A stretch of DNA of 64,000 nucleotides from Bacillota bacterium (GTDB lineage: Bacteria > Bacillota > Dethiobacteria > Dethiobacterales > Dethiobacteraceae): positions 1 through 64,000 of the forward strand of contig JAAYSO010000035.1 of assembly GCA_012523945.1 (NCBI GenBank). Direction: 5' to 3'. The translations under genes and the position numbers were made by a program. Positions 1 to 64,000 of the stretch are shown here, one piece after another. The notes beneath the pieces are model-generated. The model did not search any database and was not told the DNA's origin. It worked only from the letters and a program-made list of their open reading frames with translations. Each line of letters opens with the position of its first letter. The first letter of the stretch is position 1.

Positions 1-6
1 AAAAAA

Positions 7-28
7 AAAGCGGCCTGCAGGCCACTTT
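7..28 (-). terminator. Terminator of the alpha/beta hydrolase gene
   Basis: On the minus strand AAAGTGGCC and GGCCGCTTT pair around a TGCA loop, and the stem runs into at least nine T residues at the window edge. It lies just past the stop codon of the hydrolase gene. Confidence 0.8.
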
Positions 29-41
29 AAAATAAAAATTT

Positions 42-992
42 TTACTTGACTGATTTGAGATGACGGTCTAAAAATTTAATCACTTTATCTAAATTCTCCC
101 GGTCATAAAAGCGCGGATCCTCATGAGCGGCTCCAGGTAAAATCTCCAATACTACTTTCTCTTTCCCGATGGCTTCCTCCAGCTTTTGGGCAAAGGGAAT
201 GGATTGTTGGCAGGGAACAACCATGTCCCGGTCACCATGCTGAATCAGAAAGGGAGGTGCTTCAGGCGTAATATAGGTTGTCGGGTCGGCAGGTTTGGCT
301 TTTTCCGGTTCCTGGGATAAATCTGCGCCGATGAATAAATCCTCCATGGTACAAATATCCTGGTTCCAAGTGGGAAAACCCTGCTCCTGGAGCTGTTTTT
401 GCATGGCTGTCAGATTCGTTGGTCCAAACCAGTCCACCACCGCCTGAACTTCACTTGATTGCTCAGGCCAACCCAGGGACAGATCCTCCAGCTGGCCGGC
501 AGCTCCGGAGGTTCCGGCCAATGCAGCCAGATGGCCCCCTGCTGAATCCCCCCAAACGGCAATACGTCGGGCGTCTAAATTGTAAGTGTCGGCATGTTGA
601 CGCAAAAAGCGTACGGCTGTTTTCACTTCATAAATTTGTGTAGGGAATTCGGCCTGGTCGCTAAGTGTGTAGTCAATGGAAACAAGGGCATAACCATGCT
701 CCAGGACGTAAAAAAGCGGTTCCATATATGCTACCCGCTTATGACCAATTAGCCAGGCTCCGCCATGGATGTAAACAACGACCGGATACGGGCCTTCAGT
801 GTTTTCCGGCAAATATAGATCCAGCTTCGGCCCCTGGGGATTATTGGTGTAAGGAAGGTCAAGCCATTTATGCTTAATTTTTGATACGTCCACTTCCGGC
901 GCATTTAACATTTCCTGAGGTAAAAGTTGGCGCCATTTGGCAATATGTTCCGACTTGGGAATTCCTTTTAGCATTATTTCAGCCTTGCTCAT
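42..992 (-). CDS. Alpha/beta hydrolase (carboxylesterase-like)
   Basis: Probable cytoplasmic serine esterase; substrate unknown. From the chosen start the protein is 316 aa. It shows the oxyanion-hole motif HGG at about residues 76-78, the nucleophile elbow GDSAG with Ser150, a late Asp in HGDRD and a His in GAAHED, so the catalytic triad is complete. The fold resembles the BD-FAE/hormone-sensitive-lipase branch. The reading frame extends 30 codons upstream, but the ATG at 992 has AGGAGG eight bases before it, so I start there. No signal peptide is visible. It is a single gene with its own terminator, divergent from pyrB. Confidence 0.85.
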   Translation of the reverse strand: MSKAEIMLKGIPKSEHIAKWRQLLPQEMLNAPEVDVSKIKHKWLDLPYTNNPQGPKLDLYLPENTEGPYPVVVYIHGGAWLIGHKRVAYMEPLFYVLEHGYALVSIDYTLSDQAEFPTQIYEVKTAVRFLRQHADTYNLDARRIAVWGDSAGGHLAALAGTSGAAGQLEDLSLGWPEQSSEVQAVVDWFGPTNLTAMQKQLQEQGFPTWNQDICTMEDLFIGADLSQEPEKAKPADPTTYITPEAPPFLIQHGDRDMVVPCQQSIPFAQKLEEAIGKEKVVLEILPGAAHEDPRFYDRENLDKVIKFLDRHLKSVK

Positions 993-1190
993 AGAATCTT
1001 CCTCCTGTTTTGATAAAAATTTCCTCCTCTTTCTATTATAAAAAGGAAGGACTTGAGAAGCAATGAAAATAAATGTGGGCAATTAAATTTTTGTCAAATA
1101 GCGGAGATCTGCATTGAAATGTAAAGAACCATTATGTATAATGACAACAAGAAAGACGCTTTTCTTTCTTTTTTAATATTGCGTTTTTCT

Positions 1191-1199
1191 TGTTATAAT
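1191..1199 (+). promoter_or_regulatory. Extended -10 promoter of pyrB
   Basis: TGTTATAAT is a TGn-extended -10 element. No good -35 is seen 17 bases upstream. Transcription would start near 1206, immediately before the leader hairpin. Confidence 0.5.
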
Positions 1200-1214
1200 T
1201 TCTTAACCGATGAA

Positions 1215-1240
1215 AAAAGCCGTGGCAGACCACGGCTTTT
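1215..1240 (+). promoter_or_regulatory. Leader hairpin upstream of pyrB
   Basis: AAAAGCCGTGG and CCACGGCTTTT form a perfect 11-bp stem around a CAGA loop. It sits between the -10 element and the pyrB ribosome binding site. It may be an attenuator or a stabilising 5' stem; only four T residues follow the stem. Confidence 0.6.
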
Positions 1241-1262
1241 CATTAAGTTGGGAGGAATACAT

Positions 1263-2168
1263 ATGTACCATATATTAAGTTGCGATCAATTTGCCCGGGA
1301 TGATTTGGAAAGAATTTTTAAACTGACGGATGATATCCGGACTAATCCGGAAAGGTTCACTACTTCGCTTCAGGGCAAACTTGTGGCCACTGTATTTTAC
1401 GAACCCAGTACGCGGACAAGATTGTCTTTTGAGGCGGCAGTTTTGCGTTTAGGCGGGAAGATTATCAGTACGGAAAATGCGAAAGAAATGTCCTCTGTAA
1501 TTAAAGGGGAAAGTCTTTTTGATACTATCCGTGTCATTGGCGGTTATTGTGATGCCATTGTGTTGCGCCACCCGGAAAGACAGTCGGCTGCTGATGCTGC
1601 CAGTGTTGCACGTGTGCCCATCATCAATGCCGGTAGCGGCAGCGGTGAACACCCGACCCAAGCACTTTTAGATGTTTATACAGTTTATAAATATAAAAAG
1701 ACACTGGACGGTCTTTCCATAGCGGTGATGGGTGATTTGCTTTTTGGGCGTACTGTCCATTCACTGGTTAAACTTTTGGCTCTCTATAAAGATGTTACCA
1801 TTTATGGGCTTAGCAGGGATGTGCTGGCGCTGCCGGAAGAATATGTGGTTTATCTGGAAGAACGAGGTGTTCGCTACATACCCTGCCGCTCTTTTGAGGA
1901 GCTGCCGTATGATTTGGATGTGTTATATCATACACGCACACAAACGGAACGTTTCCATACAGATCTGCAGGTTGAAGAATTCATCATTGACCCGGAAGTA
2001 ATGAAGCGCTTTTCCGACCGGACAATTTTACTGCATCCACTACCCCGCAGACATGAAATTTCTCCCGCCGTGGATACAGACAGCCGGGCAGCTTATTTTG
2101 CCCAATCTCATAACGGCATGTATGTGCGGATGAGTTTACTGCACAGTATTATTGGGACAAGCTTCTGA
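1263..2168 (+). CDS. pyrB: Aspartate carbamoyltransferase catalytic chain
   Basis: Catalyses carbamoyl phosphate plus aspartate to carbamoyl aspartate, the committed step of pyrimidine synthesis. The 301-aa protein has the carbamoyl-phosphate motif STRTR at residues 49-53, HPTQ in the middle and HPLPR near the C-terminus, which separates it from ornithine carbamoyltransferase. The ATG at 1263 follows GGGAGG; an earlier in-frame ATG would put the promoter and leader hairpin inside the gene. No pyrR, pyrI or other pyr gene is adjacent, and aroD follows, so the locus is not a standard pyr operon. Confidence 0.95.
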   Translation: MYHILSCDQFARDDLERIFKLTDDIRTNPERFTTSLQGKLVATVFYEPSTRTRLSFEAAVLRLGGKIISTENAKEMSSVIKGESLFDTIRVIGGYCDAIVLRHPERQSAADAASVARVPIINAGSGSGEHPTQALLDVYTVYKYKKTLDGLSIAVMGDLLFGRTVHSLVKLLALYKDVTIYGLSRDVLALPEEYVVYLEERGVRYIPCRSFEELPYDLDVLYHTRTQTERFHTDLQVEEFIIDPEVMKRFSDRTILLHPLPRRHEISPAVDTDSRAAYFAQSHNGMYVRMSLLHSIIGTSF

Positions 2169-2192
2169 TGGTGCCGGAAGATAGGTGGTAAG

Positions 2193-2972
2193 ATGCAAAG
2201 AATTCGTGAAGTTAAAATAAGAGGCTGTTGCCTGGGAACTTACAGCAGTAAAATCTGCGTCCCGCTCCTTGCCCATGAGCTTCCTGAACTGCTTTTTGAA
2301 GCACAAAAAATAAAAGAGTCTGCACCGGATCTTATTGAGTGGCGGGCAGATTATTTTGCCGCCCAAAATCCTGCTGAGCTAGTGGCGGTGGCAGAAAAAT
2401 TGAGGGCGGTAATAGATGAAGTGCCCCTGATTTTTACCTATCGTGATTATAGTGAAGGTGGTTTTGCAGAAGTTAGCCTGTCACGGCGCTCCGCCCTTAT
2501 TGCTGCTGTGCTGGCAAGCGGTTTGGTGGACTTGTTTGATCTTGAGTTGCAAACAAATCCACAAGCACGTCAGGAGCTTATGCAGGCAGCCAGGGAGAAT
2601 AAAGTCGGTGTTATTTTATCCTATCATGATTTTCAGCAGACACCGTCAAATGAGATTATCATAAACATCCTTAAAGCGCAGCAGGAAGCCGGGGCCGATC
2701 TGGCCAAAATTGCCGTGATGCCGCAAGTGAAACAGGATGTTCTCCGTTTTATGGAAACAATCCATCATTTCAATACAAATTATGCCGATATTCCTGTGGT
2801 CGCAGTTTCCATGTCTCAATTGGGGATGGTCAGCCGGCTGGCAGGCAGTCTTTTCGGATCCGCCATTACTTTTGCCGTTAACGGTAAAGAATCGGCTCCC
2901 GGACAAATTCCCATAAAAACATTGCGACCGGTGCTAGAGGTTATGAGTCCTCCTGGCAAGTTTTTAGACTGA
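2193..2972 (+). CDS. aroD: 3-dehydroquinate dehydratase, type I
   Basis: Dehydrates 3-dehydroquinate to 3-dehydroshikimate in the shikimate pathway through a Schiff-base lysine. The protein is 259 aa, usual for type I. EWRAD at residues 49-53, His145 in SYHDF and Lys172 in LAKIAVM match the known catalytic residues, and the C-terminal GQI loop is present. It lies 24 bases after pyrB and is probably co-transcribed. Its 3' end overlaps the convergent ferredoxin gene by nine bases. Confidence 0.94.
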   Translation: MQRIREVKIRGCCLGTYSSKICVPLLAHELPELLFEAQKIKESAPDLIEWRADYFAAQNPAELVAVAEKLRAVIDEVPLIFTYRDYSEGGFAEVSLSRRSALIAAVLASGLVDLFDLELQTNPQARQELMQAARENKVGVILSYHDFQQTPSNEIIINILKAQQEAGADLAKIAVMPQVKQDVLRFMETIHHFNTNYADIPVVAVSMSQLGMVSRLAGSLFGSAITFAVNGKESAPGQIPIKTLRPVLEVMSPPGKFLD

Positions 2973-3734
2973 CTGTATTGACTTCGTGTTAAGGACCTGA
3001 TTTTGCTCCAAGGCTTCTTTTTCCCTGGCCAATTGTAAAACGCCAGCCGGACAGTTGACTGTACAGACGGCACATTTAATACAGGCGGGATCCATAAATT
3101 GATTGGTGTGGGAAAAAGACAAGTAAGGTTCAAGCTGCATGGGGCATACCCTTGCACATTTGCCGCAGTGAAGGCATTCTTCACTGCCTGAAAGGGTAAC
3201 TTTTACGTCGGTTTTAGGGGTTATCCCCAACAACTTGCCCAGTTTATAAGAAAAAGTTTGTATTACTCCCATGGGACAAAAGCTGCACCAAGTTCGGGAG
3301 CTGATAAAACTGCTTAAAACACTCCCGGCCACAATTACCATGAGATATGTTGTAACAAAGACAAAGCCCAGCCGGTCCCAAAAGGAAGCAGTTCCTAAGG
3401 TGGAAAATGTACTAATCAGTTTTCTGCTCAGATTAAAAGCAAAAAAGATAAAAACTGCTGTAATAAAGATTTTGGATTTTAAGAACTCAGGAATCTTTTG
3501 ATTTTTACTTAAGGGTAAAAGCGCATCGAACAAGCTGCCGTGGGGACAAAAATTGCCGCACCAATACCGTCCTCTGAAAAAAGCCATGAGCGTCAGGCTT
3601 AACATGACAGGAATTACCAACAGGCCTAATTTGGGATAAAAAAGACCACCTATACCTACCAGCAAGGTAAAGATCCAGGCAAATTTGCGCAGGGGAGTAA
3701 GCATTCGCTTTGTTTTTAGATAAGAAGTTTCCAT
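2964..3734 (-). CDS. Membrane-bound 4Fe-4S ferredoxin protein, NapH/CcoG-like
   Basis: Integral membrane electron-transfer protein of 256 aa. About four or five hydrophobic helices carry two short cysteine motifs, CGNFCP near residue 60 and CSFCP near residue 150. Two classical 4Fe-4S motifs follow in the C-terminal part (CLHCGKCARVCP and CIKCAVCTVNCP). This matches the NapH/YccM-type polyferredoxin family. The partner is not encoded nearby, so electron donor and acceptor are unknown. The start has AAGGAGG at good spacing. A palindromic ATACC/GGTAT element lies in the promoter region. Confidence 0.85.
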   Translation of the reverse strand: METSYLKTKRMLTPLRKFAWIFTLLVGIGGLFYPKLGLLVIPVMLSLTLMAFFRGRYWCGNFCPHGSLFDALLPLSKNQKIPEFLKSKIFITAVFIFFAFNLSRKLISTFSTLGTASFWDRLGFVFVTTYLMVIVAGSVLSSFISSRTWCSFCPMGVIQTFSYKLGKLLGITPKTDVKVTLSGSEECLHCGKCARVCPMQLEPYLSFSHTNQFMDPACIKCAVCTVNCPAGVLQLAREKEALEQNQVLNTKSIQSV

Positions 3735-3764
3735 TATTGTTTCCTCCTTCGCTTTTCTATACCC

Positions 3765-3783
3765 TATACCCCTATATGGTATA
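3765..3783. promoter_or_regulatory. Inverted repeat TATACC-N7-GGTATA
   Basis: A 6-bp inverted repeat 30-50 bases upstream of the membrane ferredoxin start. It contains ATACCCCTATA (3766-3776), which recurs exactly at 26013-26023. The ATACCCC half-site is reminiscent of CsoR/CstR-type operators, but the assignment is only a guess. Confidence 0.4.
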
Positions 3784-3889
3784 TAGTATGCTTTTTTCTC
3801 TTCTCTGTCAAGAATTGCTTTCCGTGCACATGGTTTTAAAAGCCAAATAGAGTCAAAGACAAAGGTGAACCGCGCGCAGTAGAGAAAGG

Positions 3890-3922
3890 GTGTTAACCGG
3901 CGATGATTGTCAAGGTTGACAA
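3890..3922 (+). promoter_or_regulatory. BirA (biotin repressor) operator of bioY
   Basis: GTGTTAACC, a 15-base spacer and GGTTGACAA match the Firmicute BirA operator (TTGTTAACC-N14/15-GGTTAACAA) with one mismatch per half. It overlaps the -35 box, as expected for repression of biotin uptake in biotin-replete cells. Confidence 0.75.
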
Positions 3923-3945
3923 TTTGCTGCTTCCTGTGCTACAAT
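3916..3945 (+). promoter_or_regulatory. Sigma-A promoter of bioY
   Basis: TTGACA (3916-3921), an 18-base spacer and TACAAT (3940-3945). The -35 lies within the right half of the BirA operator. Confidence 0.75.
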
Positions 3946-3976
3946 CCTGCTAATATATTTCCGGGCAGGAGACACT

Positions 3977-4519
3977 ATGAAACAGAAATTTTTTATTCGC
4001 GAGCTTGTTTATATCGCTTTTTTGGCAGCTATTACATCCCTTTTAGCTTATCTTGCCATCCCCTTGCCCGCCGGCTTGCCGCCCGTTACCGGGCAGTCGC
4101 TTGGGGTGATGCTGGCAGGATTGCTTTTGGGCGCGAGAAACGGTGCCATCAGCCAAATGGTATACCTTTTATTGGGTGTGTTAGGCTTGCCGGTTTATGC
4201 AAACGGTACTGCCGGAGTCGGAGTGTTGGCAGGACCTACAGGCGGATTTATTTGGGGATTTGTTTTGGGCGCTTATGTTTGTGGTAAACTAACGGAAAAA
4301 AACAGCCGCGCAACTTTTTTGCCTTTGGCAGGTGCGGCCGTTTTAGGTGGAGTTGTTGTGGTTTATATACCGGGAGTTTTGCAATTGGCTTCAGTTACGG
4401 CGGTGACGCCTCCGGAAGCAATGGTTATGATGTTGCCTTTTCTGCCGGGGGATTTAATTAAAGTACTGCTAGCCGCCGCCTTGGCACAAAAAATCCGCCC
4501 GGTGATAAAAAAGAGATAA
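3977..4519 (+). CDS. bioY: Biotin transporter BioY (S component)
   Basis: Substrate-binding membrane subunit for biotin uptake, working alone or with an ECF energising module. The protein is 180 aa with about six hydrophobic helices and the family signatures PVTGQSLGVML and GPTGGFIWGF. The BirA operator and overlapping promoter upstream support the assignment independently. No biotin-synthesis gene and no EcfAAT genes lie nearby, so any energising module must be elsewhere. Ten to thirty bases separate it from thiE, which may be co-transcribed. Confidence 0.95.
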   Translation: MKQKFFIRELVYIAFLAAITSLLAYLAIPLPAGLPPVTGQSLGVMLAGLLLGARNGAISQMVYLLLGVLGLPVYANGTAGVGVLAGPTGGFIWGFVLGAYVCGKLTEKNSRATFLPLAGAAVLGGVVVVYIPGVLQLASVTAVTPPEAMVMMLPFLPGDLIKVLLAAALAQKIRPVIKKR

Positions 4520-4552
4520 AGAAAGTAAATGACAAAAAATGGAGTGTCTGTG

Positions 4553-5203
4553 ATGGTTAAACTCCCGCAAACAGATATTTACGCTATTACCTGTGAAAAG
4601 CTATCCCGGGGAAGAGATAATCTTGAAGTTGTAAAGCAGTTGCTTGCTGCCGGAGTTAAAATAATTCAATACCGGGAAAAAGAAAAAACAAAGAAAGAAA
4701 AATACCGCCAGTGCCTGGCTCTTAGTAAGATGTGCCGGGAAGCGGGGGCACTATTTATTGTCAATGACGATGTGGATATAGCCATTTTAACTGATGCCGG
4801 TGGTATACATGTAGGACAAGATGACTTGCCGGCAGATGCGGTACGAAAACTGGTGGGACCTAAAATGATTATTGGTGTTTCCGCCGGCACTCCCCAGGAG
4901 GCGGCAGATGCTGTGGAGCACGGTGCTGATTATTTAGGCGTTGGCCCGGTCTTTGGCACGGGCACAAAAGAGGATGCCGGCAAACCTGTTGGCTTGGACT
5001 TTCTCAAGTTTGTGGCACAAAAATACCGGCTGCCGCTGGTGGCCATTGGCGGTATTAATGCGGATAATATTCACCTTGTAAGTGGTGCCGGTATTAAATA
5101 TTTCGCCATGATTTCCGCCTTGGTAGCCGCAGATGATATTACAGCGGCCGTCCATGGCTTGCGCCGGCGTCTGAAAGCCCGGGAAAATTTCTTAACTGAC
5201 TAA
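4553..5203 (+). CDS. thiE: Thiamine-phosphate synthase
   Basis: Joins HMP diphosphate and thiazole phosphate to thiamine phosphate. The TIM-barrel protein shows IQYREK, the FIVNDDVDIA strand, GIHVGQDDLP and the phosphate-binding VAIGGIN segment. I prefer the ATG at 4553 because GGAG lies eight bases upstream and the product then starts like the family; the ATG at 4529 has no clear ribosome binding site. No other thi synthesis gene adjoins it; thiL is at 46.1 kb. It overlaps the convergent methyltransferase gene by four bases. Confidence 0.93.
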   Translation: MVKLPQTDIYAITCEKLSRGRDNLEVVKQLLAAGVKIIQYREKEKTKKEKYRQCLALSKMCREAGALFIVNDDVDIAILTDAGGIHVGQDDLPADAVRKLVGPKMIIGVSAGTPQEAADAVEHGADYLGVGPVFGTGTKEDAGKPVGLDFLKFVAQKYRLPLVAIGGINADNIHLVSGAGIKYFAMISALVAADDITAAVHGLRRRLKARENFLTD

Positions 5204-6060
5204 ACAGGATTTTTTTGTCTGCTTTCAAGTTTATGGCGCCATTGTAGCAGGCTGGTTACTTTGGGGCTCTCTTTATGTGTTATTGGTTTGCGAAAACCTA
5301 AATACCACAGGCGCCCGTCAAATAACTCTTTTTGCCGTACTTCCTCCACATTTTGCGGCAGGTGGAGTTCCGGGGCGGCCATAGCATTGTCGTGTTTAAA
5401 AAATTCTTTAACTATGGGGATTTTAGCTAGTTTTTTTGTAAATTTATCTGTTTCATCGACCACTACAATTTTGCTTCCTGGTTTGGCTACACGCACCATT
5501 TCCTGTAAAGCCTGTGCCGGGTCAGAAAAGAAATTGATGCCTCCCATATGGAAAACCACATCAAATTGATTATCACAAAAAGGCAAATTTTCGGCGTCAC
5601 AGAGAAACAAATGGGCTGTAAGGCCGATTTTTTTTAGATTTTTCCGGCATTGGTCCAGCTGCCCCCGGGAAATATCCAAGCCAAAATAATGAGCATGGCG
5701 GGGTAGCAAACACAAATTGGTGCCGGTGCCGACAGAAACTTCCAGAACCTGCATTCCCGGTTTAATTTCCAGTTCACAAAGATACTGGCGTCGCACGTCT
5801 GCTTCCTTTGCTCCCATCAAAAAGATGGCTGTTTTGGTTGCAAAATTATAAAAGGGAGAAAGCAAATCATATTGTTTTTGGTACTTTAAATTTAAACCGG
5901 AAACAGGGCGCTGATGCAGAAAATCAGGAATACCGTTGTGTATTGGGTAGATTTTGCCTGCTTGAGGCTCTACTAAAAACTCTGCACCTTTTTGGTTAAC
6001 GCGATAGGAAAGAGGACGGCCATTAACCGGGTCGCGAAGCATTTTAATAATCTTTTTCAT
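5200..6060 (-). CDS. SAM-dependent methyltransferase with Trm112-like N-terminus
   Basis: Class I methyltransferase of 286 aa, substrate unknown. The first 50 residues (LRDPVNGRPL, then KIYPIHNGIPDFL) resemble the small Trm112-type domain fused to several bacterial methyltransferases, here without its zinc cysteines. Motif I is VLEVSVGTGTNL near residue 110, followed by an acidic GLDIS strand and DAENLPF. The start has AAGGAG seven bases upstream. The Rossmann core resembles UbiE/Methyltransf_11 proteins, but nothing here ties it to quinones. Confidence 0.8.
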   Translation of the reverse strand: MKKIIKMLRDPVNGRPLSYRVNQKGAEFLVEPQAGKIYPIHNGIPDFLHQRPVSGLNLKYQKQYDLLSPFYNFATKTAIFLMGAKEADVRRQYLCELEIKPGMQVLEVSVGTGTNLCLLPRHAHYFGLDISRGQLDQCRKNLKKIGLTAHLFLCDAENLPFCDNQFDVVFHMGGINFFSDPAQALQEMVRVAKPGSKIVVVDETDKFTKKLAKIPIVKEFFKHDNAMAAPELHLPQNVEEVRQKELFDGRLWYLGFRKPITHKESPKVTSLLQWRHKLESRQKNPV

Positions 6061-6152
6061 AGGACTCCTTTCGATAAACGAGGGGACTACAAATTTAATA
6101 TAGTTATTTGTTGTCTATCCCAAATTTATGCAAATTCAGGATAAGAAAAAGA

Positions 6153-6186
6153 GGCTGTGGCAATTTGGTTAAACTTTGCCACAGCC
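6153..6186. terminator. Terminator of the marR-like gene
   Basis: GGCTGTGGCAA and TTGCCACAGCC form a perfect 11-bp stem with a 12-base loop. Minus-strand transcripts leave it through CTCTTTTT, so it ends the MarR gene just past its stop codon. Confidence 0.8.
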
Positions 6187-6193
6187 CCTGTTT

Positions 6194-6688
6194 TTATGCT
6201 TTTGTATTAACTTTATTATTTTCTAAATCCGCTTCCATTTCTTTAAAGACGCGTAATACTGCTTTTACAGATAAGACAAGCATTTCCCGCTCTTCGGGAG
6301 ACAGGCGGTTTGCCAGGTTGGTAAAGCGTAAAGAACGTCTTTCAAAAACCAGACTTGCCAGCTCTCTGCCGTATGAAGTAAGATAAACTCGTACAACACG
6401 CCTGTCATGCTCATCACCCCTGCGCCGCACTAAATCAGCTTTGACCAATCTGTCCACCAGACGCGTGGCGGCACTTTCTGCCAAGTATGTTTCGGCGCTA
6501 AGTTCACCCATGGTTAAATCATCATGCATATAAAGTATTAAAAGTGCATTAATCTGTGCCGGCGTAATATTCAAGCCGGTTAACTCGCGGATTTCTTCTT
6601 TTTCCAAATAGTGCATTAGCTTAGGAAAAATTTCCTGAAACACGGTAGTAAAGTCCTGTGGATTTTTGAAATCAATCAATCTTTTCAC
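6194..6688 (-). CDS. MarR-family transcriptional regulator
   Basis: Winged-helix regulator of 164 aa. The MarR core is clear: INALLILYMHDDLTMGELS, then ESAATRLVDRLVKADLVRRR and the wing DEHDRRVVRVYLTSYG. The N- and C-terminal helices would form the dimer interface. Ligand and targets are unknown. The GTG at 6688 abuts an AAAGGGG sequence, and a TTG at 6679 is six bases from AAGGGGTG, so the true start may be 6679. A TGTTATAAT extended -10 lies upstream (6715-6723). It is monocistronic with its own terminator. Confidence 0.88.
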   Translation of the reverse strand: MKRLIDFKNPQDFTTVFQEIFPKLMHYLEKEEIRELTGLNITPAQINALLILYMHDDLTMGELSAETYLAESAATRLVDRLVKADLVRRRGDEHDRRVVRVYLTSYGRELASLVFERRSLRFTNLANRLSPEEREMLVLSVKAVLRVFKEMEADLENNKVNTKA

Positions 6689-6880
6689 CCCTTTCTTTGC
6701 CGAAATTTCATTTGATTATAACACCAAGAAATAAAAATATCCAGCTTTGTCACAGTATTGTAAAATATACGAAAAGATTTTGTATTAAGTAAGATTACTT
6801 TTCATATTTTTGTGTTTAAAAAAGGAATTTTGCCAGGTGATTTGGTAGTAATTATAAGTTAAAATAAAGGAGGATGTAAA

Positions 6881-7498
6881 ATGCTGGTTGTCGGCCTGAC
6901 CGGGGGAATAGCTACCGGTAAATCTACTGTTGCCGCCTACTTTGAACAATTGGGAGCTTTGCGCATCGATACAGATGAACTGGCCAGGCTGGTGGTGGAA
7001 CCGGGACAACCTGCCTTGGCGGAAATTGCCCGCCGTTTTGGCGTTGAAGTTATTGATGAAAAGGGTAGATTAATACGCCAAAAGTTGGCTGCTTTAGTTT
7101 TTAAGGATGAAAAAAAACGCAAGGAACTTGAGAGCATCTTACATCCTCGCATTAGAGAAATGTTAATGTTAAAGCTGAAGGAGGCTCGCAATCAAGGTTA
7201 TGAGATTGCTTTAGTTGAAGTTCCTTTGCTTTTTGAAACAGATTTTCACCGGCAGGTGGATTGTACTGTGGCGGTGGCCGCTGCCGAGGATATACAATTG
7301 GTTAGACTGAAAGAGCGCAATGGCTTAACTACAGAAGAGGCCCGCCTGCGTATTCATGCCCAAATGCCCCTTGCCGAAAAAATAAAGCGAGCCCATTTTG
7401 TCATTGATAATAGTGGTACCCGGGAGGAGACAAAACAGCAGGTAGAAAAAATCTGGCAGTTATTAAAGCAGGAGTATAAAAATGACTGTAAAAACTAA
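6881..7498 (+). CDS. coaE: Dephospho-CoA kinase
   Basis: Last step of coenzyme A synthesis: ATP-dependent phosphorylation of dephospho-CoA. The 205-aa protein has the P-loop GGIATGKS at residues 8-15, the RIDTDELAR substrate segment and the lid region VRLKERNGLTTEEARLRI. AAGGAGG precedes the ATG. The gene overlaps the lytic transglycosylase gene by 17 bases, indicating translational coupling. Confidence 0.96.
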   Translation: MLVVGLTGGIATGKSTVAAYFEQLGALRIDTDELARLVVEPGQPALAEIARRFGVEVIDEKGRLIRQKLAALVFKDEKKRKELESILHPRIREMLMLKLKEARNQGYEIALVEVPLLFETDFHRQVDCTVAVAAAEDIQLVRLKERNGLTTEEARLRIHAQMPLAEKIKRAHFVIDNSGTREETKQQVEKIWQLLKQEYKNDCKN

Positions 7499-8045
7499 CT
7501 TACTGCGTTTATTGTTATTAACTGTGATCATTACTGCGTGCCTGGTAGCCATTACACGTACGCCACGGTTTCTTAAATTTTATTATCCTTATCATTACCG
7601 GCAAATAATAGAACTAAATGCAAAAGAGTTTGGAGTTGACCCGATGCTGGTGGCAGCCATAATTCGTACGGAAAGTCATTTTCGTGAAGATGCCGTTTCC
7701 CCTAAGGGTGCTTTAGGTTTAATGCAGATTATGCCGGAGACTGCGCGCTGGATTGCTGAACAACTAAACTTGGGGCTGCTAACAGAAGAACAGATCATGG
7801 CCCCCGAAATAAATATTAAGTTAGGAACATGGTACTTGGCATCCCTCTTAAAAGAGTTTAACGGACGCGTAGACGTGGCTGTTGCAGCTTATAACGGGGG
7901 AAGAGGAAACGTAAAAAACTGGCTACACAATAAGACCTGGTCAGGGAATTATCATGATCGTCACCAAATTCCCTTTCCAGAAACCAGGCAGTTTTTATAT
8001 AAAGTGCGATCTGCATATGAAAAATACAGGCGGCTTTACTCTTAA
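7482..8045 (+). CDS. Membrane-anchored lytic transglycosylase (SLT domain)
   Basis: Cleaves peptidoglycan glycan strands to 1,6-anhydromuropeptides. Residues 9-27 form an N-terminal signal anchor, so the enzyme should act outside the membrane. The SLT domain follows: catalytic Glu64 in RTESHF, ALGLMQIMP, and AVAAYNGGRGNV near the C-terminus. At 187 aa it is a minimal single-domain enzyme. The start overlaps the end of coaE with its own AGGAG. It resembles the YjbJ/CoaE-linked transglycosylases of spore formers, but a sporulation role is not shown here. Confidence 0.92.
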   Translation: MTVKTNLLRLLLLTVIITACLVAITRTPRFLKFYYPYHYRQIIELNAKEFGVDPMLVAAIIRTESHFREDAVSPKGALGLMQIMPETARWIAEQLNLGLLTEEQIMAPEINIKLGTWYLASLLKEFNGRVDVAVAAYNGGRGNVKNWLHNKTWSGNYHDRHQIPFPETRQFLYKVRSAYEKYRRLYS

Positions 8046-8055
8046 TGAGAAAATA

Positions 8056-8084
8056 TTGTCGCAAACAAAGAATCATGTTAGAAT
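8056..8084 (+). promoter_or_regulatory. Promoter of yebC
   Basis: TTGTCG (8056-8061), a 17-base spacer and TAGAAT (8079-8084), about 95 bases before the yebC start. Confidence 0.6.
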
Positions 8085-8180
8085 AGATAAGGTACAAACA
8101 AGATAATGTAGACTGTTTTGCTTAAATTCTACAGCTAATGCGCTTTTCGGGGTGCAGGGCTGTTTTGGGGAGGGATAAAA

Positions 8181-8936
8181 ATGGCCGGTCATTCAAAATG
8201 GTCGAATATTAAACATAGAAAAGCACGTCAAGACGCACAAAAAGGAAAGATTTTTACCAAAGTATCCAAAGAAATCATGGTGGCGGTGAAAGAGGGCGGA
8301 ACGGATCCAGCCAGCAATTTCCGTTTACGCCTGGCGCTGCAAAAAGCACGCGCCGTCAATATGCCCAACGATAATATTCAGCGAGCCATCCAAAAGGGAT
8401 CCGGTGAGCTTGACGGTGCCAGTTATGAGGAAATTGTCTATGAAGGCTATGGCCCTGCCGGAACAGCCATTATGCTGGATATTCTCACCGATAATCGCAA
8501 CCGGACGGCAGGAGAAATTCGCCATATTTTCTCAAAACATGGAGGCAGTTTAGGAGAGAGCGGCTGTGTAGCCTGGCTTTTTAAGCGTCAAGGATTTCTT
8601 GCCGTTGACCGCAAGGATGTTGACGAAGATGAACTGATGCTTTTGGCACTGGAAGCAGGTGCAGCCGATTTTGAAGTGGAAGACGAGCAATACGAAATTT
8701 ATACGTCACCGGAAGAGTTTGAAAGCGTGAAGGAAAAACTGGAAGCCGAGGGTGTAAAATTCACCGAGGCGGAAATCACCATGATTCCGGAAAATACCGT
8801 TGAGGTAACGGAACTTGAACAGGCACGCAAAGCAGTTACTTTAATTGAGCTTCTGGAAGATCATGATGATGTGCAAAATGTTTATACAAATCTGGATATT
8901 CCTGCCGAGATTATTAAAACACTTGAAAGTGAATAA
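8181..8936 (+). CDS. YebC/PmpR-family protein
   Basis: Conserved bacterial protein reported both as a transcriptional regulator and as a translation factor that helps at polyproline stretches. The 251-aa product starts with the invariant AGHSKWSNIKHRK and shows the acidic central domain and a C-terminal VYTNLD segment. Usual neighbours in Firmicutes are ruvC-ruvA-ruvB; here ruvC is absent and a BofC-like gene follows. A strong GGGAGG precedes the start and a sigma-A promoter lies upstream. Confidence 0.95.
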   Translation: MAGHSKWSNIKHRKARQDAQKGKIFTKVSKEIMVAVKEGGTDPASNFRLRLALQKARAVNMPNDNIQRAIQKGSGELDGASYEEIVYEGYGPAGTAIMLDILTDNRNRTAGEIRHIFSKHGGSLGESGCVAWLFKRQGFLAVDRKDVDEDELMLLALEAGAADFEVEDEQYEIYTSPEEFESVKEKLEAEGVKFTEAEITMIPENTVEVTELEQARKAVTLIELLEDHDDVQNVYTNLDIPAEIIKTLESE

Positions 8937-8949
8937 CTAATTATTGTAT

Positions 8950-9001
8950 AAACCCCTCCTTCACGGGGAATTTATTAGTATAAACCGTGAAAGGAGGGTT
9001 T
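8950..9001 (+). terminator. Terminator-like hairpin holding the next gene's RBS
   Basis: AAACCCCTCCTTCACGG pairs with CCGTGAAAGGAGGGTTT (one bulge on each arm) around an 18-base loop and leads into a T-run that ends at an ATG. It probably terminates yebC transcripts, yet its right arm is the AAAGGAGG ribosome binding site of the gene at 9004. Confidence 0.7.
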
Positions 9002-9003
9002 TT

Positions 9004-9387
9004 ATGTTTACCAGGCAAAAAAAGATTTTCCCGGTCGGTTTTATAACATTAAGTTTTTGTCTTGGTTTGGCTGTAGGCATTTTTGTGATGCAATTACCTG
9101 CTATGAAGAAACAAAACAATATTGCCGCGGCAGAAAGTGCCGGGTTCTGTGCGGCGGAAGCAGAGAGTCCGGGTGGCCCGGTTGAGGTGCAGCGGAAATA
9201 TCAGGGCTACCTAGGAGTGTATAATAATCACCTGGCTGTTTATGACGGCCTGCCGCCCCATGGTATCCTCAAATATGTAATGATGGATTATGTGGCCCGT
9301 GACGATATCCGGGCACAACTGGAAGCAGGAGTTCCTTTTACTGATACTTATGATTTATTACGTATTCTGGAAAATTATACGAGCTGA
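9004..9387 (+). CDS. BofC C-terminal domain-like membrane protein
   Basis: Small protein of 127 aa with a signal anchor (residues 8-29) and an extracytoplasmic domain. The segment GYLGVYNNHLAVYDGLP followed by a Leu/Ile-rich end with LRILENY resembles the C-terminal domain of BofC, which in Bacillus subtilis restrains SpoIVB in the pro-sigma-K checkpoint. Full BofC has another domain, missing here, so the function is inferred only. The frame extends upstream, but the ATG at 9004 follows AAAGGAGG. That ribosome binding site is buried in the preceding hairpin. Confidence 0.65.
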   Translation: MFTRQKKIFPVGFITLSFCLGLAVGIFVMQLPAMKKQNNIAAAESAGFCAAEAESPGGPVEVQRKYQGYLGVYNNHLAVYDGLPPHGILKYVMMDYVARDDIRAQLEAGVPFTDTYDLLRILENYTS

Positions 9388-9437
9388 ATAAGTAAGAAGA
9401 TTTAGGTTAAACTATACGATACTTTGGGGGTGCCGCA

Positions 9438-9920
9438 GTGAAATTTTCCCAGGAAACTGTGGGTTTACCTGTAGTACATCTTGACAGCGGTCGTGAACTG
9501 GGAAAAGTCCGGGAATGGCTTGTGGATGAATTTGGGCAAGTAGTACTTGCCTTAGTGGTTGAAGGGGGTGGGTGGCTACCGCAAAAACGCATTATCCCCT
9601 ACCATGAAATTTATAGCATCGGGCCGGATGCCATCATGGTTACTCATGTTGGTGAGTATGCCAGCGGTGATCCGCCGGCTCTTAACGGTCAGGCTACCTG
9701 TCGTGTTATTGGTATGCGCTTGCTGGCTGCCCATGGTGAAGAACTGGGTATAGTGGAAGATTTTTTGTTTGAAGAGGCATCAGGCCGCATTACAGGCTGG
9801 CGTCTTACTTCCGGATTAATCGATGATCTTCTGTACGGTCGGATTGTGTTAGAGGAACCACTGCAACTGACCATGGGAGAAGATGCACTGATTGTTAACG
9901 GGATTGAATTAAAGGAATGA
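9438..9920 (+). CDS. PRC-barrel domain protein
   Basis: Cytoplasmic protein of 160 aa made of two PRC-barrel units (about residues 1-80 and 85-160). Each begins with a strand, a GRELGKV or GEELGIV turn and a following hydrophobic strand. PRC barrels occur in photosynthetic reaction-centre H subunits and in RimM. Stand-alone copies in spore formers (YlmC/YmxH type) have poorly known roles. The GTG start follows GGGGGTG. It is four bases from the zinc-ribbon gene. Confidence 0.8.
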   Translation: MKFSQETVGLPVVHLDSGRELGKVREWLVDEFGQVVLALVVEGGGWLPQKRIIPYHEIYSIGPDAIMVTHVGEYASGDPPALNGQATCRVIGMRLLAAHGEELGIVEDFLFEEASGRITGWRLTSGLIDDLLYGRIVLEEPLQLTMGEDALIVNGIELKE

Positions 9921-9930
9921 GGTGAAAAAA

Positions 9931-10125
9931 ATGCACTGTCCTTTATGTCATTGTAAAGATGTGGGCAGGGTGGGAACAGATCAGTACTATTGCTGGAATT
10001 GCCTCATTGAGTTTTCGCCCAAGGGCAAAAACGGTCCTGCTGCCTACTATGTTGATGAAGAGGGTACATTAATCTCTTTAAGTGATATGGTGCAGCACTC
10101 ACAGCAAGAGAGTATCCTGGGATAA
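9931..10125 (+). CDS. Small zinc-ribbon protein
   Basis: Predicted 64-aa protein of unknown function. CPLC at residues 3-6 and CWNC some 20 residues later form a likely zinc knuckle; the C-terminal half (YYVDEEGTLISL) is acidic. I start at the ATG at 9931, six bases after GAGGTG. A GTG at 9922 lies within that ribosome binding site. Its position directly after the PRC-barrel gene suggests co-expression. Confidence 0.7.
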   Translation: MHCPLCHCKDVGRVGTDQYYCWNCLIEFSPKGKNGPAAYYVDEEGTLISLSDMVQHSQQESILG

Positions 10126-10186
10126 ATAGTTATGGTCTCCCTCTTGGACGCATATAGATAGGTACAGAGACGGAGGGGGTGTAAAG

Positions 10187-11248
10187 TTGCACCTTAAGGA
10201 TTACTCTCGGACAGGTTGGCGCTATGTGATTATTGGTCTAGTATGTGCCTGCTTGCTTTTTGCTTTTTTTCTGCTTTATCGTCTTGGTGTGTTACTTTTT
10301 TCCGTTATTATTCCTTTTTTAATTGCAGTTATTTTGGCTTATATTTTAAATCCACTGGTAGAATTCCTGGAAAATCGGCATATACCGCGATCTCTGGGGA
10401 TTTTACTTATTTATGCAGTCTTTTTTTCCGCTGCTTTTCTTTTTAGCCTTACCGTGGTGCCGAAACTGATGAATGAACTGTATAAACTAGGGGAAATGTT
10501 GCCGCAGTATACAGGTCAGTTTCAAAAATTTCTCTTGCATTTGCAATCTGATTACCGGCGCATTGCTTTGCCGGACAGTATTCGTTTGGCTTTAGATCAA
10601 AATATTGTTAATCTTCAGGCTGAAATCCAAAATCTATTGGAGCGGATAACAGGCAGTGTCATAAGCCTTTTTTCTAATTTGCTTGCTATTTTAGTGATTC
10701 CGTTAACAGTGTTTTATATTTTGCGCGACATGGATAATTTAAAGCGGTCTGTCGTCATGTTATTTCCCAAAAGATATCGCACCTATATAGTGGCCATGGG
10801 CAGTGAAATGGACAGAACTTTAGGTGCCTATTTTCGTGGAATGTTAATTATTTGCTTTATTGTGGGGCTGTTTACCTATCTTGGTCTCATTATTATCGGT
10901 TTGGACTATGCTTTGATCCTTGGCATTGTGGCAGGCATTACCAACGTCATCCCGTATTTTGGGCCTATTATCGGTGCCATTCCCGCCGTTTTCATGGCTT
11001 TACTGACTTCACCCGGATTGGCCCTTAAAACAGTGATTGTTTACGTAGTAGTACAGCAGCTGGAAGGCCACCTCATTGCGCCGCAAGTATGGGGGCGTAC
11101 GTTAGGTTTGCACCCGTTGCTGGTGATTTTTGTGCTGCTGATTGGGGGAAAATTCTTTGGTCTGGCCGGTTTGATCTTTGCCGTTCCCTTTACGGCCATG
11201 GCTCGCATTTTTCTTAAACATGCCATAGATTTAGCCGCTAATCGTTGA
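10187..11248 (+). CDS. AI-2E-family (PerM/YtvI) membrane permease
   Basis: Polytopic membrane protein of 353 aa with about eight hydrophobic helices. It carries the family features PFLIAVILAYILNPLVEFLE near the N-terminus, PLTVFYILRD in the middle and a conserved NVIPYFGPIIGAIPA segment. Members include TqsA and sodium/proton antiporters, so the substrate is open. The TTG start follows GGAGGGGGTG. It is placed just upstream of alaS, as the YrrI relative is in Bacillus, which supports the YtvI/YrrI assignment. Confidence 0.88.
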   Translation: MHLKDYSRTGWRYVIIGLVCACLLFAFFLLYRLGVLLFSVIIPFLIAVILAYILNPLVEFLENRHIPRSLGILLIYAVFFSAAFLFSLTVVPKLMNELYKLGEMLPQYTGQFQKFLLHLQSDYRRIALPDSIRLALDQNIVNLQAEIQNLLERITGSVISLFSNLLAILVIPLTVFYILRDMDNLKRSVVMLFPKRYRTYIVAMGSEMDRTLGAYFRGMLIICFIVGLFTYLGLIIIGLDYALILGIVAGITNVIPYFGPIIGAIPAVFMALLTSPGLALKTVIVYVVVQQLEGHLIAPQVWGRTLGLHPLLVIFVLLIGGKFFGLAGLIFAVPFTAMARIFLKHAIDLAANR

Positions 11249-11260
11249 TAACAACATTTA

Positions 11261-11290
11261 TTGACACAATTCGGATTCATCTTATATAAT
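11261..11290 (+). promoter_or_regulatory. Promoter of alaS
   Basis: TTGACA (11261-11266), an 18-base spacer and TATAAT (11285-11290), both perfect hexamers. Only about 25 bases of leader remain before the start codon, so there is no T-box. Confidence 0.8.
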
Positions 11291-11321
11291 GAACTGTGAT
11301 ACGATTCAGGGGGTGTTTGGC

Positions 11322-13940
11322 ATGCTGTCCAAAGATATCCGTTCTACTTTTCTTAATTTTTTTGAAGGAAAAGATCATTTAGTTTTACCCAGTTTTTCTC
11401 TGATCCCGCAAAATGATCCTACTTTGCTTTTAATCGGCGCCGGTATGGCGCCGTTAAAACCATATTTTACCGGAGAAAAAAAGCCGCCCCATCCGCGGAT
11501 TGCAACCTGTCAGAAATGCGTACGTACTCCGGATATTGAGCGGGTAGGCCGCACTTCCAGGCATGCAACTTTTTTTGAAATGTTGGGTAATTTTTCTTTT
11601 GGTGATTATTTCAAGGAAGAAGCAATTACGTGGGCCTGGGAACTAATGACGACCGGGTATAAGTTGCCTGAGGACAAGCTTTATGTCAGTATTTATCAGG
11701 ATGATGATGAAGCCTTTGAAATTTGGCATAAAAAAATCGGTCTTTCTCCGGAGCGCATTACCCGGTTAGGCAAGGAAGATAATTTTTGGGAAATCGGGCA
11801 AGGCCCCTGTGGCCCTTGTTCAGAAATTTATTATGATTTGGGACCGGAGCATGGTTGCGGCCGCCCGGATTGTGCTGTGGGGTGCGACTGTGACCGTTAT
11901 CTGGAAGTTTGGAACTTGGTTTTTACACAATTTAATCGTACAGAAGACGGTGAATACCTGCCCCTCAAACAAAAAAACATTGATACCGGGATGGGGCTGG
12001 AACGTCTGGCTTTAGTTTTGCAGAATGTGAATAACCTCTTTGAAATAGATACTGTCCGACCAATTTTAAACTTTTTCTGCCAAGCTACCGATCAGGTTTA
12101 CGGTAAAAATAATAACGTTGACGTTTCCTTAAGAATTTTAACTGAACACCTGCGGGGGATTACCTTTTTAATTGGAGACGGTGTGTTGCCCGGTAATGAA
12201 GGTCGCGGTTATGTTTTGCGCCGGCTATTACGGCGGGCTGTAAGGCACGGTAAAATCCTGGGCGTTAACGAACCCTTTTTACATCAGGCTGTTAAGATAG
12301 TGGTGAAAGAATACGGTGATTTTTACCAGGAATTAGTCAGAAACAATACTTATATTGAAGATGTGGTACGGCTTGAAGAAGAGCGTTTCCATGAAACTTT
12401 AGAACAAGGCATGAAGATTTTGACTGAACTGGTGCAGACTGCCGGCAGTAATGGCGTTGTAGCCGGCAAAGATGCCTTTAAACTTTATGATACTTACGGT
12501 TTTCCCATCGAATTAACGAAGGAGATTTTGGCGGAAAACAAGTTGACTTTGGATGAAGAAGGTTTTCAAGCTGCCCTGGAGGAGCAGAGGCAGCGCGCCC
12601 GCAGCGCCCGGAGCGCAAATACTTTTGGCAGCGAAGAGCAGTCATATCAGTTGCTGAAAGATTTTACCACTGACTTTGTGGGCTATGAGGCTTTGGGGGC
12701 AAATACGAAAATCCTTGCCATTCTTAAAAACGGAGAACTTCTAGAAAAAGCTTCCGCAGAGAGCGAAGTTGAAATTGTGCTAAAGGCAACACCTTTTTAC
12801 GGGGAGCGCGGCGGTCAAATTGGTGATACAGGTGTAATTAAAACGGAAAAAGCAACTTTCAAAGTTTCTGCTACTATCGTTACAGCAGATGATGTGGTGG
12901 TACACCGGGGCATGTTGGTAAGCGGTACATTATCCGTAGGTGATGCGGTGCAGGCAGAAGTGCACACCGCAAGGCGCAATGACATCTGTCGCAATCATAC
13001 TGCCACTCATATTCTGCATAAAACACTGCAGGAAGTTTTGGGTGAACATGTTAAACAAGCCGGATCTTTAGTTGCACCGGACCGTTTGCGCTTTGACTTC
13101 AACCATTTAAGTGCTTTAACTGCTGAACAATTAAAAGAAATAGAGGCACGCGTTAATGATATTATTTTGGGTAATTTTCCGGTAAAGGTTACTTTTACCG
13201 GCTTGGAAGAAGCGAAAGAAATGGGTGCCACAGCTTTATTTGAAGAAAAATACGGTGATGCCGTCCGCATCGTCCGGGTGGGCGATTACAGTATGGAATT
13301 GTGCGGCGGTACCCATGTGGACAGTACCGGGGAAATTGGCTTGTTTAAAATCATTTCCGAGTCAAGTATCGGTGCCGGCCTGCGGCGGATTGAAGCCATA
13401 ACCGGGAAGGCCGCCTATGACTGGTTTGCCGTCCGTAATGAGCTTTTAGAACAAGCTGCTTCTTCGTTAAAAACTAAACCTGAACAGTTACTTGACAGAA
13501 TCAATGCCCTGCAGGCGGAAAATAAAGAGCTGGAGCGTGAAAACCAGCAATTGCAGCTTAAACTGGCAGGCTCCAAAGTGGATGAACTCCTGGCCCAGGT
13601 TTCAGAAAAAACAGGTGTGCCTGTACTGGCGGCAGAAGTTAGTGCCGGTAGCATGGAAATGTTGCGCGATCTGGCAGATCGTTTGAAAAATAAAATGACG
13701 TCGGGTATTATAGTTTTAGGTGCTGTTGCTGAAGGAAAAGTACTGCTGGTGGCTGCAGTGACCAAGGATCTGGTCAAATCAGGTTATCATGCCGGCAAAC
13801 TTATCGGTCAGGTGGCAAAAATCACCGGAGGCGGCGGAGGCGGACGCCCGGACATGGCGCAAGCAGGAGGAAAGAACCCTGACCTTCTCAAGGAGGCACT
13901 GGCGAAAGTAGAAGAATTTGTCCAGGCGCAACAGAATTAA
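11322..13940 (+). CDS. alaS: Alanine--tRNA ligase
   Basis: Charges tRNA-Ala and edits misactivated Ser and Gly. From the chosen ATG the protein is 872 aa. The class II catalytic domain (TFLNFFEGKDHLVLPS, then RHATFFEMLGNFSFGDYF) is followed by the editing domain with HTATHILH and CGGTHV, a coiled coil rich in Glu and Gln, and the glycine-rich C-terminal C-Ala domain (GGGGGGRPDMAQAGG). An earlier ATG at 11289 overlaps the -10 box, so I start at 11322 after GGGGGTG. Confidence 0.97.
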   Translation: MLSKDIRSTFLNFFEGKDHLVLPSFSLIPQNDPTLLLIGAGMAPLKPYFTGEKKPPHPRIATCQKCVRTPDIERVGRTSRHATFFEMLGNFSFGDYFKEEAITWAWELMTTGYKLPEDKLYVSIYQDDDEAFEIWHKKIGLSPERITRLGKEDNFWEIGQGPCGPCSEIYYDLGPEHGCGRPDCAVGCDCDRYLEVWNLVFTQFNRTEDGEYLPLKQKNIDTGMGLERLALVLQNVNNLFEIDTVRPILNFFCQATDQVYGKNNNVDVSLRILTEHLRGITFLIGDGVLPGNEGRGYVLRRLLRRAVRHGKILGVNEPFLHQAVKIVVKEYGDFYQELVRNNTYIEDVVRLEEERFHETLEQGMKILTELVQTAGSNGVVAGKDAFKLYDTYGFPIELTKEILAENKLTLDEEGFQAALEEQRQRARSARSANTFGSEEQSYQLLKDFTTDFVGYEALGANTKILAILKNGELLEKASAESEVEIVLKATPFYGERGGQIGDTGVIKTEKATFKVSATIVTADDVVVHRGMLVSGTLSVGDAVQAEVHTARRNDICRNHTATHILHKTLQEVLGEHVKQAGSLVAPDRLRFDFNHLSALTAEQLKEIEARVNDIILGNFPVKVTFTGLEEAKEMGATALFEEKYGDAVRIVRVGDYSMELCGGTHVDSTGEIGLFKIISESSIGAGLRRIEAITGKAAYDWFAVRNELLEQAASSLKTKPEQLLDRINALQAENKELERENQQLQLKLAGSKVDELLAQVSEKTGVPVLAAEVSAGSMEMLRDLADRLKNKMTSGIIVLGAVAEGKVLLVAAVTKDLVKSGYHAGKLIGQVAKITGGGGGGRPDMAQAGGKNPDLLKEALAKVEEFVQAQQN

Positions 13941-14002
13941 AGGAAATATTTGTTCTTTTCTAGAATAGTTTAGTATTGATCCTACCATGGGGGGTGAAGT
14001 TA

Positions 14003-14272
14003 ATGGGTTCATTTGACCAAACCATGAAATATAAGCGAACAGGTGATGAAGCTTATCAAGCCAGAGATGTGTTTGCCGTGGTATATGCAGCTTTGAAGGA
14101 GAAAGGTTATAACCCTATTAACCAAATAGTAGGTTATCTCCTTTCCGGTGACCCGGCATACATTACAAGCCATCAAAATGCCAGAGTGCTCATTCGCAAA
14201 TTAGAAAGAGATGAGCTGCTGGAGGAACTGGTAGGATCGTACTTAAAAACACTGGATAATATAGATAAATAG
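14003..14272 (+). CDS. IreB-family regulatory phosphoprotein
   Basis: Small protein of 89 aa of the former DUF965/UPF0297 family. In Enterococcus IreB is phosphorylated by the PASTA kinase IreK and affects cephalosporin resistance. Typical sequence is seen throughout: [31 protein letters not shown] and [18 protein letters not shown]. The ATG at 14003 follows GGGGGTGA. The conserved Firmicute order alaS-ireB-ruvX-DUF1292-mltG is kept, except for the reductase inserted after this gene. Confidence 0.95.
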
Positions 14273-14281
14273 GAGACATAG

Positions 14282-15229
14282 ATGGAATATCGAGTTTTGG
14301 GAAAGACGGGGATCCGTGTTTCCCGTCTTTGTTTTGGCACCTTAACCTTAAGCCCCCTGCAGGGAAATACTCCTGTGGACGTGGGGGCAGATTTATTATT
14401 ATCTGCATACGAGCGGGGAGTAAACTTTTTTGATACCGCGGATCTTTATGAGACTTACCCCCATCTGCGCGAAATGTTAAAGTACTGCAATAAGCAGCCG
14501 GTCCTGGCATCTAAATCTTACGACTACACACGTGAAGGCATGAAAAAAAGTTTAGAGCGGGCTTTAACGGAAATGGACATTCCTTACATCGATATTTTCC
14601 TGTTGCATGAACAGGAATCCCATCTGACCCTGGCCGGACACCGCCCGGCTTTGGAATATTTGCTTGAAGCAAAAGAAAAAGGACTTGTGCGTGCAGTTGG
14701 TTTTTCCTGTCATACGGTAGCTGCCGTTCAGGCAGCACTGGAGATGCCGGAAATTGATATTGTCCATCCCCTCATTAATATGCGTGGCATTGGTATCAAT
14801 GACGGCACAGCCGGGGACATGCTGAATGCAGTAAATCGACTGCATGAGAAAGGTGTTGGTATTTATGCCATGAAGCCTTTAGGTGGTGGGCACCTGATCA
14901 AAGAAAGTGAGGCGGCCTTTCGTTTTGTTTTAGACAGGCCCTGTCTTGATTCCATAGCAGTCGGGATGGCCACTAAAGAAGAGATCGCCTATAATTGTGC
15001 ACTTTTTTCCGGGGAAACCGTCTCCCCGGAAATGGGAGAAAAACTGCGGAATAGAAAAAGAAGCTTGCAAGTACAGGATTGGTGTGCCGGCTGCGGTAAA
15101 TGTGTCAAGCATTGTCCGCAACAAGCATTGCAGGTTGTTGAGGGAAAAGCCGTGGTGGCGGCGGAAAAATGCATTCTATGTGGCTATTGCGGTGCTTATT
15201 GTCCGGATTTTTGTTTGAAAATCTATTAA
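14282..15229 (+). CDS. Aldo/keto reductase with C-terminal 2[4Fe-4S] ferredoxin domain
   Basis: Predicted oxidoreductase of 315 aa. The AKR barrel retains the tetrad: Asp and Tyr in [12 protein letters not shown], Lys in LASKSY and His in IFLLHE. The last 55 residues carry two ferredoxin motifs, [12 protein letters not shown] and [12 protein letters not shown], so electrons may pass between NAD(P)H and ferredoxin-type centres. The substrate is unknown. It is packed between ireB (9 bases away) and ruvX (overlapping the region before its start), which makes it a member of a housekeeping operon. Confidence 0.9.
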
Positions 15230-15242
15230 GTTGAGGATATTT

Positions 15243-15677
15243 ATGCGTACTATGGGACTGGATGTTGGTGAAAGAACAATCGGTGTGGCCGTCAGCGACG
15301 CTTTAGGTTGGACGGCACAAGGGCTGGAAGTGATTCGCCGTGGCAGTTGGGAAGAAGATCTGAAACGGCTGCGGGAAATAAGTGAACAATATGACGTGTC
15401 TGCCATTGTGGTGGGTTATCCTAAAAATATGAACGGTACCATCGGTCCGCGGGCAGAAGCGGCGGCTGCTTTTGCCAAACGGCTTGAGGCAGGATTAGGC
15501 CTGCCTGTTAAACTATGGGACGAGCGTTTGACCACAATGGAGGCAGAACGTTTACTGCTTGCCGCTGATGTCAGCCGTGGCAAGAGGCGTAAAGTGATTG
15601 ACAAAATGGCTGCCGTACTTATTCTGCAAAGCTATCTGCAGGCTCACCCTGCTTCCGGCTCGGATAGAAACTGGTAA
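15243..15677 (+). CDS. ruvX: Putative pre-16S rRNA nuclease / Holliday junction resolvase, YqgF family
   Basis: RNase H-fold protein of 144 aa. It begins with [16 protein letters not shown], containing the first catalytic Asp, and has [10 protein letters not shown] with an acidic follow-up and [11 protein letters not shown]. Members process the 5' end of 16S rRNA; older annotation called them resolvases. GAGGAT lies six bases before the ATG at 15243; a TTG at 15231 overlaps that site. Confidence 0.93.
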
Positions 15678-15729
15678 GATTGTAAAAAATAAGAGCGTTT
15701 ACTCTAATTAAAAAAGAGGTGTATAATTA

Positions 15730-16011
15730 ATGACGGAGATGCAAAATGAGTTAATTACACTGGTGGATGAAGAAGGTAATGAGCATCAGTTTATGCTGCT
15801 TGATATCATCAATGTCCGGGAAAGCGATTATGCCATTATGGTTGCCACAGATGAACTGGCTGATGATGAGGCAGATGAGCAGGAAGCAGTGATTTTCCGG
15901 ATCGAGGAAAATGAAAACGGACAGCAAACATTGATTGTAGTGGAAGAAGATGACGAATGGGAAGCCGTAGTTGCTGCCTGGGAAGAACTTATAGGATTGG
16001 AAGACGAGTAG
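15730..16011 (+). CDS. DUF1292 (YrzB-like) protein
   Basis: Strongly acidic 93-aa cytoplasmic protein of unknown function. The family opening NELITLVDEEGNEHQFMLLD and the ending EDDEWEAVVAAWEEL are clear. It lies in its conserved place between ruvX and mltG. GAGGTG precedes the ATG. Confidence 0.9.
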   Translation: MTEMQNELITLVDEEGNEHQFMLLDIINVRESDYAIMVATDELADDEADEQEAVIFRIEENENGQQTLIVVEEDDEWEAVVAAWEELIGLEDE

Positions 16012-16035
16012 GAGTAGAAAACGGGGGCTTAGGGC

Positions 16036-17073
16036 ATGAGGAAGGGGAAAAAGCTGCTGGCAGCATTGGGATTGTTATTATTACTGGTTGCTGCCGCTGC
16101 AGGAGTTATAGCTTTACAGGTTCATAAATGGTTACAGCCGGTACCTGCCATGGCTGCTGAACCTGTATTGGTTACCATTCCGGCAGGTGCTTCATCTACC
16201 GGCATTGCCAAGATTTTGGCCGATCAAGGTTTGATCCATAATGCCACTGTCTTTCGTTTTTATGCAAAATATCGTGGTTTAGATCAAAAATTACAAGCCG
16301 GCAACTATTTGTTCCGCTTTGGCATGACCATGGATGAGATTTTAGAGCAGTTGATTAAAGGTGATGTCTACAGACCCACTGTTACTGTTACCATCCCTGA
16401 GGGTTTCAATTTGGAACAAATTGCTAAAAGAATTCAGGCTCAAGGCCTGGCAGATTATGATGAGTTTATGGAATTGGCCAGGCTGACGGTGCCTGCTTTA
16501 GGACAGGTAAAAGACGGTCAGCGCTATGCTGTGGAAGGATATCTTTTTCCTGACACCTATGAATTTGATGTCAGTGTTACACCAAAACAAATCCTTGACC
16601 GTATGCTGGCACGACTGGAAGAAGTCTTTACTGCGGAAATGCGCAGTCGCTGCCAGGAATTAGGTTTAGAGGTACATGACGTCATGACTCTCGCCGCACT
16701 GGTGGAAAGGGAGGCGCAGGTTGCTGCCGAGAGGGAATTAATCGCCGGAGTTATGCATAACAGATTGCAGAAAAAGATGCCTTTACAAATAGATGCATCT
16801 GTAATTTACGCCCTTGGTGAACACCAAAATGTGGTATTACTGGAAGACTTGAAAGTGGATTCACCTTATAATACCTATAAATATCCGGGGCTGCCCCCCG
16901 GTCCTATTGCCTCTCCCGGTAAAGCCGCCATTATGGCCGTACTGTATCCGGCCGAGACAGATTATTTGTACTATGTGGCTAAAGGAGACGGTTCAGGTGA
17001 ACATTATTTTGGCCGGACCCTGGCGGAGCATAATGCCAATATTAAAAAGGCCAATGAAAATCGAAAACGGTAG
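16036..17073 (+). CDS. mltG: Endolytic peptidoglycan transglycosylase
   Basis: Membrane-anchored enzyme that cuts nascent glycan strands during synthesis. The 345-aa protein has one transmembrane helix (residues 7-28), a LysM-like segment and a YceG domain. The catalytic Glu is in ALVEREAQ, followed by IAGVMHNRL, DSPYNTYKYPGLPPGPI and DYLYYVAKGDG. It starts 24 bases after the DUF1292 gene, in the usual neighbourhood. Confidence 0.95.
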   Translation: MRKGKKLLAALGLLLLLVAAAAGVIALQVHKWLQPVPAMAAEPVLVTIPAGASSTGIAKILADQGLIHNATVFRFYAKYRGLDQKLQAGNYLFRFGMTMDEILEQLIKGDVYRPTVTVTIPEGFNLEQIAKRIQAQGLADYDEFMELARLTVPALGQVKDGQRYAVEGYLFPDTYEFDVSVTPKQILDRMLARLEEVFTAEMRSRCQELGLEVHDVMTLAALVEREAQVAAERELIAGVMHNRLQKKMPLQIDASVIYALGEHQNVVLLEDLKVDSPYNTYKYPGLPPGPIASPGKAAIMAVLYPAETDYLYYVAKGDGSGEHYFGRTLAEHNANIKKANENRKR

Positions 17074-17082
17074 GCGTAGCTT

Positions 17083-18300
17083 ATGAAAAGACCTGAAATC
17101 CTGGCACCGGCCGGTAATCTGGAAAAATTAAAAATGGCCATCCTTTATGGCGCCGATGCTGTTTATCTGGCAGGCAAAAGTTTCGGCATGCGTGCTTTTG
17201 CCGGCAATTTTAATGAGGCTCAGATGCAGGAAGGTATTGCCTTTGCGCATCAACATGGTGCCAAAGTATATGTCACAGTCAATATTTTTGCCCATAATGA
17301 AGATGTAGACAAACTGCCGGCTTATTTGAAAAAGTTGGCTGACTATGAGGTGGACGGCTTAATAATAGCTGATCCGGGCGTTTTCGCCCTGGCTCAGGAA
17401 GTTGTTCCCCATCTGCCCTGCCATTTAAGTACACAGGCCAATACCATGAACTGGCGCAGTGCACTTTTTTGGCAGAAAGCCGGGATAAAAAGAATTATTT
17501 TAGCCAGGGAATTAAACCTGGAGCAGATTGCCGGGATCCGGCGACATACTGAACTGGAGCTGGAAGTATTTGTCCATGGGGCAATGTGTTGGGCTTATTC
17601 CGGCCGTTGTTATTTAAGTCATCATCTGGAAGGGCGTAGTGCTAACCGGGGTCAGTGCGCGCAGGCATGCCGCTGGAAGTATTATTTGGTGGAGCAAAGG
17701 CACCCCGGGGAATTTATGCCTATTGAAGAAGATGAGCGGGGTATTTATATTTTAAATGCGCGAGACCTTTGTCTGCTTGATTATATTGGACAACTGACGG
17801 CAGCCGGTGTTAATAGCTTTAAAATTGAAGGGCGCATGAAAAGTGTGTACTATGTATCACTGGTGACACGGGTCTACCGCCAGGCTCTAGATGCATACTG
17901 GGCGGATCCGGAAAATTTTGCCTTGGATCCGGCCTGGTGGCGGGAGTTGGAAGCCGTCAGTCATCGCCCCTATTCAACCGGATTTTTAGTGCAAAATCCC
18001 GGGAGGGAAGGGCAGGTTTTTGAGAGTACAGAGCAAGTGTCTACCCATGAGTTTGTGGGGGTTGTACAAAGTTATCATGAGCAAACCGGGCAGGCAGTGG
18101 TGGAGATGCGTAACCGTTTTGCCGTGGGAGAAAAGTTGGAGGTAGTAGGCCCTAAGACTGACCCGCGGGAATTTACGGTAACAAGCTTAATTAACAGTAC
18201 CGGCCAACCCATTGCAGAAGCAATTCTGGTACAGGAGCATGTGAGCATGCCTGTACCTTTCCCGGTAGAACCTTATTCAATTATAAGACGAAAAAAATAG
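17083..18300 (+). CDS. U32-family protein (TrhP/YrrO-like tRNA hydroxylation)
   Basis: Protein of 405 aa of the peptidase U32 family. Bacillus relatives YrrN/YrrO (TrhP) support prephenate-dependent 5-hydroxyuridine formation in tRNA. The signature is complete: EVFVHGAMCWAYSGRCYLS followed by RGQCAQACRW, giving the cysteine set thought to hold an Fe-S cluster. Many Firmicutes carry two such genes in tandem; only one is here. It starts nine bases after mltG. Confidence 0.88.
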   Translation: MKRPEILAPAGNLEKLKMAILYGADAVYLAGKSFGMRAFAGNFNEAQMQEGIAFAHQHGAKVYVTVNIFAHNEDVDKLPAYLKKLADYEVDGLIIADPGVFALAQEVVPHLPCHLSTQANTMNWRSALFWQKAGIKRIILARELNLEQIAGIRRHTELELEVFVHGAMCWAYSGRCYLSHHLEGRSANRGQCAQACRWKYYLVEQRHPGEFMPIEEDERGIYILNARDLCLLDYIGQLTAAGVNSFKIEGRMKSVYYVSLVTRVYRQALDAYWADPENFALDPAWWRELEAVSHRPYSTGFLVQNPGREGQVFESTEQVSTHEFVGVVQSYHEQTGQAVVEMRNRFAVGEKLEVVGPKTDPREFTVTSLINSTGQPIAEAILVQEHVSMPVPFPVEPYSIIRRKK

Positions 18301-18306
18301 TATAAG

Positions 18307-18359
18307 AAAACACCTCTGTGAACAAACTAAACTTTTGAATCTTGTTCACGAGGTGTTTT
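18307..18359 (+). terminator. Terminator-like hairpin holding the RBS of the PBP gene
   Basis: AAAACACCTCTGTGAACAA pairs with the segment 18342-18359 (GTTCAC then GAGGTGTTTT) with a single bulged T and a 16-base loop, then six T residues and ATG at 18362. It looks like the terminator of the U32 gene, but its right arm contains the GAGGTG ribosome binding site of the next gene. Confidence 0.7.
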
Positions 18360-18361
18360 TT

Positions 18362-19918
18362 ATGCGCAGGCACAGGCGGCAACAAAGAATTGCCGTCATG
18401 ATTTTTGTTTTTATGTTAGCCGCGGGGCTGCTTTTAGGGCGGGTTTTTTATCTGCAATTATTGCGGGGCAAACAATTAGCCGCCCAAGCTGTGGCACAAA
18501 GGTCCGGTACTTATGTTTATGCTTCCGGCCGCGGGCAAATTTTAGACCGCAACGGCAAGCCGCTACATGCAAAACAGGAGCCTGTTACTGCTTTGGCCAA
18601 ACAAGAACTGATTGCTTATCATACTCCTTTAGAAGTGATGAGTAATTTTGCCCTGCAGGAGGAAATTCGCTACCATCCAGGCTCACTGGCTACTCATATC
18701 ACCGGTTATATTAAGAAACCCCGCAACCCTTTGCAGCCACAAAGCGGCCTCAGCGGATTGGAGCGCTCATTTAACGAAGAGTTATGGGGCACTCCTTCCG
18801 CAATAGGGGTAATTGTTGATGCAAAGGGGAAGACAATACCGGGCCTGGGGATTATGGAATGGCAGTACCGGCATTTTCGCCGCCCTTATAACCTAGTTAC
18901 AACTTTGGATGCCAAACTGCAGGAGATTGTTGAGAGAGAGGCTGCCGGCAAAATCAAAAAAGGTGCCGTGATTTTTTTAGATCCGGCCAAGGGAGATATT
19001 TTGGCTATGGCATCTTTTCCACGTCTGCCGGTGGAAAAACTGTACCAGGGCGGAATTACCGACGAGGAACTAAAGCAACTGGAACTTAACAATCCTTATA
19101 TAAACAGAGCAATTATGCAATACCCCACCGGCTCTGTTTTTAAAGTCGTGCTGGCTGCCGCCGCTCTGGAGCAAAAATTGCCGGAACCGGAAGGACTTTT
19201 TATCTGTAAAGGAAGCTATGATTTGGGCGATACAGTTTTTCGCTGCTACCAGGGTACGGCACATGGCGTACTGGATTTACACGCGGCACTGGCGCAATCC
19301 TGTAATGGCTATTTCATTGATCTTGCCCTGCGCCTTGGTAAAGATGTAGTTGTAGAGGCGGCGCGCCGCTTTAAACTGGGGCAGCCTACAGGCATCCCCC
19401 TGGGCCGGGAAGCGACCGGATCTGTACCAACTATAAGTGATCTGCGCTATGGTGGTGATGTGGCCAATATGGCACTTGGGCAGGGAAAATTTACTGCTAC
19501 TCCGCTGCAAATAGCCCGGATCATGGCCATTATTGCCAATAATGGACGGGATGTTTATCCCCGTCTGGTAGCAAAGATTATCGATAAAAACGGGAATACA
19601 GTGAAAAATTTTCCCGTACAATATGGTGCCCGCATCATCTCACACGGAGTCGCCGGTGACCTGCAGCAAATGCTCACCACGGTGGTGGAGGAAGGTACCG
19701 CGCAATATGCTTTCAGTCCCCTTTATCAAGCTGCCGGCAAATCGGGGACGGCTGAAGTGGCCGGTGCAGATTACAGTCACTCCTGGTTTGCTGCCATCGT
19801 CAAGACAAAGGAACACCGGTTGGTTGCCGTAGTTTTTGTGGAAGAATGGCGGCCGACAAATGCCACTGCATCAGCCGTTTTTAAGACAATTATGGAGGCA
19901 GTTGTCAGGGAAGGTTAA
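18362..19918 (+). CDS. Penicillin-binding protein, class B (SpoVD/FtsI-type transpeptidase)
   Basis: Membrane-anchored D,D-transpeptidase of 518 aa. An N-terminal helix (residues 10-30) is followed by a short dimerisation domain with GRGQILDRNGKPL, then the transpeptidase domain. Active-site motifs are SVFK in YPTGSVFK, SCN and KSGTAE. The dimer domain is much shorter than in FtsI or SpoVD (usually 580-700 aa) and no PASTA domains are present. Substrate stage, division or spore cortex, cannot be decided. The ribosome binding site lies in the preceding hairpin. Confidence 0.9.
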   Translation: MRRHRRQQRIAVMIFVFMLAAGLLLGRVFYLQLLRGKQLAAQAVAQRSGTYVYASGRGQILDRNGKPLHAKQEPVTALAKQELIAYHTPLEVMSNFALQEEIRYHPGSLATHITGYIKKPRNPLQPQSGLSGLERSFNEELWGTPSAIGVIVDAKGKTIPGLGIMEWQYRHFRRPYNLVTTLDAKLQEIVEREAAGKIKKGAVIFLDPAKGDILAMASFPRLPVEKLYQGGITDEELKQLELNNPYINRAIMQYPTGSVFKVVLAAAALEQKLPEPEGLFICKGSYDLGDTVFRCYQGTAHGVLDLHAALAQSCNGYFIDLALRLGKDVVVEAARRFKLGQPTGIPLGREATGSVPTISDLRYGGDVANMALGQGKFTATPLQIARIMAIIANNGRDVYPRLVAKIIDKNGNTVKNFPVQYGARIISHGVAGDLQQMLTTVVEEGTAQYAFSPLYQAAGKSGTAEVAGADYSHSWFAAIVKTKEHRLVAVVFVEEWRPTNATASAVFKTIMEAVVREG

Positions 19919-19954
19919 AAAGGTTGCAGAAGCGTCCAAGATCTGATAAACTAT

Positions 19955-20131
19955 GAGACAAAACAGGATATTTCTGATGCAGGTACTCGTAAGAGTATAA
20001 AGGGAATCAGGTGCAAAGCCTGAGCGGTCCCGCCACTGTAACCGCGAGTTTTAAAGCAAAATGCCACTCGCCAGGCTGCGGGGAAGGCGCTTTGAAATGT
20101 TGACCGGGAGCCAGGAAACCTGCCTGTGTCA
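19955..20131 (+). ncRNA. Cobalamin (B12) riboswitch
   Basis: The conserved core is plain: GGGAATCAGGTGCAAAGCCT, CCCGCCACTGTAACCGCGAG, TGCCACTC, GGGGAAGGCG and the B12 box GAGCCAGGAAACCTGCC. GCAGGT near 19980 pairs with ACCTGC near 20118 to close the aptamer. It should lower cbiB-cobD expression when adenosylcobalamin is plentiful. Confidence 0.95.
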
Positions 20132-20184
20132 AGTTTAATCGTGCCCTCGGGTTAAGGGAAACGTGTATTTTTTTGCGCTTTTCT

Positions 20185-20207
20185 TCAGGCCGTTGGCCTG
20201 ATTTTTT
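20185..20207 (+). terminator. Riboswitch expression-platform terminator
   Basis: TCAGGCC and GGCCTGA around a GTT loop, followed by TTTTTT. It lies between the aptamer and the cbiB start, so ligand binding likely causes transcription termination here. Confidence 0.8.
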
Positions 20208-20241
20208 CTTTCTGCAGAACCGGCAGCGGGGAGGAGATAAA

Positions 20242-21207
20242 ATGTTTACAATTGTGCTTGCTTTTATTATAGATGCACTAAGCGGTGATCCGGACTGGTT
20301 CCCGCACCCGGTGGTGCAAATAGGTCGTTTAATCACTGTGGCGGAAAAACGTCTCTACAACGCAACAAAACCGGCGCGCAGACAGATTTTTGCCGGTATT
20401 TTACTTGTGATATTTATATTGTTGGTAACCTTTATTGTGAGCTGGGGCGTCGTTTTTCTTTTTACACGCGTACATACTGTTTTGGGGATATTGGCAACCA
20501 TTATTTTGCTGTCAACAACTTTTGCAGCACGGGGACTGCAGGCAGCTGCCCAAGAAGTGCTCTTACCCCTGAAAAAAGGTGATTTGGCGGCGGCACGGCA
20601 GGCTGTGGCCATGATCGTGAGCCGGGATACTGAACAAATGTCAGCCGGTGAAGTTGCTCGTGCTACCATTGAAACGGTGGCGGAAAATACTATAGACGGT
20701 GTTACTGCCCCTATTTTTTATGCGCTTTTAGGCGGGGTGCCCCTGGCAATGCTTTATAAAGCCGTTAACACTATGGACTCAATGTTGGGATATAAAAATG
20801 AACGCTATCTTTATTTTGGACGCGCCGCAGCCATTTTGGATGATTGGGCCAATTGGCTGCCGGCCCGTCTTACTGCTCCTGCCATGATTTTAGCCGCCTA
20901 TTGTTTGCGCTACGATGCAAAAGCAGCTTTTAAAGCAATGCGGCGTGACAGCCGTTTACATGCCAGTCCCAACAGCGGTTTTGCAGAAGCCACCACAGCC
21001 GGTGCCCTTAATATTACTTTAGGCGGGCAGAGCAGTTATTTTGGGCGGATCAGCAAGCGGCCGCTTTTGTGGCCGGAAGGACGTCCGCCTCAAGTTTTAG
21101 ATATTGAAAAAGCCACGAAACTGATGCGGGTAACATCCGTGATTTTCTTAGCCTGCGGCCTGGTTGTGCGGGCTCTGCTTGTTTTTTGTCTAAGCTTGAT
21201 AAGGTAA
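20242..21207 (+). CDS. cbiB: Adenosylcobinamide-phosphate synthase
   Basis: Attaches aminopropanol (or its phosphate) to adenosylcobyric acid in the late corrinoid pathway. The 321-aa integral membrane protein opens with the family signature DALSGDPDWFPHPVVQIG. It also shows ETVAENTIDGVTAPIFYALLGG and NTMDSMLGYKNERY, and ends in hydrophobic helices. GAGGAG precedes the ATG at 20242; an upstream in-frame ATG lies inside the riboswitch terminator region. Control by the cobalamin riboswitch is explicit in the sequence. Confidence 0.96.
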   Translation: MFTIVLAFIIDALSGDPDWFPHPVVQIGRLITVAEKRLYNATKPARRQIFAGILLVIFILLVTFIVSWGVVFLFTRVHTVLGILATIILLSTTFAARGLQAAAQEVLLPLKKGDLAAARQAVAMIVSRDTEQMSAGEVARATIETVAENTIDGVTAPIFYALLGGVPLAMLYKAVNTMDSMLGYKNERYLYFGRAAAILDDWANWLPARLTAPAMILAAYCLRYDAKAAFKAMRRDSRLHASPNSGFAEATTAGALNITLGGQSSYFGRISKRPLLWPEGRPPQVLDIEKATKLMRVTSVIFLACGLVVRALLVFCLSLIR

Positions 21208-21225
21208 AACTGGAGGTATTAGTTC

Positions 21226-22323
21226 ATGCCCACAAAAGCAAATCTGCACCCTTTCGGACATGGCGGTGACCTGGTTACAGCAGCCGAAGCTTACGGCCTG
21301 GCGGCTGAGCAAATTATCGATTTTAGTGCTAATATTAATCCGTTAGGGCCGCCTCCGGGCTTAAAAGAATATTTAATGGAGCATTTTGCTGTCATTGCCT
21401 CTTATCCTGATCCGGCCTGCCGCAGCCTGATTGCTGCCATTAAAGAAAGATATCAGCCTAATCACGAGGTTGTGACCGGTAACGGTGCCGGAGAATTAAT
21501 TTATGATCTTATGCGCTGCCTCCCTGCGGGACCGGTTTTAATTCCGGCACCCGGCTTTACACTATATGCCACAGCGGCAGAAGCAGCAGGGAGGCCTGTC
21601 ATTTATCACTACCTTAAGCGGGAACATGATTTTATACTGCAAGTGGACAGCTTCGGCAAAGAAATCAAAGAGAAACGCCCGGCGCTGGTGATGATCTGCA
21701 ATCCTAACAATCCCACCGGAGCCGGTTTAACCCGCCCCGAAATTTTAGCAATCAGCAAAGTATGTGCCCAAAGCGGAGCCTATCTGGTAGTTGATGAAGC
21801 TTTTTTAGAATTTAATCCCTACTGGCAGCAGCGTACCATGGTGAGCTCAGCTCCGGAAAATGTACTCGTGCTTTGTTCTTTGACAAAAATGTATGCCATT
21901 GCCGGGCTGCGGCTGGGTTTTTTAACTGTACCTGCTCATTTACACAAGAAATTACTTGACGCAAAACACCCCTGGAGTGTAAATGCTTTTGCCCAGTTGG
22001 CCGGCCAATTTATCTTACGCGACCGGAAATATGTAGAACAAACTGTGGACTATGTGAACCGGCAGGCGGGTGAGCTTTATGATGCCTTAAAAAATATCCC
22101 CGGCATTAATCCTTTTCCGCCCACAGCAAATTATATTTTTTTGGAAACGAGAAATTTGCCTTCTCCTGACCTGCAGGCCGCACTCATCAAAGAGAAAATT
22201 TTAATTCGCGATTGCGGAAACTATCAAGGTTTAAACCAACACTATGCCCGCGTGGCAGTACGCAATTCTGCTGACAATAAAAAACTAATTGCAGCACTGT
22301 CAGCAGTAGCGAATAAAATTTGA
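21226..22323 (+). CDS. cobD: Threonine-phosphate decarboxylase
   Basis: PLP enzyme giving (R)-1-amino-2-propanol phosphate for the lower corrinoid loop. The 365-aa protein starts with HGGDLVTAAEAYGL and IDFSANINPLGPP, which distinguishes it from histidinol-phosphate aminotransferase. The PLP-binding Lys is in SLTKMYAIAGLRLG and the PNNPTGAGL loop is present. It follows cbiB by 18 bases and completes a two-gene riboswitch operon. No other cobalamin gene is in the window, so the cell either scavenges cobyric acid or encodes the rest elsewhere. Confidence 0.93.
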   Translation: MPTKANLHPFGHGGDLVTAAEAYGLAAEQIIDFSANINPLGPPPGLKEYLMEHFAVIASYPDPACRSLIAAIKERYQPNHEVVTGNGAGELIYDLMRCLPAGPVLIPAPGFTLYATAAEAAGRPVIYHYLKREHDFILQVDSFGKEIKEKRPALVMICNPNNPTGAGLTRPEILAISKVCAQSGAYLVVDEAFLEFNPYWQQRTMVSSAPENVLVLCSLTKMYAIAGLRLGFLTVPAHLHKKLLDAKHPWSVNAFAQLAGQFILRDRKYVEQTVDYVNRQAGELYDALKNIPGINPFPPTANYIFLETRNLPSPDLQAALIKEKILIRDCGNYQGLNQHYARVAVRNSADNKKLIAALSAVANKI

Positions 22324-22408
22324 AGGCTTAAGAGTATGAAGGTAAGAAAATTACAAACACTTTAACACAATTGGCACACGGCGGCATATACTGTAAGGAG
22401 GACATCTC

Positions 22409-23128
22409 ATGGGAGGTGCTTTTTTGCTTGGTATAGTTGCCGTAATTGCAGCCGTTGTGCGTGAAATCACCCTGCTGGTCTCTTATCTGAACAATAATTC
22501 TTTTCCGCAGCCGCTATCCCCGGAGGAAGAAAAAGAATATCTGGAAAGACTGGCTGCAGGTGATCCGGAGGCTCGCAGTGTTTTAATTGAACGTAATTTA
22601 CGCTTGGTAGCCCATGTAATCAAAAAATTTGAGAACACAGGCGAGGACCAAGAAGATCTGATTTCCATCGGTACAGTTGGTTTAATAAAAGCCATTGATT
22701 CCTATAAAAGCAACAAAGGGACAAAACTAGCCACCTATGCCGCCCGCTGTATAGAAAATGAAATTTTAATGCACCTTCGTGTGGTCACAAAACGCAAGGC
22801 GGAAGTCTTACTGCAGGATCCAATTGGTACAGACAAAGAAGGAAATGAAATAACTTTACTGGATATATTAGGCACGGATTCAGAAGAAATTTTAGATGAG
22901 GTAGATAAAAAAATCCTGGAAGCAAAACTGTATAAAATTATTCGCCGTCTGAAAAAAAGGGAGCGCACAGTGCTTGCGTTGCGCTTTGGCCTGCCCATGG
23001 GGCGGCGGCAAACCCAAAAAGAAATCGCCAAACGCCTGGGCATTTCACGTTCCTATGTATCCCGCATTGAAAAAAAGGTAATTGCCAAAATAGCGGAAGA
23101 ATTCCGCCAAGAGGAGGCAACCCTGTAA
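22409..23128 (+). CDS. sigK: RNA polymerase sigma-K factor
   Basis: Late mother-cell sporulation sigma factor. The 239-aa protein has a hydrophobic pro-sequence of about 20 residues, the processing-region sequence [13 protein letters not shown], region 2 ([20 protein letters not shown], then [20 protein letters not shown]) and region 4 with [19 protein letters not shown]. The gene is whole, with no skin-like element. It is the clearest evidence that the organism forms endospores. AAGGAGG precedes the ATG, and a GGCATATACTGT sequence upstream may be a sporulation -10 box. Confidence 0.95.
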
Positions 23129-23159
23129 TTATTTTAGTTTTACTAACATACCACGAAAA

Positions 23160-23187
23160 GCAGCAGCTCAAATTACGGAGCTGCTGC
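23160..23187. terminator. Hairpin after sigK
   Basis: GCAGCAGCTC and GAGCTGCTGC pair perfectly around an eight-base loop, 31 bases after the sigK stop. No T-run follows, so it may act together with the next hairpin. Confidence 0.5.
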
Positions 23188-23202
23188 CTGCTCTACTCGC
23201 GA

Positions 23203-23237
23203 AAAAACTCCGGCAGCTTTGAACTGCCGGAGTTTTT
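23203..23237. terminator. Bidirectional terminator between sigK and the ABC transporter
   Basis: AAAAACTCCGGCAG and CTGCCGGAGTTTTT pair around a seven-base loop. It can end plus-strand sigK transcripts and minus-strand transporter transcripts. Confidence 0.85.
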
Positions 23238-23252
23238 GCTAGATAGCTTAAA

Positions 23253-25049
23253 TTATGCTCCTTGGTCTTGGGCGGCATCATCAGCCCCGGGAGGTGTCCA
23301 GGAGTTGGTAACGTCAACAAATTCGAAGTTGCCTTCAGGCTGCTGTTGAGCCACCACCAGTCTTTCGTGGAATTTCTCCAGAGATGAACGGTGGCCGATG
23401 GAGACAATGGTAGTATCTTTCATCCGCTCTAAGAGCATGTTGTACAGGATTTCTTCTGAATCTTCGTCCATACTTGCCGTAGCTTCATCAAAGAAGAGAT
23501 AATCCGGCTTATAAAGCATGGCTCTGGCAATTCCGACTCTCTGCTGTTCACCACCGGACAGAACACGATACCAGTGAGCTTCTTCATCCAATCTATCTAC
23601 AAACTGACCAAGGTCAACATCACGCAATACTTGCTCCATTTCTTCACGGCTGTATTTTTCAGGCGGCTCGGGATAACTGATAACTTCTGCCAGGGTTCCA
23701 ATGGGTAGATACGGTTTTTGTGGTAAGACGATAACTTTTTTGTCTTTAGGTATTAAAACTTTACCGTTACCAAAAGGCCAAATACCTGTAATGACTCTAA
23801 AGAGAGTTGTTTTACCGGCGCCTGTTTTCCCTTTAATCAGTACTTTTTCACCTTTATTAAAGGCCAGATCTTGTGCTACAGCTTGTAATTCACCGGTTGG
23901 CAGGAAGATATCCATTTTGGGAATATGAACATTGTCAGCATCATGTTCATCAATGACAATATTGGATGCTTGTGTGATCTTTTCAGCTTCTTCGTGGCTG
24001 TCAAGGAAACCGACAAGACGGTTAATAACAGCTTTCCAGACGGCGAGGTCGGCGTAGATGGTTTGGAAAAACTTAAAGGTCAGGAGTACCTGTTGGAAAG
24101 CGTTGGCAATCTGCATGATGGAACCGTAACCGCCGGGGATTGCTCCCAGGAAATAGGCAGGTCCCAAGAGAATGGAAATGACGACACCATCGGCAAAAGC
24201 AAAGCCTAAAGTGATAAATTGTAGTTTCATCCGCCGCATTGCCATTCTGAAAGTATTGGCAATAACGTTGTTAAAAATCTCCATGACACGTGTATGTTCT
24301 ACTTGTTCACCGCCAAGCAGGGAGATTTGCTCACTGTTCTCCCTAATTTGGACCAGTGAAAAACGGAAGTCAGCTTCATATCTTGTCTGGTCATAAGTGA
24401 TACCGATTAAAGCTCTACCAAAGAAGTGTGCACCGTAGGTGCCGATAACTGACCAGATGAAGGCAATGACAATGAAGTAACCGGGGAAAGACCAGTCTCT
24501 GCCAAAAAGAATCATAGGAATTGTGGCAGACAAGTTCCACAGAATTACAATAAAGGAGCCCAATGTTAAAAGGTTTTGGAACAGCTGAAAAGTGTATCTC
24601 CAGGTGAAATCAAGGAAACGGTTGATATCTTCTGCAATCCGCTGGTCCGGGTTGTCAATTTTGCTACCTGTAAATTGCATGCGGTAATGGTTAAAATCTG
24701 TCATCCAGTTATCAATAAAGCGGGAAGACATCCACCTGCGCCAGCGAATGGCTATCCATTGGTCCAGATAATGCCTGAGTCCGCCACTAATGGTGGAAAC
24801 CCCGGCGAAGAGGGCAAAAATAATGAGTTGCTGGTTCCACAAGGGACGGTCAACATTAACATAAGCGTTTGTCCAGTCAGAATACCAAGCGTTAATACGG
24901 ATTAATGCGATAACGGAAACAACCATTAGGAGTACGTCAGCAATCAAAAGCAGCCAGCTGCCAAGACGTTCTTCAGATTCGAGCCAGTATGGGGCCGCCA
25001 ATCTCCATAATTGTTTTATCGCGCGAACAATTTTTCTCATTGTCGTCAT
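23253..25049 (-). CDS. ABC transporter, SbmA/ABCD-type membrane domain fused to ATPase (copy 1)
   Basis: Half-transporter of 598 aa. The N-terminal two thirds hold about six membrane helices and the YLDQWIAIRWRRWM segment typical of the SbmA/BacA-ABC_membrane_2 family (YddA, Rv1819c, human ABCD4). The ATPase has Walker A KGKTGAGKTT, signature LSGGEQQ, Walker B YLFFDEATASMDE and the H-loop GHRSS. Family members import peptides, cobalamin or other hydrophilic ligands; the substrate here is unknown. The gene lies 44 bases after a DUF4430-like surface protein. The two form a unit that is repeated at 26.5-29.2 kb. Confidence 0.9.
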   Translation of the reverse strand: MTTMRKIVRAIKQLWRLAAPYWLESEERLGSWLLLIADVLLMVVSVIALIRINAWYSDWTNAYVNVDRPLWNQQLIIFALFAGVSTISGGLRHYLDQWIAIRWRRWMSSRFIDNWMTDFNHYRMQFTGSKIDNPDQRIAEDINRFLDFTWRYTFQLFQNLLTLGSFIVILWNLSATIPMILFGRDWSFPGYFIVIAFIWSVIGTYGAHFFGRALIGITYDQTRYEADFRFSLVQIRENSEQISLLGGEQVEHTRVMEIFNNVIANTFRMAMRRMKLQFITLGFAFADGVVISILLGPAYFLGAIPGGYGSIMQIANAFQQVLLTFKFFQTIYADLAVWKAVINRLVGFLDSHEEAEKITQASNIVIDEHDADNVHIPKMDIFLPTGELQAVAQDLAFNKGEKVLIKGKTGAGKTTLFRVITGIWPFGNGKVLIPKDKKVIVLPQKPYLPIGTLAEVISYPEPPEKYSREEMEQVLRDVDLGQFVDRLDEEAHWYRVLSGGEQQRVGIARAMLYKPDYLFFDEATASMDEDSEEILYNMLLERMKDTTIVSIGHRSSLEKFHERLVVAQQQPEGNFEFVDVTNSWTPPGADDAAQDQGA

Positions 25050-25093
25050 AAACCTCCATATATATAATTAAACTCTCGCACTTTCCCGCCGGA

Positions 25094-25933
25094 TTAAATT
25101 TTTCTACTCTTTTGCCAATGTATGTTTTCTTGTTTTTTACCTATGAAAGTGATGGCAAAGATGACGGGGATAAAAATGGCTAATCCGCCGAAAGTCATTA
25201 TCTGTAAAAGTACGTCACCTTCAAAGACAGGCAAAGCTTCTTCCTCTTGTTGAACAGGTGCTGCTGCCGGATCATCAGCACCTGAGCTAACACCGCCGTC
25301 AACGGGGATGGCAGCTACATTGCCTACTGCAACTACGCCGGTAGCGGGAACAGTGATATTACCTTCGGCATCAGTTGCACCTAAAGATGCGCCTGTTTCC
25401 GGGTCAATGACTTCAGCATTTGCCAGAGGAGCAGAGCTATAACTGAAGGTTGTAAAATCCAGGATCCATTCGGTTGCGGTAACAGTGGCTGAATCACCGG
25501 AAACAGAAACTGTTAAAGCAACTGCCTGTGCCGGTACTGCCGGGTCACTGGAGAGGGACATGATGATATTGTCTCCGCCTTTGACTGCGGTAATATCAGC
25601 AGTGCCTGGGTTTTCCGGAGCCCCTAGAGGTGCGCCGTTAAGAATAACAAATGGGGTTGTGTTAACGCCCCAGGCTTTCGTGATTAAAAACATATTCCAC
25701 ATAGAATCAATGCCTGCTTCATAGCCGCTTTCTCCACCTGGGAAAAAAGCTGCGTGGGCTGCTTTCAGAGCGCCGTCTACAGTCATTTCCGCGGGGGAGA
25801 CGGGCTGAGCAGCAACTATCAGTTCACCGTCAACGCTAACAGTTATATAGACAGTGTTTTCTTCTGCCAAGGCAACTGAAGTCATTGCTATCAACATCAT
25901 GACAGCAATGAAAAATATGAGTGCTTTTTTCAT
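25094..25933 (-). CDS. Membrane-anchored surface protein with DUF4430-like domain (copy 1)
   Basis: Predicted extracytoplasmic protein of 279 aa. It has a signal peptide (residues 1-23), a first domain with TVDGALKAAHAAFFPGG, FVILNGAPLG and VKGGDNI, and a second beta-rich domain with ATDAEGNITV. An Ala/Pro/Glu linker, one membrane helix (about 243-263) and a basic tail follow. The first domain resembles DUF4430/transcobalamin C-terminal-like domains, by motif order only. It would present a binding domain outside the cell beside the ABC transporter encoded next. AGGAGG precedes the ATG. Confidence 0.7.
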   Translation of the reverse strand: MKKALIFFIAVMMLIAMTSVALAEENTVYITVSVDGELIVAAQPVSPAEMTVDGALKAAHAAFFPGGESGYEAGIDSMWNMFLITKAWGVNTTPFVILNGAPLGAPENPGTADITAVKGGDNIIMSLSSDPAVPAQAVALTVSVSGDSATVTATEWILDFTTFSYSSAPLANAEVIDPETGASLGATDAEGNITVPATGVVAVGNVAAIPVDGGVSSGADDPAAAPVQQEEEALPVFEGDVLLQIMTFGGLAIFIPVIFAITFIGKKQENIHWQKSRKI

Positions 25934-26442
25934 CAGGTATCCTCCTAAAAGTAGATTTTATTAGGCATGTTTTTTAAAAGGGTCTTGGATTCTTTTGGCA
26001 GCAAAATTAAAAATACCCCTATACAAGCAAATAGCCTCACCTCACTGCAGACATTTCTTTAAATTTGATTTAAGTTTTTAAGTAATGTGTTTACACTACC
26101 CAAAACTTTCGACAAATCAGAAAGTTGCGAAAACGGCTGTCGCAGTGATACTATGACCTTTAGTAGAAAAGGGCATGTTTGGTGAGATTACCCTGCTAAA
26201 ATTCGTAGGGGTATCCTGCTGAATTTACGTTGCCTAAATTTTTAAGCAAAGTTAAAGTTGTTAAAAGGTGTGCCAAAACATGTCGATACAAATATACCAC
26301 CGGTGATATCTTTGCACCTATAAGTAATTTCCACAAAAGTTCCTTTTTTCCTTTCTAATATAAAAAAATTCAATATATTCTTTTTATTGAAAAAGTTGCG
26401 ACCTACATTTATATCTATGAATATCAGCAGAAAAAAATAAAC
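25934..26442. other. Noncoding region between the two transporter units
   Basis: No credible gene. It contains ATACCCCTATA (26013-26023), the reverse of its first nine bases (26206-26214), and a hairpin AACTTTC/GAAAGTT (26104-26126). A perfect Spo0A-box sequence TTCGACAAA (26108-26116) overlaps that hairpin. These lie upstream of copy 1 and are probably its control region; I could not fix the promoter. Confidence 0.5.
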
Positions 26443-26477
26443 GGAGTGCTGCAAAAGAGAAAACTTTGCAGCACTCC
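26443..26477 (-). terminator. Terminator of the copy 2 transporter
   Basis: GGAGTGCTGCAAA and TTTGCAGCACTCC pair perfectly over 13 bp; minus-strand transcripts exit through GTTTATTTTTTT. Confidence 0.9.
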
Positions 26478-26484
26478 ACATTAA

Positions 26485-28278
26485 TTATGCTCTGCTTTGA
26501 GAAGCTGCCTCATCGCCAGCAGGAGGGGTCTCGTCTCTGCCCGAATCTACAAACATAAAGCTGCCGCTGGGTTGCGGTTCGGCAACAATTAGTCTCTCGT
26601 GGAATTTCTCCAGTGAAGAACGGTGGCCGATGGAAATAATAGTTGTATCTTGCATCCGTTCTAACAGTATTTTGTATAGAACTTCTTCTGAAGGCTCGTC
26701 CATTGAGGCAGTTGCTTCATCAAAGAAGAGATAATCTGGTTTGTAAAGCATGGCGCGGGCAATACCGACTCTCTGCTGTTCACCGCCGGAAAAGACACGA
26801 TACCAGTGAGCTTCTTCATCCAGCCTGTCTACAAACTGGCCAAGATCAACATCGCGTAGTACCTGTTCCATTTCCTCGCGGCTGTACTTTTCAGGCGGCT
26901 CCGGATAACTGATAACTTCTGCCAGTGTGCCGATGGGCAGGTACGGTCTTTGCGGCAGGACAATGACTTTTTTGTCTTTTGGTACAATAACTTTACCTTT
27001 ACCGAAAGGCCAGATGCCGGAAATGACTCTAAAGAGTGTAGTTTTACCTGCACCTGTTTTTCCTTTAATCAGTACTTTTTCACCTTTCTTAAAGGCCATA
27101 TCTTTTGCTGTCACTTGTAACTGACCGTTAGGCAGGAAAATATCCATTTGTGGTACTTGTATTTCTTCTGTATCTTGTTCTTCAATTTCAATTCTGGATT
27201 GACGTGTAATTTCAGCTGCTTCTTCACGGCTGTCCAGGAAACCGCAAAGACGGTTGATGACGGCTTTCCAATGAGCCAATTGCTCATAAATTTGTTTAAA
27301 AAATTTAAAAGTAGTTAAAACAGTGGAGAATGCCTGTGAGATCTGCATGATGGCACCGTATCCGCCGGGTATCGCACCCATAAAATAGGATGGCCCCAAG
27401 AGTACGGAAATGACTACACCGTCCGCCATATCAAAGCCTACAGACACAATGCTTAATTTCATTCTCCGCAGCATAATTCTAAAATTGTTGGCGATAACGT
27501 TGTTGAAAATGGACATTAGTTGTGAATGCTCAACATTTTCGCCGCCTAAAAGGGCAATCTGCTCACTGTTTTCACGCACACGAACCAGTGAAAAACGGAA
27601 GTCAGCTTCGTATCTTGTCTGGTTGTAGTTTAAACCGATTAAAGCTTTTCCGAATGTATGTGAGAGGAAAGTTCCCAGGGCTGCCCACAGTAAAGCTATG
27701 ACAATGAAATACCCGGGGAAAGACCAATCTTTACCGAATAGCATCAAAGGAATGTTATTGGAAAGGTTCCACAAAATAACGAGAAAGGAGCCCAGTGTTA
27801 AAACCTGCTGCAGCAAGTTAAAAGTAAACATCCAGGTGTAATCAAGGAAAACCTTGACATCTTCAGAAATGCGCTGGTCAGGGTTGTCAGTTGATTTGGT
27901 AAACTGCATTCTGTAGTAGTTGAAATCTTCCATCCAGTTGTCAATAAATTCGGAAGTCATCCACCTTCTCCAACGGATGGCAATCCACTGGTCAATATAG
28001 TTTCTGAAACCTGCACCAAATGTCATCACGATGCCGACGGTGAGAAAGACCCACAGCTGCTGCTTCCATAATGGATAGTTTACATCAACATAGGCATTGG
28101 TCCAGTCGAGATACCATGTGTTCATACGCACTGAAGCTGCTACAGTTAAAATCATAATGGAGAGACTAGCCAATAGCAGCAGCCAGCTGCCAACACGCTC
28201 CTCTGACTTGAGCCAGTAAGGAACTGCCAGCCTCCAGATTTGTTTGAGCATATTAATAATTTTTTTCATAGTCTTCAA
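26485..28278 (-). CDS. ABC transporter, SbmA/ABCD-type membrane domain fused to ATPase (copy 2)
   Basis: Paralogue of the transporter at 23.3 kb, 597 aa with the same layout. The membrane halves differ moderately, but the ATPase halves are nearly identical, including a run of about 50 identical residues from PYLPIGTLAEV to EEAHWYRV. The signature here reads FSGGEQQ instead of LSGGEQQ. Walker A, Walker B and the H-loop are intact. It is 60 bases downstream of its own DUF4430-like partner. Whether the copies form homodimers or a heterodimer cannot be told from sequence. Confidence 0.9.
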   Translation of the reverse strand: MKTMKKIINMLKQIWRLAVPYWLKSEERVGSWLLLLASLSIMILTVAASVRMNTWYLDWTNAYVDVNYPLWKQQLWVFLTVGIVMTFGAGFRNYIDQWIAIRWRRWMTSEFIDNWMEDFNYYRMQFTKSTDNPDQRISEDVKVFLDYTWMFTFNLLQQVLTLGSFLVILWNLSNNIPLMLFGKDWSFPGYFIVIALLWAALGTFLSHTFGKALIGLNYNQTRYEADFRFSLVRVRENSEQIALLGGENVEHSQLMSIFNNVIANNFRIMLRRMKLSIVSVGFDMADGVVISVLLGPSYFMGAIPGGYGAIMQISQAFSTVLTTFKFFKQIYEQLAHWKAVINRLCGFLDSREEAAEITRQSRIEIEEQDTEEIQVPQMDIFLPNGQLQVTAKDMAFKKGEKVLIKGKTGAGKTTLFRVISGIWPFGKGKVIVPKDKKVIVLPQRPYLPIGTLAEVISYPEPPEKYSREEMEQVLRDVDLGQFVDRLDEEAHWYRVFSGGEQQRVGIARAMLYKPDYLFFDEATASMDEPSEEVLYKILLERMQDTTIISIGHRSSLEKFHERLIVAEPQPSGSFMFVDSGRDETPPAGDEAASQSRA

Positions 28279-28338
28279 CCATCCCCCAAAAAATATTTTT
28301 ACTACAGAAACAGCAATCTTCTGCTCTTCAAACTCTGC

Positions 28339-29229
28339 TTAAGATATTTTCCGGCTTTTTTGCTCGTAGATATTTTCCTGTTTCCTGCCGATGGTCATAA
28401 TGACAATAAAAATTGGTACAAGCAAAATAACTCCCCAGATGACTATTTGCATTAAAAGCTTGTCACTGGTCAGGGAGTAATCTTCTTCCGGTACAGCAGG
28501 CGGTTGTGCCGGTGTTTGCGGAGAGGCAGGATCTGCCGGTGCCGCCGGCGCGGCAGGAGAGTCTGTCCCGCCAGGAATTGAAGCTGAAGAGCCGTCTGCG
28601 GGGATAGCTGCCAGACCGTTAATGGCTACTATGCCGCTTGCCGGAATAGAAATGGTGAGACTGCCGTTGGCATCCGTTGTACCCAGGGAAGTCCCGGTGT
28701 CCGGGTCAATAACTTCGGCATTGGCAAAGGGAACAGAACTATAAGTAAAAGTAGTAAAATCAAGTACCCAGTTGGTTGCTCTTACTGTTACCGTATCGTC
28801 TTCCACTAAAGCCGTGAGAGAAATTGCCAGAGCCGGCACCGTCGGGTCGCTGGAGACAGACATAATAATGTTGTCACCGGCTTTAATCGGTGTAACATCG
28901 GCTGTCCCCGGGTTTGACGGAGCACCCAGAGGCGCATCGTTTAGGATGACGAAGGGAGTAGCGTTAATGCCCCATGCTTTAGAGATTAAAAACATGTTCC
29001 ACATCGGATCGATGCCGCTTTCATAACCGCTTTCTCCGCCCGGGTAAAATGCGGCGTGGGCTGCCTTTAGTGCTCCCTCCACAGTCATTTCCGCAGGGGA
29101 GACGGGCTGTGCGGCAACTACAAGCTGGCCGTCAACACTTACAGTTACATAGACAGTCGTTTCTTCCGCCAATGCAACGGTAGTCAGCGCCAATATTATG
29201 GCGATGACAAGTACGAATACTTTTTTCAT
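28339..29229 (-). CDS. Membrane-anchored surface protein with DUF4430-like domain (copy 2)
   Basis: Paralogue of the protein at 25.1 kb, 296 aa. The same order is seen: signal peptide (residues 1-21), TVEGALKAAHAAFYPGG domain with FVILNDAPLG and IKAGDNI, a second beta domain with TTDANGSLTI, a longer Pro/Ala linker, one membrane helix and a basic tail ending KSRKIS. The first domain is strongly conserved between copies while linker and tail vary. This fits selection on ligand binding. A GGAGGAAAC ribosome binding site precedes the ATG. Confidence 0.7.
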   Translation of the reverse strand: MKKVFVLVIAIILALTTVALAEETTVYVTVSVDGQLVVAAQPVSPAEMTVEGALKAAHAAFYPGGESGYESGIDPMWNMFLISKAWGINATPFVILNDAPLGAPSNPGTADVTPIKAGDNIIMSVSSDPTVPALAISLTALVEDDTVTVRATNWVLDFTTFTYSSVPFANAEVIDPDTGTSLGTTDANGSLTISIPASGIVAINGLAAIPADGSSASIPGGTDSPAAPAAPADPASPQTPAQPPAVPEEDYSLTSDKLLMQIVIWGVILLVPIFIVIMTIGRKQENIYEQKSRKIS

Positions 29230-29722
29230 AGTGTTTCCTCCTCACAATGATTTTTGTTTGTTTTCGAATAGAGCTGCAAAAGTATGGGGCGGATAATATG
29301 CATCATATCCGCGCAAATCTCATGTGACCATTTCGTATCCGGTTTTTACATCAAGACAACAAAAACATCACCTCACTTTTTGTGGCTTGTTTGACCCCGT
29401 TATCTGTGGACAATAATTTTCTCTAATCTATAAACTGAATAGATATAATTTTTGCACAGATGAAGTTGCACTTGGACAGAAAAATAAAACCAGAGATGGC
29501 TTTTGGGCACGATAATAGCGAGGGGTCACTTTCCGGCAAATGTTTTGATATTTTCTAAGTTGTGCGAACAATTAGATTGTTGCAACTCCTCGCATTTATT
29601 GGACATTGTAAAACAAAGTTCACGCAAAGTCTGTAATATTTTGTCGATATTAAAGAATTTCAAAAGCCTTTAACTTTACTTAACAAATAACCTAGATTTA
29701 AAGTTTTAAAGTGACAAAAAAA
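29230..29722. other. Noncoding region upstream of copy 2
   Basis: No credible gene. It holds a stem GCGGATA/TATCCGC (29289-29312) in the probable leader of copy 2, a second hairpin AACAAT/ATTGTT (29567-29581), and TTTGTCGAT (29640-29648), an eight-of-nine match to a Spo0A box. No clear promoter was identified. Confidence 0.45.
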
Positions 29723-29738
29723 ACCGGCGGTTGCCGGT
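29716..29738 (-). terminator. Terminator of the mntR-like gene
   Basis: ACCGGC and GCCGGT around a four-base loop, followed on the minus strand by nine T residues. It lies about 50 bases after the regulator's stop. Confidence 0.8.
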
Positions 29739-29787
29739 ACGCTTTTTAGTGGTAAGAAATTACATCCTTGATTTGCCTTCTTTTTTG

Positions 29788-30261
29788 TTAATCAGTTGAA
29801 CTATGTTTATATTCCCAAGCCCTGAGCAGGTTAAAATCTTCTTCATCCTCGTTATGCTCCTGTTGCATTTTGTGTAATGCCTGTAAAAGGTCAGGGTTGG
29901 ATTCAAAAAATGTGATTAAATTGTTGATCAGTTTCATAGTTTTAGGCGTTATATAATGTTCGAATCCTTCCACCTGTTCATCGATGCCGGATTTAGCATT
30001 AAGCAGGGTTAAAAACCTTTTTAAAGTAGCGTCACGCCAAACTAAAAACTTTCCATACTTTTCGCCCATAGGGGTAAGTGCAATATTACGGTATTTTTCA
30101 TATTTAATGAACCCGGCTTCATCAAGCCTTTGAATCATTTTCGTAACGCTGGATGCTTGAAATTGCATTGCCTCTGAAATGTCAACGGCGCGGACATACC
30201 CCTTTTTCTTAACAAGTCGATAAATCATTTCCAGGTAATCTTCCATGCTTTCCGTGAGCAA
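29788..30261 (-). CDS. DtxR/MntR-family metal-dependent regulator
   Basis: Metal-sensing repressor of 157 aa, closest in layout to MntR. The winged helix (SSVTKMIQRLDEAGFIKYEKY) and the metal ligands Asp8, Glu11, Glu98, Glu101 and His102 match MntR. The ligand normally His77 is Asp77 (VWRDATL). No SH3-like third domain is present. The TTG start has GGAGG seven bases upstream. It follows feoA-feoB on the same strand, 175 bases downstream and beyond a terminator. It probably controls iron or manganese uptake genes; which metal is open. Confidence 0.88.
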   Translation of the reverse strand: MLTESMEDYLEMIYRLVKKKGYVRAVDISEAMQFQASSVTKMIQRLDEAGFIKYEKYRNIALTPMGEKYGKFLVWRDATLKRFLTLLNAKSGIDEQVEGFEHYITPKTMKLINNLITFFESNPDLLQALHKMQQEHNEDEEDFNLLRAWEYKHSSTD

Positions 30262-30356
30262 AATCTTTCCTCCATTCTCCCTTAGTGGAACCTTACATTT
30301 TTAGTCTATGCTAAAAAGTTGTAGGAAATAACTTTTGTCATGTGCAGGCTTAATAA

Positions 30357-30383
30357 AACACTGCCGTACAGACAGGCAGTGTT
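30357..30383 (-). terminator. Terminator of feoB
   Basis: AACACTGCC and GGCAGTGTT pair perfectly around a nine-base loop and are followed on the minus strand by GTTTTATT. Confidence 0.75.
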
Positions 30384-30436
30384 AAAGGGGCAAATATTTT
30401 TTAAAGAAGCCTCCGGAAGTTTTTAAATGACGCTTT

Positions 30437-32605
30437 TTACACCAATCCCAGTATCCGGGCCCCCTGGGCCACAATAAAACAAATTATTATTCCGGCCATG
30501 GTGGGAATTAAAAAGGAAAGTAGCGTCCATTTTACACTTTGTGTTTCTTTGCGGATGGTCCAAAGTGTTGTACCACATGGCCAGTGATTAAGGGCAAAGA
30601 GCATCATGCAAACTGCAGTTAACCACGTCCAGTCATGATTTATAAATAATTGTTTTAACTCTAAGAAGCTATCCAGTTCAAGCATAGAACTTTCGGCCAT
30701 ATAGCCCATGATTAAGATGGGGATGACAATTTCATTGGCCGGCAGGCCTAGAATAAAAGCCATTAAGATGTAACCGTCTAAACCGATGAGATGGGCAAAA
30801 GGTTGCAAAAATTGAGCACAATGTGCGAGTAAGCTTTGCCCGTTAACGGAAAAGTTGGCCATGAGCCAGATAATTAACCCTGCAGGTGCAGCAATGGCAA
30901 CGGCACGGCCAAGGACAAAAAGAGTCCGGTCAAAGACGGAGCGTATAATAATTTTGCCGATTTGAGGTTTTCTATAGGGCGGAAGTTCCAAGGTGAAGGA
31001 AGAGGGCAGACCCCTTAAGATGGTGGCCGATAATACTCTGGAAGTGAGAAAGGTTAGTAGGACGCCTAAAATAACGGCGGCCAAAACAGCAAGCGTTGCC
31101 GCCAGGGAGCTGAAGGCTCCGGCACCGCTCACCAGGAAGATGCCGGCCAGTGCAATTAAGGTGGGGAAACGCCCGTTGCAGGGTACATAATTATTTGTAA
31201 GAATGGCAATTAAACGTTCCCGGGGCGAATCAATAATCCTGCAGGCAATAACCCCGGCTGCATTACAACCGAACCCCATACACATTGTTAAAGCCTGCTT
31301 GCCGTGTGCACAGGCTTTTTTGAAATAATGGTCCAGATTAAATGCAACTCGCGGCAAGTATCCTAGATCTTCCAGGAGGGTAAAGAGAGGGAAGAAGATG
31401 GCCATAGGTGGTAGCATCACGGAAACTACCCAGGCTAATGTGCGGTAAACTCCCAGAACTAAAATGTCGTAAATAAAACCGGGTGTGCCCAGCCATTGCA
31501 AAAACAGGGTTAAGTGCCCTTCCAGGTGATAAAAAACGGTGGTAAGAAGGGCAGAAGGATAATTGGCACCTTTAATTGTCAGCCAAAAAACAGCTCCCAA
31601 GAGGGCAATCATAATTGGTATACCGAAAAAACGTGAAGTTAAAATTCCGTCCAGCGTACGATCAAAACGGTTATAATTTTTGTTTTCCACCGTTACCACC
31701 TGGTGGCTGATCTTTTCCGCTGTTTTGACAATACCGGTAACTATCCGGTCGCGTAATTCATTAAGATCAACTTGGTTTTTTTGTAGTAACAGATGTGCCT
31801 GGGCCAAACTCTCCCTTAAAATATTATCGTCGGTTAAGGTGAAATTGAAAAAGCGATTCATGGCTTCCAGTAGCGTTCGGTCTGAGTCTAGAAGACGCAG
31901 GGCCACCCAGCGGCTATTAACTTTTTCACCCAGAAGGGCATGCACACGAGGTTCAATGAGTTCAATGGCTTCCTGCAGTATGTTGTCATATTCTGTACGT
32001 CTGGGCTGTACCGGGAACTGCTTTTTTGCCACCAATTTGATAGTTTCTTTTAGTTCGTTTAAACCTTCTCCCGTTCTGGCAGCAGTGCCCACGACAGGAA
32101 TTCCCAGCAAAGCGGACAGTTTTTGGAGATGAACAACAATGCCCTTTTTCCTGGCTTCATCCATTAAATTGACGCAAAGAATCACTTTATCGGTGATTTC
32201 CATAATTTGCAGAACAAGATTTAAATTTCTTTCCAGGCAGGTGGCATCTGCCACCACCACTGTTACATGAGGTTGCCCAAAACAGATAAAGTCCCTGGCA
32301 ATCTGCTCTTCAACGGAATTTACCAGCAGGGAATATGTTCCGGGCAGATCAATGAGGAGATATTTATCGCCTTTATAAGTGTACTTGCCTTGAGCGTTGG
32401 TGACAGTTTTGCCCGGCCAGTTTCCGGTGTGCTGTTTAAGGCCGGTCAAACTGTTAAAAACAGTACTTTTACCAGTGTTGGGATTACCGGCCAAAGCCAC
32501 AATTAAATCGGCCGGGGAATCTGTTTGTACCTCAAACATCTCTTTTAGGATGCCTACACCTGTAGACTGGTGAGTTAAACCCATGGGGCGGAACTTTCCT
32601 TTCAT
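30437..32605 (-). CDS. feoB: Ferrous iron transporter B
   Basis: GTP-dependent Fe(II) importer in the cytoplasmic membrane. The 722-aa protein has an N-terminal G domain with GNPNTGKST, DLPGTYS and CVNLMDEA, a helical spacer, then gate helices with LPPMAIFFPLFTLLEDLGYLPRVAF and a CNAAGV segment. A 30-residue extension precedes the G domain. The start is uncertain, since no strong ribosome binding site precedes the first ATG and another ATG lies seven codons on. feoA is 15 bases upstream. Confidence 0.95.
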   Translation of the reverse strand: MKGKFRPMGLTHQSTGVGILKEMFEVQTDSPADLIVALAGNPNTGKSTVFNSLTGLKQHTGNWPGKTVTNAQGKYTYKGDKYLLIDLPGTYSLLVNSVEEQIARDFICFGQPHVTVVVADATCLERNLNLVLQIMEITDKVILCVNLMDEARKKGIVVHLQKLSALLGIPVVGTAARTGEGLNELKETIKLVAKKQFPVQPRRTEYDNILQEAIELIEPRVHALLGEKVNSRWVALRLLDSDRTLLEAMNRFFNFTLTDDNILRESLAQAHLLLQKNQVDLNELRDRIVTGIVKTAEKISHQVVTVENKNYNRFDRTLDGILTSRFFGIPIMIALLGAVFWLTIKGANYPSALLTTVFYHLEGHLTLFLQWLGTPGFIYDILVLGVYRTLAWVVSVMLPPMAIFFPLFTLLEDLGYLPRVAFNLDHYFKKACAHGKQALTMCMGFGCNAAGVIACRIIDSPRERLIAILTNNYVPCNGRFPTLIALAGIFLVSGAGAFSSLAATLAVLAAVILGVLLTFLTSRVLSATILRGLPSSFTLELPPYRKPQIGKIIIRSVFDRTLFVLGRAVAIAAPAGLIIWLMANFSVNGQSLLAHCAQFLQPFAHLIGLDGYILMAFILGLPANEIVIPILIMGYMAESSMLELDSFLELKQLFINHDWTWLTAVCMMLFALNHWPCGTTLWTIRKETQSVKWTLLSFLIPTMAGIIICFIVAQGARILGLV

Positions 32606-32620
32606 AAGTAATTTAAAATT

Positions 32621-32866
32621 TTAATCATGGATAATTTCAACGAAAAGTTTACAGGCTTCTTCTGAGCGTAAAGCAATGACAGCGCCTCTAATTTGGTACG
32701 CAGTGGGGTCTCCGGCAGGACTTTTTCTTAATACTTCAACCACAGTATCGTTGATTAAGCCTAAATCAAGTAGTCTTCTGCGTGCGGCGCCTTCGGCAAT
32801 CAGTTTTTTTACTTTACCATAAAAACCTGCAGGCACTTGGTGCAGGGGAATTAATTTATTGTTCAC
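32621..32866 (-). CDS. feoA: Ferrous iron transport protein A
   Basis: Small SH3-like partner of FeoB, 81 aa. The family pattern LHQVPAGFYGKVKKL, RRRLLDLGLINDTVVEV and ALRSEEACKLFVE is clear. I start at a GTG seven bases after AGGAGG; the frame is open 14 codons further upstream but without a ribosome binding site. It leads the operon feoA-feoB. Confidence 0.9.
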   Translation of the reverse strand: MNNKLIPLHQVPAGFYGKVKKLIAEGAARRRLLDLGLINDTVVEVLRKSPAGDPTAYQIRGAVIALRSEEACKLFVEIIHD

Positions 32867-33115
32867 AAAAAAACCTCCTGTCGGTACTAAATCTACCTGG
32901 TGAAACATCTTTTGCCAAAGCTAATTCACAATATGCCATAGTGAAAATACATGTTACTGATTTTAAATTTCCAAAAAAAAATAAGTTTTTGCCGCTAAAA
33001 ACAGTAGGCAAAAATGGCAGAATCCAGATTTTTTTATCATATCATGTAGTAAGAGGTATTATCATACTTGTTTATACAACCAGTTTACTTGTTAATAAAG
33101 ACGGTTTGAAATCCA
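32867..33115. other. Noncoding region between feoA and the hydE promoter
   Basis: Divergent intergenic DNA, AT-rich, with no credible gene. It should contain the feoA promoter, which I could not place with confidence. TTGTTAATAAA near 33089 resembles a Rex half-site. Confidence 0.4.
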
Positions 33116-33144
33116 TTGACATGACTGGGCGATTATGGTATACC
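33116..33144 (+). promoter_or_regulatory. Promoter of the hydEFG genes
   Basis: TTGACA (33116-33121), a 17-base spacer and TATACC (33139-33144). The -10 lies inside a 12-bp perfect palindrome ATGGTATACCAT (33135-33146), which could be an operator. Confidence 0.6.
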
Positions 33145-33150
33145 ATAAGT

Positions 33151-33330
33151 AAGATTTATATGTAAATACAGGTAAGCGTAGCGAAGCAAGTGAAAGATTT
33201 ATCAATCCGGCGGCAAAGTTGCCGCTTGACACGAACTTTCACGATAGAGCTGTAGAGCTTGGATATTACTTTGGCATTGGGCATTCTGGCGATTGGGGCT
33301 GATACATTATCATGGCAAAGGAAGATTTTT
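33151..33330 (+). ncRNA. Structured 5' leader of hydE
   Basis: About 180 bases of untranslated leader. GTGAAAG (33190-33196) pairs with CTTTCAC (33236-33242) around an inner hairpin GCGGCA/TGCCGC (33210-33225). A GC-richer tract with repeated GGCATT/GGCGATT follows. I do not recognise a known riboswitch class; a cis-regulatory role is inferred. Confidence 0.4.
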
Positions 33331-34389
33331 ATGGGCAAAAACATTCAGAATATTATTTTTAATGCGGCAAAACGGCATGAGTTAACTAAAGAAGAAATTA
33401 TTTTTCTCCTTTCATGTGAAGATTTCCACAAGGATAGCCTTTTTGCAGCTGCAGATCGTGTGCGTGAAAAATACCTGGGGGATGCAGTGCATCTGCGGGG
33501 ACTAATTGAGTTTTCTAATTATTGCAAGTGTAGCTGTCGCTATTGTGGCTTACGGTGTGGAAACAAGAAACTTAAGCGTTACCGTATGACAATAGAGGAA
33601 ATTTATCAAACCGCTTTGCGTGCCCATGCTTTAGGTTACCGGACGGTTGTGCTGCAAGCAGGTGAAGATCAATACTATGATGCCGACAAAATTGCCGCCT
33701 TGGTATGCCGGTTGAAAAAGCTTGGCCTTGCCGTCACCTTAAGCTGTGGCATTAGAAGTTACGAAGAATACCGCCTTTGGCGTGAGGCCGGAGCAGATCG
33801 TTATCTACTGAAGCATGAAACTGCCGATCCCAAACTATACAAAGCTTTGCATCCTGATTCCAGTTTGGAGGAAAGGCTTGACTGTCTCTTGCAGCTGCGC
33901 AGGCTGGGGTATCAGGTAGGTTCCGGCTGTATTGTGGGGCTGCCGGGCCAAAACCTGGAAACATTGGCGTCTGATTTGCTGCTTTTAAAAGAGTTGGATG
34001 TGGAAATGGCGGGAATCGGTCCTTTTATTCCCCATCCTGAGACGCCGCTGGCTTCTGTTCCCAAAGGCTCGGTAGAGCTGACATTAAAAATGATTGCTGT
34101 TTTGCGTCTCCTTTTGCCTCTTGCTCACCTGCCCGCCACCACGGCTTTGGCTACAGTTGATCATGACAGCAGAGCTCAGGCTCTGTGTTGCGGTGCCAAT
34201 GTGGTTATGCCCAATGTAACACCGCAAAAGTACAAACAACTCTATGAGATTTATCCTGAAAAAGCCGGTACTAATGTTGCTTCCACTCAGAATCGCCGGC
34301 AAATAATTGAATTGATTACGGCCTTGGGCAGAAAAGTTGCCACCGATCAGGGACACAGCCCGAAAGAAAGATTCCAGGCTGTTAGTTAG
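33331..34389 (+). CDS. hydE: [FeFe]-hydrogenase maturase HydE (radical SAM)
   Basis: Radical SAM enzyme that helps build the organometallic 2Fe subcluster of the H-cluster. The 352-aa protein has the SAM-cluster motif CKCSCRYC (Cys spacing C-x3-C-x2-C), EFSNYC before it, the family strand GCIVGLPGQ and MPNVTP near the C-terminus. I start at the ATG after AAGGAAG (33331); the frame is open from 33259. It heads hydE-hydF-hydG. Confidence 0.95.
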   Translation: MGKNIQNIIFNAAKRHELTKEEIIFLLSCEDFHKDSLFAAADRVREKYLGDAVHLRGLIEFSNYCKCSCRYCGLRCGNKKLKRYRMTIEEIYQTALRAHALGYRTVVLQAGEDQYYDADKIAALVCRLKKLGLAVTLSCGIRSYEEYRLWREAGADRYLLKHETADPKLYKALHPDSSLEERLDCLLQLRRLGYQVGSGCIVGLPGQNLETLASDLLLLKELDVEMAGIGPFIPHPETPLASVPKGSVELTLKMIAVLRLLLPLAHLPATTALATVDHDSRAQALCCGANVVMPNVTPQKYKQLYEIYPEKAGTNVASTQNRRQIIELITALGRKVATDQGHSPKERFQAVS

Positions 34390-34404
34390 GAAGGAGTGCC
34401 TGTA

Positions 34405-35619
34405 TTGCAGACTACGCCCAGAGGAAACCGCCTGCATATAGCCTTATTCGGCCGTCGTAATGTTGGCAAATCCAGTATTATTAATGCCATCACCGGTCAG
34501 GACATTGCCCTGGTTTCACCTGTTCCCGGTACAACTACCGATCCGGTTTTTAAAGCCATGGAAATACCGCCCTTGGGGCCTGTTGTTTTAATTGATACAG
34601 CCGGTTTGGATGATGAGGGCAGTCTGGGGGAATTGCGCGTTAAGCGTTCACGCAGGGTTTTGCAGCAAGCGGACATGGTATTGCTGGTGTTGGAAGCCGG
34701 CAGTGCCTTGACTGCACAGGAACGGGAGCTGCTTGAGCTTTGTCAGGAAAAAAAGCTGCCTGTGGTGGCAGCAGTCAATAAGATTGATAAACAAAATTTT
34801 CTTTTCACCTTGGAAAACCAATTAAAAGAACTGGATATTATTGCTGTTCCCGTTAGCGCCTTGACGGGAGCAGGGATTACCGCTCTAAAAATTGCTTTAA
34901 TCCGCTCGGCACCCAAAGCCTGGGATGACCGGCCCTTGGCGGGAGATTTGCTGGAACCCGGTGATACGGCTGTTCTGGTTGTGACCATTGATGCGGCGGC
35001 ACCGAAAGGGCGGCTAATCCTGCCGCAGGTTCAAACTTTGCGGGATCTTTTAGATCATGATGCCATAGCCATAGTTTGCAAAGAAAATAAAGTAAAAGAA
35101 GCTGTCCACGGGCAAGACGTTAAAATAGTCATTACTGATTCGCAAGTTTTTGCCCAGGTGGAGGCACAAACACCGCCTGATGTGCTTTTAACTTCATTTT
35201 CTATTCTTTTTGCCAGGCAAAAAGGCGATTTATTAACTTTGGCAGCCGGCGCACAAGCCATCGATAATTTGCGACCCGGCGACAAAGTTTTAGTTGCGGA
35301 AGCTTGTACTCATCACCGTGTTGAGGACGATATAGGGCGTGTAAAACTGCCGCGCTTATTGCAGCAGAGGGTAGGGGGCAAACTGCAATTTTCTTTCTCA
35401 AGCGGTACAACTTTTCCTGAAGATCTACCTGCATATAACCTGATTTTACATTGTGGCGGTTGTATGATTAACAGGCGAGCCATGTTGGCTCGCATTGCCC
35501 AGGCGAAAGAAGCAGGCGTTCCCATTGTTAATTATGGTGTTGCCATAGCCCATCTGCTGGGAATTCTGCCGCGCGCTCTGTCTCCCTTTCCTGAGATTGG
35601 ACGGAAGCTATTTCCATAA
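34405..35619 (+). CDS. hydF: [FeFe]-hydrogenase maturation GTPase HydF
   Basis: Scaffold GTPase that carries the 2Fe precursor and passes it to apo-HydA. The 404-aa protein has GRRNVGKSSI, the G3 DTAGLDD and the G4 NKID. Its C-terminal cluster domain carries CTHHRVEDDIGR and LHCGGCMINRR, which supply the 4Fe-4S ligands. I prefer the TTG at 34405, eight bases from AAGGAG; a GTG at 34396 overlaps that site. It lies 15 bases after hydE. Confidence 0.96.
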   Translation: MQTTPRGNRLHIALFGRRNVGKSSIINAITGQDIALVSPVPGTTTDPVFKAMEIPPLGPVVLIDTAGLDDEGSLGELRVKRSRRVLQQADMVLLVLEAGSALTAQERELLELCQEKKLPVVAAVNKIDKQNFLFTLENQLKELDIIAVPVSALTGAGITALKIALIRSAPKAWDDRPLAGDLLEPGDTAVLVVTIDAAAPKGRLILPQVQTLRDLLDHDAIAIVCKENKVKEAVHGQDVKIVITDSQVFAQVEAQTPPDVLLTSFSILFARQKGDLLTLAAGAQAIDNLRPGDKVLVAEACTHHRVEDDIGRVKLPRLLQQRVGGKLQFSFSSGTTFPEDLPAYNLILHCGGCMINRRAMLARIAQAKEAGVPIVNYGVAIAHLLGILPRALSPFPEIGRKLFP

Positions 35620-35645
35620 ATTTATAAAGAAAGGTCGAGGTAAAA

Positions 35646-37076
35646 ATGAAAACAATAAGCCAAAGAGCAAAGGAGTGGGAAGCAGCCGATTTTATTAAGG
35701 AAGAAAAAATCGTAGCACTGCTTGCAGCTGCAAAAAACGTTTCCAGAGATGAAACGGCAAACATTGTTGACAAAGCCAGGCAGGCAAAAGGCTTAACGCT
35801 TGCGGAGACGGCAGCATTACTGCAGGTGACCGATCCGGAATTGTTAGCCGGCATCTTTGCTGCCGCCAAAGAGGTTAAAGAGCGTATCTATGGCCGTCGC
35901 GTCGTGCTTTTTGCTCCGCTTTATGTAAGTGACTATTGTATTAATAACTGTCGCTACTGCGGTTATCAGAAAAATAATAAATTTAAACGGCGGAAGCTCA
36001 CCCGGGACGAATTAATCGATGAAGTGAAACTTTTGGAGAGCATGGGGCATAAACGTCTGGCTTTGGAAACGGGCGAGCATCCTGCCGAATGTCCTATAGA
36101 ATATGTACTGGACTGCATCGATACCATTTACGGCATTAAATTTGAAAACGGCAGTATCAGGCGCATAAATGTCAATATCGCCGCCACCATTATTGATGAT
36201 TACCGCCGTCTTAAAGCGGCAGAGATAGGCACATATATTTTGTTCCAGGAAACATACCACCGGGAAACATATATAAAAATGCATCCTGAAGGGCCAAAAG
36301 CAGATTATGACTGGCATACGACGGCACACGACCGGGCTATGTTGGGTGGCATTGATGATGTCGGTTTAGGTGTTCTCTTTGGCCTCTATGATTATAAGTT
36401 TGAAGTCCTGGCTCTGTTGCAACATGCAGGACACCTGGAAGAACGTTTTGGGGTAGGACCGCACACTATTTCTGTCCCCCGGTTGCGCCCGGCCCAGGGA
36501 GTGGATTTGTCCACTTATCCTTATTTAGTCAGTGATGAGGATTTTGCCAAAATAGTAGCCATCCTGCGTCTGGCCGTGCCTTACACCGGTTTAATTCTTT
36601 CTACCCGGGAGACGCCCGGTTTTCGTGACCGGCTTATGGATTACGGCATCTCGCAAGTTTCTGCCGCCAGTTCTACCGGCGTGGGAGGCTATATGGAAAA
36701 GCAAAAAAGTTCAACTGCAGAAGAACCTTCCATGCAATTTGCCGTGGAAGATACGCGTAGCATGGATGAAGTCATGACCAGTATTTGTGCTTCAGGTTAT
36801 CTGCCCAGCTTTTGCACTGCCTGTTACCGTCAAGGTCGCACGGGAGATCGTTTCATGCCCCTGGCAAAAACGGGGCAAATCCAAAATGTATGTCAACCTA
36901 ATGCCATCTTAACATTTAAAGAATATTTAATAGATTATGCTTCACCTGAAATGCGCCAGTTGGGGGAAAAAGTAATTTCCGAGCACCTGCAGCAGATTGC
37001 AGACCCTAAAATCCTGGCTCTGACTAAAGAGCGACTTCAGGAAATAGAACTGGGTGAACGTGATTTATATTTTTAA
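35646..37076 (+). CDS. hydG: [FeFe]-hydrogenase maturase HydG (tyrosine lyase)
   Basis: Radical SAM enzyme that cleaves tyrosine to p-cresol and dehydroglycine, giving CO and cyanide for the H-cluster. The 476-aa protein has CINNCRYCGYQ near residue 98 and the C-terminal auxiliary cluster motif CTACYRQGRTGDRFM. SAM- and substrate-binding segments (ETGEHP, FQETYHRETY) are intact. It follows hydF by 26 bases with AAAGG upstream. All three maturases are therefore adjacent. Confidence 0.97.
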   Translation: MKTISQRAKEWEAADFIKEEKIVALLAAAKNVSRDETANIVDKARQAKGLTLAETAALLQVTDPELLAGIFAAAKEVKERIYGRRVVLFAPLYVSDYCINNCRYCGYQKNNKFKRRKLTRDELIDEVKLLESMGHKRLALETGEHPAECPIEYVLDCIDTIYGIKFENGSIRRINVNIAATIIDDYRRLKAAEIGTYILFQETYHRETYIKMHPEGPKADYDWHTTAHDRAMLGGIDDVGLGVLFGLYDYKFEVLALLQHAGHLEERFGVGPHTISVPRLRPAQGVDLSTYPYLVSDEDFAKIVAILRLAVPYTGLILSTRETPGFRDRLMDYGISQVSAASSTGVGGYMEKQKSSTAEEPSMQFAVEDTRSMDEVMTSICASGYLPSFCTACYRQGRTGDRFMPLAKTGQIQNVCQPNAILTFKEYLIDYASPEMRQLGEKVISEHLQQIADPKILALTKERLQEIELGERDLYF

Positions 37077-37208
37077 TCAGTGATACTTCAGTACCGGGAA
37101 GATAGTTCAGATAAAAACACAATTAAAAAACGTTTTACTGTTAATAGTTAAAGTTTTTTGTAAATTTTAAATATTTATCTTTTCAGGTCAGCATAAGGAG
37201 CTGTATAA

Positions 37209-37562
37209 ATGAAAGTCAGAAAAATTGCGCAAATTTTAGAAGCCAGGATTGAGGTAGAAGGTAGCAGTTTAGATCTGGAAATAGAGGCTGTTTGTGGAGC
37301 CGATCTTATGAGTGATGTAATGGCTTTTGCAAAAGACCATGTACTTTTGCTGACAGGCCTCGTCAGTCCACAGGTGATCAGAACTGCAGAAATGCTGGAT
37401 ATTAAAGCAGTAGTTTTAGTGAGGGGGAAAAAACCGGATACAAATATGCTCAGAATGGCAGAGGAAAAAGGAATCACACTCCTTTCCACTAAAGAATCCA
37501 TGTTTACTGCCTGTGGCAAGCTGTATTGCATGGGGCTTACAAAAAGGGGTATTCGGGATTGA
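37209..37562 (+). CDS. DRTGG-domain protein (first copy)
   Basis: Protein of 117 aa resembling the DRTGG domain found in some phosphotransacetylases and beside hydrogenase genes. It has MKVRKIAQIL, AVCGADLMSDVMAFAKDHVLLLTG and EEKGITLLSTKESMF. The function is unknown; ligand sensing is often suggested. AAGGAG precedes the ATG, and its stop codon overlaps the TTG start of the ATPase gene. It opens what looks like a regulatory module inserted between hydG and the structural genes. Confidence 0.8.
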   Translation: MKVRKIAQILEARIEVEGSSLDLEIEAVCGADLMSDVMAFAKDHVLLLTGLVSPQVIRTAEMLDIKAVVLVRGKKPDTNMLRMAEEKGITLLSTKESMFTACGKLYCMGLTKRGIRD

Positions 37563-37981
37563 GTAAATCTATTCAACTTCATTTTGAACTGCCGGGCAAT
37601 GATCTTAACCTGGCGGGTGAAGCTTCCAGCAAAGTAAAAAAAACATTAAACCAGCTGGGCCTGAAACCGGCAGTGGTGAAAAAGACTGCGGTTGCCATGT
37701 ATGAAGCCGAGATTAATGCCATTATTCATGCCGGTGGCGGTACGCTGACGGCAACCATTGATCAGGAAAGTATTGTTGTTGTTGTTCGTGATCAGGGACC
37801 GGGCATAGCCGATTTGGAGTTGGCTATGCAGGAAGGGTATTCGACTGCGTCTGAGAAAATCAGAAAAATGGGTTTTGGCGCCGGGATGGGATTACCCAAT
37901 ATGAAAAGGCATGCGGATCTATTGGAAATAGAGTCGGCGGTGGGGCAAGGGACACTGGTAACCATTACAGTATTTTTGTGA
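37559..37981 (+). CDS. Anti-sigma-factor-type ATPase (RsbW/SpoIIAB-like)
   Basis: GHKL-fold ATP-binding protein of 140 aa. The N box (MYEAEINAIIHA), G1 box (RDQGPGIADLELAMQ) and G2 box (GFGAGMGLPNMKRHAD) are present. No sensor or phosphoacceptor domain is present, so it resembles anti-sigma serine kinases. Target unknown; no partner sigma factor or antagonist is adjacent. The TTG start overlaps the stop of the DRTGG gene by three bases, indicating coupling. Confidence 0.85.
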   Translation: MSKSIQLHFELPGNDLNLAGEASSKVKKTLNQLGLKPAVVKKTAVAMYEAEINAIIHAGGGTLTATIDQESIVVVVRDQGPGIADLELAMQEGYSTASEKIRKMGFGAGMGLPNMKRHADLLEIESAVGQGTLVTITVFL

Positions 37982-38026
37982 TGCCGTTTTGCTTTGAGGG
38001 ACAATGTAGAGAAAGTGGTGCTGGAA

Positions 38027-39367
38027 GTGAAAAAGTATTTTCATTCCGTGACGCTGGATGAAGAAAAATGCCGTGGCTGTACAAATTGTATTAAAAAATG
38101 TCCCACGGAAGCAATTCGCGTCCGGAAAAGTAAAGCCCGTATCATAGAAGAACGCTGTATTGACTGCGGGGAATGTTTACGCGTCTGCCCATACCATGCC
38201 AAAAAGGCCATTACTGATGATTTTGCCAAACTAAGTGAATACCGTTACAAAATTGCTTTGCCTGCACCGTCATTTTACGGCCAATTTAAAACCACTTATT
38301 CCCGTAGCGATATTTTAGCAGCACTTTTAAAAATCGGTTTTGATGAAGTCTACGAAGTGGCCAGAGGAGCGGAAATTGTCACGGAAGCAACAAAAAAATT
38401 ATTGCAGTTGGAAAAACTAAAAAAACCGGTAATTTCCTCCGCCTGTCCGGCTGTAGTGCGCCTGATTCAGGTGCGTTTTCCCAGTCTCATTGACAATTTA
38501 TTAAAACTGGAGTCACCCATGGAAGTGGCGGCTGCCATTTCCAGAAAAAAGGCGGCAGAGACCTATAAGCTTAATGCCAGTGAAATAGGAGTGTTTTTTA
38601 TCTCTCCCTGTGCGGCAAAAGTAACCAGTGTCAAGGCTCCTTATGAAAAAGAAAAATCTAATGTTGACGGCGTACTGTCCATGCAAGACGTTTATCTGAA
38701 AGTGGTTGCTGTTATTGAGAAAAATATGGGATCGGAAGCACTGGAACAGGCAGGTTATGCAGGTATCCGCTGGGCCGGTTCCGGCGGGGAAGGCCTGGCT
38801 TTGGGTACAGAACAGTTTTTGGCCGTGGACGGGATCCAAAATGTTCTAACTATTTTGGAAGAGATTGAAAACGGCCAGCTTGAAGAGGTGGAATTTGTTG
38901 AAGCACTTGCCTGTTACGGCGGTTGTTTAGGCGGACCGCTGACGGTGCAAAATGCTTTTGTAGCCAAAACAAGACTGAAAAAACATATTGATAAAGCTAA
39001 AAATAAAGCTGTGGCCGTCACTGTGCCCAGGCATGACGAATTAATGTGGACATTGGATATTGAACACCGACCGGTGATGAAACTGGATGATGATCTGGAC
39101 AAGGCCATGAAAAAGCTGGAAGAATTAGAGGAAATCAATGAAAAACTGCCGGGGCTGGACTGCGGTGCCTGTGGTGCCCCCAGTTGCAGAGCTTTGGCAG
39201 AGGATATAGTACGGGGAATTGCCAATGAAACAGATTGTGTCTTCCTTTTACGTGAAAAAGTGCGTGCTCTAGCTATGGAAATGATGGAGCTGGAAGCAAA
39301 AATGCCACCGGTTCTGGATAAAGGGCAAACAAACGGCAAAGGAGAGAACGGGACAAGGAGGGGATGA
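38027..39367 (+). CDS. HfsB-like [FeFe]-hydrogenase relative (putative sensor)
   Basis: Iron-sulfur protein of about 446 aa. Two N-terminal ferredoxin motifs (CRGCTNCIKKCP, CIDCGECLRVCP) precede a hydrogenase-like domain with SSACP, SPCAAK and LACYGGC in place of the usual TSCCPGW, MPCTAKK and MACPGGC. A C-terminal CGACGAPSC Fe-S domain follows. This layout is that of group C/D-type, probably sensory, hydrogenase relatives; no PAS domain is attached. Start uncertain: the GTG at 38027 has GGTG upstream, and a TTG at 37994 is also in frame. Confidence 0.82.
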   Translation: MKKYFHSVTLDEEKCRGCTNCIKKCPTEAIRVRKSKARIIEERCIDCGECLRVCPYHAKKAITDDFAKLSEYRYKIALPAPSFYGQFKTTYSRSDILAALLKIGFDEVYEVARGAEIVTEATKKLLQLEKLKKPVISSACPAVVRLIQVRFPSLIDNLLKLESPMEVAAAISRKKAAETYKLNASEIGVFFISPCAAKVTSVKAPYEKEKSNVDGVLSMQDVYLKVVAVIEKNMGSEALEQAGYAGIRWAGSGGEGLALGTEQFLAVDGIQNVLTILEEIENGQLEEVEFVEALACYGGCLGGPLTVQNAFVAKTRLKKHIDKAKNKAVAVTVPRHDELMWTLDIEHRPVMKLDDDLDKAMKKLEELEEINEKLPGLDCGACGAPSCRALAEDIVRGIANETDCVFLLREKVRALAMEMMELEAKMPPVLDKGQTNGKGENGTRRG

Positions 39368-39368
39368 G

Positions 39369-39698
39369 ATGACGGTAACAGAACTGGCGGCAAAACTCAA
39401 TTTGCGCATTTTAACTCAAACCGGAGCCACAAAAAAAGTAACAGGCGTGTATAGCGGTGATTTGTTAAGCTGGGTAATGTCACATGCGAAAAAAAATGAT
39501 GCCTGGGTGACTGTACATACCCATGTCAATATTGTGGCCGTGGCAGTACTGGCAGAACTGGCTTGTATCATAATACCGGAAGGTATTGAAGTGGAAGCTG
39601 CAACGCTGGCTAAAGCGGAAGAAGAAGGTATCGCTCTGCTCGGAGCAGATGCAGATGCGGCTGAACTCTGCTGGAGAATTTATGAAGTACTACATTGA
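39369..39698 (+). CDS. DRTGG-domain protein (second copy)
   Basis: Protein of 109 aa, the second DRTGG protein of the locus. It has VYSGDLLSWVMSHAKKNDAW, VHTHVNIVAVAVLAEL and EEEGIALLG. This copy keeps the aromatic and THVN features of hydrogenase-linked DRTGG proteins better than the first copy. AAGGAGGGGATGAG precedes the ATG, which is one base after the previous stop. Its last 17 bases overlap the PHP gene. Confidence 0.82.
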   Translation: MTVTELAAKLNLRILTQTGATKKVTGVYSGDLLSWVMSHAKKNDAWVTVHTHVNIVAVAVLAELACIIIPEGIEVEAATLAKAEEEGIALLGADADAAELCWRIYEVLH

Positions 39699-40395
39699 CC
39701 TGCACATTCATTCCGCTTTGTCACCGTGTGCCGACGATGAGATGACACCCAATAATATTGTCAATATGGCAGCCTTAAAAGGACTGGACATTATTGCCGT
39801 TACCGATCATAACTCCATAGGTAATAGTGAGGCTGTAATTCATTGCGGTAAGTCTGCAGGTATACTTGTCGTCCCCGGCATGGAACTGGAAACCTTGGAA
39901 GAAGTCCATCTTGTCTGCCTTCTGCCGGATCTAAAACAAGCACAGCTTTTGCAAACATATGTGTATGAAGCCTTGCCGCAGCGAAAAAACCAGGAAGAGC
40001 TTTTTGGCAAACAGCTTTTGTTTAACGCAGAGGATAAAATTAAAGGCTCTGAATCACGGTTACTCCTTACTGCTGCGCAAATAAGTTTACAGGAAGCTGT
40101 GCATTTAGTCCAGGAATTAGGCGGTGCCACCATTCCTGCCCATATTGACAGGCGCGCAAACAGTATTTTGACGAATTTAGGCTTTATACCACAAGATTTA
40201 GATTTTCATTACCTGGAGTTGTCGGCATCTTGCCGTACAAGTGAGTTCCTGGCCCTACATCCACAATTGCAGGCCTACCGGTTTATACAATCGTCGGATG
40301 CTCACCGGCTGGAAGCTATGGTCAAAGAAACCGGTTCCATCGAGCTGCAGGAAAGAAGCATTCCCTGTTTACTAAACAAGCTCAACGGAGGGTAA
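39682..40395 (+). CDS. PHP-domain phosphoesterase
   Basis: Predicted metal-dependent phosphoesterase of 237 aa. The PHP motifs are DLHIHSALSPC, VTDHNS, GMELET, PAHIDR and SSDAH, so the trinuclear metal site is intact. It may hydrolyse a nucleotide or protein phosphate; no substrate is evident. Start ATG at 39682 follows TGGAG and lies within the DRTGG gene. Genes of this kind accompany bifurcating hydrogenases in other Clostridia, which suggests a role in signal turn-over. Confidence 0.87.
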   Translation: MKYYIDLHIHSALSPCADDEMTPNNIVNMAALKGLDIIAVTDHNSIGNSEAVIHCGKSAGILVVPGMELETLEEVHLVCLLPDLKQAQLLQTYVYEALPQRKNQEELFGKQLLFNAEDKIKGSESRLLLTAAQISLQEAVHLVQELGGATIPAHIDRRANSILTNLGFIPQDLDFHYLELSASCRTSEFLALHPQLQAYRFIQSSDAHRLEAMVKETGSIELQERSIPCLLNKLNGG

Positions 40396-40458
40396 ATGAT
40401 ATTTCTTGTCGGAGCAAAACTATGAAGATTGATGGCAATAGGTTTTGGCACAGCTGTT

Positions 40459-40478
40459 TATGTGAAAAAGTTAACATA
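40459..40478. promoter_or_regulatory. Rex-like operator upstream of hydC
   Basis: TATGTGAAAAAGTTAACATA is an inverted repeat with a four-base centre, the layout of Rex sites (TTGTTAA-N4-TTAACAA), with three mismatches. It lies 21 bases before the start codon, close enough to block initiation. Confidence 0.5.
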
Positions 40479-40498
40479 TATGTTTAGGAGGGATTCTA

Positions 40499-40990
40499 GT
40501 GAGTAGTACATGTAGTTGCAGTAAAGAATTTGTGGACGAAAGGGAAGAAAGATTGACAGAGGTGATTGAAAAGTATCGGGGAGTAAGGGGAGCATTAATT
40601 CCGGTACTGCATGAAGCCCAGGAGATCTATGGTTATTTGCCCTTTCATGTGCAAAAAAGGATTTCTGAGGAAATGCAGATTCCTATGGGGGAAATTTATG
40701 GTGTTATTACTTTTTACACACAATTTTCCCTGGAGCCAAAAGGGGAGTATCAGATTCAAGTCTGCCTGGGAACGGCTTGCTATGTGAAAGGCGCCAACCT
40801 AATCCTGGAAAAATTTAAAGAAAAACTGGGGATAGATGTTGGCGGCTGTACTGAAGACGGTAAGTTTTCCTTACAGGCATGCCGTTGTGTCGGTGCTTGT
40901 GGGCTGGCCCCGGTGGTAATGATTAATGAAGATGTATATGGCGGACTGAAGCCCAGTGAAGTAGAGAAAATATTGAAAAAATACCAATAA
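40499..40990 (+). CDS. hydC: Bifurcating hydrogenase NuoE-like subunit (HydC/HymA)
   Basis: 2Fe-2S subunit of the NAD- and ferredoxin-linked [FeFe]-hydrogenase. The 163-aa protein has the thioredoxin-like NuoE fold with cysteines in QVCLGTACYVKGA and QACRCVGACGLAPV. It likely passes electrons to the flavin subunit HydB. The GTG start has AGGAGG seven bases upstream, and a Rex-like palindrome lies just before it. Confidence 0.94.
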   Translation: MSSTCSCSKEFVDEREERLTEVIEKYRGVRGALIPVLHEAQEIYGYLPFHVQKRISEEMQIPMGEIYGVITFYTQFSLEPKGEYQIQVCLGTACYVKGANLILEKFKEKLGIDVGGCTEDGKFSLQACRCVGACGLAPVVMINEDVYGGLKPSEVEKILKKYQ

Positions 40991-41018
40991 GATCATTTTG
41001 TTAATGGGCGTGAGGTTG

Positions 41019-41585
41019 ATGCGGGATATTTCTTTACATTTGCTCGACATCCTACAAAACTCGATAAGTGCCAAAGCAACTGAAATTACTGTACACATTG
41101 GTGCAATCCCTTCGCAAGATTTGCTCTACTTAAAAGTAACAGACAATGGTGTTGGTATGGAAAAGGAGCTGTTGCGACGCGTAGTCGATCCTTTTGTCAC
41201 CACAAGAAAAACGCGCCCCATAGGCCTGGGGCTACCTTTATTAAAAGAAGCAGCCAAACGTTCCGGCGGTGATTTGGTAATTACATCCAGCAAAGGACGT
41301 GGCACCAAGGTTAAAGCTACTTTTGGGCTTACCCATATCGACCGGCCGCCCCTGGGCAATATTGCCGACACCGTTGTAGTTGTAGTAACAGCTCATCCGG
41401 ACCTGGAACTAGAAGTTAGTTTTTCCAACCAGACGGCTTCTCAAAAACTAAAATTGGCGGAGATTCGCAAACACCTGGGAAATGTTCCGCTTAATGAAGC
41501 AGAAGTATTAAACTGGATTAAGGACTATCTCAAACAAAGCCAAAAAGCAATCTTTGGAGGTGTATTGGATGAAGTCAATTGCTGA
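41019..41585 (+). CDS. GHKL ATPase of the hydrogenase locus
   Basis: ATP-binding protein of 188 aa. It starts MRDISLHLLDILQNSISA (N box) and has TDNGVGM, PFVTTRKTRPIGLGLPLLKE and a C-terminal extension of about 70 residues that looks like a small sensor domain. No histidine phosphoacceptor is seen. It corresponds to the HydD-type gene found with bifurcating hydrogenases; its job is unproven. GTGAGG lies just before the ATG at 41019. It overlaps the following gene by 17 bases. Confidence 0.85.
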   Translation: MRDISLHLLDILQNSISAKATEITVHIGAIPSQDLLYLKVTDNGVGMEKELLRRVVDPFVTTRKTRPIGLGLPLLKEAAKRSGGDLVITSSKGRGTKVKATFGLTHIDRPPLGNIADTVVVVVTAHPDLELEVSFSNQTASQKLKLAEIRKHLGNVPLNEAEVLNWIKDYLKQSQKAIFGGVLDEVNC

Positions 41586-41943
41586 GCTGGAAGAGATCAG
41601 AAAGAGAACATTAGAAGAAATCGGCCTGCGCAAGAATAAAAACAGTTTCAGAATTGTGGTCGGCATGGCCACTTGTGGTATTGCCGCCGGAGCCAGGCCG
41701 GTAATGCAGGCTTTTGTGGAAGAATTAAAAAAGCGTAATCTTCATGATGTGCAAGTGACCATGACAGGCTGCATCGGTGTCTGTCGTCTGGAACCCATTG
41801 TGGAAGTAATCAGCCCGGACGGTAGTAAAGTAACTTATGTGGAAATGAATCCGGAAAAGGCAGTACGCGTAGTTGCGGAACATATTGTCAACGGCAGAGT
41901 TTGCCGGGACTTAACTATTGGCGAGGCTGAAGGAGTAAAATAA
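41569..41943 (+). CDS. Thioredoxin-like 2Fe-2S ferredoxin
   Basis: Small electron carrier or hydrogenase subunit of 124 aa. Cysteines in MATCGIAAGA and TGCIGVCRLEP are spaced as in thioredoxin-like 2Fe-2S proteins, and FVEELKKRN gives the helix between them. It is encoded between the ATPase and NuoF-like genes, the usual place in Clostridial hyd operons. The ATG at 41569 follows GGAGG. Confidence 0.88.
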   Translation: MKSIAELEEIRKRTLEEIGLRKNKNSFRIVVGMATCGIAAGARPVMQAFVEELKKRNLHDVQVTMTGCIGVCRLEPIVEVISPDGSKVTYVEMNPEKAVRVVAEHIVNGRVCRDLTIGEAEGVK

Positions 41944-41994
41944 TCTGAATTTTCCCATCAGTAGATAAATTTTTAAAACCGGGAGGTTTTATTG

Positions 41995-43791
41995 ATGCAA
42001 ATATATAGAGCACATGCTTTGGTGTGCCGCGGTACGGGATGTAGCTCTCATAAGGCGGAAGAAATTTTCAATGAATTGGAAAGGCAGCTGCAAGATAAAA
42101 AGCTGACCAATGAGGTGAAAGTAGTAACAGCGGGCTGTTTAGGTCTGTGTAAAAGCGGCCCTAATCTTGTTATTTACCCTGAAGGTGCAATCTACAGCGG
42201 TTTGCAAGTGGAAGATGTGGAAGAAATCGTAACGGAACATTTATTGAAGGGCAGAATTGTCAAGCGCCTGCTATTTGGCGATACGGAAGCAGATGCAGGC
42301 ATAAAATCACTGGATGATGTGGGCTTCTTTAAACGGCAAAAACGCATTGCTCTGCGCAATTGCGGTGTAATCAACCCGGAAAGCATTGACGAATATCTGG
42401 CCTTTGACGGTTATAAAGCTTTGACTAAAGTCTTGACGGAAATGGAGCCGGCTGAAGTTATAGATGTTCTAAAAAAATCACAGCTGCGCGGGCGTGGTGG
42501 TGCAGGTTTTCCCACCGGCACCAAATGGGAATTTGCCGCCAAAGCTGAATCCAAGCAGAAATATGTTTGCTGTAACGCTGATGAAGGCGACCCGGGCGCC
42601 TTTATGGACAGAAGTATTCTTGAGGGGGATCCGCATTCATTAGTAGAAGCCATGGCCATTGCCGGTTATGCAGTTGGTGCGGATAAAGGGTTTATTTATA
42701 TCCGGGCTGAATACCCAATTGCCGTTAAACGGTTACGTCTTGCCATTGAACAGGCCAAGGAATACGGTCTTTTGGGGGAAAACATTTTAAATACCGGTTT
42801 TAATTTTGATCTGGAAATCAGATTAGGTGCCGGTGCCTTTGTCTGCGGTGAAGAAACCGCGCTTTTGACATCCATTGAAGGCAAACGGGGCGAACCGAGG
42901 CCCAGGCCGCCCTTCCCCGCCGTCAAAGGACTTTGGGGTCAGCCCACATTATTAAATAATGTGGAGACTTATGCTAATGTGCCGCCGATTATTCTCAACG
43001 GTCCCGACTGGTTTACGCAGATTGGCACGGAAAGAAGTAAAGGTACGAAAGTTTTTGCCGTGGGTGGTAATATCAATAACACCGGTTTGGTGGAAATCCC
43101 CATGGGCACAACTTTACGCGAAGTCATTTATGAAATTGGCGGCGGAATTCCTAACGGCAAGGAATTTAAAGCGGCGCAAACAGGCGGGCCTTCCGGCGGC
43201 TGCATTCCTGCCAGCCATATTGACACACCTATTGATTACGACACATTAGTTGAGCTGGGGGCCATGATGGGATCCGGCGGCTTGATTATCATGGACGAAG
43301 ATACATGTATGGTAGACATTGCTCGCTTCTTTTTGGAGTTTACCGTCGATGAATCATGTGGTAAGTGTCCGCCCTGCCGTATTGGTACAAAACGGATGTT
43401 GGAAATTTTGAGTAGAATCACAGAAGGCAGAGGCGAGGAGGGCGACATTGAAAAACTGGAAACCCTGGCGAAAAATATTAAAGCTGCCGCTTTATGTGGC
43501 CTGGGTCAGACTGCACCTAATCCGGTTTTAAGTACATTAAGATATTTCAGAGATGAGTACGAAGCACACGTCAGAGATAAGAAATGTCCTGCCGGTGCTT
43601 GCAAATCACTCCTGGATTATGTTATAGATGCGGAAATCTGTAAGAGCTGCGGCATTTGTGCCAAGAATTGTCCTGTTGACGCCATTGAAGGCGAGAAAAA
43701 GAAAGGACCCTTTGTAATTATACAGGAAAAATGTATTAAATGCGGTACCTGTGTGGAAAAATGCCCATTTGACGCAATAAGCGCAAGCTAG
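41995..43791 (+). CDS. hydB: Bifurcating hydrogenase flavoprotein subunit (HydB/NuoF-like)
   Basis: FMN- and NAD-binding subunit where flavin-based electron bifurcation is thought to occur. The 598-aa protein has, in order, an N-terminal 2Fe-2S thioredoxin-like domain (CRGTGCSSH, TAGCLGLCKSGP), the NuoF core (RGRGGAGFPTGTKW, CNADEGDPGAF), an SLBB segment and the NuoF 4Fe-4S motif CGKCPPCRIGT. Two C-terminal ferredoxin motifs (CKSCGICAKNCP, CIKCGTCVEKCP) follow. GGGAGG lies eight bases before the ATG. Confidence 0.97.
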   Translation: MQIYRAHALVCRGTGCSSHKAEEIFNELERQLQDKKLTNEVKVVTAGCLGLCKSGPNLVIYPEGAIYSGLQVEDVEEIVTEHLLKGRIVKRLLFGDTEADAGIKSLDDVGFFKRQKRIALRNCGVINPESIDEYLAFDGYKALTKVLTEMEPAEVIDVLKKSQLRGRGGAGFPTGTKWEFAAKAESKQKYVCCNADEGDPGAFMDRSILEGDPHSLVEAMAIAGYAVGADKGFIYIRAEYPIAVKRLRLAIEQAKEYGLLGENILNTGFNFDLEIRLGAGAFVCGEETALLTSIEGKRGEPRPRPPFPAVKGLWGQPTLLNNVETYANVPPIILNGPDWFTQIGTERSKGTKVFAVGGNINNTGLVEIPMGTTLREVIYEIGGGIPNGKEFKAAQTGGPSGGCIPASHIDTPIDYDTLVELGAMMGSGGLIIMDEDTCMVDIARFFLEFTVDESCGKCPPCRIGTKRMLEILSRITEGRGEEGDIEKLETLAKNIKAAALCGLGQTAPNPVLSTLRYFRDEYEAHVRDKKCPAGACKSLLDYVIDAEICKSCGICAKNCPVDAIEGEKKKGPFVIIQEKCIKCGTCVEKCPFDAISAS

Positions 43792-43809
43792 GAAAGGAGC
43801 GAGCAGAAT

Positions 43810-45558
43810 ATGGAAATGGTGACACTAACTATTGATAATAAAAAAGTGCGAGTGCCAAAAGGTTACACCGTCCTGCAAGCGGCAAGGGAAGCCAAGATCG
43901 AAATTCCCACCTTATGTTTTTTGAAGGATATAAATGAAATTGGTGCTTGCCGCATGTGTCTTGTGGAAATTAAAGGAGCCAAAAAGCTGGAAACAGCTTG
44001 TGTTTACCCTGTCTCCGAGGGGATGGAAGTATATACTCAAACCCCTCAAGTACGGGAAGCCAGAAAAGTAACGTTGGAGCTGATCTTATCAAATCATGAT
44101 CGCAGTTGCTTAACCTGTGTACGCAGCGGAAATTGTGAATTACAAAAACTGGCTGAACAGCTGCAAATTGAAGAATTACCTTATGAAGGTGAAACGCATA
44201 AACGGCCTTTAGATAATTTCTCACCTTCTATAATCCGTGATCCCAACAAATGTATTCTCTGCCGCCGCTGTGTCAGTATGTGTAAAGAAGTGCAAACTGT
44301 TGCCGTCATTGACGTCATTGAGCGCGGCTTTGATACCATCATCTCACCCATCTACGAAAAATCATTAAATGAAGTGCCTTGTGTCAATTGCGGGCAATGT
44401 ATTACGGTATGTCCCGTGGGCGCTTTGCGGGAAAAGAATGATACGGAAAAAGTCTGGGACGCTTTGGCCGCTGAGGATTTACACGTCATTGCCGTAACTG
44501 CACCGGCCATCCGGGCGGCTTTAGGGGAAGAATTCGGTTTCCCCATGGGTACGCCGGTTACCAGCAATATGATTACGGCATTGCATAATTTAGGCTTTGA
44601 TAAAGTCTTTGACGTTGATACGGCAGCGGATCTGACCATTATGGAGGAAGGAACGGAACTGCTTAACCGGATTAAAGAAGGTGGTAAACTGCCGCTCATA
44701 ACTTCCTGCAGTCCCGGCTGGATCAAATTCTGTGAACATAATTTCCCGGAATTTTTAGACAATCTTTCCACCTGCAAATCGCCGCAGCAAATGTTCGGGG
44801 CAGTGTTGAAAACTGTGTATGCAGAAAGAATGGGTATTGATCCGGCGAAAATTTTTGTTGTTTCTATTATGCCTTGTACAGCGAAAAAGTTCGAAGCTAA
44901 ACGTCCTGAAATGACATCCAGCGGCTACCCTGATATTGACGTCGTCTTAACCACCAGGGAGCTGGCACGCATGATTAAAGAAGCAGGCATTGATTTTAAT
45001 GAGACTACCAGGCAGCATTTTGACGATCCCATGGGCGATGCCTCCGGCGCCGGTGTGATTTTCGGAGCCACAGGCGGCGTCATGGAAGCCGCTTTACGGA
45101 CAGTGGCGGAAGTTATAACCGGACAGCCCTTGTCCTCACTTGATTTTACTGAAGTGCGGGGCGTTGAAGGCATAAAAGAGGCAACAGTGGATGTGGGAGA
45201 AATGGAAATTAAAGCGGCTGTTGCCCACGGTCTTGGCAATGCCAGAAAATTGCTGGAGCGTGTCAAATCCGGGGAAGCCAAATACCATTTCATTGAAATT
45301 ATGGCCTGTCCCGGAGGCTGCGTGGCCGGAGGAGGACAGCCGATCCAGCCGTCACAAGTACGCAGTTGGATTGATATCAGAAGTGAGCGGGCAAATGCTC
45401 TTTACAAAGAGGATAAAAAATTACCCATCCGCAAATCTCATGAAAACCCAACGGTACAGAGACTGTATGATATTTATTTCAGCAGTCCCGGTAGTCCCAA
45501 AGCTCACGAGCTTTTGCATACCCATTACACGCCCCGGGAGAATTACCCCGAAGAATAA
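43810..45558 (+). CDS. hydA: Bifurcating [FeFe]-hydrogenase catalytic subunit
   Basis: Reduces protons using ferredoxin and NADH together, or runs in reverse. The 582-aa protein has a 2Fe-2S domain (TLCFLKDINEIGACRMC), a His-ligated 4Fe-4S motif (HDRSCLTCVRSGNCEL), two ferredoxin motifs and the H-cluster motifs TSCSPGW, MPCTAKK and MACPGGCVAGGG. A C-terminal SSU-type tail ends the protein. All H-cluster cysteines are present. It is the last gene of the locus, 18 bases after hydB, and a strong terminator follows. Confidence 0.98.
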   Translation: MEMVTLTIDNKKVRVPKGYTVLQAAREAKIEIPTLCFLKDINEIGACRMCLVEIKGAKKLETACVYPVSEGMEVYTQTPQVREARKVTLELILSNHDRSCLTCVRSGNCELQKLAEQLQIEELPYEGETHKRPLDNFSPSIIRDPNKCILCRRCVSMCKEVQTVAVIDVIERGFDTIISPIYEKSLNEVPCVNCGQCITVCPVGALREKNDTEKVWDALAAEDLHVIAVTAPAIRAALGEEFGFPMGTPVTSNMITALHNLGFDKVFDVDTAADLTIMEEGTELLNRIKEGGKLPLITSCSPGWIKFCEHNFPEFLDNLSTCKSPQQMFGAVLKTVYAERMGIDPAKIFVVSIMPCTAKKFEAKRPEMTSSGYPDIDVVLTTRELARMIKEAGIDFNETTRQHFDDPMGDASGAGVIFGATGGVMEAALRTVAEVITGQPLSSLDFTEVRGVEGIKEATVDVGEMEIKAAVAHGLGNARKLLERVKSGEAKYHFIEIMACPGGCVAGGGQPIQPSQVRSWIDIRSERANALYKEDKKLPIRKSHENPTVQRLYDIYFSSPGSPKAHELLHTHYTPRENYPEE

Positions 45559-45565
45559 TAAAGAT

Positions 45566-45601
45566 AAAGGCTTGTGTACGCGAAGGTGTACACAAGCCTT
45601 T
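45566..45601 (+). terminator. Terminator of the hydrogenase operon
   Basis: AAAGGCTTGTGTAC and GTACACAAGCCTTT form a perfect 14-bp stem with an eight-base loop. Confidence 0.9.
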
Positions 45602-45626
45602 ATTATTGAGAGTTGGACCGGGACTA

Positions 45627-45794
45627 TTATAGCCCTAAAGCAGCTAAAGCATGCTGCCTTTCCTTAAGACTTAAATAATTTTTTATTAAAGCATGAAACC
45701 AAGACTTACAATCAAAATCCGGGCAGTGTCTGGCCATGGTTTTGGCAAAGTCATCCAATAACAGGCGTATATTTTTCGCCTTTTTGCCAAACAA
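45627..45794 (-). CDS. Small hypothetical protein, 55 aa
   Basis: I do not recognise this product. Translation from a TTG, with GGAGAG seven bases upstream, gives a 55-residue basic, helix-prone protein. It begins MFGKKAKNIRLLLDD and ends LSLKERQHALAALGL, with CPDFDC in the middle. An upstream in-frame stop (TGA) fixes the limit of the frame. It is convergent to the hydrogenase operon and alone on the minus strand. It could be a real small gene, a degenerate remnant, or chance; the ribosome binding site favours the first. Confidence 0.45.
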   Translation of the reverse strand: MFGKKAKNIRLLLDDFAKTMARHCPDFDCKSWFHALIKNYLSLKERQHALAALGL

Positions 45795-46085
45795 TATAAT
45801 TCTCTCCAGTCAAAGTATTGATTATTTTATATATATGCTGCAATACTGTTTGCAGTTACATTTTTGTACTCAACAACCACAACAAGGAAGATTGTAAAAA
45901 CGCCAAATTATATTTTTAAAAGATTAAAGCAGGCATCTCGATTTATAAGGGGGAGCCTGCTTTACTTATCCTGATAATTTTCGCCTGAATAATTTGCTCT
46001 TGTTTTCATTCTCGCTTAGCCTAAATTTTGGTATTATCTCAGGTAAGGTTTAGGTAATATGCTTGTTTTTTGCGCTATAAAACAC
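45795..46085. other. Noncoding region upstream of thiL
   Basis: No further gene seen. It contains a stem AAAGCAGGC/GCCTGCTTT (45926-45963) without a clear T-run on the plus strand. Confidence 0.4.
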
Positions 46086-46091
46086 TATAAT
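46063..46091 (+). promoter_or_regulatory. Promoter of thiL-tsaEBD genes
   Basis: TTGTTT (46063-46068), a 17-base spacer and TATAAT (46086-46091), 21 bases before the thiL start. Confidence 0.65.
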
Positions 46092-46111
46092 GAGGAAATA
46101 GGTGGTAAAGC

Positions 46112-47113
46112 ATGAAAATCGGGAAAATCGGCGAGCGAGCCTTAATAAACGAAATTGCCGCCCTGGTGGCAAAAACGGCAGATAAACAAAGTCTGGGCAT
46201 CGGGGATGATGCTGCATTGACAAAGGTAAGCACGGACTGCTGGCTGGTCACCAGTAAAGACATGCTGGTGCAGGGAGTCCATTTTTTACTGCCGGAAATC
46301 ACGGCACAAGATTTGGGATATAAAGCATTGGCTGTGAATTTAAGTGATCTTGCCGCCATGGGGGCCAAACCACGGCATGCTTATGTGGCTTTGGCTCTGC
46401 CGCCGGAAACGGAAACTGAATTTGTGTTGTCATTTTACCAGGGCATGCTGGAACTGGCAGAACCTTTTAGCGTCTCAATCAGCGGTGGCGATCTTGTTGC
46501 TTCCCCGGGGCCGGTAATTGTCAGTATTACCGTGCAGGGAGAGGTGCCTTCTAAGCAGGCTCTTTTACGCAGCGGTGCTTCTGCCGGAGATATTATTTGC
46601 ACCACGGGACCTCTGGGTGCTTCAGCGGCAGGCTTGCTCTTATTAACTCACAAGATTGATTGCCCGCCGGCTGTACGGGCGGCGGCCCTGCAGGCTCACC
46701 ACCGTCCCGAACCCCGTATAAAAGAAGCTATCTGGCTGGCAGAAAGCGGTGTAGTCACTTCTGCCATTGATCTTTCTGACGGTTTGTTAAAAGATATCCG
46801 GGAAATTTTGGAGCACAGCAGATGTGGCGCCTTGCTGGAGGCGGAAAAAATTCCTCTGCATCCGGCGGCGGCAGAAGTTGGCGCTGCTATGGGTAAACCG
46901 GCTTTAGAGCTGGCTTTAAACGGCGGAGAAGATTATGAATTATTATGTACAGTCAGGGCAGCCGATTTTTTAGAGCTGGCCAAAGCGTATGAAGCCCGTT
47001 TTTCGCAGCCGCTTTATGCCCTGGGCCGCATCAGTGCAGAAAGTGAGCTGAAAATGATTACAAAAGAAGGAAAAGGGGAAAAAATAGAGTTTACAGGTTT
47101 TCAGCATTTTTAA
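46112..47113 (+). CDS. thiL: Thiamine-monophosphate kinase
   Basis: Phosphorylates thiamine phosphate to the active diphosphate, completing the route that includes thiE at 4.5 kb. The 333-aa protein opens with GERALINEIA and shows GIGDDAA, the metal motif TSKDMLVQGVHF, NLSDLAAMGAKP, ISGGDLV and AIDLSDGLLKDI. AGGTGG precedes the ATG. It is the first gene of a run that continues with tsaE, as in many Firmicutes. Confidence 0.96.
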   Translation: MKIGKIGERALINEIAALVAKTADKQSLGIGDDAALTKVSTDCWLVTSKDMLVQGVHFLLPEITAQDLGYKALAVNLSDLAAMGAKPRHAYVALALPPETETEFVLSFYQGMLELAEPFSVSISGGDLVASPGPVIVSITVQGEVPSKQALLRSGASAGDIICTTGPLGASAAGLLLLTHKIDCPPAVRAAALQAHHRPEPRIKEAIWLAESGVVTSAIDLSDGLLKDIREILEHSRCGALLEAEKIPLHPAAAEVGAAMGKPALELALNGGEDYELLCTVRAADFLELAKAYEARFSQPLYALGRISAESELKMITKEGKGEKIEFTGFQHF

Positions 47114-47125
47114 AGGTGAAGATTT

Positions 47126-47584
47126 ATGGAAAAGATAATCATAACATACAGTGAAGAAGAAACCGAGGTGCTGGGTAAGGAACTGGGAGAATTACTTTTT
47201 CCCGGAGCCATTGTTTTAGTCAATGGCGGTCTGGGTGCCGGCAAAACCGTCTTTGCCCGGGGCGTAGCCCGGGGTTTACACGTTTCTGCTCCCATCACCA
47301 GTCCAACTTTTACGCTTTTACATGTCTATCAGGGCAATATTCCTTTTTATCATTTTGATTTATACCGGCTTGATAATGTGGAAGAGCTTTATGAAATTGG
47401 TGTTGAAGAATATATGACGGGAGACGGCGTCTGCTTTTTTGAGTGGGCGGAAAAATTTCCCGACTTTTTTGAAGAGGAGAGTTTACAGGTAACAATTACA
47501 TCGGAGGGCCCCACGAAGCGCCGTTTTACCTTTTCCGCCAACAGTGAAAACTATCTGAAAGTTATCCGGGCATTAGGGAGATGA
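47126..47584 (+). CDS. tsaE: tRNA t6A synthesis ATPase TsaE
   Basis: ATPase that resets the TsaB-TsaD complex in threonylcarbamoyladenosine (t6A37) formation. The 152-aa protein has Walker A GGLGAGKTVFARG, SPTFTLLHVY and YHFDLYRL with the essential acidic residues. It starts 13 bases after thiL and ends six bases before tsaB. Confidence 0.95.
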   Translation: MEKIIITYSEEETEVLGKELGELLFPGAIVLVNGGLGAGKTVFARGVARGLHVSAPITSPTFTLLHVYQGNIPFYHFDLYRLDNVEELYEIGVEEYMTGDGVCFFEWAEKFPDFFEEESLQVTITSEGPTKRRFTFSANSENYLKVIRALGR

Positions 47585-47590
47585 AAACCT

Positions 47591-48304
47591 TTGTACATTT
47601 TGGGCATAGATACGGCTACGCTGGTCTGTAGTGTGGCCTTGGTGACAGAAGAAAAATTAGTGGCTGAATATACTTTACAGGTAAGAAAAACACATTCGGA
47701 AAGACTCCTGCCGCTTATTGCCTCCGTTCTGGAAGGAGCAGGCATCAAGCCTCAAGAGCTGGACGGAATCGCCGTAGCGGCCGGTCCCGGTTCCTTTACC
47801 GGGCTGCGTATTGGTGTGGTAACGGCTAAAGCACTGGGGCAAGCTTTGGAACTGCCGCTTTGCGGTATTTCCACCCTGGAGGCTTTGGCGGCTCAACACC
47901 CACTGTTTAATGGGCTTATTTGCCCCATGCTTGATGCCAGGAGAGGACAGGTTTATAATGCCTTGTTTTTTGGCGGCAGCGGCATACAAAGAGAAACAGA
48001 TGACCGTGCCGTTACTTTATCCGACTTACTGGCAGAGCTTTTCGAACGTCAGGAACCTGTTTTGTTTGTAGGAGATGCAGTTAAGCTGCACAGACAAACA
48101 CTCATAGACGCTTTGGGAGCAAGGGCTTGCTTTGCCCCTGAAGAGTCAGCCGTTTGCCGCGCCGCTACAGTTGCGCGGTTAGGACTGTTGGAGCTACAGG
48201 CGGCCAAGGGGCAAACATGGCAGGATTTGGTTCCTCACTACATCCGTCGTGCCGGTGCAGAAAGAAAATTTCAGGCCACAGGGGATTCTGGGGGTAGAAA
48301 GTAA
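47591..48304 (+). CDS. tsaB: t6A synthesis protein TsaB
   Basis: Inactive ASKHA-fold partner of TsaD in t6A37 synthesis. The 237-aa protein begins MYILGIDTATLVCSVALV and has the family helix HSERLLPLI and AVAAGPGSFTGLRIGV. The start is TTG, about ten bases after GGGAG; an ATG ten bases upstream is out of frame. Its stop overlaps the rimI start by one base. Confidence 0.95.
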   Translation: MYILGIDTATLVCSVALVTEEKLVAEYTLQVRKTHSERLLPLIASVLEGAGIKPQELDGIAVAAGPGSFTGLRIGVVTAKALGQALELPLCGISTLEALAAQHPLFNGLICPMLDARRGQVYNALFFGGSGIQRETDDRAVTLSDLLAELFERQEPVLFVGDAVKLHRQTLIDALGARACFAPEESAVCRAATVARLGLLELQAAKGQTWQDLVPHYIRRAGAERKFQATGDSGGRK

Positions 48305-48762
48305 TGTCCATTACCATAGAACCAATGAAATTTTGTCATGTTGATGAAGTCAGTGAAATTGAAAAAGCTGTCTATCCGACACCATGGACAAAATTTGCGT
48401 TTATAAATGAAATTATTGATAATGGTTTTGCTTACTACTATGTTGCCCTTAACGACAAAAAAGTAGTGGGTTATGCCGGTATCTGGGTGGTTTTGGACGA
48501 GGCGCATATTACCACCCTGGCTGTCAGTCCGCAGTGGCAGGGGAAAGGGATTGGCAAAACTTTGCTACAGCATGTAATCAATGAGGCGGACAGTAAAGGG
48601 GCCGTCCGCATGACACTGGAGGTTCGTGTCAGTAACAGCAAAGCACAGGAACTTTATAAAAAGTTTGGTTTTGTGGCCTGTGGCAGGCGGCCCAATTATT
48701 ATCATGATGAAGATGCTTTAATTATGTGGCTGGAAAAACTGCCGGTCAGTAAGTTGATTTAA
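48304..48762 (+). CDS. rimI: Ribosomal protein S18 alanine N-acetyltransferase-like GNAT protein
   Basis: GNAT acetyltransferase of 152 aa. The acetyl-CoA loop AVSPQWQGKGIGKTLL and the end GFVACGRRPNYYHDEDALIM match RimI. The place between tsaB and tsaD is the usual one. In the family the substrate is the N-terminus of S18; other N-termini are possible. Confidence 0.93.
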   Translation: MSITIEPMKFCHVDEVSEIEKAVYPTPWTKFAFINEIIDNGFAYYYVALNDKKVVGYAGIWVVLDEAHITTLAVSPQWQGKGIGKTLLQHVINEADSKGAVRMTLEVRVSNSKAQELYKKFGFVACGRRPNYYHDEDALIMWLEKLPVSKLI

Positions 48763-48799
48763 AAATTAAAAGTATGATTGGAGACAGGAGAAACTAGCA

Positions 48800-49819
48800 A
48801 TGACAGATTTGATTTTAGGAGTGGAAACATCTTGTGATGAAACGGCTGCCGCAGTGGTGGCCGGCGGGAAGAAAATTTGCAGCAATATTATTGCTTCACA
48901 AATAGATATACACGAGAAATTCGGCGGGGTAGTGCCGGAAATTGCCAGCCGCAAACATCTGGAGGCCGTCAATTTTATTATTGCCCAGGCACTGGCTGAG
49001 GCAGGTTGTACTTTTCAGGATTTGGCTGCCATTGCCGTCACACATGGTCCCGGGCTGGTGGGTGCCTTGCTGGTCGGTGTGAACACGGCTAAAACACTGG
49101 CTTATGCTTTAGGGAAGCCTTTGGTAGCCGTCAATCATGTGCTTGCCCATGTGGCAGCCAACTACCTGGTTCACGACATTGATTTTCCTGCAGTCTGTCT
49201 TGTGGTTTCCGGCGGGCATACCAGCCTGTTATATCTTCAAGCACGCGGTGAAGCGGAATTTTTAGGCGCAACCCGGGATGATGCCGCCGGTGAAGCCTTT
49301 GATAAAATTGCCCGTGTTTTGCAGTTAGGCTATCCCGGAGGACCTGTTATTGATAAAATTGCCAGAGAAGGAAACCCGGACGCTTTTCCTTTTCCCAGGG
49401 CTTTTAGTGGCCAGGATGACGTTTTTGAATTTTCCTTTTCCGGTCTCAAATCAGCAGTTATTAATACCATCCATAACCTGCAGCAAAAGGGGAAAACAGT
49501 ACCGGTAGCCGATGTGGCAGCCGGCTTTCAGGCGGCAGTAGTAGATATATTGGTGGAAAAGACATGTTTGGCCGCCAAAGTTAAAGGGACAAAAAATGTG
49601 CTTTTGGCCGGCGGCGTAGCTGCCAACAGCAGGCTGCGTGTCGCTTTAGAAGAGGCATTGGCAAAAGAAGAGCGTAAACTTTTCTTGCCTCCTCCGGCAC
49701 TTTGTACTGATAATGCTGCCATGGTGGCAGCTGCCGGTTGGGATCTTTATCAGAGACAGGAATTTGCAGGACTCGACTTAAACGCTGTTCCCGTTTTAGA
49801 CATAGGCAGTCAAAAATAA
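48800..49819 (+). CDS. tsaD: tRNA N6-adenosine threonylcarbamoyltransferase
   Basis: Transfers threonylcarbamoyl to A37 of ANN-decoding tRNAs. The 339-aa protein has GVETSCDETAAAVV, the iron-binding HVLAHVAANY with His spaced by four, VSGGHTSLLY and GGVAANSRLR. With TsaB and TsaE it makes a full set except TsaC, which lies elsewhere. Confidence 0.97.
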   Translation: MTDLILGVETSCDETAAAVVAGGKKICSNIIASQIDIHEKFGGVVPEIASRKHLEAVNFIIAQALAEAGCTFQDLAAIAVTHGPGLVGALLVGVNTAKTLAYALGKPLVAVNHVLAHVAANYLVHDIDFPAVCLVVSGGHTSLLYLQARGEAEFLGATRDDAAGEAFDKIARVLQLGYPGGPVIDKIAREGNPDAFPFPRAFSGQDDVFEFSFSGLKSAVINTIHNLQQKGKTVPVADVAAGFQAAVVDILVEKTCLAAKVKGTKNVLLAGGVAANSRLRVALEEALAKEERKLFLPPPALCTDNAAMVAAAGWDLYQRQEFAGLDLNAVPVLDIGSQK

Positions 49820-49865
49820 TGCTTTTTTTTATTTTTCAGTAGACTTATTTATTATGGTAACAACT

Positions 49866-49958
49866 TGTGGATACTGTGGATACTTTCCGAGAACCCGTCT
49901 ATTAAGCGGTTATTTCTGTGGATAAGTTTGTGGATACTGTGGATTACTTTGTGGATAT
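49866..49958 (+). repeat. Cluster of six DnaA-box-like 9-mers
   Basis: TGTGGATAC starts at 49866, 49875 and 49929, TGTGGATAA at 49917, TGTGGATTA at 49938 and TGTGGATAT at 49950. All read in the same direction (consensus TGTGGATAA, the complement of TTATCCACA). Spacings are 9, 42, 12, 9 and 12 bases. Confidence 0.75.
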
Positions 49959-50177
49959 CTTGTTAGTAGAATAAACAAATTGCTGTCCAAATAGGCGTCT
50001 TTCTGTAAAACGGTAGCTTTACATAATCATGTTGCATAAAATCCAGCACCTATTTTCGACAGCAGGAAAAGTAAAGGTTTGTCACAATTAGTCAGTTGAA
50101 TTTGTCGATCTATTCAGTTCAAAACAGAGATTTTTGTCATAGAATAGAAAGGAAGCTGAAGGAAAAGAGGGGTTATT
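49959..50177. other. Noncoding region between the DnaA boxes and murC
   Basis: AT-rich DNA without a gene. It has TTCGACA (50055-50061) and TTTGTCGAT (50101-50109), both close to Spo0A-box sequences. The murC promoter was not placed. Confidence 0.4.
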
Positions 50178-51557
50178 TTGCTTACCGGAATTAAACATGT
50201 CCATTTTGTCGGTATCGGCGGGTACGGGATGAGTGCTCTGGCTCTGGCCCTTTTGTCTTTAGGGTATCAGGTTAGCGGATCAGATCAAAAGGAAAGTGCC
50301 ATCACAAAAGAATTGTGTCGCCGGGGGGCTTTAGTTTACCTTGGTCATAAAGCGGAAAATCTGGGTAAAGCAGATTTACTCGTCTATTCGACGGCAATCC
50401 CCGCCGATAATGTGGAATTAAAGGCAGCCAAAGCCAAAGGAATTCCTCTTTGGCATCGTTCAGAATTGCTGGCTTGTTTTATTAACAGGCGTTTTGGCAT
50501 AGCTGTCGCCGGCGCCCACGGAAAAACGACTACCACTTCCATGGTAGCATCAGTGTTAACGCAGGGCGGACTGGATCCCACCGCCTTTATCGGCGGTATT
50601 TTTACCGAATTTGGCGGTAATGCCCGTATCGGCAAATCAGATATAGTTATTGCCGAGGCCGATGAAAGTGACAATAGTTTTTTGCGCTACCGGCCGCAGA
50701 TGGCTGTAGTGACTAATATTGAAGCCGACCATCTGGAGCATTACCATGGTGATTTTAATTTGTTACTTCAGGCCTATGAGGCTTTTTTGGCTAATGTTGT
50801 TGCTGGCGGCACTGCTGTTTTGTACGAGGAAGATCAGTATCTAAAGACAATGCGCCCAAAACATTTAAAAAAGATTGTAACGTTTGGGCTACAGTCCGGC
50901 CATTGGCGTGCCATTGGGGTGGAAGCGAAAGGCTGGGGAAGCCGTTTTCAGGTGGTGGGTCCGCATAAACAGCAAGCTCTTATTACGCTGCAAGTCCCCG
51001 GAAGATATAATGTTTTAAACGCACTGGCTGCAGTGGCGGTGGCCCGGGAATTAAATGTTGATTTTGCCCATATCCAAGCCGGGCTGGAACAATTTCGCGG
51101 TGCAGAGCGCCGTTTTCAGTTCCTTTATGATAATGGGGACTTTATCGTTGTTGATGATTATGCCCACCATCCCACAGAAATACGGGCAACTTTGCAGGCT
51201 GCACGTACCGGCACCGGCAAGCGTATTATTGTTGTTTTCCAGCCTCATCGCTACAGTCGCACTAAATGGTTTTTTGATGAGTTTGCCACGGCTTTTACGC
51301 AAGCAGATCAGGTTATTTTGCATAAAATCTATGCAGCCGGCGAAGCGCCTCTGGCTGATGTAAGTATTGACAGCCTGGCGGAAAAAATCAGACAAAACGG
51401 CACCAATGTAAAACAGATAAACGATGCAGAAGAAATTAGTCAGCACATCCTCAGTGAATTACAGCCGGGTGATCTGATTATTACCATGGGAGCGGGAGAT
51501 GTGACGGATATTGGCCATACACTGGCACAAAAACTGGAGGAAAAGTATGGTTGCTGA
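50178..51557 (+). CDS. murC: UDP-N-acetylmuramate--L-alanine ligase
   Basis: Adds L-Ala to UDP-MurNAc, the first peptide step of murein synthesis. The 459-aa protein has HFVGIGGYGMSALA, the ATP loop AGAHGKTTTTS, EADESDNSFLRY and DDYAHHPTEI. It stands apart from any mur/dcw cluster, behind a long noncoding region with DnaA-box-like repeats. Its end overlaps the next gene by 11 bases. Confidence 0.95.
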   Translation: MLTGIKHVHFVGIGGYGMSALALALLSLGYQVSGSDQKESAITKELCRRGALVYLGHKAENLGKADLLVYSTAIPADNVELKAAKAKGIPLWHRSELLACFINRRFGIAVAGAHGKTTTTSMVASVLTQGGLDPTAFIGGIFTEFGGNARIGKSDIVIAEADESDNSFLRYRPQMAVVTNIEADHLEHYHGDFNLLLQAYEAFLANVVAGGTAVLYEEDQYLKTMRPKHLKKIVTFGLQSGHWRAIGVEAKGWGSRFQVVGPHKQQALITLQVPGRYNVLNALAAVAVARELNVDFAHIQAGLEQFRGAERRFQFLYDNGDFIVVDDYAHHPTEIRATLQAARTGTGKRIIVVFQPHRYSRTKWFFDEFATAFTQADQVILHKIYAAGEAPLADVSIDSLAEKIRQNGTNVKQINDAEEISQHILSELQPGDLIITMGAGDVTDIGHTLAQKLEEKYGC

Positions 51558-52875
51558 TTATTATCCCTACCTTTTGGAAGCGTGCCGGGAAAATGTTTTA
51601 CCTCTAACATCACGCTGCAACCTAGGCTGTGTTTTTTGCAGTAATAAACAAAACCCGGCCCAAATTTTTACCTACAAACTGCCTGCTTTACCGCAAACCA
51701 CAATTCGTCAGTTGATACCTTTATTAAACCCTCAGGAAAAAGTTATTATCGGAGAGTCGGCCACAAAACTTGATGAAGGAGAGCCCTTTACCCATCCGGA
51801 GATTTTATCAGTGTTAAAGATGCTGCGGGCTGCATTGCCCAAAACAATGCTTGCCATTACCACCAACGGCACCCTGCTGACAGAGAAAGTTATCAGGGAA
51901 CTGGCGGCATTAACCCCGCTGGAATTAACTGTTTCCCCTAACAGTGCAACTCCTCAGGGCAGGCGAATATTAATGCATGATGAAGCGCCAAACCGGGCAC
52001 TGCAGGCTGTTGACGGTTTAGCCCGGCATGATTTGCCTTTTCATGGCAGTCTGGTGGCCATGCCACATCTGGTGGGGTTTGAAGATATTAAAGAAACAGT
52101 TTTTTTCCTGGCACGGCATGGGGCTCTTACAATACGGATTTTTCTGCCGGGCTATACGAAATTTGCCCCGGAAAAACTAAAATTTCCGTTACAGCTTTGG
52201 GAACAGATCGTTTTTTATGCACAAGAGTGGAGCAACCTCTTAGATTTGCCGGTGATTCCTGAACCTTTAATTCCTGATAATTTGGAGCCGTGTATCTGGG
52301 GGGTAATACCGGATTCACCGGCGAAAAGAGCCGGTTTGCAGGCAGATGATTTAATAAAGGAAGTAGACGGCAGGGTGGTGCGGACACGGGTAGAAGCATT
52401 TATGGTTGCCAAGAGTGCACATAATCCGAATTTAACGCTAACGCGGAAGTCTCAAGAATTATCACTACAATTAAAAAAAGAGCGGGGACAGTCACCGGGA
52501 TTTGTCGTGCTTTATGATTTTGATCCGCGCCGTGCTGTGCAAGTCCAGGCACAAATTAGGCGTCACCAAGCGATAAAACCTTTACTTTTGACTTCTGAAT
52601 TCGGGACAGTGATGGTGCAGAAAGTGCTGAAGCATTATGCTATTCAAGCTGAAGTCAAAACAGTACTTAATTGCCTTTTTGGCGGTTCCATCCGGGCGGC
52701 AGGTTTGCTGTCAGTGGACGATTTTCACAGGGCAGCCAAGGCGGCTTTGTCTCAAAAAGCTTATGATCTGCTGCTAGTTCCCCGTGAAGCTTTTGATCAT
52801 AGGGGGCGGGATTTAACCGGTCAAAGTGTAGACAGTCTAGCGGCAGCGCTGAAAGTTCCGGTGGCGCTGGTTTAA
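51547..52875 (+). CDS. Radical SAM protein with PDZ and DUF512-like C-terminal region
   Basis: Protein of 442 aa, function unknown. An N-terminal radical SAM domain has Cys24, Cys28 and Cys31 in TSRCNLGCVFCSN and the follow-on TNGTLL. A PDZ-like domain (about 250-325) shows WGVIPDSPAKRAGLQADDLI. The last 115 residues, with LNCLFGGSIRAAGLLSVDDF, recall the end of DUF512 proteins. DUF512 proteins have PDZ first, so the order here is altered. GGAGG precedes the ATG, inside the end of murC. Confidence 0.8.
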   Translation: MVADYYPYLLEACRENVLPLTSRCNLGCVFCSNKQNPAQIFTYKLPALPQTTIRQLIPLLNPQEKVIIGESATKLDEGEPFTHPEILSVLKMLRAALPKTMLAITTNGTLLTEKVIRELAALTPLELTVSPNSATPQGRRILMHDEAPNRALQAVDGLARHDLPFHGSLVAMPHLVGFEDIKETVFFLARHGALTIRIFLPGYTKFAPEKLKFPLQLWEQIVFYAQEWSNLLDLPVIPEPLIPDNLEPCIWGVIPDSPAKRAGLQADDLIKEVDGRVVRTRVEAFMVAKSAHNPNLTLTRKSQELSLQLKKERGQSPGFVVLYDFDPRRAVQVQAQIRRHQAIKPLLLTSEFGTVMVQKVLKHYAIQAEVKTVLNCLFGGSIRAAGLLSVDDFHRAAKAALSQKAYDLLLVPREAFDHRGRDLTGQSVDSLAAALKVPVALV

Positions 52876-53043
52876 ATTAGGTGGGTATTTTTTTATGTGC
52901 GCCATTATAATTTATGAAATTTTGTCCAAAAATACAAAGAATTGTGAAAATCTTCATGGTGATTTTAAAAGGATTTAACAAAAGTTGGGCGAATATACGA
53001 GGCTTATAAGCTCATAAAAATTAAATCAGGGGTGAAGAAGGAA

Positions 53044-54438
53044 ATGAAGCAATCACAATGGATCGGTTTAATCAGTGCTATCGTGATTTTAGTCGCAATG
53101 AATTTTATTCCAGAATCAGAACTACTGACACGAAGCGGTATTAGTACCATAGGGATATTGCTCGGCACAATTATTCTCTTCATCACGGAACCAATTCCCC
53201 TGGGTGTGACCTGCCTGACCAGTGCGGCTCTGCTTGTTGTCTTTGGTGCGGCACCAAATGTTTCGGCGGCATTGCGCGGGTATACAAACCCCATTCTCTT
53301 TTTTGTTTTGGCATCTTTTGGGGTTTCCATGGCTATCACTAAAGTGCCACTTTCCAACAGGCTCCTGCGCGTATTAATTGTTAAGTTCGGCAAAAATGTA
53401 AAACTTATTTTATTTGCTTTTATGGCAGCTTCTGCTTTGTTGTCTTCAGTGATTTCCAACGTGGCGACAACGGCAGTTTTTATAGGAATTGTCTTAACTT
53501 TTCTTGATATTTATAAAAATGAAGCGGATCGTAAACAAACCGGCAAAGCTTTTATGATCGGACTGCCTGTGGCCAGTATGATTGGAGGTATGCTGACACC
53601 TGCCGGTTCATCGTTAAACTTAATGACTTTAAGTTTTTTGGAGGATCTTACCGGAATCTCCGTAAGTTTTGTTGAATGGATGATTATTGGCGTACCCGTT
53701 GTAATTATTGTTTTGCCGCTGGCTTGGTTTGTGATCCTTAAAGTATACGGGGTCGTAGAGTTGTCGGAAAAGGAGATCAACCGCTTTGTGGCCGGGATGG
53801 AAGTACCGGAAAAAATGGACTTTAAAGAAAAATATGTGCTTATACTGGTGCTTTTAATGCTCTTCTTCTGGATTTTAAGTTCCTGGTATACCGTCTTCGA
53901 TATTACACTGGTTATTTTGATTGGGTTTGCTTTTTTATTCATACCGAAATATGCCATCCTGACCTGGGATGAATTTGTGGAGAGTGTCAGTTGGCCGGCA
54001 TTCTTCCTCCTGGGCAGTATTATTACCATTGGCAATGCTTTGATTGCGAACGGGGTAAGCGATTGGCTTATTGCTACATATTTCCCCAGCGTCATCAATT
54101 TACCACTTATAGGAGTTGCCTTTATCGCGGCCATTATTGTCTTTTTAATGTTAATTGTTGTACCTGTGGCTCCGGCACTGATTCCTTTACTGTCGGCACC
54201 GTTTGTGGGCTTGGCACAGAATATGGGAATTTCCCCGGTCTTACCGATGATGGTTTTAGGCTTGGCTGTGGCTAATTGCTTCTTTTTACCGCTTGATACA
54301 GTGCCTTTAATTACCTATATGACCGGCTATTATACAATGTTGGATATGCCCAAATCCACGGCATTTATTCAAGTCATTCTGGCAGCAGTCATTGCCGTCT
54401 GGGTACCTCTTGCTTTGAAATTGCTCGGTTTTATTTAA
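53044..54438 (+). CDS. SLC13/DASS-family anion:sodium symporter-like permease
   Basis: Membrane transporter of 464 aa with about twelve hydrophobic helices. Helix and hairpin patterns, FITEPIPLGVTCL and a first SNT-type motif SNVATTA, place it in the divalent anion/sodium symporters. The second SNT motif expected in the C-terminal half is replaced by VVPVAPALIPL, so one sodium site may be missing. GGGGTGA lies eight bases before the ATG at 53044; a GTG at 53032 is within that site. Substrate (dicarboxylate, sulfate or other) unknown. Confidence 0.82.
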   Translation: MKQSQWIGLISAIVILVAMNFIPESELLTRSGISTIGILLGTIILFITEPIPLGVTCLTSAALLVVFGAAPNVSAALRGYTNPILFFVLASFGVSMAITKVPLSNRLLRVLIVKFGKNVKLILFAFMAASALLSSVISNVATTAVFIGIVLTFLDIYKNEADRKQTGKAFMIGLPVASMIGGMLTPAGSSLNLMTLSFLEDLTGISVSFVEWMIIGVPVVIIVLPLAWFVILKVYGVVELSEKEINRFVAGMEVPEKMDFKEKYVLILVLLMLFFWILSSWYTVFDITLVILIGFAFLFIPKYAILTWDEFVESVSWPAFFLLGSIITIGNALIANGVSDWLIATYFPSVINLPLIGVAFIAAIIVFLMLIVVPVAPALIPLLSAPFVGLAQNMGISPVLPMMVLGLAVANCFFLPLDTVPLITYMTGYYTMLDMPKSTAFIQVILAAVIAVWVPLALKLLGFI

Positions 54439-54451
54439 GCTTTTCCGTCTC

Positions 54452-54488
54452 AAACCTTTACTTGCCGGAGGGGCAAGTAAAGGTTTTT
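54452..54488 (+). terminator. Terminator of the SLC13 gene
   Basis: AAACCTTTACTTGCC and GGCAAGTAAAGGTTT form a perfect 15-bp stem with a five-base loop and a following T-run. Confidence 0.9.
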
Positions 54489-54586
54489 CTTCAGCAAATA
54501 GAAATTATAAATGGTTTATCTCTTGATCGTTTACCTGTAAAAAAGGTAAGATTGATGAAGTAGCTATAAAAAGGAGAGATCTGACA

Positions 54587-55165
54587 TTGAGTACAGTCAT
54601 TTTGGATCAGATTGTTTTTAACGCTCCGCTGGAGATGTTTACGGAAAGATTACGCATACAAAATAAGCCGGCCTTAATTGAAGAATTTGCCGGATTACTG
54701 CAGGAGGCAAAAACTATAGCCCGGCCGAAGGTGATATTTAAAGCGGCAGAAATTACAGCAACCGGTGATGACTATGTGGCAATTGCCGGGCAAACTTTTT
54801 ACAGTCAAACTTTAAAGGAAACACTGGTAAATTTAAAACGTGTCTTCCCGGCCATTGCCACTTGCGGCCGGGAGCTGGCAGAGTGGGCTGACGGCATTGA
54901 CGGCGTCTATACAGCTTTTTGTGCCCAGGTGATTTGTGAAGCAGCTATGGGGTGGGCGCAAGATTATTTTGCCCACTATGTTGCCCGGCATTATCAAACC
55001 AAAGAAATAGCTTATATTCTGCCGGGAACTTACGATTGGCCACTGGTGGAGCAGGAAAAACTTTTTTCTTTACTGAATGCTGCAGCCGCCATCGGTGTTG
55101 AATTAACTGCTTCCGGGACGATGCGCCCAATAAAAACAGTTTCTGCCGTTTATTATGAGAAATAG
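54587..55165 (+). CDS. Free-standing MetH activation-domain-like protein
   Basis: Protein of 192 aa resembling the activation domain of B12-dependent methionine synthase without the catalytic modules. It has FPAIATCGRELAEWA, the helix FCAQVICEAAMGWAQDY, ILPGTYDWPLVEQEKLFSLL and IGVELTASGTMRPIKTVSAV; the last two mimic the SAM-binding site. Such proteins act on cobalamin methyltransferases or corrinoid proteins; the partner is not in the window. The TTG start follows AAGGAG. Confidence 0.8.
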   Translation: MSTVILDQIVFNAPLEMFTERLRIQNKPALIEEFAGLLQEAKTIARPKVIFKAAEITATGDDYVAIAGQTFYSQTLKETLVNLKRVFPAIATCGRELAEWADGIDGVYTAFCAQVICEAAMGWAQDYFAHYVARHYQTKEIAYILPGTYDWPLVEQEKLFSLLNAAAAIGVELTASGTMRPIKTVSAVYYEK

Positions 55166-55193
55166 AGAAACAAGGTGCCCATGGAAATGTTAT

Positions 55194-55226
55194 GCGGCTG
55201 CTGGGTTAAACCCGGCAGCCGCTTTT
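55194..55226. terminator. Bidirectional terminator
   Basis: GCGGCTGCTGGG and CCCGGCAGCCGC pair (one G-T) around TTAAA and are followed by TTTT. It separates the MetH-like gene from the convergent phosphoesterase. Confidence 0.75.
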
Positions 55227-55272
55227 CCGTGCATAAAAGATGAGAATATTTTCATTGCATAGAGAGTTGGCG

Positions 55273-55764
55273 CTATAAATATATTATTTCAGCAGTGATT
55301 ATTTTGCCCAATGTGAGCAGGCCGCAGCTATGGCGCGGTTCACGGCGGCGATCCGTAGGTGAGCCGGGGTTAAAAAGCAAAACTCCGTTTTCCTCTTTTT
55401 GATAGGGCCGGTGGCTATGCCCAAAAACAACTGCGTCCACATTGTCTTGTGCAAATATTGCCAGGGCTCTTTGCGGCGTGGTGCTACGATAAGAGCCAAG
55501 GTGCCCATGGGTAAGTCCAAGGCGGAAACCTGCCACTTCCAAAATTTTTTTATAGCCTAATTTTTGCTGGCATTCAGGGCTGTCCATATTGCCTGCCACT
55601 GCTTCCACCGGTGCAATGGCGGCTAAATCCACCAGAACCTGCGGGTCTACCAAATCACCGGCATGTAAAATCAGATCCACATTCTCAAACAGGCAGAACA
55701 AAGCGGCTGGCAGGTGTTTTGCCCGGACGGGGATATGAGTGTCACTGATTACACCGATCCTCAT
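55273..55764 (-). CDS. Metallophosphoesterase, YfcE/MJ0936 type
   Basis: Manganese-dependent phosphodiesterase-like protein of 163 aa. Motifs are GVISDTHIP, LILHAGDLVD, AGNMD, LTHGHLG and FGHSHRP, all metal ligands present, followed by LFNPGSPTDRR. The natural substrate is unknown. The ATG at 55764 is seven bases from AAGGAG; a closer ATG at 55770 overlaps that spacing. A promoter TTTGCA-N17-TATAAT lies upstream on the minus strand (55806-55834). Confidence 0.9.
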   Translation of the reverse strand: MRIGVISDTHIPVRAKHLPAALFCLFENVDLILHAGDLVDPQVLVDLAAIAPVEAVAGNMDSPECQQKLGYKKILEVAGFRLGLTHGHLGSYRSTTPQRALAIFAQDNVDAVVFGHSHRPYQKEENGVLLFNPGSPTDRRREPRHSCGLLTLGKIITAEIIYL

Positions 55765-55857
55765 TTCCATTCTCCTTACCTTTGCTTAATGGGAAAATCT
55801 ACTTTATTATAACGCAGTCTTACTGGCATGCAAAGCAGCGCCGATTCTTAATAATTT

Positions 55858-55880
55858 CTTACAGTATTGCGTACTGTAAG
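55858..55880. repeat. Hairpin upstream of the PAS-GAF-PAS gene
   Basis: CTTACAGTA and TACTGTAAG pair perfectly around TTGCG, 78 bases before the start codon. No T-run follows; it may be an operator. Confidence 0.5.
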
Positions 55881-55957
55881 GGTTAGAGCAGGAATCTTAG
55901 CTGATGACGCGAATAAAACTAAAGATTGTGTATTTTTGAACTTACAAGGAGGTCCCC

Positions 55958-57367
55958 ATGGCAAGTAAAAGCAAGCTGGCACAGTATTTTCAGCTTTTCA
56001 CCCTTGCAAAAGAAGAATCTGCCCTGCAGGTCCAGGGACCGGAAGCAATGTCAAAATTAGTGGAGAAAATCGAAGCATTAATCGTGATCCTCGATGAAAG
56101 GGGCCGGATAGTAGAGTTTAACCCCGCCAGTGAACGGTTGTCTGGTTATAACCGTAAAGAAGTTTTGGGCAGGGAACTTGATTTCCTGGTGCCGCCGGCT
56201 GAAAAAGGCCAGGTAAGAAAAATTACACGGCAACTTTTAACTGAAGAGACGCGTGCCAGCTATGAAAGTCATTGGTTAACTAAATCAGGCCAAAAACGTA
56301 CGCTGGTCTGGTCCGGCAGTAGCATCCGGGACAAAAGAGGTAAAATTAAAAATGTCGTCTGTTTTGGTCTTGATGTTACGGAAATACAAGTCCAGGAGGA
56401 CAGGCGCCTGGTAATACTGAATCTCCTTGAGGTTCTTGCCAGTCCCGGTGATCAAAATTATGTTTTGGAGCATATCTTGGAAATTGTCCGGGATTATTTA
56501 GATTGTGCTGCCGCCGGAATTCGCCTGCGCAAAGGTGAAGATTACCCCTATATAAAAACGCTTGGTTTCACTGAAGACTTTATTAAAAGCGAGTCTTTTT
56601 TAACCTGTCTTGAAGCAGGTTCCATTAAACGTGATGATGACGGCACGGTACATCTGGACTGTATCTGCGGCCGCGTAATCAGAGGGGATTTGACAGAGGG
56701 GCAGTCAGCTTTAACCGCTGACGGTGCCTTCTATACCGGCAATATTAATGAACTGGTCGCCAAGTTTTCCTCTAGAAAACTTCCTTTTAAAATACGTAAC
56801 CACTGTGGGAGAATGGGCTATAAATCTATTGCTTTGATTCCGCTGCGTTTCCATGACAAAACTGTGGGACTTTTACAGTTAAACGATTATGATGAGGATA
56901 AATTTTCCGATGATGAAATCGATTTTCTCACAGTGGCCGGCCAAAGCATAGGTGCCGCTCTGGTTCGCTTTCAAGCTGAACAGGAAAGGCAGAAAGCGCA
57001 GTTAATTCTAGATACTGTAATCCGGAAAGCGCGAGAAGGCTTTTCCTTAAGTACACAGGATGGGAAGTTTTTGATTTATAACGAAGCAATGGAGCGCATC
57101 ACCGGCTATAATCTTGAAGAAATGAACCACCATGGTTGGTTTTACCTGGTATTTCCCAATGAGGAAGAACGCCGCCAGGCAGTATATAAGGCCCGGCAAG
57201 CCGTAGCAGGTAAAATTGATTATATGGAGCTAATTATAACCCACAAGGACGGTACCCGCAAACCGGTAGCTTTGACCCTGACGCCGCTGGAAATTGACGG
57301 TATAACCTATAATTTTAGCACAGTCATTGATCTTTCAACAAAATATGAAAATGAAACTTTGTTTTAA
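55958..57367 (+). CDS. PAS-GAF-PAS sensory protein without output domain
   Basis: Cytoplasmic sensor of 469 aa. A PAS domain (about 30-150, with ILDERGRIVEFNPASERLSG) is followed by a GAF domain (about 155-345, holding several cysteines: TCLE, CICGR and NHCGR). A second PAS domain (about 355-465) comes last. There is no kinase, cyclase, HTH or sigma-54 domain, so output must be by protein contact. GGAGG precedes the ATG and a strong terminator follows. Confidence 0.85.
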   Translation: MASKSKLAQYFQLFTLAKEESALQVQGPEAMSKLVEKIEALIVILDERGRIVEFNPASERLSGYNRKEVLGRELDFLVPPAEKGQVRKITRQLLTEETRASYESHWLTKSGQKRTLVWSGSSIRDKRGKIKNVVCFGLDVTEIQVQEDRRLVILNLLEVLASPGDQNYVLEHILEIVRDYLDCAAAGIRLRKGEDYPYIKTLGFTEDFIKSESFLTCLEAGSIKRDDDGTVHLDCICGRVIRGDLTEGQSALTADGAFYTGNINELVAKFSSRKLPFKIRNHCGRMGYKSIALIPLRFHDKTVGLLQLNDYDEDKFSDDEIDFLTVAGQSIGAALVRFQAEQERQKAQLILDTVIRKAREGFSLSTQDGKFLIYNEAMERITGYNLEEMNHHGWFYLVFPNEEERRQAVYKARQAVAGKIDYMELIITHKDGTRKPVALTLTPLEIDGITYNFSTVIDLSTKYENETLF

Positions 57368-57411
57368 AACAGATAAAGTAATGCAGTCGTTGGCCCCAAA
57401 ATAGCAAAACT

Positions 57412-57458
57412 AAAATGGCTGCTGCAGACGATAAATAATCGTTGCAGTAGCCATTTTT
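57412..57458 (+). terminator. Terminator of the PAS-GAF-PAS gene
   Basis: A stem of about 18 bp with one bulge joins AAAATGGCTGCTGCAGACGA with 57439-57457 (TCGTTGCAGTAGCCATTTT), followed by T residues. Confidence 0.85.
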
Positions 57459-57508
57459 GTACAAAGAATCCAGTTACAAACAGTACCGGTTTATGCGGTT
57501 TTATGGCG

Positions 57509-57778
57509 TTAGCTGGCTTCAGTTGCAATCGCTTCAAATTGGCGGTTTAGTTTTTGCACACATTCCTGGCAGACCATTTTACCATGGTAATCTATGACAT
57601 TTTCAGCATTTTGGCAAAAAATGCAGGCAGGTTCATACTTTCTAAGAATAATTTTCTCGTCATCAACAAAAATCTCCAAACCGTCTTTTATCTCAATCCC
57701 CAGTGTGCGGCGCAATTCTACCGGAATCACTACCCGTCCCAATTCATCAACTTTTCGCACAATACCTGTAGCTTTCAT
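57509..57778 (-). CDS. AbrB-family transition-state regulator
   Basis: DNA-binding regulator of 89 aa. The SpoVT/AbrB N-terminal domain is clear (MKATGIVRKVDELGRVVIP, ELRRTLGI). The C-terminal half has CIFC and CQEC, a possible zinc site found in Clostridial AbrB proteins. GGGGGTGAG precedes the ATG at 57778; the frame is open 18 codons upstream without a ribosome binding site. AbrB is usually repressed by Spo0A. Confidence 0.92.
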   Translation of the reverse strand: MKATGIVRKVDELGRVVIPVELRRTLGIEIKDGLEIFVDDEKIILRKYEPACIFCQNAENVIDYHGKMVCQECVQKLNRQFEAIATEAS

Positions 57779-57843
57779 CGTCTCACCCCCTACACAGCAA
57801 AGATAACATTTATAATTGTAAAATACAAGCACAATATGGGTAT

Positions 57844-57874
57844 AATGTTAATTAATTCATTTTGTGTTAACATT
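57844..57874. repeat. Inverted repeat between abrB and hslO
   Basis: AATGTTAA and TTAACATT are separated by 15 bases in AT-rich divergent promoter DNA. It could bind a regulator; a TATAAT at 57841-57846 suggests an hslO promoter. Confidence 0.4.
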
Positions 57875-58002
57875 TTGCGAAACTGTCTTATGCAGAAATA
57901 TTTTATTTTTAAGCAGGTTTGACTGAAAAGTATGCGAATATTAAAATACTATAAGTTCCCTGATGGCAGAAGCAGGTAAAAAAGGCTTTGCAGGAGGTAA
58001 GA

Positions 58003-58887
58003 ATGACAGATTATATCGCCAGAGCAATAGCAGCAGGCAATCAGATCCGGGCCTTTGCAGCAACTACAAAAAACCTGGTGGAACGGGCACGGCAAATTCA
58101 TCATACTACCCCGGTGGCGACTGCGGCCTTGGGCAGGCTGCTTACCGTAGGAGCAATGATGGGGGTGATGATGAAAAATCCCCGTGATGTTTTAACCTTG
58201 CAGATTAAGTGCAGCGGTCCCTTGCGGGGGCTTTTGGTGACAGCCGATGCCAGTGCCAATGTAAAAGGTTATGTGCACCGTCCTCAGGTAGATCTTCCGC
58301 TCAAAGCAAATGGTAAATTGGATGTGGGCAAAGCTGTGGGTAAAGGTGTTTTAAGCGTGATTAAGGATTTAGGCCTGAAAGAACCGTATGTGGGCCGTAC
58401 GAAGTTGATTTCCGGCGAAATAGCCGAAGATTTTACATATTATTTTACCCACTCTGAACAAATGCCGTCTGCGGTGGCACTGGGCGTTTTAATTGATACC
58501 GACTACACCGTCAGACAGGCCGGGGGATTTATTATCCAGGTATTGCCGGGCTGCAGTGAAAGCGTGGTTGGCTTGGTTGAAGATAAAATCAGCAGGATGG
58601 CAGCCGTCACCAGCCTCTTGGAGCAGCAACTATCGCCTGAGGCTATTTTAGAGCAAGTTTTGGGTGATGTGGGGGTTAAATTTCAAGAACGTATACCGGC
58701 ACAATATGCCTGCAACTGCACAAAAGAGCGTGTGGAAAAAGCCATTATCAGTATCGGCAAAAAGGAAATTGAGGAATTAATCGCCGCTAGGGAACCTATT
58801 GAAGTGAACTGCCATTTTTGCAATACAACCTATGTACTAACCCAGCAGGAATTAGAGAAATTGCTGGAAGAAGCCACCGGTGCATAG
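58003..58887 (+). CDS. hslO: Hsp33 redox-regulated chaperone
   Basis: Holdase chaperone switched on by oxidative unfolding. The 294-aa protein has the N-terminal TTPVATAALGRLLT and GPLRG segments and the zinc-binding cysteines CNC and CHFC near the C-terminus, the redox switch. GGAGG precedes the ATG at 58003. It is unusual only in ending inside the leader of degV. Confidence 0.95.
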   Translation: MTDYIARAIAAGNQIRAFAATTKNLVERARQIHHTTPVATAALGRLLTVGAMMGVMMKNPRDVLTLQIKCSGPLRGLLVTADASANVKGYVHRPQVDLPLKANGKLDVGKAVGKGVLSVIKDLGLKEPYVGRTKLISGEIAEDFTYYFTHSEQMPSAVALGVLIDTDYTVRQAGGFIIQVLPGCSESVVGLVEDKISRMAAVTSLLEQQLSPEAILEQVLGDVGVKFQERIPAQYACNCTKERVEKAIISIGKKEIEELIAAREPIEVNCHFCNTTYVLTQQELEKLLEEATGA

Positions 58888-58921
58888 TAAAAAATACCAT
58901 AATCAAGGAGGCGAGGGCAAA

Positions 58922-59773
58922 ATGAGTATTCGGGTATTGACCGACAGTGCATCAGATTTGCCACCTGCATTAATGCAGGAGTACAACATTGAGATGATCC
59001 CCTTATATGTGTTTGAAGGGGATAAGGAGTATTTGGACGGTGTAACTTTAAAATCAGATAAATTATTTGATGCTATGCGCCGGGGACAAGTCTTTAAAAC
59101 TGCACAGGCTGAACCGGCAGCTTTTAAGGAACGTTTTCTAGAGTTTGCCAAAAACGGCCAAAACTGTATCTATGTCGGCTTCAGTTCCGAGCTGTCGTCC
59201 ACATATCAATCGGCCGTGATCGCCCGGGAAGAAGTGCGTGAACAATATCCTGATTGGCAAATTGAACTTGTTGATACAAAATGTGCCTCCATGGGGCAGG
59301 GACTGGTGGTATATCACGCTGCCCGGTGGGTTAAAGAGGGACTACCCCTGTCTGAAGTAGTGGAGAAAACTGTTCACTGTGCCCAGCACATGGAACATAT
59401 CTTTACAGTTGATGATCTGGAATATCTCTACCGTGGGGGCCGGGTCAGCCGTACCGCAGCCATGATTGGCGGAATTTTAAATATTAAACCGATTTTACAC
59501 GTCGAAGACGGGAGACTGGTACCGCTGGAGAAAGTACGGGGCAAAAATAAAGTTTTGCGACGTATGCTGGAAATTATGCGGGAGCGGGGTCGCAATCTAA
59601 AAGAGCAAACAATTGGCATTAGCCACGGAGATGATTTAGAAAATGCCAATAAACTTATGGAGGCTATCCGCAAAGAATTTGGATGCCACGATTTTATTAT
59701 TAACCCCATTGGCTGTGCCGTGGGAGCACATGCCGGTCCCGGCACGATTGCTCTCTTTTTCCAAAACGCCTAA
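58922..59773 (+). CDS. DegV-family fatty-acid-binding protein
   Basis: Cytoplasmic lipid-binding protein of 283 aa; related FakB proteins present fatty acids to the kinase FakA. The family opening IRVLTDSASDLPPALMQEYN, FSSELSSTYQSA, VDDLEYLYRGGRVS and GAHAGPGTIALFF are all present. No fakA gene is adjacent. AAGGAGG lies before the ATG at 58922. Confidence 0.94.
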   Translation: MSIRVLTDSASDLPPALMQEYNIEMIPLYVFEGDKEYLDGVTLKSDKLFDAMRRGQVFKTAQAEPAAFKERFLEFAKNGQNCIYVGFSSELSSTYQSAVIAREEVREQYPDWQIELVDTKCASMGQGLVVYHAARWVKEGLPLSEVVEKTVHCAQHMEHIFTVDDLEYLYRGGRVSRTAAMIGGILNIKPILHVEDGRLVPLEKVRGKNKVLRRMLEIMRERGRNLKEQTIGISHGDDLENANKLMEAIRKEFGCHDFIINPIGCAVGAHAGPGTIALFFQNA

Positions 59774-60107
59774 ACCGGACTTGTGGTGACTTGCCTAAAT
59801 CCATACGTGCTCTATTTTAAAATACGTCTCAATAATGTGAACAAATATTTTTCGGATACGGTCAGGAAAGCTCTTCCTGGCCTTTTTTTTACAACCCAAG
59901 AACTTGGCTGTTTTCTTTTTCTCTTTTTCATGAAGTCGATCTCACCGGCTTAATATATTTGTTCCGGTTGAGACTGTCAACTATTTGTCAACCGCTGGAA
60001 ATGGACAATTGCCTGCTAAATGATGATTTGCAATTTGATTCTGTTAGAATAAAGTTAGCAGCTTCCTGTTGGTAACATCGAGAAAACTAAACGGGCTGGA
60101 GGAAAGA
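59774..60107. other. Noncoding region between degV and the FAD operon
   Basis: Contains the degV terminator and, beyond it, AT-rich DNA with TAGAAT near 60044 as a possible -10 for the FAD operon. No gene seen. Confidence 0.4.
59860..59890 (+). terminator. Terminator of degV
   Basis: GGTCAGGAA and TTCCTGGCC pair (one G-T) around AGCTC and run into eight T residues. Confidence 0.9.
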
Positions 60108-61307
60108 ATGGAAAACTATATTGAACACAACAATATCCCGGTTTGGGGCGAGTATGACGTTATTGTTGTAGGAGGAGGTGTTGCCGGTGTCAGTGCTGCT
60201 TTGGCAGCGAAAAGAAATGGCTGTAAAACACTTTTAGTGGAAAAAAGTGTGATGCTGGGAGGACTGGCAACCCTAGGGCTTATAGCCATTTATCTGCCGC
60301 TTTGTGATGGCAGGGGCAGAAAAGTGATAGGCGGCATTGCGGAAGAACTATTACAGCTTGCTATCAAATATGGTTATGATAATTTGCCGCCGGAGTGGGA
60401 AAAGGGATGCAATAGGGTGGAGACACGACGCCGTTATATGACTATTTTTTCACCGGCCGAATTTGTCATTGCCCTTGATGAAGTTATGCAACAAGAAGGT
60501 GTGGACCTCTTATTTGATACAGTTTTTAGCAAACCTGTAATGGAAAACGGTATTTGTCAAGGGGTAATTTTAGAGAATAAATCTGGGCGGATTGCTTACC
60601 GGGGAAAAATGATTGTAGATACTACAGGCGATGCAGACATTATGTTCAGAGCAGGAGCAGATTGTGTGGAAAGCCTGAATTGGCTGTCATACTGGGCTTA
60701 TTCCACGAGCTTAGCGCAGATGAAAAAAGCAGTAGAAACGGCAAATATTGTGGACGGTATCCGTTTACAATGGTTTGGCGGTGAGGCAGACGGAAGGCAT
60801 GCCGTTAAAGGAGCAAAAAAATATTATGGCACAAATGCACACGAAGTGACAGAATTTATTCTCAAGGGTAGAGAGCTGTTAAAAAGTAATTTAGATAACG
60901 CAAAAGCCAAGCAAAGAGCTTACATTACCCTGCCCGGAATGGCTCAATTTAGGACAACACGCAGGATAAACGGGTTTTATGTGTTGCGTGAAAACGACAT
61001 TAATACACATTTTGATGATTCTATTGGCACTACGGGCGATTGGCGAAAAGCAGGTCCTGTCATGGAAATTCCCTATCGTAGTTTGATCGCACCCGGTATT
61101 GCTAATATCATTACAGCCGGTCGGACAATTGCTGCAGACGGGGATGCCTGGGAAATAACGCGGGTAATTCCACCTGCCGCCATGACCGGGGAAGCTGCCG
61201 GGACAGCTGCAGCCTTGGCTGTGCAAAAAAGGTGCAGTTTGGCAGATTTGCCTGTGGTCGATTTACAGCATGCTTTAGAACAGGCAGGAGTGCTTATTCA
61301 TTTCTGA
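60108..61307 (+). CDS. FAD-dependent oxidoreductase (FAD_oxidored type), first copy
   Basis: Predicted flavoprotein of 399 aa. The dinucleotide fold starts at residue 17 with YDVIVVGGGVAGVSAAL, followed by LGGLATLG, DTTGDAD and a C-terminal NIITAGRTIAADGDAWEITR for the flavin. Members of this group act on diverse carbon substrates or serve as subunits of reductases; the substrate is unknown. GGAGG precedes the ATG. It opens an operon with the UGSC-like gene and a second FAD oxidoreductase. Confidence 0.85.
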   Translation: MENYIEHNNIPVWGEYDVIVVGGGVAGVSAALAAKRNGCKTLLVEKSVMLGGLATLGLIAIYLPLCDGRGRKVIGGIAEELLQLAIKYGYDNLPPEWEKGCNRVETRRRYMTIFSPAEFVIALDEVMQQEGVDLLFDTVFSKPVMENGICQGVILENKSGRIAYRGKMIVDTTGDADIMFRAGADCVESLNWLSYWAYSTSLAQMKKAVETANIVDGIRLQWFGGEADGRHAVKGAKKYYGTNAHEVTEFILKGRELLKSNLDNAKAKQRAYITLPGMAQFRTTRRINGFYVLRENDINTHFDDSIGTTGDWRKAGPVMEIPYRSLIAPGIANIITAGRTIAADGDAWEITRVIPPAAMTGEAAGTAAALAVQKRCSLADLPVVDLQHALEQAGVLIHF

Positions 61308-61430
61308 TTTGCCGGCAACGGCTATGAGCGGGAAAGAAGTGAGTGGATGTAAGGTAGTGGTTTAAAGTTAACGGTAAATAGATTAACAAGTCAGAATACT
61401 GTCAATTTACTTGTCCTTGAAAGGAGTAAG

Positions 61431-63152
61431 ATGCGCGTGAGTGGTGTTTTGCATCAAATTTTAGATCCCCGAGGCTATCAGGAAAGACCGTTGCTTAAAT
61501 TGGCACCAAGGGTCAGCCTGAAGGAATTACAAGAGGGCAAAATACTTTTCTACAATAACACTAAATTAGGTTTTTGTAATTACGGGGAAGTTTTTGTCCG
61601 CATTAAAGAACGTTTTCAGGAAATGGGGATTTCAAACTTTGTTGATTATTGTGAGACGGTTCGGGGTAAAGACACACAGCGGCTGGAAGAATATGCAGCA
61701 ATGTTGGCGGAAGAGAAGCCTATTGCAGCCATCGTAGCCTTAGGTGATATGGGAACGTCCCCGGCTACTTGCATTGTCACTATTGCCCTTGAAAAACTAG
61801 GTATTCCCAGTGTTTATATTACAGCGCCTCCCGGGGGCGAATTGGTAGAGGGTGTTGCTTTTTACCGGGCAGGCCGCCTTTGCCTGTGTAAAATTGATAT
61901 TTACCAGGCCAGTACTAAGGAGGAAGTACGGGCACAAATTGACCTTAAATGGGATTACATTATCGATTCACTGACGGCAACAGGGGAGAAACTGGAGGAA
62001 GTAGCACACATTGATTTTCAACTTGATGCTGTCCCGCCCGCCGGAAACGGCATTCTTGACATTACGGAAAGAATTAATATTTCTGAAGATAAACTTTATG
62101 AACCAGGTTGTTATCTGGAAGAAATCAATGATTATTTTAATGAATTGCACATTAGTGATGGCTTGCCCATCATACCGCCAACACAGGCCCGTTACGAAAA
62201 AATGCTGGAATATTGCCCCTTTGATCCGGATATGGTTTTATGGCGTGAGATTGGTCCTACCGGCAAAAATGTAACTGTCAAAGATGTAGCTATTGCCGCC
62301 GTAATGGCAGGATGTAAACCGAAAGCTATGCCCGTCTTAATTGCTGCTTTCAAAGCTATGGCCAATGAAAAGTATAACTTGCTGCAGTCAGTGACGACTT
62401 CCCATCCCGGCGGCAATTTGGTTCTGGTTAGCGGGCCTATAGCACAGGAAATCGGCCTTTCAGGCAAAGCGGGCTGTATGGGGCCCGGATATCCTGCAAA
62501 TGCCACCCTTGGGCGTGCAGTCAATCTGGTGATTATGAATGTTTGCCGTTCTGTACCCGGCATCTGTGATCTTGATTGTCTGGCTTCGCAAGCAGAATTT
62601 ACATATTGTTTTGCAGAAGAACCCAGTTTAGCACAGTGGGAAATGATTAATGAAGAGCATTACGATGCGGAGACAACTACTGTTTATGTCTTAAAAGCAG
62701 AACCTCAACATGATATTATCGACTTCTTAAGTTTAAACGGCCATGACCTCTTAGATACAATCACAGATTGTTGCACAACTTTAGGCTCAAATAACGCTTA
62801 TATTCCGGGGCCGCTTGTACTGGCTCTAACACCTGACCATGGGATGATGCTGAAAAAAGCCGGATATACCAAAGATATGATTCGTGAACATATTCATCTG
62901 CGCGCCGTTCATGATGTGCCTATGGTAAGAAACAGGGGGTTAGTACCTGTCAGGCCTCCCGAGTTTGAAAATAAGCATCCTATGCCTGTAACCCGTACAC
63001 CTAAAGATATTGAAATTGTCGTTGTCGGTGGCCGGGGTGGCCATTCCGGAGTAATTTTGCCTTGGGCGCTGCACAGTGAAGGTATTGTTGAGCCGGTAGC
63101 ACTACCTAATGGCAAACCGGCACGTTCCATTGAAGAGTTTAAAAGAAAATAG
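61431..63152 (+). CDS. UGSC-like domain fused to a DGLP-motif domain
   Basis: Protein of 573 aa, function unknown. The N-terminal part (about 35-170) follows UGSC-family (seleno)proteins: LFYNNTKLG, then ALGDMGTSPATC and ALEKLGIPSVYI. The redox motif U/C-G-S-C is Met107-Gly-Thr-Ser110, with Cys114 behind it, so a standard redox pair is missing. The rest (about 230-573) contains SDGLPIIPPT, AAVMAGCKPKAMPVL, HPGGNLVLVSGP and VVVGGRGGHSGV, features of a second domain often encoded beside UGSC proteins. AAAGGAG precedes the ATG. No in-frame UGA. Confidence 0.65.
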   Translation: MRVSGVLHQILDPRGYQERPLLKLAPRVSLKELQEGKILFYNNTKLGFCNYGEVFVRIKERFQEMGISNFVDYCETVRGKDTQRLEEYAAMLAEEKPIAAIVALGDMGTSPATCIVTIALEKLGIPSVYITAPPGGELVEGVAFYRAGRLCLCKIDIYQASTKEEVRAQIDLKWDYIIDSLTATGEKLEEVAHIDFQLDAVPPAGNGILDITERINISEDKLYEPGCYLEEINDYFNELHISDGLPIIPPTQARYEKMLEYCPFDPDMVLWREIGPTGKNVTVKDVAIAAVMAGCKPKAMPVLIAAFKAMANEKYNLLQSVTTSHPGGNLVLVSGPIAQEIGLSGKAGCMGPGYPANATLGRAVNLVIMNVCRSVPGICDLDCLASQAEFTYCFAEEPSLAQWEMINEEHYDAETTTVYVLKAEPQHDIIDFLSLNGHDLLDTITDCCTTLGSNNAYIPGPLVLALTPDHGMMLKKAGYTKDMIREHIHLRAVHDVPMVRNRGLVPVRPPEFENKHPMPVTRTPKDIEIVVVGGRGGHSGVILPWALHSEGIVEPVALPNGKPARSIEEFKRK

Positions 63153-63177
63153 CGGCAGAAAAAAGGGGAGGAAGTTA

Positions 63178-64000
63178 ATGGAAAAGTATGGTGATTTTGA
63201 TGTTGTTGTCGTTGGTGGTGGTACTTCCGGAGTTGCGGCAGCCATTGCCTCAGCGCGGGCGGGTGCTAAAACTATTTTAATTGAACGAATTGGCACATTG
63301 GGTGGGCAAATGAATGTCTCCGGTCCTCCGGGATTTGCCTATGCCTACATGTTTAATGCACGCAAGGAGCAAATTATTGGCGGCATTATGGAAGAAACAC
63401 ATAATAGACTGTTAAAAGAGGGCCATGCACTGCCCCATACAACCCCTGACTTTAGAATAGGTTATTCTTTTTCCCTGGTTGATCCCGATTATTGGGGCTT
63501 GCTTATCTTTGAAATGATGACGGAAAATAATGTAGAACTATTGCTATATTCTGTTGCCGTCGATGTTGTCAAAGAAGGCGACAAAGTGACAGGTGTGATT
63601 GTAGAAAACCCGTCAGGCCGCCAAGTGGTATTTGGCAAGGTTGTGATTGATTGTACCGGGGAAGGACATATTGCAGCCAGGGCAGGAGCTCCATATGAGC
63701 AAGTGCCAAAGGAAGAACTTGAACCACATACAGTATCCTTTACTATGGACGGTGTAGATTGGGACGAAGTTTTGCAGTACATCCGTGAAAATGTTTATGA
63801 TTTTAACCCTATGGTTACTCCCTATCTTGATTGGACAGATGAACAGGTAAGAGAGCGGATCAAACAAGTTACAGACGTGAGGGAAATCAGCAATTTTATG
63901 GGCTTCTATTCACTGCGCGACAAAGCATTGGCTGCAGGAGACTGGCATCCCTACAGTGGGGTTGGTTTCTTTATCATGCCGCGAGAAAATGGTGTCATTC
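63178..64000 (+). CDS. FAD-dependent oxidoreductase, second copy (partial)
   Basis: First 274 residues of a flavoprotein cut by the window edge. It has DFDVVVVGGGTSGVAAAIAS, LGGQMNVSG, a VVIDCTGEGHIAARAG segment and SFTMDGVDW. It belongs to the same FAD_oxidored group as the gene at 60.1 kb but is clearly different in sequence. GGGGAGG precedes the ATG, 25 bases after the UGSC-like gene, so co-transcription is likely. The C-terminus and any further operon genes lie outside the window. Confidence 0.85.
   Translation, partial: MEKYGDFDVVVVGGGTSGVAAAIASARAGAKTILIERIGTLGGQMNVSGPPGFAYAYMFNARKEQIIGGIMEETHNRLLKEGHALPHTTPDFRIGYSFSLVDPDYWGLLIFEMMTENNVELLLYSVAVDVVKEGDKVTGVIVENPSGRQVVFGKVVIDCTGEGHIAARAGAPYEQVPKEELEPHTVSFTMDGVDWDEVLQYIRENVYDFNPMVTPYLDWTDEQVRERIKQVTDVREISNFMGFYSLRDKALAAGDWHPYSGVGFFIMPRENGVI

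Follow-up and report, generated by a model that had tools for sequence, protein, structure and literature searches.

Rv1819c (BacA) of Mycobacterium tuberculosis is a type IV ABC transporter that imports cobalamin along with other hydrophilic solutes and in which an ABC_membrane_2/SbmA_BacA-type membrane domain is fused to the ATPase. Its polar cavity of ~7700 cubic angstrom has no obvious high-affinity site, and mycobacterial BacA moves cobalamin in both directions (PMC10960864). Unknown protein partners are suspected for Rv1819c-type transporters (PMC12713380), and how these recognize substrates and choose a direction is an open question (PMC12713380, PMC10960864). Human ABCD4, which acts together with LMBD1 to carry cobalamin from the lysosome to the cytosol, is of the same transporter class. 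Cobalamin arrives in the human lysosome bound to transcobalamin, with which ABCD4 has no direct pairing. A surface protein that captures B12 and feeds a transporter is found in the BtuG-BtuB system of Bacteroides (PMC6143338). Our search of one literature collection for DUF4430 in connection with transporters, or for bacterial transcobalamin-like proteins, returned nothing relevant.

The locus described here, within a 64,000-nucleotide stretch of DNA (the window) from an environmental (digester) anaerobe, contains two tandem units, each consisting of a surface protein gene (S) and a transporter gene (ABC) (table 1). ABC1 and ABC2 resemble Rv1819c in their fused membrane and ATPase domains and ABCD4 in class and by sequence match. 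However, while Rv1819c has no known partner, each ABC gene here comes paired with a gene for a surface protein and has tandem and dispersed paralogues; ABCD4, in turn, differs in its eukaryotic, lysosomal setting. Domain 1 of S has its predicted fold, motif order and profile similarity in common with the beta domain (DUF4430, PF14478) of transcobalamin, haptocorrin and intrinsic factor, but S lacks their alpha/alpha-toroid, is membrane anchored, includes a second beta domain and falls below the PF14478 cut-off. With BtuG-BtuB only the concept is common, since that system consists of unrelated proteins, resides in the outer membrane, and is TonB-dependent and riboswitch controlled.

Table 1. 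Features of the S-ABC locus and its surroundings in the window
Feature	Position	Strand	Details
Unit 2 (S2-ABC2)	26485-29229	-	two genes
S2	28339..29229	-	296 aa; signal peptide, transcobalamin-beta/DUF4430-like domain, second beta domain, Pro/Ala-rich linker, C-terminal TM anchor
S2 domain 1	28840..29160	-	residues ~24-130; predicted transcobalamin beta-domain-like fold
S2 domain 2	28585..28833	-	residues ~133-215; beta domain
ABC2	26485..28278	-	597 aa; Rv1819c/ABCD-type half-transporter (ABC_membrane_2 TMD + ATPase)
Intrinsic terminator, 3' of ABC2	26441..26479	-	16-bp stem + T run; ends unit 2
Unit 1 (S1-ABC1)	23253-25933	-	two genes
S1	25094..25933	-	279 aa; paralogue of S2, identical architecture
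ABC1	23253..25049	-	598 aa; paralogue of ABC2
Near-palindrome GCGGATAATATGCATCATATCCGC	29289..29312		24 nt; upstream of S2
Cobalamin riboswitch	19964..20141	+	RF00174, 118.6 bits; precedes cbiB-cobD, not the units
cbiB and cobD	20242..22323	+	NCBIfam TIGR00380, TIGR01140, both above cut-off

Gene positions are exactly those given in an earlier, sequence-only reading of this DNA, and the tandem duplication proposed there is real. S1 and S2 are 60% identical (E 9e-125), and ABC1 and ABC2 72% identical overall, with 90-97% identity in the ATPase core and ~55-75% in the membrane domain; direct repeats have 70-81% nucleotide identity and a spacing of ~3.23-3.30 kb. The duplication predates the species: a second species of the genus carries both units in synteny, and S1 and S2 each group with their own orthologue in the S tree. 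The dN/dS values of 0.05-0.17 indicate purifying selection on all four genes. The same genome also contains a third S-ABC unit (G000:C95) and a fourth, truncated S gene (G000:C7), both missed in the earlier reading, and paralogues number 3-4 per genome. A strong terminator separates unit 2 from unit 1, and the two are probably separate transcripts. ABC2 starts with a TTG codon, an in-frame ATG three codons downstream being a possible alternative.

The ABC proteins match ABC_membrane_2 (PF06472) far past the cut-off (E 1.3e-43 for ABC1 and 1.5e-47 for ABC2), and their chain includes a fused ATPase domain (PF00005, E 4.7e-19 in ABC2) with Walker A (GKTGAGKTT), signature ((L/F)SGGEQQR) and Walker B (YLFFDEA) motifs. 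The best solved relative is Rv1819c (6tqe; E 4.5e-77, 263 bits, residues 12-563). These matches place ABC1 and ABC2 among the Rv1819c/ABCD-type half-transporters that have their ATPase fused in, in agreement with the SbmA/ABC_membrane_2 family originally suggested. Narrower labels were rejected: PF05992 matches the membrane part, but the fused ATPase departs from the SbmA/SLiPT type, a proton-driven membrane domain alone, and scores of 212.9 and 220.8 bits against an NCBIfam cut-off of 918.9 exclude the strict ABCD subfamily TIGR00954.

With the AlphaFold (AF2) model of S2 domain 1 (pLDDT 93.6), the top 12 Foldseek matches in the PDB are all transcobalamin or haptocorrin (prob 0.97-1.00, TM-score up to 0.63), the top matches including 4kki, 7qbg, 8ixt, 5no0 and 2bb5, and intrinsic factor (2pmv) ranks 18th; the full-length model recovers the transcobalamin-type fold as well. 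Alignment of the domain 1 profile to DUF4430 with hhalign gives E 1.1e-6, versus 0.011 for the best of 40 column-shuffled controls and 0.08 for the reversed one. The modelled domain 1 is thus transcobalamin-beta-like, with distant homology to DUF4430. Pfam/NCBIfam searches of S1 and S2 gave no DUF4430 hit, nor did PF14478 match anywhere in this genome (G000); an S homologue in another genome (G008) shows it at the right place with 12.1 bits (E 0.52), below the gathering cut-off. When the PDB was searched with a sequence profile of domain 1, only chance matches came up and no transcobalamin. Of the DUF4430 first domain proposed from sequence, fold and remote profile homology therefore hold, while strict Pfam membership does not; without the alpha/alpha-toroid, S is not a member of the transcobalamin family proper either.

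Across six genomes, the S gene lies directly upstream of the transporter gene in all 11 transporter copies found, in a gene order conserved across families; the pair itself is very rare. More divergent S homologues occur at 18 Clostridia loci (hhalign to the ABC-linked S family 99.3%, E 9e-21), where S again mostly stands just upstream of importer genes, but these are of the ECF type: ECF-transporter genes follow in 12 of the 18, and a cobalamin/AdoCbl-II riboswitch lies upstream in 8. S is followed by an additional alpha/alpha-toroid protein in 15 of the 18 loci. Long versions of this neighbour end in a true DUF4430 domain, and so it is the toroid protein, not S, that joins toroid and beta domain in one chain, the transcobalamin architecture; such bacterial proteins in B12-riboswitch ECF operons bear on the origin of animal B12 carriers. 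One of the 18 loci (L106) adjoins cobU, cobS, cobT and cobC homologues. The domain 2 region of the ECF-linked homologues matches CarboxypepD_reg/DUF4198 weakly. Since the divergent homologues reside in cobalamin-riboswitch/ECF operons, the S family is, by its sequence context, corrinoid-linked, which favours the corrinoid idea of the sequence-only reading. Yet a long, fully supported branch sets the ABC-linked S clade apart from the ECF-linked one, so that a change of ligand may have taken place; surface calcineurin-like phosphoesterases contain the S module too, which is thus not exclusive to corrinoids.

In this context, we put forward that S-ABC pairs are probably importers of B12-like molecules or of some comparable large ligand. 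That they are type IV importers fed by a surface binder seems to us quite likely, whereas for a corrinoid as the ligand we see the chances as even. S would be exported and anchored by its C-terminal helix, displaying the transcobalamin-beta-like domain outside the cell, where it would capture the ligand and hand it over inwards. The ABC protein would homodimerize, as expected for its Rv1819c/ABCD (type IV) class, and its wide polar cavity would move large hydrophilic molecules with ATP, S conferring the affinity and specificity wanting in such transporters. The likeliest ligand would be a corrinoid or corrinoid fragment, and a two-part importer of this kind in each unit is a half-and-half proposition; tandem and dispersed copies might serve different cobamides or related ligands. 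More tentatively, and at somewhat less than even confidence, a bacterial branch of polyspecific type IV (Rv1819c/ABCD4-class) importers may rely on a transcobalamin-beta-like surface protein of its own to select the substrate. Such a branch would be a counterpart of the mammalian transcobalamin-to-ABCD4 route and would have arisen when a surface module from corrinoid ECF operons was re-paired with a different transporter class.

Genomic B12 context weighs against the corrinoid proposal, as do the 3-4 paralogues per genome, the old-yellow-enzyme genes beside several pairs, the absence of a transcobalamin alpha domain from S and the lack of any transcobalamin match by sequence. No cobalamin riboswitch was found upstream of any S-ABC unit at the loci examined, as the sequence-only reading had it for the two window copies, and the only one in the window precedes cbiB-cobD; upstream of the two window units only implausible sub-threshold matches appear, and the S1/S2 5' regions of two species give no convincing consensus structure (7 pairs, -1.7 kcal/mol). 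The proximity of cbiB-cobD, invoked earlier as a functional clue, had to be abandoned: genes and riboswitch are genuine, but they lie on the opposite strand with sigK between riboswitch and units, and the arrangement is absent from the other S-ABC loci and not seen outside the genus. Moreover, the genome already has riboswitch-controlled BtuFCD-type import genes and cobalamin synthesis/salvage genes, and so the need for another corrinoid importer is not evident. The earlier idea of a surface binder feeding a half-transporter, perhaps for corrinoids, is partly supported: of the two outcomes named there as refuting it neither was obtained, since the predicted fold is transcobalamin-like and the survey shows constant pairing without a link to antimicrobial-peptide genes, and the divergent homologues add independent support for corrinoids.

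The missing riboswitches and the existing BtuFCD-type genes would suit a rather unlikely alternative, in which the same binder and importer take up another large or amphipathic ligand (e.g., a tetrapyrrole breakdown product, or a steroid-like or enone compound) that neighbouring old-yellow-enzyme (OYE; BaiCD/bilirubin-reductase-like) or SDR proteins then reduce, the paralogues being substrate variants. Three of about 8 independent S loci adjoin OYE genes, which number only 6-14 per genome: directly 3' of the ABC gene at 123 bp (L020), convergent (L021), or after an S fragment (L025). SDR genes lie near L025, L028 and L030, and the copies differ chiefly in the membrane domain. However, neither the window units nor the C95 unit have such neighbours, the OYEs score under every curated equivalog cut-off, and the association was spotted post hoc. 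Export by the ABC protein (e.g., of a lipid, peptide or cofactor), with S as surface partner or cell-wall component, is improbable: the type IV fold is mostly an exporter fold and BacA works both ways (PMC10960864), but Rv1819c, by far the closest solved relative, is an importer, and S family members elsewhere pair with ECF importers. An antimicrobial-peptide role, taken from the SbmA label, was rejected, no recognizable peptide, immunity or bacteriocin gene lying beside any unit. Least probable is a structural or adhesive S that feeds no ligand and is linked to the transporter by operon convenience, for although surface phosphoesterases also employ the module and L021 has three copies of it in tandem, its pairing is strict, with one transporter subfamily and in conserved order, and recurs independently with ECF importers.

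Under the binder-fed importer we favour, the locus supplies natural partner proteins with a predicted cobalamin-binder fold in several paralogous versions, and substrate recognition and choice of direction by Rv1819c-type transporters therefore become directly testable. The near-palindrome 5' of S2 is retained in the sister species with an altered centre and is a possible operator.

The four ORFs that a sequence-only reading had claimed were recovered where it placed them, on the minus strand in the order S2-ABC2-S1-ABC1, S being an anchored surface protein and ABC its linked half-transporter. The copies share 60% identity in their S proteins and 72% in their ABC proteins. Because ABC2 is followed by a strong intrinsic terminator and a separate upstream region of roughly 550 nt precedes each S gene, the units look like two bicistronic operons transcribed separately rather than a single four-gene operon. 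The copies have diverged strongly at synonymous sites (dS 1.2-1.6), all genes of both units are under purifying selection, and orthologs of both copies occur in unchanged order in another species of the genus (L026). Identity between ABC1 and ABC2 (90-97% in the ATPase core, mostly 55-75% in the membrane domain) fits paralogs in which the motor was retained and the substrate path altered. Upstream of S2 lies a near-palindrome that the sister species retains, though with a different centre; just beyond it are an mntR-like gene and feoB.

Both transporters carry ABC_membrane_2 (PF06472), also match SbmA_BacA (PF05992), and have a fused ABC ATPase (PF00005) whose Walker A, signature and Walker B motifs are intact; this fusion rules out SbmA proper. 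Neither reaches the NCBIfam ABCD score. The best match among all solved structures is M. tuberculosis Rv1819c (6tqe; E 4.5e-77, residues 12-563), followed by ABCD1 and then the lysosomal cobalamin transporter ABCD4.

Each S protein has a signal peptide followed by two beta domains; a low-complexity Pro/Ala linker then leads to a C-terminal helix with a basic tail. Domain 1, the first beta domain, has no Pfam match. Modeled alone with AlphaFold (pLDDT 93.6), it retrieved haptocorrin and transcobalamin as its first 12 PDB matches in Foldseek, with intrinsic factor and Ruminococcus gnavus 3u7z, labeled a putative metal-binding protein, also among the top 18. Probabilities across this group were 0.94-1.00 and TM-scores reached 0.63; because the E-values are modest (3.5e-3 and up), weight is placed on the consistency of the list, not on one match. 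Profile-profile comparison with DUF4430 (30 domains drawn from the phylum) gave E 9.7e-5 with 9 sequences and 1.1e-6 with 36, versus 0.011 for the best of 40 column-shuffled controls of the latter set and 0.08 for the reversed one. A PF14478 scan of five genomes returned a single sub-threshold match, in G008 (UBA3936), exactly on the S domain. The DUF4430-like first domain of the sequence-only reading therefore stands as to fold group and fails at the Pfam cut-off; we place domain 1 in the transcobalamin-beta/DUF4430 fold group as a divergent member.

Three complete units occur in the genome, two in the window and one on another contig (G000:C95), along with a fourth S gene, truncated, that lies at the edge of a contig; the set in the sister species is identical. 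Beyond the genus, close transporter relatives were found in G008 and, within Clostridia, in three genomes (G580 and the ones carrying L020 and L021). Every transporter gene (11/11) comes immediately after an S gene, of which only the C-terminal end is present in two cases because the contig starts there; four occurrences of S have no transporter, and two of these sit at the edge of a contig. Few genomes have the pair (3/20 of the family) and, genus aside, 399 genomes sampled from the phylum gave no further full match. A single 755-aa protein in L021 contains three S units. The individual parts are all of known kinds; in the literature searched, whose coverage was incomplete, no report describes a transcobalamin-beta-like surface protein in fixed partnership with an Rv1819c/ABCD-type transporter.

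Rv1819c/BacA has a large polar cavity with no obvious high-affinity site, is polyspecific and is able to run both ways (PMC10960864), and a recent review expects unidentified partners for such transporters (PMC12713380). We propose that the dedicated, anchored S protein would concentrate the ligand and present it to the transporter, which would solve this problem. A putative surface binder supplying a type IV importer is a likely reading; that its ligand is a corrinoid has roughly even chances.

The corrinoid idea gains new support, beyond the reach of the sequence-only reading, from divergent S proteins with both domains kept, recovered when 295 genomes of the order of the L021 host were searched with an S profile (18 loci read). 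In 15/18 loci, the gene that follows S codes for a secreted alpha/alpha-toroid-like protein, the toroid assignment resting on weak Prenyltrans/SQHop profile matches; its long versions end in a true DUF4430 domain (PF14478, 56-60 bits), an arrangement shared with transcobalamin and intrinsic factor. ECF-transporter genes follow in 12/18, usually encoding EcfT, a fused ECF ATPase and an ECF S component. In 8/18, the same strand has a cobalamin or AdoCbl-II riboswitch roughly 0.3-0.65 kb upstream; the independent count is somewhat lower, given the near copies L110/L111 and L113/L114. The L106 operon adjoins cobU, cobS, cobT and cobC homologs. In the Clostridia operons at L109, L117 and L125, the order is cobalamin riboswitch (in many), S-like, toroid plus DUF4430, EcfT, fused ATPase, S component; similar operons occur at L110, L111, L113, L114 and L118-L120. 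They resemble a bacterial, transcobalamin-like system for taking up corrinoids, and this context firmly associates the S family with corrinoid uptake. In the tree, a long branch with full support divides ABC-linked from ECF-linked S proteins, and across it we can only infer a shared ligand. Two S proteins have another domain in place of the membrane anchor: C-terminal copper-amine-oxidase-N1 (L121, without a transporter) and LysM (L106).

Coordinates of features in the window and at loci (L) of other contigs or genomes
Feature	Locus	Position	Strand	Remark
Terminator after ABC2	window	26441-26479
Near-palindrome	window	29289-29312
mntR-like gene, feoB	window	29788-32605
S-like + toroid-DUF4430 + ECF operon	L109	4067-10189	+
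S-like + toroid-DUF4430 + ECF operon	L117	220-6223	+
S-like + toroid-DUF4430 + ECF operon	L125	2840-9091	+
S with copper-amine-oxidase-N1	L121	7504-8616	+
S with LysM	L106	8339-9277	-
OYE gene	L020	6846-8843	+	below curated cut-offs
OYE gene	L021	7796-9697	-	below curated cut-offs
OYE gene	L025	604-2610	+	below curated cut-offs
Phosphoesterase with S modules	L046	3-2726	+
Phosphoesterase with S modules	L049	1428-4961	+
Phosphoesterase with S modules	L050	4878-7739	-
~99-105-aa family member	L025	3646-3945	+
~99-105-aa family member	L028	1455-1754	+
~99-105-aa family member	L121	11497-11814	-

Against a corrinoid ligand, no S-ABC unit at any of the loci carries a cobalamin riboswitch, and its absence from both window units bears out the caution already voiced from the sequence. 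The genus does use five to seven such riboswitches at other sites, leading BtuF-BtuC-BtuD-type genes with CobU/CobS-type genes, and further cbiD-type, cobalt-ECF, cobT-like and apparent alpha-ribazole salvage genes (FecCD identified by match, all others by eye); the host therefore seems already able to make and import corrinoids. A possible substrate clue is that S or S-ABC genes at three loci have a BaiCD/bilirubin-reductase-like old-yellow-enzyme (OYE) gene as neighbor, OYEs numbering only 6-14 per genome. The S module also occurs, several per protein, inside surface calcineurin-like phosphoesterases near an OYE or SDR gene. A conserved family of ~99-105 aa (DGTYKI..SPMGKTEA.L.FKT), with no Pfam match, occurs in two different lineages near S genes that have no transporter next to them.
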